From Chondrosia reniformis (taxonomy: Eukaryota > Porifera > Demospongiae > Chondrillida > Chondrillidae), in assembly GCA_947172415.1 (NCBI GenBank), contig OX359194.1, forward strand, positions 5,766,001 through 5,830,000: a stretch of 64,000 nt of DNA, read 5' to 3'. Each line of letters opens with the position of its first letter. The first letter of the stretch is position 1. The notes under the pieces are model-generated. The model saw only the letters and a program-made list of their open reading frames with translations. It did not search any database and was not told the DNA's origin. Shown here piece by piece: positions 1-64,000 of this stretch. Made by a program: the position numbers and the translations under genes.

Positions 1-3000
1 GATTACCTTAGTATATTGTAACTTGTACTGTATATAATTATATCTATTTGTAATTAGCAAGCATCTCAAGTTGGTGGTGACCAGAGAACCAAAGTTGTTC
101 GCCTTCTAATACAGAGGATCTCTGTTGCCATCCAGGTTGGGATGCTATATATGTTGGCAATTGCATCCCCCTGTCAGTTGACTTTATATGGTTTAATGTG
201 ACTATGTATGTATGTAGATAACAAAAATATTTTTATATTAAGGTGCAAGACTTTGCTATTGTATATAATACTGTAAATGTTTATGGTTTAAAGACTAAAA
301 AGTATTTAAGGTATGTGCATAAATAAATATTACACCAGTATTAAATACTGGAATTTCCTTCTAATGTAGGGAATATTTGAAGATATCAAATGTAAAACGT
401 CCTACAGATATATTAATGTCAACAACATGCATGCATGTGGCTTCTATTGATAAATACTAGTGAGGCTTGCAATTTAAATTATAAATTCTTGCCTGTGAAA
501 ATAAAGAATGTGTAACTTGATCATGACAAGTTAATCTCTAATAGAATCTTCTATATAAACAATAGATAGAATGCTTCAAATTTTGGGACTTCTCTATTGA
601 CACAATAAAATAAACCCTTGAAAATTTGCTGATGCTGATTAGTCTAAATACTTCATCTTATATATCTTACCTAAAAGGATGATAGAAATATTAATAGGTC
701 TATACATAATGGTGTACAGTGTCACACAGTCTAATCTATAGGTCTTTAGAGAATAAATACAAAAATGGTTTAATAATTGTTTTCCTCATAATCTGAGTGA
801 ATGTTCACTAGGACTATGTATACATTAACTGTGCTTCCTACCCAGTGTATATACGTACTTTGCCCACCAATGCTTGTGGTGGATTAAGTACGTTTTAACA
901 GTGTTAACTTTTAAATAAGTCATCAGTATGGCTCTACTCTTTTTACTTTTTCTATATATTTTCTATTTACGTATGCAGTGAAACCTTCACATCCTATATA
1001 TTGCTACGTACAAAGCATATATAATACAATGAGATGTTCTCATATAGGTGCAATTATAAGGGTTAGATATATATACCCCTGTAAGCTTAAATTTATAATA
1101 ACACTTTCAGGTTATATAGTTTAGTCTTATGTATATGACAATAATTAAGTTTAGCTGGTCAATAGTGATCATGAGTATAGTCCTGTGTTCTTTGATATTA
1201 TATAATATATGCATTAACGTTCATGTTGTAACTTCATTATATATGTATTATACATGTTAAGCTGTTGAGAAAATTGTGCAATAAAACATTTGTTATAATA
1301 TATTACCAATAAACATGTTTATGGTTCTAAAGAAAAGTAGAGGCGGAGGCTGCATTACCCCACTGGCTTGCCACAGAAACAAACTGGATGAGGAAAGCAT
1401 ATATTGATATCTCACTTCCCCTTTGGGACAGCAAGCAAATGCATATAAGTTGGTATTATAATAACAAAGGTTACATATTAGCTATAGTATATTAGCATAA
1501 CATATATAATACAGCTTATCCTTCAAAATATCCAAAATTATGAGACATCAATAAATTATATATCAAAACATGATGTCATGTGTAATAGCATGAGCAGTTT
1601 ACAGTATGAATACTTAAAATTTTCCCAGTAATAGAAAATGTTTAGGCGCTGTTCATGCAGCCATCAAACATCTTTAATCTATTAAAATTAGAAATGTATA
1701 GGACTTCTGTTGGCACAATACACTTCAATTGCTAAATAATATATATATGTATGTTTGTTACATATATATGTAGGTATGTATGACTATATTAATATATACC
1801 TATTGTATGAGATCAAGAATTGTCCCTAACAAGCTGGACTTTGAAATAAATTTTATATACTGTAAATATTTATGGTTATAAAAGGAAATTAAAGTTATAT
1901 ATGTAACTCTAAATAGGATATTGCACATTTCCTTATCATTAATTTAGGGAATATTTCAAGATATCAAATGCATGTAAATATAACACTAGATTTGAATGTC
2001 AATAATCATAATACGTACATATACAGATGGCTTCTATTGTTATACGTACAAGTGAGGTTGAGGTTAATTATGAGTTTAAATGTAACTCCGGTCCTAGTAT
2101 ATACGTACGTGTATATACGTACAGTACAAGTTACAATATACTAAGATAATCTAATAATATGTGTATATACGTCAAGGATAAAGTATGTATATGTTATAGC
2201 TCATGATTGGGAAATTAAAGTTGCATACACAAGTAATATACCTATATACTCAAAACCACAAGTAATAATTTTCAAACATCAAACTTGCACATGCACTTCT
2301 CAGTACTAGTGTTTTTGTGTATATATATTAATCAGACATCCTTAACATTATACAAACCAGAATACATAATACTGATATAGAACACTTATATACAATTTAT
2401 AGTGACTCATGGCTCCCAATTTGGCCTTGTGTTTGTATTGTGTCATTAAATATAATCAGAGAGTACGAACTTTGACCAATTCCTAAAGATGGCCGACCCC
2501 GTAGCTCACTCCTTCAGTAACTTTGATAAGTTTTTGTTGAAACATCTTGAGTTGAACTTAGAGATTGACTTTGATAAAAAGATAATATTTGGCTATGTAA
2601 ATCTTGAGCTCGAAATAAAGAAAAAAGGAGCAACGTTTTTAGTGAGAGCTTTGCAAGCCTACATTTTATACAGAGTTAACGATGTCGTTCCGGTCTATAT
2701 GTATACGATATCTATTACTGTATTATATGAATTATGGTGTGGTCTGAAAAGGAGATGGTAGACAAAGCTGCCTATGAATTTGCAGAGGTTGTTGAATTGT
2801 GAAATTCCTTTGTTGCTTTATGTGAATGAGTGTATCTTCTGCTCAGACTGAGCAGATGTTGCAGGCTGCTGAGAGCATTGCTGGTCCCTATGTTTGGGGG
2901 AGGTACGATTTACTGGTACTTCCCCCATCGTTCCCCTACGGAGGAATGGAAAATCCATGTCTCACCTTCGTCACACCAACTTTATTGGTACTGATGACTT

Positions 3001-3270
3001 GTCATTTAAAAGTATATGATTAATGTTGACGATGCAGTATCTCTTTCTCTTTGACTATTCCCACAACTGCACCACTCTTCCTTTGGTCAGGCTGGAGACA
3101 GATCTTTAGCCAACGTTAGTCTTACTGTACCACTCATGCGTCCAACACCAGGTCTGCAGTGTACTGTGTACAGCTGAATGTGTTTGTACGTTTAGGTTGT
3201 AGCTCATGAGATATCCCATAGTTGGACTGGTAACCTCGCTACTATTGAGACTTGGGAACACTTCTGGTAA
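1..3270 (+). repeat. Segmental duplication copy A
   Basis: Positions 3-3270 match 15809-22356 in the same orientation, with small indels. The window starts inside this copy, so its left end is not seen. The copy holds about 2.4 kb of AT-rich non-coding sequence followed by a collapsed LTA4H gene. It lacks the foldback element at 17275-17513, the extra repeat units near 16205-16400 and the span equivalent to about 19319-21820, all present in copy B. I see no other gene in 1-2488. Confidence 0.93.
2489..3266 (+). pseudogene. Truncated LTA4H copy (exons 1, 8, 9, 10)
   Basis: This is the LTA4H remnant at the end of duplication copy A. Exon 1 (2489-2641) is intact. The following intron is then fused near 2735 to the tail of exon 7, so exons 2-6 and the exon 7 acceptor are gone. 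Exon 8 (2847-2987, with GGMEN), exon 9 (3091-3114) and exon 10 (3196-3266, with the zinc motif HEISH) survive. Homology to copy B stops right after the exon 10 donor, and reading through gives a stop at once. Exon 1 and exon 8 are both phase 0, so a 1-8-9-10 transcript would stay in frame. It would give about 130 residues without the third zinc ligand (Glu of NEG), the proton donor or the C-terminal domain. One substitution relative to copy B (TNET to TIET) is visible. No hydrolase activity is expected. Confidence 0.9.
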
Positions 3271-3700
3271 ACCTGGTGAAAAGGTCATGTAATAAAGGGA
3301 ATTTCTATTTCATGGAAATACCAATTTAATTACTAGTTGTACTTAAATGTATACTTGGATTAATGTGGATGTAGAAAGGCATTCAATTTCTGTATCCTAG
3401 TTAAGTAGTCATGCTGATGTTCAAAGGAAAATCAATTTACACACATACGTACTGTACATATACATATATACGTACAAGTTGCATCTAGAATGGGAAATGA
3501 AAACATGCTGATGAGTGCTTTAAAGCCTAAAGCAATAATGTGTAATTTTGATAGTATTATGGAAAATATAATCCATGTTCCCAAGGTTCACATTGTGTAC
3601 ACATCAATACATAAACTGATAATGTACTTTTTCATTACACAACTATTACTAAATATTTTATATTAAAATGTTTTCTCTTAAAAAGATGTATGTACATCTC
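3271..3700. other. Gene-less stretch past the duplication edge
   Basis: AT-rich sequence between the end of copy A and the 24-bp minisatellite. I see no exon, RNA gene or recognisable element on either strand. The 3' exons of the minus-strand F-BAR gene would be expected here or further left but are not evident. Confidence 0.6.
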
Positions 3701-3702
3701 AC

Positions 3703-4150
3703 ACCTACACATACGTATACGTAGTAACCTACACATACGTATACGTAGTAACCTACACATACGTATACGTAGTAACCTACACATACGTATACGTAGTAAC
3801 CTACACATACGTATACGTAGTAACCTACACATACGTATACGTAGTAACCTACACATACGTATACGTAGTAACCTACACATACGTATACATAGTAACCTAC
3901 ACATACGTATACATAGTAACCTACACATACGTATACATAGTAACCTACACATACGTATACATAGTAACCTACACATACGTATACATAGTAACCTACACAT
4001 ACGTATACATAGTAACCTACACATACGTATACATAGTAACCTACACATACGTATACATAGTAACCTACACATACGTATACATAGTAACCTACACATACGT
4101 ATACGTAGTAACCTACACATACGTATACATAGTAACCTACATATATGTAC
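3703..4150. repeat. 24-bp minisatellite, about 18 copies
   Basis: Tandem array of a 24-bp unit containing ACACATACGTATAC. The units come in two forms differing at one base (CGTAG versus CATAG). The first seven are the CGTAG form, then a block of the CATAG form follows with one CGTAG unit near the end. The unit length is a multiple of three, so long spurious reading frames open on both strands. The array lies just 3' of the last recognised exon of the minus-strand F-BAR gene. Confidence 0.95.
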
Positions 4151-4162
4151 ATAGTAACCAAC

Positions 4163-7100
4163 CTTTTCCTTCAGCTTTGGAGGAGCTGTTTCAATCTCAA
4201 CTTTCAACGCAGCCAATTCCTGGGCCTGGTGCTCATACACCTTTTTAGTCTAAAGATGGAGTTAGAAACATACATAGCTACGTAGGTCTATGACATGGGT
4301 TGGTATGCTGTAGGTGTGTATGCTATTGAATTGGAGTTGTCTACATACAGTAGGCATATACACAGACATACTATTCTTTGTAGCAGTTGATGGTCATAAA
4401 ATATTTGTATGATGTTTCAGTCTAGTAATATCCACATGTGATTTGATTGGACAATGAAGGCATACCACAGGTACTGTACTTGGCAACAGATGAGTAGTCA
4501 CTGATGTCATTACATTGTATGAATAATCGAACAATCTAACACACCATTTTTCTTACATGCTACATCACTATATGTACGTAACTAATTGGAACTAAAATCT
4601 AGTGTGTATGTACCTTATTTCTTGCTTGCTCCAATGCCATGTAATGTGCATAACATTCTCTGGCATCATCAATCTCTCCTTTAGTCTGCAGAACAATATA
4701 CACACAATGAATGACACTGGATAAGGCCTCTGAATCCATCACTGAAATCACTAATATAATGTTTTAGAACAATGCACCATATAGCTGGAAATATTGGTAG
4801 AGAATTTATTTTGGCGAATTGGTGATTTTCACATGAATCGCCAAATTATGATCTGCCAATATTATTGCATCATAGTGACGTAATCCATTGTAACATGAGT
4901 AACCACTAAAATTAAAAACATTAAAATATAAATCTGTCCAAATTGTCAAATATTTCCCGCCATCGGTATCTTCAGTAGTTACAAATCAGTTTAGGATAGT
5001 GCAGCATATATTATATTAGATATGCAAGTATTACAAATTGCAATATGGTGATTTTGGTGTCATTGCACCCACACAGGTATGTCTGTATAGACAATCCATT
5101 AATTATCTAGCAAACTCCAATAATTGAAACACTGAAAAGGTCACCTGTCTGCTCTCTACATATGAGGACATTTTCTTTGATCTAAATAATGTCAGTATTA
5201 ATATGTTTTTTTACCCTGAAATTTAATTAATAGAACCCACCTATGTATAACTATAGAGAATAATAAAAATTTTCTACAAAAATAGTAGAAGATGTAGGGA
5301 TGGTACAAAAAGCACAGAAACAAGAAAGGGATGTTACACAGTGAAGAATTATTTATGCATGAATCATACAACACCCTAGCTTGTAGGATTCCTGCATAAA
5401 AAATTCTTCACTGTGTAACATCCCTTTCTTGTTTCTGTGCTTTTTGTGCCATCCCTATATCTTCTACTATTTTTGCAGAAATTTTTTATTATTCTCTAGT
5501 TTCTGTACTTTTTATGGCGCATAAGCTAGGAATTATATAATAGACCATTTTGTTTTCGCAATCTTCGACGGATATGACGTCATTAAAATGGCGAATTTAT
5601 TAAAGCCTTGACTCTTGGGCCACGAAAACCGTCATGTTCAATAATAACGTTATCGCTCTCGCTTCTACAAAAGAATACAGCGCGGAAAATTTGGAGTATT
5701 TTCGCTTCAGAAGTAGCCCGAAAGCTTATTTCCTTGTTTAGAAACAGCGGGCGAAGAAGATGAAGAAGAAAACGAAAATGGGATATTTCAAAGTTCGCTC
5801 ATTTGCTAGCGGAACACAGTCGCTTGCCTTTAAGGCCAGTTTATAGCAGGGCTGGTGTATTTTTAACTATACATAGCTTTTTTTCGGCGATTTTCAGCCT
5901 ATTTCGGATTTTCGCTCCTATACCAATGTATAGGGAAAACGAAACAACCCGTACCATCCCTACATAGAGAGTACTACCGTACTCTCTGATAGGGTTTAAA
6001 ATTGAAAAAAATGAAATTTAAAGTCTAGCATTCATCAGGCAATCAATTGCTGAAAAAGAATTTCTTCTAACTGCTCTAAACCATCTAAAAGAATCAATTT
6101 TGTTAACCTTGCATTATATCACAAAGAGCTAATCATTACTAAAAGTCAGCAATAAATTATAGGTACTACCTACTGAGGTTGGTACACATGAAGCACAGAA
6201 AGACATAAGAACTTGTGAAACCACAAGAGAGGGTACAACAGAGTCTAAATAACAGTGATTCCTCCTCCCACCATGATGAAGTAATCATCCCACTTCCTCT
6301 GCAATAATAAGATATACATCATGAGACAGCCTACACACTAAATACACTTAAGCACTTCACTAAAGTCAGCAAATAATTTATTTTATATATACATCAAAGA
6401 TCACAGAGGATTCAATGAACTGTGAAATGAACAAATAAGTAGACAAGATTCAACAACAGAATGACTAATTACATATGTACCTATATAACATATCAGCAGA
6501 TGACTTATCTAATGTGTACATTCATGGAGCACATGTGTACTAGTACTATAAATAGAAAGATATCCTTGTTACAATTCTTTGTGTGTAAACATAAATAGCT
6601 GAAAGGAAACTAGGGTAATATTTTAAGTAAAGATCATTTCCTCTCTTCATTATATCATACAGAAGAGTCTGAAATTTTAAAGCAGAAGTTGACCAATGCA
6701 TTTGCCTGTGGGACCTATAATTTACTGGATACAATAACAATGGTAAATTTACTATATACGTACAGTAAAAACCTGTGCAAGCAGTCACCTGAGTAGAACA
6801 ATCACCTCTGAATTACACTCTTAAAATCCTTATGTATACATGGGCCTTACATATATTGGGCTGTACATAATGCAGCCACCTCTCTAATAAGGTCAAGTTC
6901 AGCTAGCCCCAAGCTGACTGTATTAGAAAGGTTTCACTGCAGTTGGTGTTGACAAGTCTTACATTGGCCTTGTGTCTGTCCTTCTGTGCATGATGATACT
7001 CTGAGACCTCCTTCTGGAGTGCAATGAGAGTCTCCGAAAACTGCTCATGTACATGACTTAGGTCACTGAGCGACCCTAGAATCACTGACCACACGGGGAA

Positions 7101-7424
7101 AAAGGTTCTGAAAGGAAATTAACAAAACATTAAGTAAACGCTTAAATACTTTCTATTACTTATTGTAATCACGGCTCAGTGACAATAAAGTTAATCTAGC
7201 ATAGTCAACCTGAACAAGAAAGGTTTTAAAACGATTGCATGAGTAACTTACCCGACAGCAGAGTCAGCGACATGAGAGTAGGTCTTCCCAACCTTTTGAA
7301 GCATCTTGGCATAGGTTTCTTCAGCGGCAGATATTTCCTTCAGTAATTCCACCATCTCCTTGCTGGAGTTGGTTCCAGCACGAAAGTTGTGCATTAAGAT
7401 GTCATATCCCTTGATACCCTCACC
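4163..7424 (-). CDS. F-BAR (FCH) domain protein, partial gene model
   Basis: Membrane-bending F-BAR family protein, read right to left. Supported exons are 7252-7424, 6963-7107, 4614-4685 and 4163-4249, all with GT-AG borders and compatible phases; a 27-nt exon at 6272-6298 (RKWDDYFIM) is possible. The first exon has the FCH-type start of the domain (GYDILMHNF, AAEETYAKMLQKV). The second continues with HEQFSETLIALQKEV. The last two are charged helical segments (DDARECYAHYMALEQARNK, VYEHQAQELAALKVEIE) typical of the coiled-coil core. No starting Met exon was found upstream of 7424, and no 3' exons, SH3 or other partner domain left of 4163. The segmental duplication ends 0.9 kb away and may have cut the gene. 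The subfamily (TOCA, FES, PACSIN, NOSTRIN or other) cannot be told. Confidence 0.7.
5238..5500. mobile_element. Foldback element with ~110-bp arms
   Basis: Large inverted repeat. The left arm (about 5247-5360) and right arm (about 5385-5498) are near-perfect reverse complements around a short centre that includes TTATGCATGAATCATAC. Each arm contains CAAGAAAGGGATG or its complement. It is non-coding and MITE-like. The GGGATGGTAC block at the left occurs inverted again at about 5950-5960 (GTACCATCCC), so the element may be nested in a larger one reaching about 5990. Confidence 0.85.
5500..5990. repeat. GC-richer repeat-like block with a CRE motif
   Basis: This stretch is less AT-rich than its surroundings. 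It contains a TGACGTCA palindrome at 5575-5582 and ends in sequence complementary to the left end of the adjoining foldback element. No long reading frame is present. It is probably the body of a transposon-derived repeat rather than a gene. Confidence 0.45.
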
Positions 7425-7439
7425 CTGAAGAACATGCAT

Positions 7440-8640
7440 ATGTACGTAGCTAGATGCTACAGGCAGCGCTTGTAACTGCCATAATAGAGCACATTCAACT
7501 CATACTATGTACATAGTATATATTATGTACGTACATAGGTACGTAGTATATATTACATACATAATATACATAATATAACCTATAGCCCATTTGTAACCCA
7601 TATACATAATGTCTTAGCTACTATTCATATGGTATACTTGTTATGTGAATGCTAACATGAAGGGCTTGAGTTATATATACCAATTACGCATGTACATAAG
7701 ATTTTATTTAAGTTATACGTAAGAGTTTTTGAAATATACTACTTGCAGTATTCCTGGTTTAAGATTAATCAGGGCAATAGCTTGAACTATTACAGAGCTA
7801 CAGTTATTTGTACAAACTTCCTTGTAAAATTATCAGATCATATGTAGTTATCAGATATTGAAGGGTACATGGCTCTAGCTTTAAAGACATTATTAATACT
7901 CACTGCTAAGTTGTATTAAAACCTTTATTATTCTTCAAATACAAACAGTTATACAAATGATTGGTATGACCTTAGGTATATCTAGAAGTGATACTATTCA
8001 ATTATTTTCTGACATCATTATAAAAGCTTTTTGTCAACAGGAAAACCATACCTTTTAATAGTATTAACTGTCTGTTTTGTTAGATTTGAATTATTAAATT
8101 TTCTGCTTCCCAGCTTCCAAAGTGAAATATATTCTGTTCATGCTAAGTATTATCTCAGCTTATGGGTAGACAGATCCATGGGAATCAATATTGTCTATTA
8201 CATCTGTGCACCTCTTTTCAGTCTATATTGATAGTATTGTTTACCTGATGGGAGTCATTTTAACTTCCTTTTTGACTATACAGTCACTTTAATTTATTAT
8301 AGGTACTTACGTACGTATACTGATTATTTATACTCTATTGGACAGGCTTACTTATGCAATGATAATTGAGTGGTACATATGTAAGCAATACTTATACAAT
8401 GTAGTATAGTTGCTTAATTATGAGAGCTTTGTTCATATGACGAAAAAATAGTTTGTCTAAAATCTAAGGTGTTGGGTAAAGTCTTTGTAAATTCAATTAC
8501 TATATATGTAATTATATAATGCTAAAATTATTGTTAATCCTGATAGCATATATAGGTCAAGTATTTCTAACCAGTATGAATTTAAATCACTTAAAGTAGA
8601 CAGTGCTGCACACACTTCCTTTTGTCAGTTGGAAGGGATA
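7440..8640. other. Gene-less AT-rich stretch
   Basis: Intergenic region between the F-BAR exons and the first vWA gene, rich in TACGTA and TATATA runs. The F-BAR start exon may lie here, but I could not pick it out. Confidence 0.55.
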
Positions 8641-8641
8641 G

Positions 8642-8649
8642 TATAAAAA
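8642..8649 (+). promoter_or_regulatory. TATA box of plus-strand vWA gene
   Basis: TATAAAAA lies 92 bp upstream of the start codon at 8741, a position consistent with a short 5' UTR. Confidence 0.6.
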
Positions 8650-8740
8650 GATGAACCTGCAGCAGAACAGCAGGATCAGAAAATCTAATTCTGAAAAGTA
8701 TTAAGAAAGAAATTTCTAAGCTCAACAATTGTGGACCAAA

Positions 8741-10380
8741 ATGAAGTTCATCATCATTAGTTCTCTACTGCTACTCTCAGTAGTATCAGCCTACCCAACC
8801 ACTACAAGTTCTTATTCTCCGACCACAGTGACTACAAGTTCCTATCATTCAACCACAAGTAAGCAGTTATTATGTATCAACTAAGGGAGTTATATAATTG
8901 TACTATATAAGCTTAATTTGTAAAGGCTATGATGTTATGATGTTAGGCAAATAATCACTGGAATGTATTATCCCAAACCGGCCAAGTGACTGTAATATTA
9001 AGATGGGAAATAAGTATATATACGTACATGGTGAATCATCAATAATAGATATATATATACGTATATGTCACCATTATCACACACATATATATTTATATGT
9101 GTATGCAGGTAAGCCCGATTGTACTAGTGGATGTGCAGATGTCCTATTTCTAGTGGATGGATCAGGAAGCATTCGTCCTGAAGGTTATGCTGATGAATTG
9201 GAATTTGTATCAAATCTAATTGATGCCTTCCCAAGTGAAATTCACAGTGGCATTATTGTCTTTAGTAGCTTCATTGTTATTAATCTTCCAATACTGCAAC
9301 GCAGCAGCACTGCCCCAGATAACATCACTGGACTAATCTTCCCAAATGGAGGTACTAACATTGGGATTGCTATTGATGCAGCCAGAAGTCAATTTAACAA
9401 TAGCGGAAGAGCTGAATGTGTCAACCATTTGGTTGTCTTGACTGATGGGGTATCTGGCGGTGATGTGGTTACACCCTCAGAGGCTGCTCGTGCTGAAGGA
9501 ATCATAACCTATTCCATTGCTATTGGAAATAGTGTTGACCAGAATCAGTTAGCTGCTATTGCTGGTGACCCTTCCAGACAATTCAATGTGTCCACTTCTG
9601 CAGCTCTCAGTGACATCGAGGATGCTATTGAAGCTGAAATCTTGACATGTGGTGAGTTAATTTTCATTTTGTTATTTGTATGTAGACAGCCAAATATGCG
9701 TATATATATAGAATCCACATATACAGGATTGGTTAAATATATATAACTGATTTAATTCTTGCTGCTTTTATTTTAAATATAGTTACTACTAAGCCTACTC
9801 CTACCTGTGATATGTCAAAGTACTGCTGCAAGCCAGTTCTGGTTGCTCCCTATACTGATCACTATGGCAACCGATTAGGATCTAACATTCAAGGATTTGG
9901 AATCTGTCAAGTCCAGGCTGCAGTCATTATTAATTTTGGAAGTTGCAGCGTAGAAAGCAGGAGTTTCAGGTATGTTTGTACGTATGTGTACCTATTTGAT
10001 CATGACTTGCGTCAATGAATGATTTTTTCATTAAATATATACATAAATATAACATTAAATTTTGGATCTGGAGTATTTGATATATGTATGACTTATGTGC
10101 AAGAGTGTTGAATATTATGAAAAGTGCTTACGTATATTATTTTATACACATACATAAATACTTTGCATAATGCAGGTGGGAAGTTGAATGGGGAGATGGC
10201 AAAGTAGACAGTGGCTATCAGAATGTGATTGGACCATTTGGACCAGTGGTACACACCTATGATTACTACAATTGTCATCATGGAGTGGCTGAAGTGACTG
10301 TCAGATATTGTCACAACTCTATGGGCTACATGGATGAGTGCTGTGACTCCTTCGTTACAACTGTGAAGCTTAATTATTAA
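8741..10380 (+). CDS. Secreted single-vWA-domain protein
   Basis: Four exons: 8741-8858, 9109-9651, 9783-9969 and 10176-10380. The total is 1053 nt and 350 residues, with all phases agreeing. Exon 1 encodes a signal peptide (MKFIIISSLLLLSVVSA) and a Thr/Ser-rich linker. Exon 2 is a complete von Willebrand factor A domain with the metal-binding MIDAS motif: DGSGS, then GGTN and LTDG. Exons 3 and 4 encode a Cys-rich tail (SKYCCKP, MDECCDS) with a PKD-like stretch (WEVEWGDG). It is expected to be an extracellular, cation-dependent adhesion or matrix protein; the ligand is unknown. The minus-strand gene at 11481-14408 is its inverted duplicate and the two converge. The start is chosen for the signal peptide and the upstream TATA box. 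Confidence 0.92.
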
Positions 10381-10399
10381 AGAGAAGGAAGACAAAAAA

Positions 10400-11465
10400 C
10401 TAATTAATTATTTGCCAAACTGATTTCTCATATGACATAATCATTTTGTAAGCCAAATTTTCAATGACTTTATTATATCATTTAAATAATATTGGTCTTT
10501 TCTAAATCATTGCATGTTTACGATTGGAGAAATTGAGAATTACCCAAAGAAGTATGTATTATCTAGTTTGAAGATCATTCAGTTAGAGGTTCTATTGCAT
10601 ATATATACATAAATTTCCTCTTAATTGATCATGAATCGAACACACAACTTTTAATACTTGTACGTACGTATATATACGCATATACATACATGTTCCGAGC
10701 ATTCTTAAACCTTGCATTGTGGTTATAATGTGTGAACATATTTATGAGCTGTTTTTAAAAGTAGTATATACTGTACGTATCTGATTCATCATTATAATTG
10801 TTATTATCATCAACACCACAGCTGGAAGTATATAGGGATAATTAATGCACATAGAAATGCATATATAATTTTAATTTCAGTATGCCATTGTGTGATTATC
10901 ACATGATTACTGTCTTGTTTATTGATATACTATTTAGTCATTCATGCAGGCACTGCTCTACCAGGAATATGAAAAGGAAACATATAAGCCATTTTGAAAA
11001 TACAATGTCATATACGTATTTTGACTTACAGTATTAATAAGATCTATCTCAATAGGCTTGGTGAAAACTAGCTTCATGTAGGATAAGCCATAGCCATAGG
11101 CATATTCATTATATAGTTTGTTACAAATCATTATTTTGCCTTCATAATGTAAATTAGTCAGAAGGCAGGGAAGTACGTATATGAGGAGCTAGCTGCCACA
11201 CACCACTTTGTTCCTGTGGCGGTCGAGACAACAGGAGTCTTTGGATTAGAAGCACACTCTTTCTTACAATATATATATAAGTACTTTACCATAGCTACTG
11301 TTAACCTGTCAGTTTATATAATTTTATAATTTTGAGCAAACTTGTGTATATGTACATATGCAATCAAAATATAACTTACAAAGAGGAACTATTATATGTT
11401 TTCTATAGGAGTTTAAGAATATATACTTTGTAAAGTCAGCTTGACCAATAATAATTAATTAGTTT
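10400..11465. other. Spacer between the convergent vWA genes
   Basis: AT-rich sequence forming the loop of the inverted gene duplication; the two flanking last exons are near-identical in opposite orientation. No gene seen. Long frames antisense to the last exons are shadows. Confidence 0.7.
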
Positions 11466-11480
11466 TTGTCTTCCTTCTCT

Positions 11481-14408
11481 TTAATAATTAAGATTCACAG
11501 TTGTAACGAAGGAGTCACAGCACTCATCTATGTAGCCCATAGAGTTGTGACAATATCTGACAGTCACTTCAGCCACTCCATGATGACAATTGTAGTAATC
11601 ATAGGTGTGTACCACTGGTCCAAATGGTCCAATCACATTCTGATAGCCACTGTCTACTTTGCCATCTCCCCATTCAACTCCCCACCTGCATTATGCAAAA
11701 TATTTATTTTAAAATTGTAATTCGACTTAAAATTATGTGTGTATCTAATACTTATGTAGATATATATAGTATATACAATTTTTCCTTAATTTTTACATCA
11801 CTCTTGCATTTAAGTATAGGTATATACATAAACTACTTCAAATCTATTGTATAATGTTACATTCACGTATTTTAACCCTCCTATATATACATATTCGTAT
11901 ACCCTTTCCATACATTTTCAATATTTTTCTATATTGTATATATAGTAAATAAGATCTAGAAATTCCGATTCTTAATCAAATTACACTCTGATTATTTCAA
12001 AATTGTTCTTAGACTAAAGAATTAGAGATTCTTCCAATTTATCTTTTGTGACCATGTTATACCAAGGATAATGATTGTGTAATCACTTAATAGACTTGTG
12101 CAACAGGAAATTTGTAGGCACTTTAAGATTATTTTGAATCAGTCCCTTAGGCCAATGGAGGATATACGTATACGTATAGGAGGCTTAAGGAGAATACTTC
12201 ATTATATACACAAGTCATGATCAAATACATACAGTACAAACATACTTGAAACTCCTGTTTTTTACGCTGCAACTTCCAAAATCAACAATGACTGCTGCCT
12301 GTACTTGACAGATTCCAAATCCTTGAATGTTAGATCCAAATTGGTGGCCATAGTGATCAGTATAGGGAGCAACCAGGACTGGTTTGCAGCAGTACTTTGA
12401 CATATCACATTTAGGCTTAGCAGTTCCTATAAAGAATCATATATTACATTAACATGTGAAGAAGACATAATACAAGCAGGTGTTTGCTCTTGTATATTGG
12501 CTCTATAATGTGCATAATTGTTAGATAAATATTTAAACTAATCCTGTAATTGCATAATATACAGTTTTTATATTAATTTTACATGTCTCTCATTGTACTG
12601 TACCATATATACATGTATATAAATAGTTAATGGAAATGCTATATATATATTATAATAGTTTTATCAGTATTATGCTAAGTATATAGTGACCACTTAGACT
12701 GCATTAACTCACCACATGTCGTGATTTCAGCTTCAATAGCATCCTCGATGTCACTGAGAGCTGCAGAAGTGGTTACATTAAATTGCCTGGAAGGGTCACC
12801 AGCAATAGCAGCTAACTGATTCTGGTCAACACTATTTCCAATAGCAATGGAATAGGTTATGATTCCTTCAGCACGAGCAGCCTCTGAGGTTGTAACCACA
12901 TCACCGCCAGATACCCCATCAGTCAAGACAACCAAATGGTTGACACATTCAGCTCTTCCGGTATTGGTAAATTGACTTCTGGCTGCATCAATAGCAATCC
13001 CAATGTTAGTACCTCCATTTGGGAAGATTAGTCCAGTGATGATATCTGGGGCAGTGCTGCTGCGTTGCAGTATTGGAAGATTAATATCAATAATGCTACT
13101 AAAGACAATAACGCCACTGTGAATTTCACTTGGGAAGGCATCAATTAGGCTTGATACAAAATTCAATTCATCAGCATAACCTTCAGGAAGAATACTTCCT
13201 GATCCATCCACTGCAAAGATAACATCTGCACATCCGGATCCACTGGTACACCCTATCAATTTTATATATAGTAATATATATTTCTGTATTGCAAAAAAAT
13301 AATTAATGTAAAACATTGAGAAATTGCTGGTATGTAATTATGTTAGAGGGAAATTAAATATATGATTTTGAAAGGAAAAGGCTAAATGTCATTTGTCATT
13401 ATACAATAAAATACATGATAATACAACATGAAAATTAACTCACCACATGTCGTGATTTCAGCTTCAATAGCATCCTCGATGTCACTGAGAGCTGCAGAAG
13501 TGGACACATTGAATTGTCTGGAAGGGTCACCAGCAATAGCAGCTAACTGATTCTGGTCAACACTATTTCCAATAGCAATGGAATAGGTTATGATTCCTTC
13601 AGCACGAGCAGCCTCTGAGGGTGTAACCACATCACCGCCAGATACCCCATCAGTCAAGACAACCAAATGGTTGACACATTCAGCTCTTCCGGTATTGTTA
13701 AATTGACTTCTGGCTGCATCAATAGCAATCCCAATGTTAGTACCTCCACTTGGGAAGATTAGTCCAGTGATGTTATCTGGGGCAGTGCTGCTGCGTTGCA
13801 GTATTGGAAGATTAATAACAATGATGCTACTAAAGACAATAACACCACTGTGAATTTCACTTGGGAAGGAATCAATTAGGTTCGATACAAAGGTCAATTC
13901 ATCAGTAAAGCCAACACTCCCAATGCTTCCTGATCCATCCACTGCAAAGATAACATCAGCACATCCGGATCCACTGGTACACCCAGGATCACCTATAAAT
14001 TGACAATTTTATATATGTAGTGCATTATGTATCCAACATACTGTATAGTTTAACCTCAAATATATATTTCTGTATTGCAAAAAATGTTTAACTAATTATA
14101 ATATAAAACATTGAGAAATTGCTGGCATGTAATTATGTTAGAGGGAAATATATGATTTAGAAAGGAAAAGGCTAAATGTCATTTGTCGTTATACAATAAA
14201 ATACAACATGAAAATTAAACATGTATGTACGTATGTAAATATATACATATGTATTGTTTAATTATGTATACGTAGGTTTAGTTATTATATGGTTCTGTCT
14301 ATGATATATATATACGTATGCATAAGGGTAGATGAATTGCTCCTTACTTGTAGTTGGATAGGCAGATACCAGGGATGCTGAGAAGAGTAAGATAGCCAGT
14401 AGCTTCAT
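11481..14408 (-). CDS. Secreted double-vWA-domain protein
   Basis: Five exons on the minus strand: 14348-14408, 13444-13992, 12713-13252, 12246-12426 and 11481-11685. The total is 1536 nt and 511 residues, phases agreeing. Exon 1 gives a signal peptide (MKLLAILLFSASLVSA). Exons 2 and 3 each encode one complete vWA domain with intact MIDAS residues (DGSGS, GGTN, LTDG). They are near-identical, as is part of the intron 5' of each (for example ATGTAATTATGTTAGAGG), so exon plus intron was duplicated as a unit. Exons 4 and 5 encode the same Cys-rich and PKD-like tail as the plus-strand gene, nearly unchanged. The N-terminal Thr/Ser linker of the plus-strand protein is shorter here. It is probably an extracellular adhesion or matrix protein; the ligand is unknown. 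Confidence 0.92.
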
Positions 14409-14508
14409 TTTAGATAACTTTCAGTTAAATGAGATTCTCTCGCTTGCTTGGTCTTTTCTGAACTCTTGCTTAAGCTTGTTCTGTGCTGTCCTCCTTGAAG
14501 GGACTGTA

Positions 14509-14516
14509 TTTATATA
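14509..14516 (-). promoter_or_regulatory. TATA box of minus-strand vWA gene
   Basis: TATATAAA on the minus strand, about 100 bp upstream of the start codon at 14408 and next to a CT/GA dinucleotide run. The spacing matches that in the plus-strand paralogue. Confidence 0.6.
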
Positions 14517-15164
14517 CTCTCTCTCTCTCAACTCAAAAAGGAAATGCTTGCAAATTTGCAAATATTTCTTTGTAATATATCACTCAATCACTATTACCTG
14601 AATGACCTTAATTAAAATCCTTCTGACCTTAAATAGCTGTATATGTAGTCAAAACCTTAACATCTAGCACAGTGGTGATTATATACATGACATGTACATA
14701 TATATATATATATATATACGTACGTATGTAGATCTAGAAATAGTAGTATTTGGCACCTGATCATGTATATACATATGCATACATAATGTATATTTAAATA
14801 TCATTTGTAAGATATACTTTCATGGAATATATTTAAAGCAAACCAGTCAACAGAGACACATGCATACTTATACACATATACATACTTATAACATTCTATC
14901 CATAGACAAATGACTTGATAGTAACTGCAACTTGTACATATATATTCAACAACAGGGAAAGCTAAAGAAATGCAAAAACCATATGTATGATTAGTCAATG
15001 ACTCATCCCTAATAATATGCTTATAGGTATATATTTATATTCATTCCTGTGCATATATGCAAGACAGAGGGGTAATTATATGTTTGTTGGTAAATCTCAA
15101 TGGCTTTGACGGGCCCTTTTTAGGACACGTACATTTATGCAAGGCATGCCTACCTCCTGTGGAT

Positions 15165-15690
15165 AGTAACAATACCATATACTATACCTATATATAGAGA
15201 GTAATTACTCATATATATACATTTAATCTTCAGTTTATCAATCTTTTACAATTGTTGCTGAGTCTCAATAAATTAGTTAACTCAAAAGTAACAAAAACTT
15301 CTTATCACTTCATACATATATAATATAAATTTTCTATAGCTTTTCTACATATAGTCCTATGGCATTTTATATGCAGACTTTGTCTTCCGTTTTCTACCAA
15401 ACAGAGACCTATATAAATAAAAAACAATACCATATACTATACCTATATATAGAGAGAAATTACTCCTATATATATACATTTAAACTTCAGATTATCAATC
15501 TTTAGATATACGTACATATATTTATATATTTATATATTTATATACTCACCTTTTGTGTTGAGTCTCTTATGTATATATAAATATACATTTATAATATAAA
15601 TTTTCTATAGCTTTTCTTTAGTCATATGGCATTTTATATGCAGACTTTGTCCTCCATTTTCTACCAAACGGAGACCTAAATAAAAATCAC
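15165..15690. repeat. Tandem duplication of a ~255-bp AT-rich block
   Basis: Two adjacent copies, about 15170-15420 and 15425-15685. Both carry ACCATATACTATACC near the start and GCATTTTATATGCAGACTTTG near the end, and they differ by small indels. Non-coding. Confidence 0.8.
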
Positions 15691-17274
15691 TTTATTTAAA
15701 ATGAGTTTTATACCCTAAACTTTATGATACTATGCCCATTTTGTTTGTAGGTCCTTTCTTGGAGCCATATGAGTTATTTAATTATATTATTTATAGTAAT
15801 AGATAAATATTACCTTAGTATATTGTAACTTGTACTGTATATAATCATATCAATTTGTAATTAGCAAGCATCTCAAGATGGTGGTGACCAGAGAACCAAA
15901 GTCGTTCGCCTTCTAATGCAGAGGATCTCCGTTGCCATCCAGGTTGGGATGCTACATTGGCAATTGCATCCCCCCTGTCAGTGCAACAGTCAATGTTGAG
16001 TTTATATGGTTTAATGTGACTTTTGTACATATGTAAATAACAAAAATATTTATAATAATATTGATTATTGATAAGGTGCAAGACTTTGCTATTGTAAATA
16101 ATACTGTAAATATTTATGGTTTAAAGACTAAAAAGCATTTAAGGTATGTGCGTAAATGAATATTGCACCAGTATACTCCTACATATATACTGGAATTTCC
16201 TTTCTATTTGCTATTGTAAATAATACTGTAAATGTTTATTAAAAAGCATTTAAGGTATGTGCGAAAATGAATATTGCACCAGTATACTCCTATATACTGG
16301 AATTTCCTTTCTATTTGCTATTGTAAATAATACTGTAAATGTTTATTAAAAAGCATTTAAGGTATGTGCGAAAATGAATATTGCACCAGTATACTCCTAT
16401 ATACTGGAATGTTCTTCCAATGTAGGGAATATTTCAAGATATCAAATGTAAAAAGTCCTACAGATATATTAATGTCAACAACATGCATACATGTGGCTTC
16501 TATTGATAAATACTAGTGAGGATAGCAGTTTGAATTATAAATTCTTGCATGTGTCAACATATAGAAAACAAATATGTGTTACTTGATCAAGTGTTAATCT
16601 CTAACAGAATCTTCTATATAAACATTAGATAGAATGCTTCAAATTTTGGACCTTCTATATTGACACAATAAACCTTTGAAAATTTGTTGATGCTGATTAG
16701 TCTAAATACTTCATCTTATATATCTTGCCTAAAAGTATGATAGAACTATTAATAGGTCTATACAGTACATAATGTTGTGCAGTGTCACACAGTCCAATCT
16801 CTAGGTCTTTAGACAAAAATTGTTTAATAATTGTTTTCCTCATAATCTGAGTGAATGTTCACCAAGATTGGACTATGTACACATTAACTGTGCTTCCGTG
16901 TACATACTTTGCCCACCAAGTGGTGGATTAAGTACGTTTTATCAATGTTAACTTTTAAATAAGTCATCAGTACGGCTCTACTCTTTTTACTTTTTCTATA
17001 TATTTTCTATTTATATAATGTATTATATATATACAGTGAAACCTTCACATCCTATATATAGCTACAATGCATATATAATACAATGAGATGTTCTCATATA
17101 GATGTAATTATAAGGGTCACATTATACCTCTGTAAGCTTAAGTTTATAATAACACTTTCAGGTTATATAGTTTAGTCTTACATGACAATAATTAAGTCTA
17201 GCTGGTCAATAGTCCTGTGTTCTTTGATATTATAAAATATATGCACTAACGTTCATGTTGTATAACTTCATTAT

Positions 17275-17513
17275 GTATCTTTGGGATGGTACATCCTTCG
17301 ACTTTTGAGCGTTTAAAAACGCAGTTGGTTTTTTTCAATTCTTGGTCAAACGTTTCGACCCTGGGGGTCTTCCTCAGTGACTGAGTGACCCCCAGGGTCG
17401 AAACGTTTGACCAAGAATTGAAAAAAAACAACTGCGTTTTTAAACGCTCAAAAGTCGAAGGATGTACCATCCCAAAGATAAGTTCGACGCAGTTATAAGG
17501 AATCCTTATTCTA
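17275..17513. mobile_element. Foldback element flanked by 8-bp target duplication
   Basis: Inserted in copy B and absent at the matching site in copy A. It is flanked by TTCATTAT at 17267-17274 and 17514-17521, while copy A has the motif once. The arms (about 17278-17375 and 17386-17479) are almost perfect reverse complements carrying GGATGGTACATCC and CGAAACGTTTGACC. The right end has a non-palindromic tail (AAGTTCGACGCAGTTATAAG). It encodes nothing credible; its long open frame is a by-product of the palindrome. Confidence 0.93.
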
Positions 17514-19074
17514 TTCATTATATATGTATTATACATGTTAAGCTGTTGAGAAAAGTGTGCAATAAAACATTTGTTAAACATGTTTATGGTTCTAAAGAAA
17601 AGTAGAGGCGGAGGCTGCATTACCCCACTGGCTTGCCACAGAAACAAACTGGATGAGGAAAGCATATATCGATATCTTACTTCCCCTTTGGGAGAGCAAG
17701 CAAATGCATATACGTAAGTTGGTATTATAATAACAAATGTTACATATTAGCTATAGTATATTTGCATAACATATATAAAACAGCTTATCCTTCAAAATAT
17801 CCAAAATTATGAGGCATCAATAAATTATCAAAACATGATGTCATTTGTAATAGCATGAGCAATTTACAGTATGAATACTTAAAATTTTCCCAGTAATAGA
17901 AAATGTTTAGGCGCTGTTCATGCAGCCATCAAACATCTTTAATCTATTAAATTAGAAATGTATAGAACTTCTGTTGGCACAATACACTTCAATTGCTAAC
18001 AATCTATATGTACCCGTTGCATGTATGCCTATATAAATAGATAATAAATATGTTTGCTACATATATAGGTATGTATGACTATATTAATATATACCTTTTG
18101 TATGAGATCAAGAATTGTTCCTAACAAGCTGATAAATTTTATATACTGTAAATATTTATGGTTATAAAAGGAAATTAAAGTTATTTAAGGTATGTATGTA
18201 ACTCTAAATAGGATATTGCACATTTTCTTATCATTAATTTAGGGAATATTTCAAGATATCAAGAGCATGTAAATAAAACACTAGATTTGAATGTCCATAA
18301 TCATAATACATACACATGACTTCTATTGTTATACGTACCAGTGAGGTTGAGGTTAATTTTATGAGTTTGAATGTTACTCTGGTCCACTATATCCTAGTAT
18401 ATACGTGTATATACGTCAAGGATACGTTATAGTTCATGATTGGGAAATTAAAGTCTAGCATGTATATAGATTCTTCTAAAGATAAAATGCTTGAAATGTT
18501 AGGAACTCTATTGACACAATAAACCCTTGAAAATAGCCTTAATTGTTTAATTTGCACATATAGTTGTATATAATATCAGCACAAAAATCTCTTGCACATG
18601 ATACTCGTGAGTTGCAATTGCACATAATATATATGTATGTCTGTGTCTTTATACTTGCATACACAAGTAATATATTATATATACTCAAAACCACAAGTAA
18701 TAATTTTCAAACATCAAACTTGCACATGCACTTCTCTTATAAGCATGCAGCCACCAGTACTAGTGTTTTGTGTATATTAATCAGACATCTTGTCAAACAT
18801 TATACAAACCAGAATACATAATACTGATGCACACATATTATATAATTTAATTGTATGTCGATTTTAATGAAAGAAAAGAGAACTCATATCACTAACATGA
18901 ATATAGTAAAAACCTAACATGAATTAAAAATACGCCATATATAGGCTGCATTGACTGATTTCAATATAGAATACTTATATATATACAATTTATAGTGACT
19001 CATGGCTCCCAATTTGGTATTGCATGTGTCATTAAATATTATCAGAGAGTACGAACTTTGACCAATTCCTAAAG

Positions 19075-22000
19075 ATGGCCGACCTCGTAGCTCATTCCTT
19101 CAGTAACTTGGATAAGTTTTTGTTGAAACATCTTGAGTTGAACTTAGAGATTGACTTTGATAAAAAGATAATATTTGGCTATGTAAATCTTGAGCTCGAA
19201 ATAAAGAAAAAAGGAGCAACGTTATTAGTGAGAGCTTTGCAAGCCTACATTTTATACAGAGTTAACGATATCGTTCCGGTCTGTATGTATACGATATCTA
19301 TTCCTGTATTATATGAATTGTTAGTAAAGGGAATGATATTTAGTTTATGTTGGGTTGGGCTGGGATGGGGTAATTTGGGTTCGATTGGGTTGGGGTGATT
19401 GGATGGGTTGGGTTGGGGTGATTGGATGGGTTGGGCTGGACTGATTTGGATTGGGTTGGGGTGGGGTGATTTGGATTGGGTTGGGGTGGGGTGGGGTGAT
19501 TTGGGCTAGACTGATTTGGATTGGGTTGGGGTGGGGTGATTTGGGTTGGACTGATTTGGATTGGGTTGGGGTGGGCTAGAGAATTATATTTAAGACAGTG
19601 TGGTTATATCAGCACATGTGGCTGATCTATATATCTTTCTGCAGCTGGTTAATTTAATTGTTTTTGTCCTATAAATGTATAATGTATTATTGTAATTAAA
19701 TTTACTTATGTGCATAGGCCATAAATTAGTGTATGCTCTTATTCCTCTGATTGTTTGAATTTTAATTCTAGATTTTGGACACAAGAGACTTGAATGTGAC
19801 AAAAGTTACAGATAAGGACAGTGGAGGAGTTTTGCAGTTTGACTTTGGAGAAGTACACAAGTCATTTGGTTCTCCTCTTATGATTACTGTCCCTGTTCCA
19901 GAGAAAAACATGTAAATGTCTGGTACATTCTGATTAATGGGAGTGAATGTGCTGTATGTATTGGTAAATGTAGAGGAGACGTGATGGTGATTCAAGTGGA
20001 GTATGAGACATCACCTGTGAGCAGTGCAGTTCAGTGGCTCCATTCAGAGCAAACAGCCGGCAGGGAACACCCCTATGTGTTTACTCAATGTCAAGTGAGG
20101 GACATTTCTCCTTAAGTTCTTATAAAGCTTCTCTGTTTGTTGTTTACTTTAGATGGTACATCTTTCGATTCTTTGAGCATCTAAAAACGCAGTTTGGCTT
20201 GATAAATCTTTTGGTCGAATATTTCAATCAACAACTGTTTAGACGCTCAAAGAATCGAAAGATGTACTATCTAAAAGATAAGTTCAACACAGTTAGAAGA
20301 AATCCTTACTCTATTACAGTTTGTTGTTGTTTGTTTGTTTTGTTTTGTTTACTCATTGTCAATTAAGGGTGATTTCTCCTAAATTCTTATAAAGCTTCTT
20401 TGTTTATTTGTTTCGTTTTATGCCCCTACCATCATGATCTTCAAGTACGTACTATTTATCTGAGCTTTTATCCCTAATTGACCTGTAATGTGTAAAGTTG
20501 ATCAAACCTATATATGCTTGCCTTCCTTGTGTGACTATAATGTGTTTGTTGCCATTAGTGTATAGGTAGTTCATCCTAATTGAGCATTCACTGCTTGGTC
20601 TGTTAATTATGATTAGTGTTGTTCATTGAGATATATTACTCTTCAGGCTATTCATGCTCGCAGTCTCCTTCCTTGTCAAGACTACCCTGGAGTGAAGGCA
20701 ACATATAAGGCAAAGGTATTATATAGTATTACTGCTCCCTTTCTGAGCATACAATCCAATTACAGATATACATAAGTAAAACATTGTGGGTAAAAGATTG
20801 CGAGATGAAGCTTTTAAAGGGTACAGACTATATACATTTTGTATGGAATTACTGAGGTGCCAAATTAATGTGCATCAAAAGATTACTGATGTGAACGATA
20901 CTCACAATCTCTCATTCTTTAGACACTCACATTTGCCTTCTGATATATATGGTAATACGGTATATGTATACAAAGTATATACGTACTGCAGTTAGATGTT
21001 TAGCTAAATAGCTAAAGCTGTTTAATTGAGTACAGTACGTATGTATGTTCAGTCATGTAGTTGTAAAATGGCTCTAATTTTGTGTTATGCAGATCTCAGT
21101 TACAAAGGGTTTGGTTGCACTGATGAGTGCCAACCGCTGTGGGAGTGAGCCACACCCATCCAAACCGCATCTGGTAACCTACCTCTTTCACCAACCAGTT
21201 AGTTGTGCATACGTACATTATGTTCTGTGATAACAATTATTTGTTGTAAAATAGGGAACTTTAAGATCAAGAGGCAATCTTAAAGTTTAGATGTCATCAT
21301 CATTTAACTCTGGATTTACCCCACCCACTCTTGACTCTGGATTTACCCCACCCACTCTTTTCAGCTTTTGGGAGTACTTATTAGCAGACTAGCCACTCAG
21401 ACGTCCATCGTATGCCATACTGACAACAGCTGTCAGTCTATATCACCTGAGTAGTGCAATGAGCTAATGGGTGAAAGTCACAGTCTCTCCCCATTGCAAC
21501 TCAAAAAGATGGTCAAGCCATAAGTGGGTGGGGTTAATCCAGAGTCAAATGATGGCTATTTGTTGTGTTTGTAATAACATTTAGATTGAGGGTCGGCAAC
21601 ACCTTACGTATGTTGCTGACACTCAACAATATCTAAATACCATAAATTATTATTATTAGGTCTTATGGTCTCTCTTTATGTCTGTAGATTGCCATATCTT
21701 CTTATTTGATAGCACTGGTAGCTGGTGCACTGGAGTCCAGGTGAGATAGTCTTGTTTTATACGTTGAGTGCTGTATTACCATTCCTGTGCATGCATGCAG
21801 AGAGGTCGGTCCTCGCACTCTGGTGTGGTCTGAAAAGGAGATGGTAGACAAAGCTGCCTATGAATTTGCAGAGGTTGTTGAATTGTGAAATTCCTTTGTT
21901 ACTTTATGTGAATGAGTGTATCTTCTGCTCAGACTGAGCAGATGTTGCAGGCTGCTGAGAGCATTGCTGGTCCCTATGTTTGGGGGAGGTACGATTTACT

Positions 22001-25000
22001 GGTACTTCCCCCATCGTTCCCCTACGGAGGAATGGAAAATCCGTGTCTCACCTTCGTCACACCAACTTTATTGGTACTGATGACTTGTCATTTAAAAGTA
22101 TATGATTAATGTTGACGATGCAGTATCTCTTTCTCTTTGACTATTCCCACAACTGCACCACTCTTCCTTTGGTCAGGCTGGAGACAGATCTTTAGCCAAC
22201 GTTAGTCTTACTGTACCACTCATGCGTCCAACACCAGGTCTACAGTGTACTGTGTATAGCTGAATGTGTTTGTACTTTTAGGTTGTAGCTCATGAGATAT
22301 CCCATAGTTGGACTGGTAACCTCGCTACTAATGAGACTTGGGAGCACTTCTGGTAAGCGATACAAATAGCATCATTTGGTACATGTGTGTGTAAACCATC
22401 ATTTATTACAATTCTTTGGTTTTATGTACTTTATATATGTAACTAAAGGTTAAATGAAGGATTTACAGTGTTTCTGGAGAGAAAAATTATTGCTAAATTG
22501 TTTGGTGAAGCAGAGAGGCAGTTCCATGCTATTGGTAAGGCATCTCAATACATACCCCTTATATATTGTTGCTGGCTGTATTACCACTATATGTATCTCC
22601 TTACAGGAGGATGGAAGGCTTTGTTGTCATCTGTAAGTATTTGTTAATGCCAATTCATTTAATCTTATTTTTGAAAGGGTTCATCTTTTGTTCTTCTTTG
22701 AGCATCTAAAGATATAGTTTTTGTTGGTTTGAACTTCTTCTTGTCAGATGTTTCAACTCTGTGTGGGTCATCTTTAGAAGCTCTTTAGATGCTCAAACGA
22801 GTGGAAGATGAACCATTTTAAATAAAAAGTTCAACATACGTAGTTAGAAGAGAGGCCTGTATCGTACCACATGAAATTTCATCCACTGTTCTTGTCCTTT
22901 CCATGTGTGGTCACTTAAATAGTGTGTGCCCTGTCCCTTGGACCTGCAGATTGAGCGTTTTGGTGCAAGCAACCCTTTAACAGCTTTGGTTCCAAATCTA
23001 AAGGGGGTTGATCCGGATGATGCATTCTCCTCAGTGCCTTATGAAAAGGGGTTTGCTTTACTCTACCACTTAGAAACTATACTTGGAGGACCAGGTAGAT
23101 TCAATACTTTTATGTGAAGTACATATATATATACATGTTTGTAGTACATATGTATGTATATCAACTAACCATAGTGGCTGCATTAGTAAGGGTATAATTA
23201 TACTGAACCGTGGTTATAATCAATTTCAAAATCAAACCACAAGTGCATAATCATGCATCTCAAATATCAGTTGTTATTTGATTATCGCTATAAATAATCT
23301 GGAGGAATTAATCACAGAAGACAGAATTTCGGGCTTAGGCACTGTTTTAAGTCGATAGTCAAAGTTAGGCACATCCATTGTGTGGTATGTTTATATTATG
23401 ATGTTGTAACTTCTACGTACGTATATGTGTGCAGAAACATTTGATAAATACTTGAGGGCTTACATTGAAAAGTTTAAGCACACCACAGTTAACACTGAAG
23501 AGTGGAAGGCATTTCTTTACGAGTACTTTGCTGACCAGGCAAGCTACATATGTAGGAAAAACAACTTTTTAACGTATTATTTCACTTGACACATTTTTAA
23601 TCTTCATTTGATAGAAGGAGGTTTTGGATGCTGTTGCATGGAATGAATGGTTCTACTCCCCCGGCATGCCTCCTTACCTCCCCAAGTATGTGTTTTGATA
23701 AAGATTCAATGCTGCATATGAATAACTGCAGTTAGGAGTTATTGAGTGACAGTGCAATCCCTTGGTTTCACAACCAATCAATAACCAGGATGTTTCAATC
23801 TGTAGATCATCCTCAACTGGTATAAAATTAACATGACTTAAGAAAAAAAATTCTAAAATTCATCCTGATTGTGTTTGATTGTTGATTGTTTGTGAATCCA
23901 TGGGCTGCTCTATTGCTCAATAACTCCTATCTTCAAGTACGTATGTGTTTGTTTAGTCTGTGAGCAGTAGTGCAGTTCTTGTGAATACCTCACTTTTTGT
24001 AGCTATGATCAAAGTATTGTACTTCCCTGTACAGAGCTAGCTGAAAGGTGGAGCAAAGTAAGCATTTATAGATTTAAACAAGTAACTCCAGTTTAAAGCA
24101 CTTGTGAGGCTGACACACCTCTCAAATTAATTGGTCCTATCGCTAGGTTTATACTTCCTATAGTTGTCATCTTTACCATTCTGGAACGTTTAGTATTGTC
24201 AAGACTATAAATAACGGTAGAAAGAGATTTAAAAAGAACTGTCAACTAGATGATAGATTTCTTCTAACTGTGCCAAACGTATCTTTGAGATAGTTCTTCT
24301 TAGTGTCTAGAGACACAGTTTTTTCTTGAGAATTGGACGTTTCAGGGGCCTTCCTCAGTCTGGTTCTCTCAAAGATAAGAACCATCAAGTTTCTCTAGCT
24401 TTTTGATTGCCATACTTCTAATAGTTGATGCATCATGCTTTTAGTGTTGCATTACTTGTACTCATTAATATTCAAATATGTCCTTAGCCGTGCTAACATA
24501 CGTAGTCTAGTGACTGAATTAATCATACAAAGGCCAGTAGTAGACTAAATCAACTCTCCATGGTAGTTACATTTGCTGAGCGTAAATAATTACAGGTTGA
24601 TTGTATGTAGTGGATAATTTATATTATGTTGTATTTACATATGTACGTAGGCTACTGAGGAGACTTTGAATGAATTTTCTGTTTCAGACACTCACAAAAT
24701 GAACTGTAAGCAGCTCCAGGAATTTCTTGCCCAATTATTGCTTTTTAAGGTAAATTCATATTATCGTATGTATGTAATTATTAATCTAATTTTGGAAATG
24801 ATCACACATATTAATGGAATGTAACATTACGAAATCAATCATTTACACATTCCATATTTGCATCACAATGTAAAAGGCTTCATCAAAGACGTTTGTTTTG
24901 ACTAGTCATAAATTTTGTACATACATGTGTGTTACTATTGACTGTTCAGCCTCCTCTCAAGCCTGAGTTCCTTAAGAAAATGGACAGCTTGTACAACTTT

Positions 25001-26787
25001 AGTGATATAATGAATTCAGAAATTAGATTCAGGTACGTATGTATTACGTATGTACACAAGTGCACAGTGCAGTCTGTTTGGTGGGAAATCCTAATTGGTT
25101 GCATTAAAATTTTAATCTTTACTCATTTATGCAAATCCTCCTCCTGTAAGGCAAGCAATCCAACCCATAATATCTCCATTTTCTTTTATTGCTAATGGTT
25201 GTCATTATACAGTAAATAATAGTCCAACTCTGTAAAACAGGTCAGCTCTATAATCAGGTCACCTCTATAATCAGGTCACCTCTATAATCAGGACACCTCT
25301 ATAATCAGGTCACCTCTATAATCAGGTCACCTCTATAATCAGGACACCTCTATAATCAGGACACCTCTATAATCAGGTCACCTCTATAATCAGGTCACCT
25401 CTATAATCAGGACACCTCTATAATCAGGTCACCTCTATAATCAGGTCACCTCTATAATCAGGACACCTCTATAATCAGGTCACCTCTATAATCAGGACAC
25501 CTCTATAATCAGGACACCTCTATAATCAGGACACCTCTATAATCAGGTCACCTCTATAATCAGGTCACCTCTATAATCAGGACACCTCTATAATCAGGTC
25601 ACCTCTATAATCAGGTCACCTCTATAATCAGGTCACCTCTATAATCAGGACACCTCTATAATCAGGTCACCTCTATAATCAGGTCACCTCTATAATCAGG
25701 ACACCTCTATAATCAGGTCACCTCTATAATCAGGTCACCTCTATAATCAGGTCACCTCTATAATCAGGTCACTTCTATAATCAGGTAACCTCTATAATCA
25801 GGTCACCTCTATAATCAGGTCACCTCTATAATCAGGTCACCTCTATAATCAGGACACCTCTATAATCAGGACACCTCTATAATCAGGTTACCTCTATAAT
25901 CAGGTTACCTCTATAGTCAGGACACCTCTATAATCAGGTCACCTCTATAATCAAGACACTTTTAGGTCCCAAAATGTTTTTACAATGTTGACTGTATTTA
26001 AATTACTTTGACTACTATAGCTCCTTTACTTTTCACAGATGGCTAAAGCTTTGTGTAAAGTGTGGCTGGAGAGACTTATGTCAAAAGGCTTGTGAGTTTG
26101 TTACAAGTCAGGGAAGAATGAAGTTTGTGAGACCCATCTACAAGTAAGGATGGCTCTGCAGCTAAGGTAGTTTATACTTTCTATTTGAATGTATTGTTTG
26201 AGATCACACCAGCTCCAAATCCCCAATTATAATTCCATGAATACAATAATTGTTAAACAAAGAGAAATGTACACATACACTCACTTAATATACCAAGGAC
26301 TTGCAAAAGGAAGACAAAGATTCCCAGGGTCACTGTTGAAGGGTGGAGTTCCCAGAAACAGCTGTCTGACCCAATTAAGAAGAAGAGAACTAGAAAGAGA
26401 AACTCTTGTATCCTCACCCAAAGCTCTCACTAGGCCATAGGCTTAGTTTCCTATATATAGGCCTTTATTCCAAAGTAGATGTAGCATGTAAGAAAAATGG
26501 TGTGTTAGATTATTCATGTCTTTGGCACTGAATATACATACCATTCCAAATTCACTCTTGACTTGTACCTATGCTGACACAGACGTTCTTAGAAATTTAG
26601 CCCTCATGTCTTTCAAAGTCCTGTGTTGGTCATTTGTCAATTGTTAAATCTGTTCTTTAATATGTATAGAGCCATGTGTGATAATGATGAGACGAGAGAA
26701 GTTGCCATAGAGACCTTCCTAAAGAACAGGGGCTTTTATCATAACATAGCTTCCAAACTAATTGCTGAAGATTTAAAGATAGCTTGA
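19075..26787 (+). CDS. Leukotriene A4 hydrolase / aminopeptidase
   Basis: Complete gene of 20 exons, 605 residues (human 611): 19075-19227, 19772-19911, 19974-20094, 20647-20715, 21093-21173, 21688-21740, 21801-21873, 21933-22073, 22177-22200, 22282-22352, 22449-22534, 22607-22632, 22950-23094, 23435-23538, 23615-23685, 24003-24057, 24651-24749, 24950-25032, 26039-26143, 26670-26787. All phases agree; the intron at 23539 starts with GC. It is an M1-family zinc enzyme, cytosolic in known cases, that trims N-terminal residues and opens LTA4 to LTB4. Visible are QCQA, GGMENP, zinc site HEISH plus NEG, the proton-donor Tyr of PYEKG, and the carboxylate clamp QGRMK that marks LTA4H rather than aminopeptidase B. 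The residue matching human Tyr378 is Phe (DDAFSSVPY). Exon 9 has 24 nt and exon 12 has 26 nt. A lipoxygenase follows on the same strand after 1 kb. Confidence 0.97.
19335..19576 (+). repeat. G-rich minisatellite in LTA4H intron 1
   Basis: Degenerate tandem repeats built from GGGTTGGGGTGATTTGG-like units, strongly strand-biased (G and T on the plus strand, almost no C). Runs of three and four G are frequent, so quadruplex formation in the RNA or non-template strand is possible. Absent from the truncated copy A. Confidence 0.9.
20149..20315. mobile_element. Foldback element in LTA4H intron 3
   Basis: Diverged member of the family at 17275-17513. The arms carry GATGGTACATCTTTCGATTC and its complement, followed by the same kind of tail (GATAAGTTCAACACAGTTAG). 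It is flanked by an imperfect duplication of about 50 bp that includes the end of exon 3. Confidence 0.8.
22674..22860. mobile_element. Foldback element in LTA4H intron 12
   Basis: Degenerate member of the same family: GGTTCATCTTTTGTTC at the left, GAAGATGAACCATTT at the right, then a tail with AAAAGTTCAACATACGTAG. The centre is shortened. Confidence 0.7.
24225..24400. mobile_element. Foldback family fragment in LTA4H intron 16
   Basis: Contains the family's outer tail in reverse (TTCTTCTAACTGTGCCAAAC) and an inner block with GGACGTTTCAGGGGCCTTCC. The arms are unequal, so this is a partly deleted copy. Confidence 0.6.
25235..25965 (+). repeat. 17-bp minisatellite, about 43 copies
   Basis: Array of ACCTCTATAATCAGG(T/A)C units in LTA4H intron 18. 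Two main variants (GGTC and GGAC) alternate irregularly, with a few single-base variants near the right end. There are no unique spacers, so it is not a CRISPR array. Confidence 0.97.
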
Positions 26788-26789
26788 AT

Positions 26790-27827
26790 ACTCTTAGACA
26801 TTTTTTGTTTCTTGTGATCTTGGTTCTCTTGTTTTAATACATACTGATCATGAGAGTTACATGCCTTGTTGGTTAAATGAACTTGATCTGTGTGTAGATG
26901 TATGCTTATTTGATTAAATCTGTATGCATTTCATCTCTTATACACAGTACTTATATAGAAACAATAGTGTGTTGCAATTGATGCCAGTTGGCAGAATACT
27001 GCCTACGTACGTATGTATGATAGTGTTATGCATATCAGAGAGTATATATGGTATTACATACTCCCTTTAGTAAGTATGGCATGTATACATAATAATGTAT
27101 ATATAAATAACCAAGCAGGATGTAATATAGCTGAAATAAAGTATATAACAGTGTATAGTAATTGTGCAATGTGGTATGTGTCTTAACTAACTTTCATTCT
27201 TTAATTAGTCACTTACACCACTGATAGGCATCTGGAATTCAGTTATCAGTAATGCTATTAGCATGAAATATTTATAACTTCCGCTTTGTATGTCTCAATG
27301 GGCGGGTGTTACTACTAATTGAATGGTGCTATGAAACCATATAACAGGAGTACCTAAAATTAGAATGTGCAGCGAATGGAATATATACGTATATATGTAT
27401 GTATCACCAATTTTAGTGTAGAAAATGTTATTATACTATATTAATACGTATATACATTTTAATTATTTATATGCTATACTCCTCATATTTTGCATACCAC
27501 TGTAGCTTCACTGTTGCTGTTAATACAAGTTCTGCACTCTGGGTGTATATATTCGTATGCTCAAGTTTTAAGACAGGTCCTTAAGCTTTACTTGTGTATA
27601 CTGCTTTTGTGGAATTCTAGATCTGTGGTGTACACTTGGATATTTAGGTGAGCATATATGCAATTAGGACTATATAGGAATAGGAGTATTTGTTTACTCT
27701 GCATACAACTTTTTACAGCAGTTATATATAAGTCCCTATTTCTTTGAATGTGTATATATATGTATATCAAATAGCCATGGATTAGCAGTTAGTATGCAAT
27801 GTGCTATTGTACATATTTGTTAGTGAT
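26790..27827. other. Spacer between LTA4H and lipoxygenase
   Basis: About 1 kb of AT-rich sequence between two same-strand genes. It should hold the LTA4H polyadenylation site (an AATAAA lies at about 27134) and the lipoxygenase promoter. No coding exon seen. Confidence 0.6.
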
Positions 27828-30800
27828 ATGGCTGATGCTAAAGTCAAGCTGCATGAAGCACACAATATAAAGAAAGAACAAAACCTCTTTGAGATACCAA
27901 AGCAAACGCCTTCAAAGTATAAAAGTTAGTCTGCTTGTATGGATATTGCTATCATGAGGTTTTTTCATTATTGCTGCTTTAGGGCAAAGCCTTCTTCCCT
28001 ATACAATATTGCAAAAATAAGAATTTACAGCTGTTTCTTGTACAAGTGTACATACAGTTTTATATATTGTAAATACAATCTTAGTGATTATATATAATTA
28101 TCATTTTGATTATATATACAATTGGATCCTGTATATACGTATGTAGCTGATAAGATCTACCTTCTAAGGATTGTTACTGGCAGTAGGAGATTGCTTTCAG
28201 CTACAGAATTGAAAATTCAAGCTCAGCTAATAGGCACTATCAAAACTACAAAGAAATTTACACTTGCAAGTGTTACAGACAAAGTGTTTCAAAAAGATGG
28301 ATATGATGACTTCTCAATCAAATGTGACAAGATCGGCAGTGTAATTGGTGTTTGCATCTATGTTGAATCATGTAAGCTCTGTATATACGTAGTATACAAG
28401 TACGTAAGATAAAAACATTTCAAAAATGAACTTAAAAATGTGGCAGATCTTGAAAAAGTAGTGAAACAAGAAAGTGATCATGTAATCAAGCTAACCATAG
28501 CTAGCATACCGAAATTTAAGTGACTTATAACCAAACACATTACTTCTATATCTTGCTCCTATAATAATTCTCTAGTGAAATATTGACACTACATATATGG
28601 ATAACAAAATACATAAAAGTATTAGGTTAACATCCAAGTTATATATATTGCAGGTTCTAAAAGCTGTCTTGAGTGGTTCTTAAGCTGTGCGGTGGTCCAG
28701 GCACCTGGTGATGCCCCCTGTTTGTTTCCGGGATACAAATCCTTAATTGAAGGCGATCAAATACTTTTGATGTCATCTACGGGTAAGATGTGACATTGTA
28801 TCAGCAGTATGAAGCCCACTACATATGAAGCATATGAAGCAGTCCTGCCAGTTATGTATACTTGTAGTCACTGAGTGTTAGGTCTGGAACCCTTTCTGCA
28901 GGTTTGGCTAACGATTTGCTAATCACAAGCCACAAACACTTTCGTAAGCTAATCAAAGAACAAATTAGCTGGCAAAGGCAGCAATATGTGTGGAAGTGTC
29001 TCCCATCTCAACCTAGTACCCTTCAGGAGGTTAGATATGACCTTGCACTGGATAAGCACTCATCAGATGGTCTCATTGAACTATCCAAAATTCAACAACT
29101 CAAAGGGGACCATACAAGCTTCTGCAGTTTTGATGAATTCAGAAGTGCTATTAACTCAATTGAGTTTGGTGCCAATAAGCCTGATATACTGGATGGAGGG
29201 CTGTGGATACAAGATAGGGAATTTGGCCGTCAAATGTTAAATGGAACTAACCCAAGTGTGATTAAGCTTTGCGTTGAATTACCAAACCACTTCCAAGTAA
29301 CAGATGCCATTCTCCAAGGCTTGCTGACCAGAAGCTGGACTTTAAAAACAGAAATGAAGGTACACTGTGAATGGTATTGGTTATGTGTGTGTGCTCTGAG
29401 TATAGTAAAGTGCATGTCTAGATCTACTTTAACCAATGATTGCAATATAGTGTGTATTATATGTGACTTATTGACATCAGCAACATTTACTGGATCAATT
29501 AACTGAACGTTTCGACCTGAAGGTCTTCATCAGCAGAAATATAAAGAGTTATCATAATGAATGAAACAAAGACCCCTTATCACTTCATATATATGTGTGT
29601 CCACCTAACCTAGAGTATGAACTGTATAACATTGTATAAAGTCTATATGTTTTCTTTAGGAAGGTCATGTCTACATAATTGATCACACTGAAATGCTGCA
29701 AGGTCTTTCCACACTGCATGTTTGTCCTGTGCCCACGTGCCTCCTCTACATCACTCCCAAAGGACACCTCCTCCCAATTGCTATACAACTGGAGCCAAAG
29801 GGCGTAATCTTTACACCTAATGACAACTACTTTGATTGGCTGATGGCAAAAATGCTTTTCAGATGTGGAGACTGGCAAGTAAGTCAGTATGAATCCTGAT
29901 ATTGATGATAACAGGCTTTGTATATTTCAGTACTTTGATCAATGTATGATTTACTGCACCTTTAGATACATCAGCTGATTCAAAATTATCTTCTGACACA
30001 TTCTGTGGTAGAGCCATTTAGTATTGGGCTCAAGCGAAATCTACCACTCAACCATCCAGTTTACCGTCTTCTAGTTCCCTATCTCTCACACATTGTGTCC
30101 AACAATGCCAAAATCCGGAAGTACTTGCTAAATCCTGGAGGGCTCTTTGACAAGGTCACTTCAATTGGAGGTCGTAATGCAGAGAGTATTATAGGAGCAA
30201 TCAAAAGAGGTTACAAAGGTTTTAGCTTCCACAAGCTGGCTCATCCAACGGACATAGAGTTACGAGGGGTAGGGAATGAATCAAAACTTCCCAATTACCA
30301 CTATCGTGATGATGGAATGCTCATTTGGAAAGCAATCTCCAAAATGGTTGAGGGGATTCTCTCCATTTTTTATACAAATGATGAAGATGTCTCTGGGGAT
30401 GAGTATTTGCAGGCATGGGCTAAGGATGTCTGTGAGAATGGTCTCCCAACCAGTGATGGCTCAGAAATAGGTCATGGCATGCCACCTGCCATCAATACTC
30501 AGAAGGAGCTGATTGATATTGCTACTACAATCATTTGGATTTCCTCTGCAAGGCATAGTGCAATCAACACAGGGCAGTATCAGATTCATGGCTTTCCTCC
30601 CAATTCTCCTGGATTGATAAGGAAGTCTCTACCCAAAGGGAAGGGTATGGCAACTTTACAAGACGTATTGGCAACCCTTCCAAATAAGGATGCAGTTTAC
30701 TGGCAGCTTGTGATCATGGAAACGTTATCACAGAAAGGCAGTAGTCAGGTAACTGTATTTTACCAAAAGCCATGAATTTAGTTATATGCGTTATATCCCT

Positions 30801-31137
30801 AGCCCATAAGCTATATACATACATAGCTATATATGTACATAGCTACAAGATATTTCAATAGTATTTTCTGTATTGAAGGACATAGTATGTCCACTTCAAC
30901 CTGTGTTCTACATACATACCTATTACGTATGTTATCACCTTAAAAATCTTCAATACTGTTTAGGTGCAAAGAGGCATTATTGATCCAATTTCTAAGAATT
31001 TCTTTGTAGAAGATTCTGTTAAAGAGGTGTTGAAGGCATTTACCACTGAAATGGACAGACTTGAAAAAGAAATGAAGATTAGAAACCAAACATTGGAAAT
31101 GCCTTATACGTATCTAATGCCTTCAAACATGAACTAA
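27828..31137 (+). CDS. PLAT-lipoxygenase with altered iron site
   Basis: Seven exons, 694 residues: 27828-27924, 28147-28371, 28654-28782, 28902-29359, 29660-29878, 29966-30748, 30964-31137; all phases agree. Residues from about 33 to 145 form a PLAT/beta-barrel-like region. The rest is an animal-type lipoxygenase catalytic domain (FGRQMLNGTNP, CLLY, PIAIQLEP, LPLNHPVYRLLVPY, GLFDK, RHSAINTGQY, MPYTYLMP). In this family a non-haem iron dioxygenates polyunsaturated fatty acids. Its usual ligands are His367, His372, His550, Asn554 and the C-terminal Ile (human 5-LOX numbering). Here His372 (H388), His550 (H573) and Asn554 (N577) are kept. His367 is Asn383 (codon 29984-29986), and the protein stops at PSNMN, lacking the terminal Ile. 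The Ala/Gly stereo-control site aligns with Ile. It may be a pseudoenzyme or bind metal differently. The start gives an in-frame first exon. Confidence 0.94.
29497..29592. repeat. Dispersed repeat with GAACGTTTCGACC core
   Basis: Lies in lipoxygenase intron 4. It matches 59163-59260: both have GAACGTTTCGACC, then CTTCATCAGC, then CCCCTTATCACTTCATA. The reverse strand contains CTGATGA, a short hairpin and GTCGAAAC. Confidence 0.8.
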
Positions 31138-31139
31138 TA

Positions 31140-33300
31140 TATAGGGTATACAGTATAATGATGTTATATGTAGTATAGAATATATAGTACATACATATAT
31201 CCTTTTGGTTGCATTATAATTCCTTGAATTTCATAATAAATGTACACAATGTGATTGTATAACAAAATCATGAATCAATTAGCCACTAATAAATATACTC
31301 TATAACTGCATGTATACCCTTATAACTGGTGGACCATAAAATGACTATATACACAGTGCAAGTTACAAAATGTTCTCATTCTAGGATAACCACAATCAAG
31401 TTAGCTATATTGCAAATTATAGTAACTGCACTGCATTGAGGGGTAACATAAAAATGCACTCTTTTACAAGCAAACCTGACATTGGGACACTGAGATCAAA
31501 ACAGGTCTGATGGCCAATTGGCCAATAATTGGTTTGGTTCAATGGTAATTACTTTGCTTCTATTCTGAAATGTTCTTATTGAACTGCAGCTATTGTAACA
31601 TATATTGTAAATATTATACCCTGTCATAGGACAGTCACTGAGTTGCTTTGTACTAGACCTGCCATTGTTCTTTGTTATTCCCCATATAACTATTCATAAC
31701 AATAATCTGGACTAAAACATTCTAACAAAGTTCTCTAAGTAATAGTCAATCACAAATACTGTGATTATCACACAAAGAATACAAACTGACATGCTCTACT
31801 TTAAACTAAAAGGTACCAGGCCCCAGGGCTGTACTTTAAACTAAAATTGGAACAAGAATCACTATGAAACCCAAGCAGCTAGCTACACTTCAACAGGAAC
31901 TGCCAGATCCCTGGCTCCAGGCATAGAGACACTTGACTACATGTATATCCCTCTGCCATGCAAGTATTCTTTGAGCATATGGTTGACAGATTTATATTGC
32001 TTATTTATAAGGCTATAATTGACTACTAATCAGTAGTTTGGCTGGAGAATGTTTAGAATTTGTTAAAAGATTAACAGAGTCCTAAGATGACACTTACATA
32101 TAATTGTACAGCTATATGTATATACTGTATACATGTATACTGAGTTGACAAGTGTTCTGAGATTTAGACCTCAGGAGGTTAAGACAAGAGTGATGTCAAA
32201 AATGGATATCTCGCCAATGTCAATGTCACCAACTACCCAGCCAATTTTCCTATAAAAGCTCAAGTAACAAGAATCTAGCCTAAAGGTTTTGTATAGTTTC
32301 ACAGCCAAGTAGCAAGGCAAACTGATCTATAGGATACAGAGAACCTGTTAAGCATGTACTACACACCTTCCCTAAATGAATTACAGTAGCTAGGAGTTAC
32401 TAGTTACTAGGGACTGGTAGACATGCTAAATCTGGTGGTCCCATTGAACAGATGTAGTCCAGGACCTTTACAGTTGTTATACTCACTGTAAATTCCATGC
32501 AAACTTTCCTTTGATCCAACACTTTCTTTCACTATCTGTACCCACCTGAATGGGTTAAGCCAATAACTTTAATAATAATTGCACCCATCCTCTTTTTTTC
32601 TTAATTGGACATGTTGCTAAGTAACTGATATTTGACTTTCATGACAAATCTATAAATAGATGAAAATACAGCAAATCAAGTATAGGCTGCACAATAAGAC
32701 ATATACTTGTCTAATCAAATTTGTATAAACGTTAAGTACAAATTACATTTTAAACAGTCTCACAAGCAAAAAATATTATACATGAGGTAAAGATGCTGAT
32801 TAATACGTTAGCTAATCATAACATTACAACTTAAAACATTATAGACTTCATTTAAAGTAGCTATATAGTTTGTCCGATTCTCTAGACAAGACAACGCCAA
32901 AGTTCCTCAAATTTGCAATATTTGAGGAACGCCCATTTAAAATTGAGCAATAGCAATGGAAGCTATGTATGCTCACTATTATATCACACAATAGCGTAAT
33001 AGATTCTTGTGTTGTGCATGAAACATGCCGATTGATATGTCGATTCATACGCTTGCAAGAGCTTGTGATAGCTTGTTTATTAATTAAGCACGTCTATTTA
33101 TGGGGTCACTGTACATTTTATGATTTGCTTCGCTGGATTGCCATGATTGATTTCTAGTGGAAACTCATTAACAATAACAACTTGCTGAATAGGCCGGGTT
33201 ATGTTCTGCATGTTCTCTATTGTTCTTGAACAAGACCTCGAAAAATAATAAACAAAATTTTAATTCCCCGATTTTCCGCCAAGGTCACGATGTTTCCCGC
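31140..33300. other. Gene-less stretch
   Basis: About 2.1 kb with no supported exon or RNA gene. The only clear structure is an 11-bp perfect hairpin at 32899-32927 (GTTCCTCAAAT and its complement around a 7-nt loop). Short frames here look random. Confidence 0.55.
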
Positions 33301-33311
33301 CGACAATTTCT

Positions 33312-33319
33312 TATAAATA
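33312..33319 (+). promoter_or_regulatory. TATA box before GC-rich transcript candidate
   Basis: TATAAATA, placed about 25-30 bp before the start of the GC-richer block at about 33341. The spacing fits an RNA polymerase II start. Confidence 0.45.
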
Positions 33320-33340
33320 GACAAGGAAATTTTCAGTCTT

Positions 33341-34130
33341 TGGCCTCCGGGCTATCAACTCTGGAGGTCTACTTTGGTGTGGATCGATGCGCCAACCGTG
33401 GTAGGAGCACGACCATGGTACCATGCGACAAAGGGTCATCGGTGTTCGTATAGTGGGGTGGTCTCTCTGCTATGGGTTAGTGCCTGGAGATGTATCTCAC
33501 TATTAATCAACTTTGTTGGTTCTCACTATACGACCCGTACCTGGAGGAGCGTGGGTCCAGTGCCACTACGTAGTCGGTCAGGAACCCCTGTTGTAGGCTG
33601 CAGCTTCAGGTTGGTTTGGAAGGAATTTGCATCAATGTAGTATTTCATCGTACATCATGTATTTTTATTTCTTTTCTTATAGTTCATTGAACTGATGGGT
33701 CCCTACTCTAAAGCGCCTGGCCGATCCCAATGAGCTAAAGTCTGTGTGCAGTGTTCCCAAGCTACGTTGTGTGCACATGATGATTCTCATTGGTGGGAGT
33801 TTGTGGTCCGCCAGGGTCGGGCTTGTTCTGTTCGTAGCGTGGCAGGGCAAGACTAGTAACTGGTCATAGGTCGGTCAGGTACGCCGGATCGCTCCCGTGC
33901 AACTTCTCTTACGACGCAAGTAGTGGAAGTGTCAAACAGAGTTGAGAAACCGGAGGCCATTTGGGGCACGAAGTACTTCTACCTCCTCGTGGTGTGCCCT
34001 GGGGTCACCTTTACTATACTCAGTAAAGTGATGCAAAAAGAAGTACTACAGCGGCGTTCCAGTAACAGAAGAAACAGCAACCATGAAGAACATGTTTAAG
34101 AACTACATTGTTTGAACATTTTTTATTTAT
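33341..34130 (+). ncRNA. Candidate spliced structured non-coding RNA
   Basis: Block clearly GC-richer than its surroundings. A TATA box lies just upstream. A typical short intron can be drawn at 33637-33682 (GTAGTA donor, TTTCTTTTCTTATAG acceptor). No convincing protein: the frames at 33220-33453 and 33374-33640 match nothing I know and overlap each other. Base-pairing is suggestive: TCGTATAGTG (33446-33455) pairs with CACTATACGA (33524-33533), TGGCCTCCGG (33341-33350) pairs with CCGGAGGCCA (33950-33959), and 33971-33980 can pair with 34039-34047. It could instead be a fragment of a transposon. Confidence 0.4.
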
Positions 34131-34383
34131 TTAATACCATGTATACAATGTCATGTATGTTTCAAAATTGTCAAAAAATGATTATTGTGCAGTGGTTATA
34201 GCCATTTCTTTGGTAGTGATGAGATTGGTGTAATAAGATGTACATTAAAATATAAACTACATCTATGTAAGCATTCAGTATACTCTTGTAAATTATTGCA
34301 TAACAAGTATTAAAGGCCCCTTAGATTACGGCAACGTTGCAAGACACCGATAATGTATCATAAATTTCATTCGTGTTCTATTT

Positions 34384-34502
34384 AAGAGAAGGAAACTAAA
34401 ACGAAATAAAAAGGGAAAAAAGGAGGAAAATACAACGAAAAAGAATAAAAGAGAAAGGAAAAAAGTACATTGTAAACGAAAAAGAAAAAAAGGAAAAAGG
34501 AT
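34384..34502 (+). repeat. Purine-rich tract
   Basis: About 120 bp almost entirely A and G on the plus strand (runs such as AAAAAGGGAAAAAAGGAGG). It yields spurious Phe/Leu/Ser-rich frames on the minus strand. No function evident. Confidence 0.85.
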
Positions 34503-34934
34503 GTATTCAGTCTGCATGTGTACTTGGGGAGCACAAACAGCCAGTGATCATGAGGAGAGGTGATCCTAACAATGGCATAGCTGTTTATGTCCACACATGA
34601 AATCTAGCATGAGACTGGGACAGTGCCAGAGTTAAGAGTAGTACACCTAATTATTGGTAGAGAAGAATCATGGAAGCCATACAGATTAAGATCAGTGGTG
34701 GGGTGATGAACTTGGACAGTGGTACCTACAGTGTGGAACCCTGTACTTATTCCACCCTAAGAACCAGTATATATGAATTTGTTATATATGGTATGTGATT
34801 GCTCAAGAATCATCTATACATTTAAGACTAAGAGAAGATTCTATGTCCCTTACTAGAAGTAAGTTTGTGTCAACCCTAATAAATGTATTAGATTAAAAGT
34901 TATAATATTGAATCAATAGGCAAACAGATTCATG

Positions 34935-35166
34935 CACAGGATCAAATTACAGGTTTCATATGGCATGAAATCTATTTGAAACTTCTTGAACAGCCAGGTT
35001 TCAAAGGGTGCTCAAGAATGTGCTAACAGATTAATTTCACTGGTTTCAAGTTTTTAACAGCCCCCTTTCCGAGTTTTATACATACTTTCATACCTTTTGA
35101 AACCTGGCCGTTCATAGAGTTTCAAATAGGTTTCATGCCTTCTGAAACCTGCTATTTGATCCTGTG
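34935..35166. mobile_element. MITE-like element with CACAGGATC ends
   Basis: 232-bp element with 23-bp imperfect inverted ends (CACAGGATCAAAT at the left, ATTTGATCCTGTG at the right) followed inward by CAGGTTTC/GAAACCTG. Non-coding. Related partial copies lie at about 42832-42902 and 46857-46990, inside the two nucleosidase genes. Confidence 0.85.
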
Positions 35167-35422
35167 TATAAGCCAGTAATGTAATAGTATGGAGCATATA
35201 GCATCATATTCAGTCTACTAGTATAATGTATTGATCAATTGACATTTGATAGGCTCTTGGAAGTGCACTCTTCGTACAGTGACTTGCTGATGAATCTCTG
35301 CTGTGTCTGGTCTTGCAAGGTGTGGCTCTGCTCAGTTTGAAGCACTTGTGGCTCACCCGTATCCACACATATGTTATTAACTAGAGCTTTGGACTGGTCA
35401 GCTTGCAGCCCTGAAGTCCTTT

Positions 35423-37378
35423 TCATCCTTTTTTAGTTCTCCTCAATAAGGTCCCGAAGATCTCCTTTTCTTTTTGTAACCGCTGGAAGTATTTCTAAAT
35501 TTGAAGATGGCTACATACTCTATATATATAATATGTATGTCCGTCTTTACGTATTCCTGTTCTATATATAGACCTGCATGGCCTTAGTTTTCTCAGCTTA
35601 GTACCTTTGATCAGTATTAAAGATGCCATTATATACAATCCGAGTACCTTTGTGTACATGCAAAAGTCCAAAATGGAATTATTAAAATTGAAAATTCATC
35701 TACTTTCAAGAATATCCTACTACACTGATGCACAGATTAATTAGATTTAATAAAATATACGTAATTACAATTATAATAAATAAACTTATAAATATTGTAT
35801 AGTTAAATTTCTAGCCAACTGTTGTGTAATATCTCCTACTCCAGGTATAATTCCTATAATATAAGATAATAAGATATCTGTTATAATACAGAAAAATATG
35901 AATTGATAAACATCACATAATGGTAAGGTTCTAGCTTCAATTTGCAGATAGAACAGATTTTCTCAAAATAATTAGAAATTAAGTCATAACATAAATAAAT
36001 AAGATTTGCAGTTTCAATTTTAAACTATACTTTCAAAAAGGTTCCCTTGGTTAATCACTAACAATTTAGTATGGTGCTTTAATGTGATTAGTAAGACATA
36101 ACTGAGACTATTTTATATTACTACCACTTAGAAGGTAGATGTTTACAAAGTCCAGTGCAAGATACCAAATCATTTCACCCTTAGACATATGGAAATATTT
36201 AATGTAGTGTTAGTAGACCTTACTCTTATAGATATTAGGTAAAAGGGCTTCGTCATTGCCTAATATGTTCACTTTACAGTTATCCGGCTGCATTAGATGG
36301 TTCCTGGATTATGTATCTACTTATCAATTTAAATGTTTATTAAAATTTTACATAAATTTCCAGGACAGGATCAAAGTGGCAAATTTAAGTTACCATACAG
36401 AATAGTGACTAGACATGCTATACTTCAACTTCATTATCGGTCCTATGACATATGTGCACAAGTACATGTTAGTAGTACCTTAAGCATTTAGGATACTTTA
36501 GGATCTGTTCTTGATGACAGTTTGCATACAAAACAGCATTGGACCAAACAGGGCTATACTGATAAGTGAGAAAGTGACCACTGCTGGGAAGGGGTGACGC
36601 TACAGGGGGATGAGAGAGGGAGTGAGAGGGGATAAAAATTTTCAGCTGTTGAACCATACAAATACACACAATTTGAAGCCAATGAATCCATACACCCATA
36701 GTATGAATACAATATATAGGGATGGCTTCTCACTTCAAAAGACAAAGCAATAGAAAATCATTCCAAGAGAATAGGTCATACATAAATGATTCCTTTCATG
36801 AAATCACAGAATGCAGGTACGTAGGTATGGTATATAGATTTAAGACAAGATGGTCCCATCAGCACATATAACTGGTCCCCCTGGGAGTCCTGGAACAACA
36901 ACAATACATACAACCCAAATGATGAGTTTTTGGTAATGGGTCAGTTAATGGGACAGTTAATGGGACGTTAATAATTAATGAACTAGCTTTAAAATTGTAC
37001 GTACGAAAGTTAAGCACATTTTGGAACGCTTTATAACATAAAACTAAACACTTTCTGCCGGTATAAGGAGTTTATACAAATACGCAGGAAGCGTTGTAAA
37101 CCACAAAGACATTAACATAGTTGAGGTTCGCCGAGACGTTTACTGGTATCGCTACTTCCTTAGTCCTTTACTCTGAACTTTAGACTCCATCCGCATTAGT
37201 TAAGGGAGGGGCACGGAAAGGAAGGACTTAGTGACCCGAAACGAAAGATATTAAGAAGAATTTAAAATGAAATGTGGCACGAGGGACAGGTGACGCCTAC
37301 CTTGGCAACTTCAGTAGACTGTAGCCTGGCTCCGCTTCTCCTCATAATAACTGGCAAACTTCTCAAAGCTGGAAACAT
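35423..37378 (-). CDS. Possible small mitochondrial protein gene
   Basis: The first exon (37301-37378) encodes MFPALRSLPVIMRRSGARLQ and STEVAK. It is Arg-rich with no acidic residue until its end, a classic mitochondrial targeting peptide. It ends in a GT donor at phase 0. A candidate last exon at 35423-35494 starts at phase 0 after an AG and encodes KYFQRLQKEKEIFGTLLRRT plus KKG and a stop. Joined directly they would give about 49 residues; middle exons may exist. A CRE palindrome at 37497 lies upstream of the start. I do not recognise the protein. The exon pairing over a 1.8-kb intron is speculative, though the first exon is fairly convincing. Confidence 0.35.
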
Positions 37379-37496
37379 TGTGTTCTTTTTTCGTTTGAAG
37401 CGGTAAAAGTGAAAAGTTACTTGTAGAAGACAGCCGATAAATCTTACCTTAACGTTACACACTGACACGCGGTAATTGACTCTTTATTGATATTCA

Positions 37497-37504
37497 TGAC
37501 GTCA
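37497..37504. promoter_or_regulatory. CRE/ATF palindrome TGACGTCA
   Basis: Full CRE 119 bp upstream of the candidate mitochondrial start codon at 37378. Another TGACGTCA sits at 37794-37801. Such sites bind CREB/ATF bZIP factors in animals. Confidence 0.5.
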
Positions 37505-38284
37505 TTGCCACCTCTCTCTCTAGCCCTAATGTTCTCTCAAAATGATACCATGCATTCGCATATATTGTGCCCAATATTGTCCCTCAACTGGATAGCATGC
37601 AAGTCTGGATTCAGTTGATATCGAAGGAGAACACGAAAGTGGAAGACAGACTTCCATCTCTAGAACAAAACTTGCAGAAATAAGGCCACGAATAAGGCCT
37701 TTTAGATAAAACCTGACTCATATAATCAATCTTTTCCACACATGTTCACCTAGTCTCGTACCCAGACCGCTACTCGCCTCCATATTTATATTATGACGTC
37801 ACACGGTCGGCGAGATACAGAAGTGATGTGTTTATGGATAAGTCACTTAAATTTCAGTATGCCACTTTTGTATGGTTAGCTGTATTTCTCATGATTACTG
37901 GCTTGTTTCGATACTTTTTCCAGATGTGCTATTCATTGTTGCAACACTGGCCATCCCTACTTCTAATTTCATTCTTCTAATTTCATTATTTAGGTATTAC
38001 TGTATATTGTTTTCATAACGCGATTTATGTATGGCTTCATGTTACGGATATATATATATATATATAATACGAGTTCATACGCAACTATTATAACACTTAT
38101 TTTATACGTCGATATATGTATAATACGAGTTCATACGCAACTATTGTAACACTTAATTTATACGTCAATACATCGTTTTTGCAAATGGCGGCGTTCAGGA
38201 AGCTTTAGTTAACGAAGCTTTTCTGTCGCTATTTATAATTTTCAGGACACTTAAGCGTCCTCAATCGTTAGGATTAAGAATAAT

Positions 38285-38380
38285 ATATTAAAGCCCAACG
38301 ATGCGGCCAAGTAGTTCGTGTAAATTCGGGGGGCGGCAGCCCCACGAGTTTTTAAACTCGAACTACTTGTTTTAAATGTC
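38285..38380. repeat. Inverted-repeat element with AGTAGTTCG stem
   Basis: Short element in which CAAGTAGTTCG and CGAACTACTTG face each other around a GC-rich centre. Its left part (AAAGCCCAACGAT, GGCCAAGTAGTTCG) occurs inverted at about 44505-44570, so this is a dispersed family. Confidence 0.75.
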
Positions 38381-38636
38381 TATTTATATATCACCTATGA
38401 TCATCTAACATGCAGACTTATAAACTAGCAGATTATATGAGCATTTATAAAGGCCTGTCTTTAGATCTTACAGTGATTGATATCGATGTGTCTCTTGAGG
38501 TACAAAAGGCAGACAATACTTTCCCTCCTACTGTCACCTACTCGAAGTGTTTACTGTATTATAACTTCTGAATCAATCTATATTACTACAGTTTACAAAG
38601 GTACTTATGAGTACGATAGGCCAGTTTCATTCCTTC

Positions 38637-40332
38637 CTATGACAAAAAAGTTTCTATTTCTCTTGCAAACCCCTTGTTCATGCCAGTAGTGTTAGGGGCG
38701 GTCATAAGTGCAGAAGCAGCTGATTGAAGCGTCTCTACGGCTGGATCATTACGAAGACACTGATACAACAGAGTGTTAGCATCATCCACACTCAGTACAC
38801 TATCCATTTGTTGACGCTGTCCTGCTTTTATGACGTTTCCTCGCTCCAGATCAAAACGTATAGCTTTTGCATCACAGAATTTGATATGGCTCTCCATGCT
38901 CTGGTCCAAGAAGGCTATTACTTCTGGAGGAGTTTTCTTTTTTGCTAAATTTGTTAAACCATAAAATGATCATTTTCTGTATCTGTTATCATTTTTCCAT
39001 TGGACTCAGTTATATAAAAGAAAGTGACTTACCTGGTTTGGTGGATTCGGCTGGTTTGGTGGATTCGGCTGGTTTGGTGGATTTAGCTGGTTTGGTGGAT
39101 TTGGCTGGTTTGGTGGATTAGGAGAAAATAATTAAGACTAAATTTTGAGACAACAACCGTATATATATTTAGGCAAATTAAAAAGCTCATACACTCAGAG
39201 GATATCAGATCAATCTGGAGTCATAATTGTGAATGTGATGAATTAAAATGTAAGCATGGAAGAGACTTACTGCCAAATCATTATTATAATAACCTTTTCT
39301 TTATATAGAATGTACTGTCGATTTGAAGTACGTCAGTAGACTAGCTACCCAGGGGATATGGGATGAAGATCTGAAGTTAATCAATCTTTTAATGAATATA
39401 GATTAAGCAGACTACACTGCTGAAGATAATCACTGCTGTATAAGTACAAATTAATGTTAAAGAAACTGCAACTAATTCATCCACTGAGATACAATTGCCT
39501 CAGCAATGCTCCATTCACGCTTTCCTCTTACACTAAAATAGACTAAGTCTCTATTCCAACGCTACTTAGTGGGTGATGCTCGATCTTTGTCAAATCAAGC
39601 TGATAATCTAGACTCATTTCCAGTGGGACGGGACGTTTTAACCATTTGCTCGCTGGCCACCATCAACCACAGGAAAGAATTTATCAGCTACACTTGACTC
39701 ATAATAGTATTCATAGCTATGGTCTTATGACTCTGCTGCATCATAGATATACGACTCCTTTATCTATGGCTGCATACCAACTTACCAAGGAAGGCCACCT
39801 TACGGAACACTAACGTATACACTAACATTTGCAATGTGGTATTACTAAGTACTTGTGATCTACCATTTCCGTACATACTGACCTATGAATTCCCCCTCGA
39901 GAAGTTCTGCTTCTGGTCTACAGCTTCGGTCTACTAGTGTGTCAAACAGAGTTTTAACTGTTCTCGGCCTGTCTCCGGTACCGTTTTCTTTTCGAAGCCA
40001 TTGCCTAAGCATGTCTTTCATACGATCTTTTGGTCTATTCGAGTTCTCAGAAATGTTATCCAACGTATTAATGTGAAATCCAAGTGCTATACCGATATCT
40101 TCCCATTTGCCGGGTACTTGATCGATAATGCATCTTTGAAGGATGGTCAAGTGATCGTCAATTTTTAGTTCAGTCCTGTAGTATAGGATCAGAAGCTTTA
40201 ATTCGCAAAAGAAGTGAATTAATTTTTAAATCGCATAATCATATATACAAGGACCTTATGATCTATTATCAGACCTTAAGAATTGGGATCTAGCCAGTCG
40301 CAAAAAGAAAATTATAATCTAACTCACTCCAT
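38637..40332 (-). CDS. Death domain + CARD-like adaptor protein
   Basis: Four exons, 225 residues: 40328-40332, 39883-40175, 39033-39104 and 38637-38944; phases agree. The first exon holds only ATGGA. Residues about 3-99 form a Death domain (DDHLTILQRC, KWEDIGIALGF, MLRQWLRKEN). A linker of six-residue STKPAK/STKPAE repeats follows, encoded by an 18-bp minisatellite. Residues about 124-225 are a helical, CARD-like death-fold module (KFCDAKAIRFDLE, QRQQMDSV, MNKGFAREIETFL). The same module begins both nucleosidase genes that follow on the same strand. By family logic it is a cytosolic adaptor: the Death end binds an upstream receptor or kinase and the CARD-like end binds a partner, plausibly those nucleosidases. 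No catalytic domain is present. CARD is my fold-level reading from the helix pattern. Confidence 0.85.
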
Positions 40333-40700
40333 TTAGGCAGCTAAGAATTTCCTTCTTGTACGATCCAGCCGTTGAATGATCAACTAGAAAAACCACACGG
40401 GTGGGTGTGTCGATGCGTCTCATAGAAGAAATTATCGATTTTCATGCATGCAGATTATCGGTTGCTTGATTGCAAGCGTTGTATAAAACATACCTTTGGC
40501 CCAATTCAACTTTACTTAAATTGTTTAAAAACTTTCTAAACTACCTTGCAGGTTAATTTCAAAAGATACATGTCATTTTAATTTTAATAATTTAATTTGG
40601 AAGGGTAGGCCTATATATAAACTCGGAAACGGGGAAAACTGGTACCTTTTGAACAGCTGTTAGTTCTAAAGGAGTGACTGAGTCATGCTATATATGAGAG

Positions 40701-41265
40701 ATGCTGGAGGCCATTGCTTGGAGGAAAACGCGGGAGGAATGGGGCCAGGAGATGAAGACAAAGCCTAAGTTGGAGATACTGAAGAGGATTGTGAAGTTGG
40801 GAGAGTGGTCGGAGTGTGCGAGAGTAGGGAGAAGAGCGGACAGGAGGATGATGATAAAACTAAGAGGAGGCACGGCAGGATTTCAAATCGAGACGGGAAG
40901 ATGGAGGGGGTGACCAGACAAGAGAGAATATGCAAGGAATGTGACAGGGGTGAAGTGGAAGACGTGGAACATTGGTTGATGAGGTGTGAAGCATGGAAAT
41001 CCCAACGCGTACAATTGGAGGCCTGGATGCAACGACATAGTGACAAGTGCAGTACCCAGGATTCTACTGCAACTCTGCGTGTAAGGCAACTATGAACTCT
41101 TATTGACTATTTTGTGTATGTGGCATGCAAGGTTCAGTTAGCTCTATTTTGCATATTCATATTATTTATTTTGCCTTATTGAAAGTGCTGCATGGGGCCA
41201 ATCTGTGCTCTAGTGCCAGTGGGCACGGTGCACTCTAATAATAATATTGATTGATTGATATGTTA
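40701..41265 (+). mobile_element. LINE retrotransposon 3' remnant, frameshifted
   Basis: C-terminal end of a LINE-type ORF2. KLRGGTAGFQIETGRW reads in one frame. After a shift near a G run at about 40905 it continues in another frame as VTRQERICKECDRG and VEDVEHWLMRCEAW, the zinc-knuckle-like Cys/His tail seen after LINE reverse transcriptases. A stop follows at 41095. The 3' end is a short ATTG/TGAT simple repeat, as many LINE tails are. A shorter 3' piece is repeated at 45218-45455. The reverse transcriptase core is absent, so it is a dead copy. Confidence 0.75.
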
Positions 41266-41571
41266 ATTTGAAACCTGAGATTTGGTTCTGTGGCCCATCA
41301 TCATTTATAATTAGCAGATGGTGGTTCTTACCTAACATTCAGAGCATGTTGTATTATAATGGGTTAAAAATAATAGCAATTGCATTAATCCAATTCCAGT
41401 ATTCAAAATTCCCCAGCATGCCCCCCTCCACCACAAGAACAAAAATTAATGAACCATTATTATAAACAAACTACAGTTACTAACTCTAACAAAGGTTTAG
41501 ATACACTACAAACTATTCTGTGTTATAAACTATAGTGTCAAGTTCTAATCTTTATTTTTAATTGTTATGGT

Positions 41572-44500
41572 TCACATATGTGTGGCTATGGCTCTGCACA
41601 CAAGAGCTGTGGACTGCAGTGTTGCTATCTCTTGCCGCTTGTCATCATCTACAGGTTCAGTTTGCTTACCAAGGAACAAGGTAGATTGAGGTGCATTCTT
41701 GTCAGAACCAGCATGGTCTGATACTCCCTTTACAATCAGGAAATCTTTCTTAGTCAATGTTCCTGGCAGTTCACGTTCATTTTTTTGATGTAAATTGTGT
41801 GCAATGCCCCACCCTTCCATTTCAATGCCAACCAGTTTCCTGCTTCCACGAAGGTCTTTTGCGACCTTTTCATTCTTGATTACCAGTCCTCCAGACAGAA
41901 TACAGTCAGCCCTTTTAACCTTTATAACCGGACTGTCGGCCTTTTCTTCACAATGCAACACCCTTTGACTCCATTGGTTATTCATGTCACGTGCAACTTC
42001 TTTGGCAATAAATTCATCCTTCTCAAGTTTTCCTGCACTAATATCTACCAGTGTGTCAGAAATGAGTACATAGCCACGACAGATTTCATCTGAAGAACAT
42101 CCGCAACATCCAACACAGAATATCATCTCAAGAGGCCATTCCTTCATTTTAGCTTCTTTCAATATCTTATCAACCGCGTCATCTGCACTCTTACCCCCAT
42201 ACTGGTAGCTGCACTTCATATGAATGCCTTGAACGTCGCCTATCTCAATCAAATCATAATCGAAGCTGCTTCTCGGGTTGTCTTTGTAATCCTCGGTAAA
42301 TTTTGTCTTCCCTTTCAAAGTGGGCTCCTTATGATAGCTGTAATCTTCATCATTTTCTTTAAAAAAGTGCCTCACGGTCTTAAATTCCATATCATTTGCA
42401 GTCAAAAGGACAAATTTTACTATATAAGTATTAAATATGTATAATAACAATTAGAGGTATAATTTAAATATCACAACTGGCAAAGAGAACTGTTGACTAT
42501 AATTCTCATTACATTTGAAGAGATGTTCAATACCTTTAATATTGCTGTAATTCCACAACCCAAAAAAAGCACCAAAAGATCCTAAAAGGACAAATTTTAC
42601 TATATAAGTATATAAATATGTATAACAATATAGGCATGTGTTAGATTATACGGACACTATACTAGAAGATGGATCAAGCGACAGACTAAAATACATATAT
42701 CAATTATATGTCATACTTTGTTTCTAAAACAAGCAAGAAACCAACTTCTTATACATTAAGCAAACTTGATAGTATGTCCGGAAACATAATGTGCTAGTCA
42801 GCAAAACATATCTCCAAATTAAAAGGGGCTGTTAAAATTTGGAACCCGTGAAATTAATCTATTAGCGCACACTTGTATGAAACCTGAAATCTAATCCTGT
42901 GAAAATGACCAAATGTTCTTGGGGATCTCTTTGGGACCCTGCCAGTGTCTTTATTATACTAATCCTTTTTTGAATGTCAAACAGTGATCACCTCCCAGTC
43001 AACCATAAGTTTAAGAAATCATTAATTAAAAGAACCATAGATAGCTTGTTATTCTACAAACCTATTGGCATGCAAGGAATGCACACAGACAAACTGTCCT
43101 ATAATCATACTCTGGCTTGGCACTAACTAATAAGCCTGCCCATTTGCATATATGCTATGTACGCACCTTATGTACTATATATTATATAGGTAGGTAGGTA
43201 TGGGTAACCATAATTTTAATATTGTAACAGAGACTAACTCCAAAGGCTCACTGTCACTATCCATACATACATACAGGTTATGTATAGGTTAACCAGGCAT
43301 TTTGATCAAAGACTCAACTGGTCTCAAAATTGAATGTAGGGGACAGTAAAATGTTTTGAATGTTAGTAAGTGGAGTATAAATAAGTCTAATAATTCTATG
43401 TGGCTACAAACCACAAATAAATGAATATCTGAGTTGTAGTTTCTTTCTTGTTTTTGCACAGACAATTACATGAAATTAAAGCATCTAGGCATGAAAAGTA
43501 TTTATCTTATTATATCTGATAGTGTATAGCTATAATACCTACCTCATGATCATGAGTACGTATAATTATTCCCCTTGAACAAATAGGCTGGCTAAATATA
43601 GGCATATCCGTACATACACCCAGGACCTTAACCCCATAAAGGTTATGGGAATGGAATTGGAATTGCTATCTAATCATATTCATTGAGTAGACACTAAAGT
43701 GTATTCATTAAGTGAGTACAGCTTGAAGGCAGTCCTACCTTCACAGGGGTTCAATGTTTTGTAAACAATTATTACAGTAACAGTATTAGAGGTATAATTC
43801 AATTATCACAACTGGCAAAGAGCTGTTGACTATAATTCTCATTACATTTGAAGAGATGTTCAATACCTTTGGTGGGGGGTGGCTGGTCCTGTTGAGGAGG
43901 TCCTCCTAAAAGGGACACTTAAATTAAGTAATTCAACAATGTGGTAAAGGTAATTTCTTACCTTCAGGGTTTCCTCCAGAAGACTCTGGTTGAACAGTTG
44001 TGGTTCCTTTACATGATGCATAAAAACAAAATACATGCAATGAAATAGCAAGAATTTCTGAATTTTGCAGACCATAATTATATATATTCAGTTAGCAACT
44101 GAAATATGTATATGGTAGAAACTGCAATGGCCTCTGCAAATTTCTTGTTCATATTGGTAGTGTCAGGAGCAGTCTCAAGTACGTCAGCAGCGGCTAGAAG
44201 AGTCTCCAGAGTTGGATCTTTGAGAAGAAACTCCCTAAACTTAGTATTAGCTTGAAGTTTATTTTGACAGTCATCCAATTGCTCTTCATCTATGACTTTC
44301 TTAGTTTCCAAAGCAAAACGTATCTTTTTAATATCGCAGTACTTCAGATGAGTTCCGAAATGGTCATTTACGAATTTCTTGATATCATCTGGATTTTTTT
44401 CTAAATTTTACATTTTACACAGACATTAAGTGCATATATACGCTGGAGCAATTTTTAAACAGATTTTGAACTACACTGAATGGCCTATATTAGAGTACCT

Positions 44501-44922
44501 TTAGACCCCCCCCCCCCCCGAATGTACTCGAACTACTTGGCCGAATCGTTGGGCTTTGATATATACGTTATACGGCCCCAACCTTGCTACATATCTCCAA
44601 CCATCATGGTTTTACCCAGAGCCCAATGATTCCTTAGATACTCAAAAGGACAAAAGGATGGTCGAGCCATATAGACAGCTGTTTCGTCTTTATTAAATAG
44701 GACTTATCAGTACGACTATACATATTTCCAGGTGTAAAATAACTATCAGCGACGCCTACAAAATTGAAGTATGTATAAGGTCTGGGCTATCTGCAGTCCT
44801 AGGGTGGCTTCACTGTTATAATTATTAACAGACAAATAAGCAGGATCAAATAATTAATGTGACTATATAATCAAGGTGCGTGTTCAATGGAGAAAGAAAT
44901 GGTTACGCATACCTGCCATCAT
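41572..44922 (-). CDS. CARD-like + nucleosidase protein 1, probably impaired
   Basis: Paralogue of the gene at 45761-49352. Exons: 44913-44922 (start ATGATGGCAG), 44078-44400 (CARD-like), 43962-44006, 43867-43905, an extra one at 42534-42581, and 41572-42419 (nucleosidase). The nucleosidase part is fully open, with GCCG, ECR-like GLVIK, VGIEMEGWG and KGVSDH, which line the active site in PNP_UDP_1/MTAN enzymes. The CARD-like exon is damaged. Compared with gene 2 it lacks about 10 bp carrying the splice donor and 2 bp that cause a frameshift after FAEAI. It then reads AVSTIYIF on to a stop at 44078. So it may now make only a CARD-like protein, or be a decaying gene. The extra 48-nt exon is in phase and absent from gene 2. 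Confidence 0.75.
44505..44575. repeat. C-homopolymer and dispersed repeat
   Basis: A run of about 13 C is followed by CGAACTACTTGGCCGAATCG, the inverted match of the element at 38285-38380. It lies in intron 1 of nucleosidase gene 1. Confidence 0.75.
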
Positions 44923-45037
44923 TTTCGAATATATACTCTAAACAAGGGCTAGCTGAACAACGCTGACTAGCTTTCTCCTACGGTGGAAAATAGGTGAACT
45001 ATTCCTCCTACCATAGATTATATATGCTCCTACGGTA

Positions 45038-45045
45038 TGACGTCA
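45038..45045. promoter_or_regulatory. CRE/ATF palindrome, nucleosidase gene 1
   Basis: TGACGTCA, 116 bp upstream of the start codon at 44922, conserved at the same place in the paralogue. Confidence 0.55.
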
Positions 45046-45760
45046 TACCTACCAATTTTGTTAATAATAAATAATAAATAAATCACAATTGAAGTTGCCC
45101 CCTTTACGACCTACTTTCTGAGCTGCTATTACAAGGTCAAAGACCTGCCTGAGGTCCCTCTTGTTGCAATAAATGATTTCTCTACATTACTGAGACGGAG
45201 TACATTAATGTTCAAGATTGGAGGCCTGGATGCAATGACATAGTGACAAGTGCAGTACCCAGGATTCTACTGCATCTCTGCTGTCAGCTGCGTGTAGCAA
45301 CTATAAACTCTTATCGATTATTTTGTGTATGTGGCATGCAAGGTTCAGTTAACTCTATTTTGCCTCATTGAAATGCTGCATGGGGCCAATCTGTGCCCTA
45401 GTGCCAATGGACATGGTGCACTCTAATAATAATAATATTGATTGATTGATTGATATGTTAATTTGAAACCTGAGATTTGGTTCTGTGGCCCATCATCATC
45501 TAGCAAATGGTGGTTTTTACCTAATATTCAGAGCATGTTGTATTATAATGGGTTAATAGCAATTGCATTAATCCAATTCCAGTATTCAAAATTCCCCAGC
45601 ATGCCCCCCTCCACCACAAGAACAAAAATTAATGAACCATTATTATAAACAAACTACAGTTATTAACTCTAACAAAGGTTTAGATACACTACAAACTATT
45701 CTGTGTCTCTAAATTAAACTATAGTGTCAAGTTCTAATCTTTATTATAACATGTTATGGT

Positions 45761-48700
45761 TCACATATGTGTGGCTATGGCTCTGCACACAAGAGCTGTG
45801 GACTGCAGTGTTGCTATCTCTTGTCGCTTGTCATCATCTACAGGTTCAGTTTGCTTACCAAGGAACAAGGTAGATTGAGGTGTATTCTTGTCAGAACCAG
45901 CATGGTCTGATACTCCCTTTACAATCAGGAAATCTTTCTTAGTCAATGTTCTTGGCAGATCACGTTCATTTTTTTGATGTAAACTGTGTGCTATGCCCCA
46001 CCCTTCCATTTCAATGCCAACCAGTTCCCTGCTTCCACGAAGTTTTTTTGCGGCCTTTTCATCCTTGATTACCAGTCCTCCAGACAGAATACAGTCAACC
46101 TTTTTAACCTTTATAACCGGACTGTCGTCCTTTTCCTCACAATCGTACACCCGTTGACTCCATTGCTTATTCATTTCACGTGCAACTTCTTTGGGAATAA
46201 ATTCACCCTTCACAAGTTTTCCTCCACTAATATCTACCAGCATGTCAGAAATGAGCACATAGCCACGACAGATTTCATCTGAAGAACATCCGCAACATCC
46301 AACACAGAATATCATCTCAAGAGGCCATTCCTTCATTTTAGCTTCTCTCAATATTTTATCAACTGCGCCATCTGCAGCCTGACCCCCATAGTGGTAGTTG
46401 CACTTCATATGAATGCCTTGAATGTTGCCTATCTCAATCAAATCATAATCGAAGCTGCTTCTCGGGTTGTCTCTGTAATCCTGGGTGAATTTTGTCTTCC
46501 CTTTCAAAGTGGGCTCCTTATGATAGCTGTAATCTTTATCATTTTCTTTAAAAAAGTGCCTCACAGTCTTAAATTCCATATCATTTGCAGTCAAAAGGAC
46601 AAATTTTACTATATAAGTATATAAATATGTATAATAACAATATAGGCATGTATTAGATTATACGGACACTATATATATATACTAGAAGATGCATGGATCA
46701 AGTGACAGACTAAAATACATAATACATACAACATCAATTGTATGTCATACTTTGTTTCTAAAACAAGCAAGAAACCAACTTCTTATACATTTAGCAAACT
46801 TGATAGTATGTCCGGAAACATAATGTGCTAGCCAGCAAAACATATCTCCAAATTAAAAGGGGGCTGTTAAAATTTGAAACCCGTGAAATTAATCTATTAA
46901 CACACACTTGAGCACCCTTTGAAACCTGGCTGTTCAAGAAGTTTCAAATAGGTTTCATGCCATAGGAAACCTGAAATTTGATCCTGTGAAAATGACCAAA
47001 TGCTCTTGGGGACCTCTTTAGGACCCTGCCAGTGTCTTTATTATACTAATCCCTTTTGAATGTCAAACAGTGATCACCTCCCAGTCAACCATAAGTATAA
47101 GAAATCATAATTAAAAGAACCATAGATAGCTTGTTATTCTACCAAACAACCTATTGGCATGCACGGAATGCACATAGACAAACTGTCCTACAATCATACT
47201 CCAGTGTATTAATAACTAATAAGCCTGCCCATGCAGTGGGAAGATGGACAGCCCACATCATGTATAAACTGTAAAGTAGTGTCTATGAACCCATATAATA
47301 ACTGGTACATAACTACATAGTTTCTGAAGCCAGGGAAGCTGATTAGCATGCTCTGGGCAAGACAGTATCACTTGCAATTGGTTGCAAATCAAGGTCTCAG
47401 TGCAAGGACATTTCATTTGCATATATGCTATGTACGTACCTTATGTACTGTATATATTATATACGTAGGTAGGTAGGTAGGTAGGTATGGGTAACCATAA
47501 TTTCAATATTGTAACAGAGACTACCTCCCAAGGCTCACTGTCATACTATCCATACATACATACAGGCTATGTATAGGTTAACCAGGCATTTTGATCAAAG
47601 ACTCAACTGGTCTCAAAATTGAATGTAGGGGACAGTTAATGTTTTGAATGTTAAAATTCATAGTGAGTGGATTATAAATAAGTCTAATAATTCTATGTGG
47701 CTACAAACCACAAATTAATGAATATCTGAATTGTAGTTTCTTTCTTGCTTTTACACAGACAATTACATGAAATTAAAGCATCTAGGTATGAAAAGTATCT
47801 TATTATATCTATATATTATAAGTGTAGCTATAATACCTACCTCGTGATCATGAGTATAATTATCCCCCTTGAACTTAGGTATATTACGTACATACACCCA
47901 GCACCTTAACCCCATAAAGTTTATGGTAATGGAATTTGAAGGGCTATCTAATCATATTCATTAAGTAGACACTAAAGTGTATTCATTAGGTGAGTACAGC
48001 TTGAAGGCAGTCCTACCTTCACAGGGGTTCAATGTTTTGTAAACATTAAGTAGACACTAAAGTGTATTCATTAGGTGAGTACAACTTAAAGGCAGTCCCT
48101 ACCTTCACAGGGGTTCAATGTTTTGTAAACAATTATTACAGTAACAGTATTAGAGGTATAATTCAAATATCACAACTGGCAAAGAGCTGTTGGCTATAAT
48201 TCTCATTACATTTGAAGAGATGTTCAATACCTTTAATAGTGGTGGTGGGGGGTGGCTGGTCCTGTTGAGGAGGTCCTCCTAAAAGGGACACTTAAATTAA
48301 GTAATTCAACAATCTGGTATAGGTAATTTCTTACTTTCAGTGTTTCCTCCAGAAGACTCCGGTTGAACAGTTGTGGTTCCTTTACATGATACATATAAAA
48401 ACAAAATACACATGCAATGAAATATAACAAAAGTTTCTGAATTTTGCAGACCATAGTATATTATATATTCCGTTAGCAACTGAAATACGTATATACCTTC
48501 CGATAGTAGAAACTGTCTAATGGCCTTTGCAAATTTCTTGTTCATATTGGGAGTGTCAGGAGCAGTCTCAAGTACGTCAGCAGCTGCTAGAAGAGTATCC
48601 GGAGTTGGATCGTTTAAAAGAAACTCCTTAAACTTAGTATTAGCCTCAGTTTGAGTGCCACACCTATCCAACTGTTGTCTTTGATCTTTATTTATGACTT

Positions 48701-49352
48701 TCTTATTTTCCAAAGCAAAACGTATCGTTTTAATGTCACAATGCTTCAGCTGATTTTGAAAATGGTCACGTACGAATTTCTCGATTTCATCTGCATTTTT
48801 TTCTGAATAAGATGGAATTTACATTTTACACAGACATAAAGTACATACACATGGAGCTATTCAATCCAATTATTCTAAAGTAGAATTTTTTAACAGATAT
48901 TTGAACTACATTGAACAGTGGCTTTGTGTGCCTATTTGTCATCATTATAGTTGCTAAAATAATAGTAGCGTATAGAGATATACAGGTATAGCTAATGTAC
49001 GATTATACGGCCCCAACCTTGCTACGTCACTCCAACCATCATGGTTTTACCCATTCATGATTCATGAGGAGCCCAATGACTCCTTTGACACTCAAAAGGA
49101 TGGTCGAGCCATAGACAGCTGTTTCGTCTTTATTAAATAGGACTTATCAGTACGACTACTTACTTCCAGGTATAATAGAAGGTAGGCAACTACAGCGACG
49201 CCTACAAATTTGAAGTATAAGGTCTGGGTTATCTGAAGTCCTAGGGTGGCTTCACTGTTATAGACAAATTAGTAGGACCAATAATTATTAATTAATCAAG
49301 GGGTGCGTGTGCTCAATGGAGAAAGAAAGCAACGGTTACGCATACCTGCCAT
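45761..49352 (-). CDS. CARD-like + nucleosidase effector protein 2
   Basis: Five exons, 417 residues: 49346-49352 (ATGGCAG only), 48497-48802, 48335-48379, 48231-48278 and 45761-46608; phases agree. Residues about 3-104 are the CARD-like module shared with the adaptor at 38637 (KHCDIKTIRFALE, QRQQLDRC, MNKKFAKAIRQFL). A Thr/Ser/Pro/Gln linker follows (two small exons). Residues about 136-417 form a nucleoside phosphorylase/nucleosidase domain: LLTANDMEFK strand, FCVGCCG phosphate/base loop, VGIEMEGWG (ribose-binding Met-Glu) and KGVSDH (catalytic Asp). All key motifs are present, so it should be active on a nucleoside or nucleotide; which one cannot be told. Enzymes of this superfamily act as ATP- or purine-cleaving effectors in bacterial antiviral systems and are fused to receptors in fungi. 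A death-fold-recruited effector is my inference. Confidence 0.88.
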
Positions 49353-49458
49353 GATTTTGGAATATATACTCTATAAAGGGCTAGCTGAACAACGCTGACT
49401 AGCTTTCTCCTACGGTGGAAAATAGGTGAACTATTCCTCCTACCATAGATTATATATG

Positions 49459-49482
49459 ACTGACGTAACCGTCAGTCATATG
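49459..49482. repeat. Short palindrome in the shared promoter
   Basis: TGACTGACG and CGTCAGTCA around a 4-bp loop. Found in unit B only; unit A lacks it. Confidence 0.6.
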
Positions 49483-49493
49483 CTCCACCAGTA

Positions 49494-49501
49494 TGACGTC
49501 A
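49494..49501. promoter_or_regulatory. CRE/ATF palindrome between divergent genes
   Basis: TGACGTCA lies 142 bp from the start of nucleosidase gene 2 (minus) and about 125 bp before the likely RICTOR start (plus). It therefore sits in a compact divergent promoter of about 270 bp. Confidence 0.55.
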
Positions 49502-49623
49502 TAACTACCACTTTGTACTAAAGCCTATCTGCCCCTGAGCTGCTTTACAAGATTGGGCACATGAGAATCTGCCAAATTGCAAAAACTACTGCTACAGGTG
49601 GAGATATTACGTAACATTGAAAA

Positions 49624-52600
49624 ATGGCTTCTGAAAGAGGTTTAAGATCCGCACCCAATGTTGTTCCTTTCTAAATGGACTATTTATCTTCTAGTAAGTA
49701 CTTGTATAAGTGAATATTTAAGTACGGCCTTCAAACTCTGATAGCTTTATCCTTCTCTTCTATTGTTAACTCAAGTACAATCATTGGAGAAGCTGTTAAT
49801 GACGGTATCTCTTAAACAGAGAAACTACGATGGACCTAGTTTATCCGTTCAAATCCGTGAATTGAATCAGTTGGCAAGGGTAGGCATGTGTGTTGGTAGC
49901 ATGGACGATCAAATATGTGCGTCAACAATGGTAGCCTCTGTTGGTTGTTGCTCAATATAGTGCAATATAAGTGCATATATGTGCAATTCACATTTTGAAT
50001 TTTATACGCGTTCTCAATGTAGGTACTGTATATGGAGATTTTAGTGGTAAACTGTACAATGTCATTTGCTGTACGATAAGGCCCGTATGTGACTTTTGCC
50101 AAACTTTCTTATGCAATAAGAACCTATGTACCTAAGTAACAGTGTAGTGTTGCTTATAATACAGTACTGCAATAATAGTTAAACTGAAGCATAGTTAGTT
50201 GAGTACCAAAGTGTTGCTCATTTTGGAAACATTTTTAGGTACTACACGCAGGTTGGAATTTATAAAATGGTAGAACACACTAACCACAAGTGTTCTCCTA
50301 GAATACAGTATAAGAAATGAAAAGTTAAATTGACTAAAAAATTTGTACTGGTAATTGTACAATGAAATGGAATAATTTTATTGAATGATCTAGGTCCTTA
50401 AGGGGACTCAAGTCAAATTGAGTATATAACAGTTACATAAGGACTTTAGAATCATATTTTCTCTTCATTTCATTTCACAGGTTATTAGGGAGCTGTCAAG
50501 CGGTGTGTCTGAGATAAAATATGCAACTAGTATTGTTAAAAGGTAAATTTGCCAATGTTATTGTCTACTTTTATCTAACAAATTGATACTATTTTATCTG
50601 TAGACATTTGAGTGAGTATATTTATTTGTTAATTAGCATGCAGTATATTTATACTTGTTAATTAGCATGCAGTATATTTATACTTGTTACCTAGCATGCA
50701 GTATGTATTAATGAGTAACATTCAAGAGATCAGAGCTGGTGGTATTCGTGTGTTGAGGTACATTCTGATGTCTGAGGAGGTTTTGGATGTGATGTTGAAG
50801 CATTGTATAGATCTGCTCATTATAAGGTATCTTTCATATTCCCTGTATTCCATGCAACTAAAAGTTTCAAATATGTATGTTGTACAACGGGGCCTACTGT
50901 ATGTGTTGTACATAATTACCCATGCAGAACCTTTATAATATCTCGTATGTCTTACTTTATTGTACTGATGATCTTTATACGTACTTATTGATACTTGACT
51001 ACTCCTATTACTCTCTCCAAACGTACAAATTACATGTCATGGCTCTTAATATTTAAGACTAAGATCTTGAAGCTTTGAATGTCAAATTATTAGATTATAA
51101 GTAGATTTGCCTATCCAATGAAGATTTCTACTTTATAAGAGATAAGAATTAACACATCCTTATATTACCATGTGGAGTTTGTGTGACTGCTCTAGTCAAA
51201 AGTGTAGAAAATGACACTTCTTTCTCCATTTGGGCTTGCTATATATACTTACTACAGGTCCTTAGAATTGTCCAATCAGAGGGAAGTGGAGAGAATGCAG
51301 GCGTTAAGGTTCATACAGCAAGTTAGTGATCACTTTTGGTTGTGTTGCAATCGGATGCTTACATAATGAAATAGGGATTCCTTCCAACTGTGTCAAACAT
51401 ATGTATGTATGGGTACATCGTTGACTCTTAATTTTTGAGCAGTTTGTTTGGTTGAACTTTTTACCCTGATCTTTTAGCTACTGTACAAATATATTCAATC
51501 TATGTTAAAATTTCAATTAGTGAGAATATATGTATATAATTAGATGTCTATATGTACTTTCATATTTTATGGACGCCATTTTCTTATTGCTCTTATTGCT
51601 CTCTTTACTCAAAGGTGATTGTTGTGGCTCCAAAGAAATTTCCTGCTAGTCTTGCAGCCATTTTGGTTTCCATAACAACCGGTGACCCAGATATTTCTGA
51701 TAGTACTACACTTGCTTGTACAGGTCTTCTCTGTCAACTGAGTGAGTATTTGTGTCTAAAGCTCTAAATTAGCCATATGTGTGTATTAAGAATATATACT
51801 ATAGATATACCCAGATCTCATGGCTGATAGCAACCAATTGGTTGTGGTTTGATAATTTGATTGTGGATTTTTTCAAGAGACTCAGTTGCATAGAGCTTAA
51901 AATTTGATGGTTTAGCCTTATTGTGCTGTATGTACGTACGTACATAAAGATTGTAATTGTCACTTTTCAAACTGTTCCTTTTCACTAAGTTTGGAGGTAG
52001 ATATTGACCAATAGCTTCTTTTAGGGGTTGGGAATGTCTCCTTGAAGAAAAAAAATTCAATCAATAAAGAAACATTGAACTGCCCCCTCAAAATTTTACT
52101 ATAATGGTGATATTTTCTAAAATACATTTTATATAGTACTATATACATAAAATGTATTATATAGTACTATGTATATAATAATGTATATAATGTAGTATTA
52201 ACCACTTTGCTTTGTTTCTGAATGTGCTCTGTACCTATAGCACTGGCTAATGTTCCTCTGGCTGTTGGTTGTGGGGCTGTCAGGGCTCTCTCACGGAGAC
52301 TGTTACAGTGTCAGAACGCACAGCTAGATGAAGGAATTGTTCTGATCCTGCTTAACCTGTACAATCATTCTGATACCAGGAGGTACACCAGATTGAGTAA
52401 TGACCTAATGTTGTTCCTAGCGCCTGTAACAGACATTCACTATGAACACGAGGTAACAGGATGGGAGGATGCTAAGAAAATCAACTTCAACACCGGAGGG
52501 TAACTGATATATACATACATATAAAAAGTACTTGATAGTGCCTTTAAGGAATAGCAACATATAGCATATAGCAGGACAGGTTTTAAGAGCTAAATATGGT

Positions 52601-55600
52601 TGTCATACCTTTGAATCTAAGAAAACATAAGAAGAATAGACTAAACCACAATTTCTAATTACCAACTTAGGGAAGACCTACCTTAGTGACCCCGGGAGTC
52701 TTCACCTTCATCTTGATCTTTTTGAGTCGGTAAAGTACATTTTTCTGATTGTTGTCACTTGTGTGTGTGCGTTGTTATTTGATTCATGAGGCACTTGACA
52801 TTAAATAGCCTTTCCTTTATAATTGATTAATAATCATGAAGAAGTGAACTCTACATCTTTTAAATGGTGTTTCCTTGCATTAGATATGTCAATACTCATA
52901 ATGCAGAGATACAGATGAGAGTGGAGTGTTGCTGCTTAGCTCTGAGTGCAATACTGAAGTCCTGGCCAGGTCTGATGTGTCTGGTTAGCACACACCAGAA
53001 GGGGTCAGAGAAAGGAAAGTGCCCCCTGGCAGCTCTTGTGGAAGTGTTACCACTTGCGTCTGATCAAGCCAAGGTCAGCGATATATGTACGTAGTACATA
53101 TCTGATTAATATAAATCCCCCCGATACCCTGTACAAGGATTATCAGGAAATACTGTACGCTTCAAAGGAAATAAATTTTGCTGTTTTCATGGATTTTGTT
53201 CAAATCATGAAAATATATACCTCAAAACTGTATTTTATAGACCACGTGTCTATTTTTTGCAAAAACTATGAAAGAGCTTTTCCATGAAAATAAACCCTTG
53301 AAAGTTTCCCGCTATATGACAAAGTTAAGAGAGCTAAGAATTAATGTAAACATGGGCTCAAAGTGGTATTCTCTGTAGAAGTGTGGAATGCACCTTTATA
53401 ACTTTAATGTCTTCTTTTGTTATTTCATGCAGACTGAAGTCCTGGAGATGTTTTTCACTGTATTTCAGCTGAGAGTGCCAACCCGGACAGACCAACACAG
53501 TGTAGGACTGGCCAGCATTAGTGAGGAGACCCTCACCACATGCCACATATTGTAGTAGTTAATGTCTTGGACCTACGTACCGTCACCTTTTAATTTGTAG
53601 AGATTGTTGCCTTAGTCTCTTAAATGGTTCTAGATTTTCAATTTTCTTTACCCATCCTACTGATGCAAATCAGATCTTTACAACATCTCTTAATTTTGTG
53701 AAAGAATTGTACAAAGTGAAGAGACTTGCCAGTAGTTCAGCATACAAATTAAATAAAAACTTTTAAAATTGAAGTTAGAAGTACGTATGAATGACAGGTC
53801 TGGAAAAGTATCCAAAAAGGCATTAAATTCTAATAAGCCCATTTCACAGCGTGTGTAGGAAACTGCTGTAAAGAGCATTGTGCAACAGTTAATGCATAAC
53901 GGGTAAGATACAGTAACTTTCCCTTTTGTTGAAGGTTCGCAGGAACCACTGTCATCTTGGGCTCTGGATGAAGGATTTGTGGTTGAAGAAGCTCGAGTTC
54001 TGCTTCCTCCAGTGACAGCCAAACAGATTGACCTTGTCAAGTGCTACTATGCTATGCTCCTCTCTGTACTCATTGAGCTGGGCCTCTTTACATCGCTCTC
54101 CAAAGTGGCAATTGCAGAGAATAAATTTCTCTCAGTTAGAGCTACAATACTATTAGGGGAACTGACCTATTTAGTGAGTAAACATTTGGTGCACTGAGTA
54201 TGTGTGGCTGTACTTTATAATATAAAAGTACATAGCTCTAAGTACAATTGCCATATGTATTGGAAAATGAATGCATGTGTCTAAAGACTGTGAGATTGCC
54301 CACTTCCGCACCACAATCTTTTGAAGCACATTGATTTGACACCTCAGTAATTCCACGAGGGATGTCCAGTAATGCCTCAGACTTTCTGGTATTAACTTAG
54401 TAATTCTATAGTTACTTGTGCATGTTTAGGTATTCTTAAGATACCCTACAACCAATCAGTATACTATATAAACAGATACTGTACTTATGATTTGTGTGCC
54501 ATATAGATGATGGCTTAAGTATAACAATAATGATTTCCCAAGACACTTAAGACCAATCCAATGAAGTAAAGTATTCTCAGAATACATAATAACATCGTAG
54601 TTCCTAAGAAAGTCTTAAGTACCCCATCAATCCAATGAAGTAAAGTATTCTCAGAATGCATAGTAACATCGTAGTTCCTAAGAATTCTTAGGAACTAAGA
54701 TGTTACTATGTATTCTGTTACATTTTTGTATTTATTCTGAGAATACTTTACTTCATTCCCCCTCATTCTTAGGAATTACGATGTTACTATGTATTCTGTT
54801 ACATTTTTGCACATATTCTGAGAATACTTTACTTCATTGGATTGATGCATGGGGTACTTAAGACTTTCTTAGGAACTATGATGTTACTATGTATTCTGAG
54901 AATGTTGTTTGAATGCAATCTATTACTCTCGTATTTGATTCCTCATATACAGTATTATATTTCTGCTCCTACTTATCAAACAAATTGTAGGTCTTGTCAG
55001 CTACGTATTAAAACTGTTTAATAAGTGTTGCTATAATGCTCGTGGAATCATCATATTCACAAATACCCAAATCATTTCATATACATACATATGTACGTAT
55101 ATATAGTAACTATGACTTGATAATCTTTTTATTTATTATGTTCTAATTTTGCCATTTTTGCATGACAGACTTGTATAAATGTTAAAGATTATTTTATTTT
55201 AATAACATATCTTATAATCTACGTAGGCCAATCATCTTCTACCGGGAATGTTTTACCAAGATATTCACGGTTTGCCAGAAATTGTACAAGCTGCCATGGA
55301 CTTTAGTGATCTTGAGAAACAAAAGTGAGTTCTGCTTAATAATAGTAACCACTTTTATGTTCATGATACACCATATAAAATATTATTGATGTATGAAACA
55401 CCAGCCATTCAGATACATATATGCCCTCCATTTTCTAATAAATTCCCCATTTCCTATTACATCACCTGCACCTAAGTACTTATGCATGTTCCATCAAACA
55501 CTACAGGTTTTGGCATATAGACAATAGACATTCAATTTTTCATTTGTTTTAAATTTATTACGCTCATCAAACATATGGGTTCATATAACATTTATTTATA

Positions 55601-58600
55601 CATACGTAAATACGTATATTTGCAAATGGCAGAGTTTGGGAAGCTTTGTTTGAACTAAGCTTTGTTTCCTTCCTTCTACTGTTCTTTATAATTTTGAGGA
55701 TATACTTAATGGCCCAGAGTCATAAAGATTACTACTAAAGGAGACAGACCTATAAGTAATTCAAATTAGAGTGGTAGTCGCATAACTTGATTACTTGTTT
55801 CCTCAATATCCAGTTACTGTTACAAAATGTAAGATTTCACCTCCCATGATCCAAGTGACCAATGGTATTGCATGGATTGTTGTCAAGTGATATCTTTTCA
55901 AAGGATCATTCTTTGACTTTTAGAGTCTGCAGTTTTGTTGTCTCTCTTGATTGTCAGAAATTTCACTGAAGAAGACCCTGGGAATCTTTGTCTTCTTGAT
56001 CTTTGTGAATACTTCTTAAACACAATGGTTGAGATGTCTTTAAATAACAGTTAGAGTTATTCAAAGCCTTAAGAGGCTCTTAAAGTCCTCCTTCAGTTTT
56101 ATATACATACTGCGTATATGTGTTCCCTATACGTAGGTATATTTGTTCCCTATAGGTATATGTGTTCCCTATAGGTATATTTGTTCCCTATAGGTATATG
56201 TGTTCCCTATAGGTACATATATTTGTTCCCTATAGGTATATTTGTTCCCTATAGGTATATGTACGTATAGAGAAGGTATAGCCTATAAGGTATAAGGTAT
56301 AGAAGGTAAGAGTATATCCTCCTTTTTGCAATTGTGAGGAAAAAAGAGAAAAATATGAGTTCTATATAGAGAGAGTACCTAATAAGTCTCTATAGGAAAC
56401 CAATCTATTTGTAAATAGTTTTTCTTGGGACTATATAGCTGCTTTAAACCATGTCTTTAGTATATAAAATATAAATCCAACTGTGACTATGTAACCATGT
56501 GCCTACAGGTGTCCATGTTTTATATACTGTTGACTGTGTAGCATTATATATGTGTGCACTATCTTATTATATTAAATGATCATGATATGGCAGTTTCTGT
56601 GTATATTCTTTTATTGATTCAGAAAATGCTGTATGATTATTATTCTTAACTGTTAAAAGTTCATAATAATATAATAAATCAAGAGTTCTAAATGTCTAAA
56701 ATATAGTTTATATGTATTGCATCATCATAAGGTTCAAGTATACTAAACCAATCATCAAAAACTGTTTCACCTATGTATAACAGCACACCACCTCCAAATA
56801 TGGTTTATAAGAGGATTCCCTGCTGTAGAACCTTCTGTCCCATCCTAGAGTGTTTTCATTAATATCCCTGACTAGAATACCATAGTTACGGGATCCATTG
56901 GCCCAAGCTTTGGCTGCAGCTGTCACATCAAATGCTACGTACTTATCAGAACGTTGATCAGGAAGGAATCCATTGCTTGAAGTAAGTACAACTGTACTCA
57001 TACAGGTAGAGTCAGCTCCACTCCCGAGTGGCAACCCAGCAGGACCACTACTACCAATGGTTGCTTCATTCCAATATCTAAGCACTCGATGAGTACAGAG
57101 AGGTCTGTCTATGAGTGGAGCCTGACTGGAAGATACAAAACTAGCTTTGTGAGCATAAGCATACTTCAAATACATTGTTGCCCTCAGAATAGTGCACCTT
57201 GAAGTAATGCTGGAAAACTGGACAACAAATCTTTTAATGGGATAATAAATGTGCTGGCCAACCAAGAGATATTGGAAGGATCCTAGATTGGCGTTTCTCT
57301 CCAGAGTAGTGTCCTTAGTAGCATAATACTTTAAAGTCCTCAAATATGAGCATCTTGGTGCTGGTCCAGGTGGTCCAGGTGGTCCAAGGTCTCCGGCTGG
57401 TCCTGAAGGACCAGCTGTGGCTTCATTGAGCAAAACTCCAATGATAAGGCAGAGAAATAGCTCTAGCTTCATTTCTTCTTAGAATGCTCTAGTAATTTTA
57501 AGTACATATTATCATTTTTGAGGATCTGGGAGGCAATCAAAGGTTGCTATTTCAAATAGGACTTTAGTCTCCCCAGTCAAGATAACCTTGGTTCCTTGGC
57601 TGGTTTGGCATCATATACTCCGCCATACAAATGACAAGTAAATTGTATGTGAAACACACACTTTTAATGTAACTCAATACACACAAACATATACGTACGT
57701 ATGTGTATAGTAGAATAAGGATTTCTTCTAACTGTCTCGAACTTATCTTTTGAAAGGATCATCTTTCGACTTTTAGAGTGTCACTGAAGAAGATCCTCTG
57801 GGTCAAAACATCTGACACTCGAGAGACAACAAAACTTTATCTTTAGATCCTCTAAAAGTCAAAAGATGATCCTTTCAAAATATAAGCTCGACACAGTTAG
57901 AAAAATTCTTTATGTGATGTGTGCATTTACATAATATGGTACATGCATTGATATCTACCTACAGTATGTCCTATTTATATTTTTATGCAGTCACGTGTCT
58001 GATGTGATTAAGTGTCTTGAGGAACTTCATGAAATGAGGAAGAAAGGTTCCAAACCTTCCAGTCTCTACCTCAAAGAACTTCAAAAAAGGGTAGGACATC
58101 AAACACCTTTGAATACACCTCCCAATACATTTCTCTGTAGATCATCTACTAGGACATATCACACTGTATAGGGTAGATCATCCACTGGGACATATCACAC
58201 TGTATAGAGTAGATCATCCACTTTTTGTATCTCTTTGAGAAGCCTGTTGAAGGTATGATATAGCTGGTGTTCTTCATGCCCTGGGCACATTCTAGGATGT
58301 ATTTTAATAGACAGAATACAATGACTGTCACTGCATGTGTATCTGATAATTATGTGCACAGGGTCTCCATCGAGGCCCAGGAAGCCTCTGTCTGATGTGT
58401 GAGGTGGACGAGGTGGCACTGATGAGCATGATCAAAAACAGTCAAGTCCTGTCCACCAAGGAGTATCAGCAGTGGAACTGGACCATACTGCGCACCTTGT
58501 TTGTGGTTAGGAGAACTCTCTACACTACCTTATATCAGTGTGTTTCCAGTGCAGCAATAATCTAGTTATCATTTTTAATTAACTGGAACTACGTATAAAA

Positions 58601-61600
58601 TTGAATATGTTCAGTTAATAAGACAATACCTAGAGTTTCTTTTAGGGGTTGGGGGAGGGGACATTTGCCCCACCTCCTTCAAGAAAGGCAGATTGCAGAT
58701 TTTTAATGCAAACAAATTAGATGCTCTATAAGTTGAAAGATGATCCCTTCAAAAGATAAATGCATTGAACTAAGTTACCACCTTAACATTTTGCTCCCTT
58801 GTGATACTTCTAAAAGACGCCCTAATACCTAACTTTTTAAATGGCTGATGTTGTCACATGGTGAAGTGTTTGGTAGTAATATGAGGTATATACTGTATGT
58901 GTACAAATTTTGCCAAATGCCAAATGGATGGTGGCAGTCCTTAACAAAAACGTCTATGGTTTTAAAGTAATCCTTGATCATCTTCGCGGGCATTCTGCAT
59001 CACACAAGAAAGACCTAGGTATGAGGAAGTTTTCGCGTTTTTATTTTCATGAACCCATGCTGATTTGTGAAAATCGCGAAATTTACTTCCCGCGAAAATT
59101 TGTATGCATACGGTACAATGAGTATACTAGTTTATTGAGACTCAACAATAATTGTATTTAAAAACAAATTGAACGTTTCGACCCGGAGGTCTTCATCAGC
59201 ATATATAAATTAGTATATTCATTATGAACGCAACAAAAACCCCTTATCACTTCATACAGTACAATATAGTCATTTGTGCATGTAATCATTTTATGACTTC
59301 GCCTTATTTCATATACGTATGCTATCTTTGTTCTGTTGTAGCTGAATCCACTGAACTACAGGAGAGTAGAAGAAGGCGTTAAGCAAAAGTTTTTTAATCG
59401 ATTATACAATTTTTATAAGCCTAAAAACAAGCTATTCTCAGCCGTTAGCTATTCATCAGAAAATGCTAGAAAGTATTCCAGTATAGGATGTCAGTTTGTA
59501 ACTCTTCTGTCTAATGACGAAAATGTGAGTATATGACATATTTTCTTAGCATTTTAAAGTTAAATAGTAACTTTACTCTTTATCTATTCTGAAAGGTCAT
59601 TTTTATACGTATTATGTGTATATGTTATATACAAGTGCTAACTTATATCTACATACTCTTAGATTTAATATTTGCCTTGTCTTTTAGAGTAACTACATCT
59701 ACGTATATATATTTCTACTCATTTCTTGTAGGAGTTAGCCATTTTTCTATCTGGATTGATTACAGACATTGCAGCTGAGTTGAATGAGGTTAGTTGAGTG
59801 TAAGTTGAATGATTTTAGATTCTGAAGCTTCACTGTACCTTTCTCTCTATCTCTCTCTCTTTTTGTGCGTATGCAGATAGTGAGGAATGGTCAGGGCGAT
59901 ATCCTGACACCCTTCAGCATTGAAAACACACTGTCCAGAGATTACATGTTGTTTTTAGGATGTGTCAGCCATCAAAACCCTGAAATATTGGCCCTGTGCA
60001 AGGTCTATGGATCGTAAGTACTTTCCTTATGTAGCTGAGAGCAACGGGGTCGCCTCCCTATAATAGTTAGTTTTTGGACAGTCTTTTGTGGTCAGACATT
60101 TTGACCCCGTGAGTCTTCTTCCATCTGACCACTACGGACTTACCAAATTGTGTTTCTAGACACTCCAAAAGTCAAAAAAGATGACCCATCTAAGAGATAA
60201 ATTTGATGCAGTTAGACGAATTCTTACTCAATACATAGACGTTGTCACTTTCCTAGTGATTATGAGGTGTCTGCCTTACTGATTGCATGTTACTCTGTCA
60301 ACATCCCTAAATTAATATGTTTAACTGTAGAGAGGATGTGCTGTAGCATTGCTCTAAGCAGTGACATTACTAAAAATATATCCACCCCATTTAATTACTA
60401 ACATACTATGTATATTTACATGTGTGTACCCCAAATATGTAATCGTTATCACAAATCATAACTGACAATCTGTTTGAACCTCTATTCTTCTGTATGTAAG
60501 GTTCAAAAGTTAAATCTGTTGCTAGGTTACTCTCAGTGTGCGAAGCTGATGGAAGGGAAGATCTGCACAAACTCATTTTATCAAGCTTGGATTTTCCTCA
60601 AGACAGATACTGCCGATCAATCCTCACTAAACTGTTGACCAGCTCGTCATTGGCCACAAGACTATATGCCACAAAGCACCTCAGAGTGCTCCTAAGGACT
60701 AGAGCACCATTCTTTAAGAGCTGGGGCATTGAGCTTCTCACCATGCAGGTAGTGTATTACATACACATACGTACGTACATACCATAGACATGTGTAGAAA
60801 TGACAAAAAGGAAAAAAACTGCCAGAAACTGCCAGAAATGGCTGGGGAAGGATTTTGAGTATTTCTTCATTTATTACACAGCAATCTTAACAAACATAAG
60901 CAGCTTAATTATATAGTAAAAACTTTTAATTATCCTAAAAATTGGATTCAGTGTTAATACTGTAAGTACGTATATACTGTATTTTTGAGTGTAAAGGCTC
61001 TTCATTATCATCACGAAATCTGCCTCAGTTTGCCACATGCCGGTACTGCCAGATACACCTTCTTTTATATATCTATAGCTGTATGATGTTGATGAAGAAG
61101 TGGCTTTGGAAGCAGTTGACATTTTAGATGAAGCCTGCGAGGATGAGGTGTGTACTTGTACTAGCTGCATTCATTCCACCATGTACAGCCTCTACTCTGA
61201 ACTTTATCACACACACATAATGTTTGCAGTGATATCCCTGATATTAAGAATTGTCTTTTTACTGAACAATTGTAGACCAATTGACTCTATATACATACGT
61301 AGATAGTTGGTTTATAGATGGAGAATGGTTGTATTAGCCCATGGTCATTGACAGTTATACTGTACATATGACTACTTTATGTAATTGTTCCTTTAATTAG
61401 TATACATAGCTAGTGCCAGAAGATGGCTGTCAGAAATTCCTTAACTCTCTGCATTATTTCCTCTTTGTCTGCAGTCCTATTTGCTTTCACTGGCTCACTT
61501 CAATCCTGCCTTGGTCCACCTTGGAGAGAAGGGAGTGTCCTTCTTAACAAGGTTCTTTTCCACTTCAAAGGGTTTCTCCAGAATGAAGAACTTGGGTAAA

Positions 61601-63740
61601 GTTACATACAGTAGAATCTCATTATAACAAAATTGCTTATAGTGAATGTCTCAGTATAGTGAAATACTTTGCTAACCCCAGCAAAGGTTGCATACTCTTA
61701 TATACATTCAATATAGTGAATATTCGATATACTGTAAGGAACTAATTTCGGCCTTTGAGCTTCACTATAATGAGATTCCACTGTATATTGCATACCTACG
61801 TACTGTACTACTGATTGTGCACATATATACTGTACAAAGATCAACAATCCAATTTCACCAAACGTATGAATAATCTACTGTACATGCTATGCCTACTCTG
61901 TAATAAATTAAAAAGCCTATAGGGAACTAAACCTGGTGAGAGCTTTGGATGAGGATGCAGGAGTCTTCTTTTTCTTTATTTGGTCCACTGGGCCAGACAG
62001 CTGTTTCTGAGAATTTCATCTTTCATCAGTGACCCCAGGAATCTTTGTCTTTTTCTTGATATTTTGTGAATCCTTGGAATTAGGCATGTCATAAATTATA
62101 TATGCTATACTCATTAATTTTATGGGGAGTGCACTGCACAAGCTGGTTGTATACATGCATATTGTGTTGGTTAACCAACGAGGGAGAGTCTTGCAATATG
62201 AAGACCCTTGCTTACTTGATCAATAACTTTTGAGGCATTTTGCTGAAGGTGAAATATTTTAGCTAGCTTTGCAAACTCCAAAATGGGAGTGCCATATTCA
62301 TTAATATTACCCTGGTTAAAGAATTCATTTTAGCCCAATAATCCAACAAGTATACGTTTAGATAATAGGGATTTCTTCTATCTGTGCCAAACCTATATTT
62401 GAGGTGGTTTATCTTTTACTTTTTTTGAGCTTCTAGAGATGTAGTTGGTTCTTTAGGATTTGGACATTTCAACCCTGGGGGGTTTCGCATCAGCCGCTGA
62501 AGAAGACTCCCAGGGTCAAAATGTCCAAATCCCTAAAAGAACCAACTGCATCTCTAGACACTCAAAAGACTAAAAGATGAGCCATCTCAAAGAAAAGCAT
62601 ATACGTATATAGTACGTAGGTATACACATAGTAGGTAGAAGTACCTAGAATAGTGTAGCCATATATACGTAGTTACCTTGTACACACATATACATACAAT
62701 AGGTCCTACTTGTGTATATCTTAATATGCTGGTATCAATTCTCTGTGAAGGTTATCTTGAAGGAGAGCTGCAGCGATGGCATGATGGATACAATGATGTC
62801 TACGTTAATGTCGTGGAGTATAGGTTGTCAGAGGCTTTCACAACTTTCAAGAAGACAAAAGATGATGATTTTGTGAAGAAGAGCATTAACAGGTTTGCTG
62901 TTCTTCAATAATGTATGTCTACCCATTCTAACAGGCTATAAATAGGAAGTATTCAAACTGTATTCAAAATAACGTTGTGAATGGCCATATACAATAATCA
63001 ATTGTATACTTTCCCATACTCTATTTGTATTTTCCTCAGCCTCATATTAATGTTATTGGTATGTCGATGTACTATGTAGCATGCCGATACACTATACTGC
63101 CTATCTGCCAGTACATCTGTATGGACAAATGGTCAAACACAGTGAAGGCTGTGAAGTATTACAAAAGTGTGGACACATTGAAGAGTATGCACGGTTCTTG
63201 CGTAACAACATCCATAGCTCATCAGACCCCCTCAAGCTAAAAGCTGCACTTTGGGCACTGGTGAGTGTATAGAGTGTGCTAGTTTGTAGTATGACATGGT
63301 TGGTTACTTTACAGGTTGCCTGGAGGGACCAGTTCAAAGAGTGATATGCACACTTTCCACTGTAATGTGCAGCCTAGAAGTTTTAATGAAACATTTACAA
63401 AACGGACATTTAAGGGCCACCTGCAAAATACGTACATATATACAATGCAGATTTTGTTATTTTAGTACTAAATATTGTCTGGAGGTTGTGGGAAAGTGGA
63501 CATATTGAAGGGATTTACACTGTTAGAGATTGAGTTTCATTTTTTGTATCATAGGATCATTATGTTGAAAGTAGTAATAACTAGTGTTTTATTTTATATT
63601 TTGTCCATACTTTATGGTATATATTTCCTGTAGGGTCACACAGGAACTTCGGTTGAAGGACTGGATCTACTGATGGATGAAGGAGTCATTCATGACTTTA
63701 TTAGATTAGTAGAGTCTCATGATACTTTAAGTGTTAGAGG
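49624..63740 (+). CDS. RICTOR, mTORC2 subunit (5' part)
   Basis: Armadillo/HEAT-repeat scaffold that defines mTOR complex 2. The N-terminal ~935 residues are seen; the gene runs off the right edge. Exons: ~49775-49879, 50481-50542, ~50719-50826, 51258-51321, 51615-51741, 52241-52499, 52884-53073, 53433-53520, 53935-54173, 55227-55324, 57991-58090, 58362-58505, 59342-59524, 59732-59788, 59877-60013, 60526-60748, 61079-61147, 61475-61595, 62751-62892, 63080-63260, 63634-63740. Phases agree from 50481 on except around 50580-50719. Recognition: NQREVERMQALRF, SVRATILLGEL, CLEELHEMRKKG, QQWNWTILRTL, YATKHLRVLLR, DILDEACED, LPVHLYGQMVKH and LKAALWAL, all in human RICTOR order. The start is uncertain: ATG at 49624 (MASER, donor after AGAG) joined to the exon at ~49775 keeps frame, but other starts are possible. 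Confidence 0.96.
54545..54905. mobile_element. Complex foldback repeat in a RICTOR intron
   Basis: Repeated blocks with AAAGTATTCTCAGAATACAT and GTTCCTAAGAA occur on the left in one orientation. They occur two to three times on the right in the other, meeting at a perfect centre GTTCCTAAGAATTCTTAGGAAC split at about 54685. It is MITE-like and non-coding. Confidence 0.85.
55895..56090. mobile_element. Foldback family fragment
   Basis: Contains AAAGGATCATTCTTTGACTT and CACTGAAGAAGACCC, as in the more complete element at 57712-57915. The right arm is missing. Confidence 0.55.
56110..56280. repeat. ~19-bp minisatellite
   Basis: About eight units of TTGTTCCCTATAGGTATAT with small variations, in the same RICTOR intron as the nested DNRLRE gene. 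Confidence 0.85.
56771..57472 (-). CDS. Secreted collagen-like + DNRLRE domain protein (nested)
   Basis: Single uninterrupted frame of 233 residues inside the RICTOR intron 55325-57990, on the opposite strand. A signal peptide (MKLELFLCLIIGVLLNEATA) is followed by a short collagen-like Gly-X-Y run (GPSGPAGDLGPPGPPGP). The remainder is a DNRLRE-type beta-sandwich domain: KDTTLERNANLGS, RFVVQFSSI, a middle RVLRYWNEATIG, FDVTAAAKAWANG and NYGILVRD, ending in LEVVC. DNRLRE modules are typical of extracellular, often carbohydrate-associated, proteins and are common in prokaryotes. Four to five Cys suggest disulphides. A second GSSGPAG motif is in the middle. No introns, unlike its neighbours, so a retrocopy or transferred origin is possible. 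Likely extracellular matrix; the ligand is unknown. Confidence 0.8.
   Translation of the reverse strand: MKLELFLCLIIGVLLNEATAGPSGPAGDLGPPGPPGPAPRCSYLRTLKYYATKDTTLERNANLGSFQYLLVGQHIYYPIKRFVVQFSSITSRCTILRATMYLKYAYAHKASFVSSSQAPLIDRPLCTHRVLRYWNEATIGSSGPAGLPLGSGADSTCMSTVVLTSSNGFLPDQRSDKYVAFDVTAAAKAWANGSRNYGILVRDINENTLGWDRRFYSRESSYKPYLEVVCCYT
57712..57915. mobile_element. Complete foldback element in RICTOR intron
   Basis: Best-preserved two-tailed member of the family. The left tail is AAGGATTTCTTCTAACTGTC, the right tail is its near complement (CGACACAGTTAGAAAAATTC), with inner arms GGATCATCTTTCGACTTTTAG and complement. Centre contains CACTGAAGAAGATCC. Confidence 0.85.
59130..59260. repeat. Dispersed repeat with GAACGTTTCGACC core
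   Basis: Second copy of the repeat at 29497-29592. It also contains TTGAGACTCAACAATAATTG upstream, a sequence found inverted near 15252 beside another CTTATCACTTCATAC. Confidence 0.75.
60065..60230. mobile_element. Foldback family fragment
   Basis: Inner block GACATTTTGACCCCGTGAG, arm AAGTCAAAAAAGATGACCC and tail GATGCAGTTAGACGAATTC, in a RICTOR intron. The left tail is missing. Confidence 0.65.
62352..62600. mobile_element. Foldback element in RICTOR intron
   Basis: Left tail GGGATTTCTTCTATCTGTGCC, arms of about 95 bp with AACCAACTGCATCTCTAGA and complement, centre CATCAGCCGCTGAAGAAGAC. The right tail is lost. Confidence 0.85.
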
Positions 63741-63794
63741 GTCAGTTCATACACTGATTCAGCTTGTATTCCATTTATGACCCTCCATGTGATG

Positions 63795-64000
63795 AGAAGG
63801 GGAACAAGTGGTAGGAGGTGTGGTGAATGAGTGGTAGGAGGGTGGGTGAATGAGTGGTAGGAGAGTGGGTGAACAAGTGGTAGGAGGTGTGGTGAATGAG
63901 TGGTAGGAGAGTGGGTGAACGAGTGGTAGGAGGGTGGGTGAACAAGTGGTAGGAGGGTGGGTGAATGAGTGGTAGGAGAGTGGGTGAACAAGTGGTAGGA
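63795..64000 (+). repeat. ~21-23-bp minisatellite, runs off window
   Basis: Units such as GTGGTAGGAGGGTGGGTGAA with variants, beginning about 55 bp after the last visible RICTOR exon. It opens a His/Ser/Pro-rich spurious frame on the minus strand. Confidence 0.95.

Follow-up and report, generated by a model that had tools for sequence, protein, structure and literature searches.

A predicted Death-CARD adaptor gene beside CARD-nucleosidase genes in the sponge Chondrosia reniformis suggests an inflammasome-like relay

The window analysed here is a stretch of 64,000 nucleotides of the Chondrosia reniformis genome (contig OX359194.1, positions 5,766,001 to 5,830,000), to which all coordinates below refer. 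Three genes, G1, G2 and G3, lie on its minus strand within 38637..49352, in agreement with the three neighbouring genes on one strand claimed in an earlier note on this DNA; position 49352 is the ATG of G1, the first CARD-enzyme gene, and 38637 the stop of the Death-CARD gene G3. The gene models of G1 and G3 are intact, and the exons are as follows.

49346..49352, minus strand: G1 exon 1, ATGGCAG, predicted start of the CARD-nucleosidase gene (GT donor, spliced ORF)
48497..48802, minus strand: G1 exon 2, CARD module (GT-AG, phase 1), homologous to the adaptor CARD
48335..48379, minus strand: G1 exon 3, linker GTTTVQPESSGGNTE, with homologous linker exons at the G2, C7 and C11 loci
48231..48278, minus strand: G1 exon 4, proline-rich linker (GT-AG, in frame)
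45761..46608, minus strand: G1 exon 5, MTAN-like nucleosidase domain and stop
44913..44922, minus strand: G2 exon 1, ATGATGGCAG, tandem copy
44126..44400, minus strand: G2 CARD exon, end approximate, linker donor changed, without QRQQ
41572..42419, minus strand: G2 nucleosidase exon, ORF and motifs intact
40328..40423, minus strand: G3 putative exon 1 (GT-AG, in frame, phase 0 join), the weakest part of the G3 model
39883..40195, minus strand: G3 exon 2, Death domain (PF00531, E 3.4e-6, above cut-off; donor GTCAGT)
39033..39104, minus strand: G3 exon 3, (AKSTKP)n linker (GT-AG, in frame)
38637..38944, minus strand: G3 exon 4, CARD module and stop

The spliced model of G3 encodes 262 amino acids with two different death-fold domains, a Death domain identified by Pfam (PF00531, 27.5 bits against a cut-off of 22.6), which confirms the earlier claim of a Death domain alongside a CARD-like module in one gene, and a CARD identified by fold. 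ASC, RAIDD/CRADD and FADD are two-domain death-fold adaptors, and G3 resembles them in being small and in combining two different death-fold domains; by this architecture it appears to be an ASC/RAIDD-like adaptor, with a putative role in bridging receptor and effector. RAIDD also combines Death and CARD, but in the reverse order, G3 running from Death to CARD. A further difference from adaptors of the ASC/RAIDD/FADD type is that the genes adjoining G3 encode a nucleosidase and not a caspase.

The modules of G1 and G2 are 72% identical and those of G1 and G3 43% identical (E 4.2e-18 in the genome scan), so the proposal of one module common to the three genes holds as homology. Its QRQQ motif, said to be in all three, is found in G1 and G3, the corresponding residues of G2 being EEQLDDCQNKLQ. 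The module has a six-helix CARD fold, and its description as CARD-like stands on that side; the profile check proposed earlier, run with Pfam, gave no CARD (PF00619) match for any of the three window modules. Neither PADLOC, run on the G1 exon only, nor a sequence-profile search of the PDB identified the module as a CARD, and weak matches to Cas2 and TPR_EDRF1 were taken as chance. The module alignment took in 18 of 23 relatives. Relatives of the module coincide with PF00619 places at seven positions, of which one exceeds the cut-off. The assignment as a CARD, with putative homotypic assembly, is supported jointly by fold, motifs and bridging sequences.

G2 is a tandem duplicate of G1 at a spacing of 4.0-4.4 kb. 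A scan of the end of its CARD exon and the following stretch, in which GT donors were considered and GC donors left out, found three GT dinucleotides, in phases 0, 2 and 2, whereas the linker exon needs phase 1. Since no phase-1 GT donor follows the CARD exon, G2 gives no fusion of the G1 type by GT-AG splicing, and its CARD exon is probably not joined to its enzyme exon. Of the two CARD-nucleosidase fusions described earlier, that of G1 is thus an intact predicted fusion and that of G2 lacks the junction to the linker.

Both enzyme exons carry the GCCG, EMEG and VSD motifs intact, as had been noted, and the enzyme has the MTAN-like fold of the PNP/UDP phosphorylase superfamily. PF01048 scores of the two exons (23.2 and 17.9 bits) are below the Pfam cut-off of 25.1, and the assignment to this superfamily is based on fold, motif and bridging-sequence evidence, not on that cut-off. 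The enzyme alignment took in 29 of 30 relatives, with P0006 left out. E201 and D234 of the G1 enzyme align with EMEG and SD of MTAN, and from the sponge-bacterial alignment we take E11 to be a catalytic Glu, the catalytic residues of E. coli MTAN being E12, E174 and D197; the catalytic Glu/Glu/Asp of MTAN is present in the enzyme. A PDB sequence search with the enzyme alone gave no match, and a search with its profile found MTANs.

The enzyme matches the PADLOC model PDC-M60C (E 2.5e-8 and 1.1e-7) and, weakly, the PN-superfamily Effector model (E 0.016 for G1). Five bacterial relatives were found, among them two PNP-NB-ARC proteins, of which one has TPR repeats, and the enzyme lies apart from three exons over the PF01048 cut-off found in the genome. 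This kinship supports an immune type of nucleosidase, in line with the earlier claim of an immune effector, and by similarity to bacterial defence nucleosidases it may cleave ATP. A nucleosidase of MTA/SAH or adenosine salvage metabolism that incidentally carries a CARD would agree with the best structural matches, which are MTA/SAH nucleosidases, and with PRK05584 (MTA/SAH nucleosidase) as the sole NCBIfam match, though at 17.3 and 18.6 bits against a cut-off of 169. We consider it very improbable, given the PADLOC kinship, the three other PF01048 exons, the occurrence of the enzyme at 22 places in the genome with fast change among recent copies, and a CARD or Death exon preceding it at G1, C12 and C11. 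A housekeeping MTA phosphorylase/nucleosidase was likewise rejected as the main reading, with PRK05584 far below its cut-off and the PF01048 exons separate in the genome.

Substitutions were analysed in five enzyme copies, an identical sixth being left out. dN/dS among recent copies is 0.87-3.56, near or above 1 for most, and at least 90 nonsynonymous and about 24 synonymous changes give a pooled ratio of 3.75, within the neutral range of 2.1-5.0; diversifying selection, suggested by the dN/dS values, is not supported by this pooled ratio. The same figures, together with the broken G2 junction and a frameshifted adaptor copy at C7, would suit gene copies that are decaying or are inactive decoys. 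With the ratio inside the neutral range, only the absence of stops among these substitution data argues against decay of the enzyme: all five copies are stop-free despite at least 114 changes, which happens in 0.3% of simple neutral simulations. The catalytic residues are also kept and the G1 and G3 models intact, and we regard decay or a decoy role as quite unlikely.

Neighbourhoods were counted over 23 of 25 enzyme rows (the two dropped are second halves of other places; a weak row with E 0.078 was kept), the best 79 of 127 Death rows, 150 module rows, 101 NACHT rows scored of 139, 42 COR-A rows and 19 caspase rows. At further loci, too, Death and CARD exons adjoin or precede the enzyme exon, and a linker resembling G1 exon 3 was seen by eye at C12. 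The CARD family of the module is upstream of 25 of the 101 scored NACHT places, and the Death family of the adaptor is likewise upstream of NACHT domains; judged from sequence, NACHT proteins with these families are the most natural candidate upstream partners, and they were absent from the earlier note. Within 10 kb, no CARD module lies on the strand of any of the 19 Pfam caspase exons, and one of these exons has a module on the opposite strand. These exons lend no support to a module family also serving caspases, the exception being a sub-threshold caspase-like ORF (PF00656, 17.4 against 21.4 bits) that adjoins one module copy, at L013; the earlier phrase "in place of a caspase" fits the caspase exons, less so this ORF. 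Modules lie within 10 kb upstream of four of the 42 COR-A places and downstream of four, so the counts carry no directional signal. Pfam found no match in the C4 upstream ORF L006, and in the C3 upstream ORF L012 only COR-A (E 0.11). The rejections of other families given here cover those in the VIA-align lists.

It is also conceivable, though rather doubtful in our view, that adaptor and enzyme adjoin through exon duplication and shuffling in a shared region, the CARD-nucleosidase being recruited by CARD-NACHT or COR-CARD proteins and the Death-CARD gene belonging to another pathway. The CARD family is large and dispersed (150 scored of 292 candidates); in a comparison of 18 genomic copies with the three window modules, the G1 CARD came nearest to CARDs on chromosome 4 that follow COR-like ORFs; chromosome 7 has four paralogous, degenerate-looking units (one read, L044, and three judged by partial matches); and repeats on C7 are spaced at 63 kb. 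Against this, Death exons are near the enzyme also at C11 (in same-gene order), C1 and C8, in differing orders.

The adaptor gene beside CARD-nucleosidase genes suggests an inflammasome-like cell-defence relay whose last component is a nucleosidase where a caspase would be expected, and we lean somewhat towards the reading that these genes encode a death-fold relay that acts below NACHT/NLR receptors, with G3 as Death-CARD adaptor and the CARD-nucleosidase G1 as terminal effector. NACHT/NLR-type receptors, with the CARD family of the module or the Death family of the adaptor upstream of NACHT, would oligomerise when triggered; those of the Death type would bind G3, whose CARD would seed a CARD assembly, and those of the CARD type would seed it directly, without the adaptor. 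G1 would be drawn into the assembly and its MTAN/PNP-fold domain activated, splitting the bond between purine and ribose in an adenine nucleotide, e.g. ATP, by analogy with bacterial defence nucleosidases, and the infected or stressed cell would be starved or killed. Consistent with such a relay are the predicted architectures, the CARD fold, the nucleosidase fold with conserved catalytic residues, the exchange of CARD and Death in front of homologous enzyme exons, and the occurrence of these CARD and Death families upstream of NACHT. The released base or modified sugar could instead act as a second messenger, a role that Kaur et al. 2020 (PMC7159879) propose for the PNPase domains of conflict systems, but PMC11249213 describes the bacterial Detocs PNP effector as cleaving ATP itself, and we think a signal rather than depletion unlikely.

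Going beyond the relay of these genes, and with somewhat less than even confidence, we suggest a caspase-free inflammasome analogue of sponges, in which NLRs with a CARD family invisible to Pfam, or a Death family, would recruit, directly or via Death-CARD adaptors, ATP nucleosidases with a CARD or Death tag that change fast and are exchanged by phase-1 exon shuffling, the executioner being the kind of enzyme that bacteria use against phage. If true, a single genome would connect nucleotide-depleting immunity of the bacterial type with the death-fold signalling of animals, and sensor, adaptor and effector would be separable. Some sponge NLRs for which no N-terminal domain has been identified, such as the NLRX described in PMC12909245, may be explained by the CARD family that Pfam misses; from the main text of that paper Chondrosia is absent, and the NACHT-linked family gives a concrete list of candidate proteins.

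Amphimedon has Death-like/TRADD-N proteins with a C-terminal PNPase that are lineage-specifically expanded, according to the consulted portion of Kaur et al. 2021 (PMC8195603), in which a CARD-PNPase gene adjoining a separate Death-CARD adaptor gene was not found. These proteins, as that portion presents them, and G1 both join a sponge Death-superfamily domain to a PNPase effector, but they have TRADD-N between death fold and PNPase, where G1 has about 30 linker residues; Pfam gave no TRADD-N match on the six exon ORFs scanned. In fungal NLRs with a PNP_UDP domain the PNP domain is likewise part of an immune-type protein, but it is fused to the receptor itself, whereas the sponge seems to divide receptor, adaptor and effector among separate proteins. 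Bacterial immune PNP/ATP nucleosidases, as in Detocs, CBASS and NLR-like effectors, were reportedly described by Rousset et al. in 2023. Like them, G1 has a PNP-fold effector joined to a signalling domain, and the bacterial relatives and the sponge enzyme have in common the catalytic residues and a Lys after the SD motif; ATP cleavage by the animal protein is putative, and it differs from them in the recruitment by CARD or Death that we propose for it.

The genome holding the window comprises 117,379,552 bases in 15 contigs, and Table 3 of the Chondrosia reniformis genome note (PMC12181767) gives 117.37 Mb, 14 chromosomes and a mitochondrion; we infer that the window is chromosome 6, 5,766,001-5,830,000. 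Three predicted genes there share a CARD-fold module:

49352 to 45761, minus strand, predicted gene model of G1, the CARD-nucleosidase
44922 to 41572, minus strand, predicted gene model of G2, its tandem copy
40423 to 38637, minus strand, predicted gene model of G3, the Death-CARD adaptor

The five exons of G1, with GT-AG introns, give a predicted 418-residue protein without interruption, in which the CARD module is followed by ~30 linker residues and the enzyme, an MTAN-like nucleosidase (PNPase). The G3 splice model gives a predicted 262 residues: after a short N-terminal stretch comes a Death domain (PF00531, E 3.4e-6), which an (AKSTKP)n linker joins to a CARD. The predicted exon 1 is the least certain part of this model. 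G2 is a tandem copy of G1 at a spacing of 4.0-4.4 kb (90.7% identity over 3165 aligned positions). Identity is 0.86 in the bin with most of the CARD exon and in a second, largely non-coding bin, against 0.88-0.99 in most others; the bin at the CARD exon start reads 0.61 but includes the preceding intron. The G2 module lacks QRQQ, its donor is altered relative to G1, and the scanned stretch offers three GT sites, with phases 0, 2 and 2, none being the phase 1 that the linker exon requires. RICTOR N-terminal exons (50666-54197, plus strand; PF14664 matched in three ORFs, one under cut-off) adjoin the cluster on the opposite strand, and a lipoxygenase domain exon lies at 29966-30775 on the plus strand (PF00305, E 7.6e-50).

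The five Death exons closest to that of G3 (80-100% identity, including the window's own) each have an enzyme exon on one side and a CARD exon on the other:

Window, same strand as its flanks, Death exon between enzyme and CARD
C7 (chromosome 7) near 510k, 536k, 572k and 599k, same strand as their flanks, Death exons between enzyme and CARD

The window and C7 groups all copy a single unit. Reading of one C7 copy (L044) shows a 4-base insertion in the adaptor CARD exon and no intact CARD exon in the 2.9 kb upstream of the enzyme, and one-piece matches to the four C7 adaptor CARDs cover query residues 4-57 only, with one separate second piece; the window unit is therefore the best preserved of the five. 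Within C7:508k-603k, two enzyme-adaptor pairs recur ~63.0 kb apart, one enzyme pair being identical and the other merely 86% alike, which points either to recent segmental duplication accompanied by conversion or to an effect of the assembly.

On C12, CARD and enzyme exons (50% and 49% identical to those of G1) follow the G1 order, and the linker in the partial gene model resembles that of G1 by eye (GTTFKDESSGAS against GTTTVQPESSGGN). On C11, a Death exon with 55% identity to that of G3 (Pfam Death 21.6 bits, slightly under the 22.6 cut-off) occupies the CARD position before a linker exon homologous to that of G1 (GTTTVQLKSSRENTN) and the enzyme; the three are in frame if joined without exon 4, and a search for the gene start at this locus did not find one. 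A reverse-transcriptase/GIY-YIG-like ORF between the C11 linker and enzyme exons (L051, C11:2022333-2023385) is, by eye, probably a Penelope-type element. C8 has a CARD-Death gene, scoring 19.4 bits for PF00619 (under the cut-off) and 41.8 bits for Death, then a small ORF with its own ATG and stop (L052:2071-2406), which had no match in a Pfam search and is possibly a small single-domain death-fold gene, and, downstream of both, an enzyme that looks like a separate gene. On C1 the enzyme exon is followed, 4 kb downstream, by a Death exon (39% identical), and at C7 2.68 Mb (L053) no death-fold exon was seen by eye in the 6 kb read upstream. Counting scored modules, at least three of 23 enzyme rows, one of them G2, have a module in the 4 kb upstream, and none was detected upstream of most copies.

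Values of dN/dS are 0.87-3.56 in 13 of the 14 close recent enzyme pairs showing any difference (two of the 14 are repeats, L026 and L027 being identical). The remaining pair, L030/L031, stands at 0.56, and the distant pair G1/L030 gives 0.19. Five enzyme copies hold at least 114 changes and no stop, an outcome reached in 0.3% of neutral simulations, but their ratio of amino-acid to silent changes is inside the neutral range. The enzyme stays open while changing fast; positive selection on it is not proved.

At least 25 of the 101 scored NACHT places have a same-strand module in the 4 kb upstream, with none of the 150 scored modules downstream or antisense; the Death family (best 79 of 127 rows) gives at least 20, 0 and 0. 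Within 10 kb, the same places give at least 26 upstream, at least one downstream and none antisense for scored modules, and at least 22, at least two and 0 for Death (again the best 79 of 127). At L054 (C6:238400-242400) a module exon stands ~1 kb ahead of a NACHT domain (93.8 bits). With a CARD family invisible to Pfam upstream of NACHT, PF00619-based sponge NLR surveys may undercount CARD-type NLRs. Within 10 kb of the 19 Pfam caspase exons, no module was found on the same strand (150 of 292 candidates scored), and at least one exon has a module antisense. A caspase-like ORF below threshold (PF00656, 17.4 vs 21.4 bits) lies upstream of a module copy at L013 (C3:1055k).

Among 18 genomic copies compared, the G3 CARD is closest to a NACHT-linked CARD (67%) and the G1 CARD to chromosome 4 CARDs (70-73%), which come after long COR-like ORFs without a firm Pfam match. 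Loci with such ORFs lie on chromosome 4 and, in one case, chromosome 3:

C4:1665k, 1701k and 1710k (L005-L007), CARDs after long COR-like ORFs
C3:1767k (L012), CARD after a long COR-like ORF

By eye, the ORFs at these loci resemble the C-terminal part of Roc-COR; that of L012 gives COR-A at E 0.11, that of L006 had no match in a Pfam search, and a COR-CARD scaffold is possible. CARD-NACHT or COR-like proteins could equally recruit the G1 CARD without G3, and for this reason we hold the simplest account, an inflammasome-like relay of NLR, Death-CARD adaptor and nucleosidase, with only slightly better than even confidence. At the top of this relay would stand an NLR bearing CARD or Death, in an optional middle the Death-CARD adaptor, and at the end a nucleosidase tagged with CARD or Death; these parts are present as predicted genes, and their binding and catalysis are presumed.

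A review (PMC11249213) attributes ATP cleavage to the PNP effector of the bacterial defence system Detocs; the primary paper is reportedly Rousset et al. 2023. Kaur et al. 2020 (PMC7159879) place PNPase among the effector-type domains of bacterial conflict systems, and Kaur et al. 2021 (PMC8195603) report on 357 TRADD-N proteins of Amphimedon, with N-terminal Death-like domains in most architecture types and varied C-termini, PNPase among the possibilities. The titles and displayed abstracts among the matches listed hold no report of a CARD-PNPase whose gene is linked to that of a Death-CARD adaptor.
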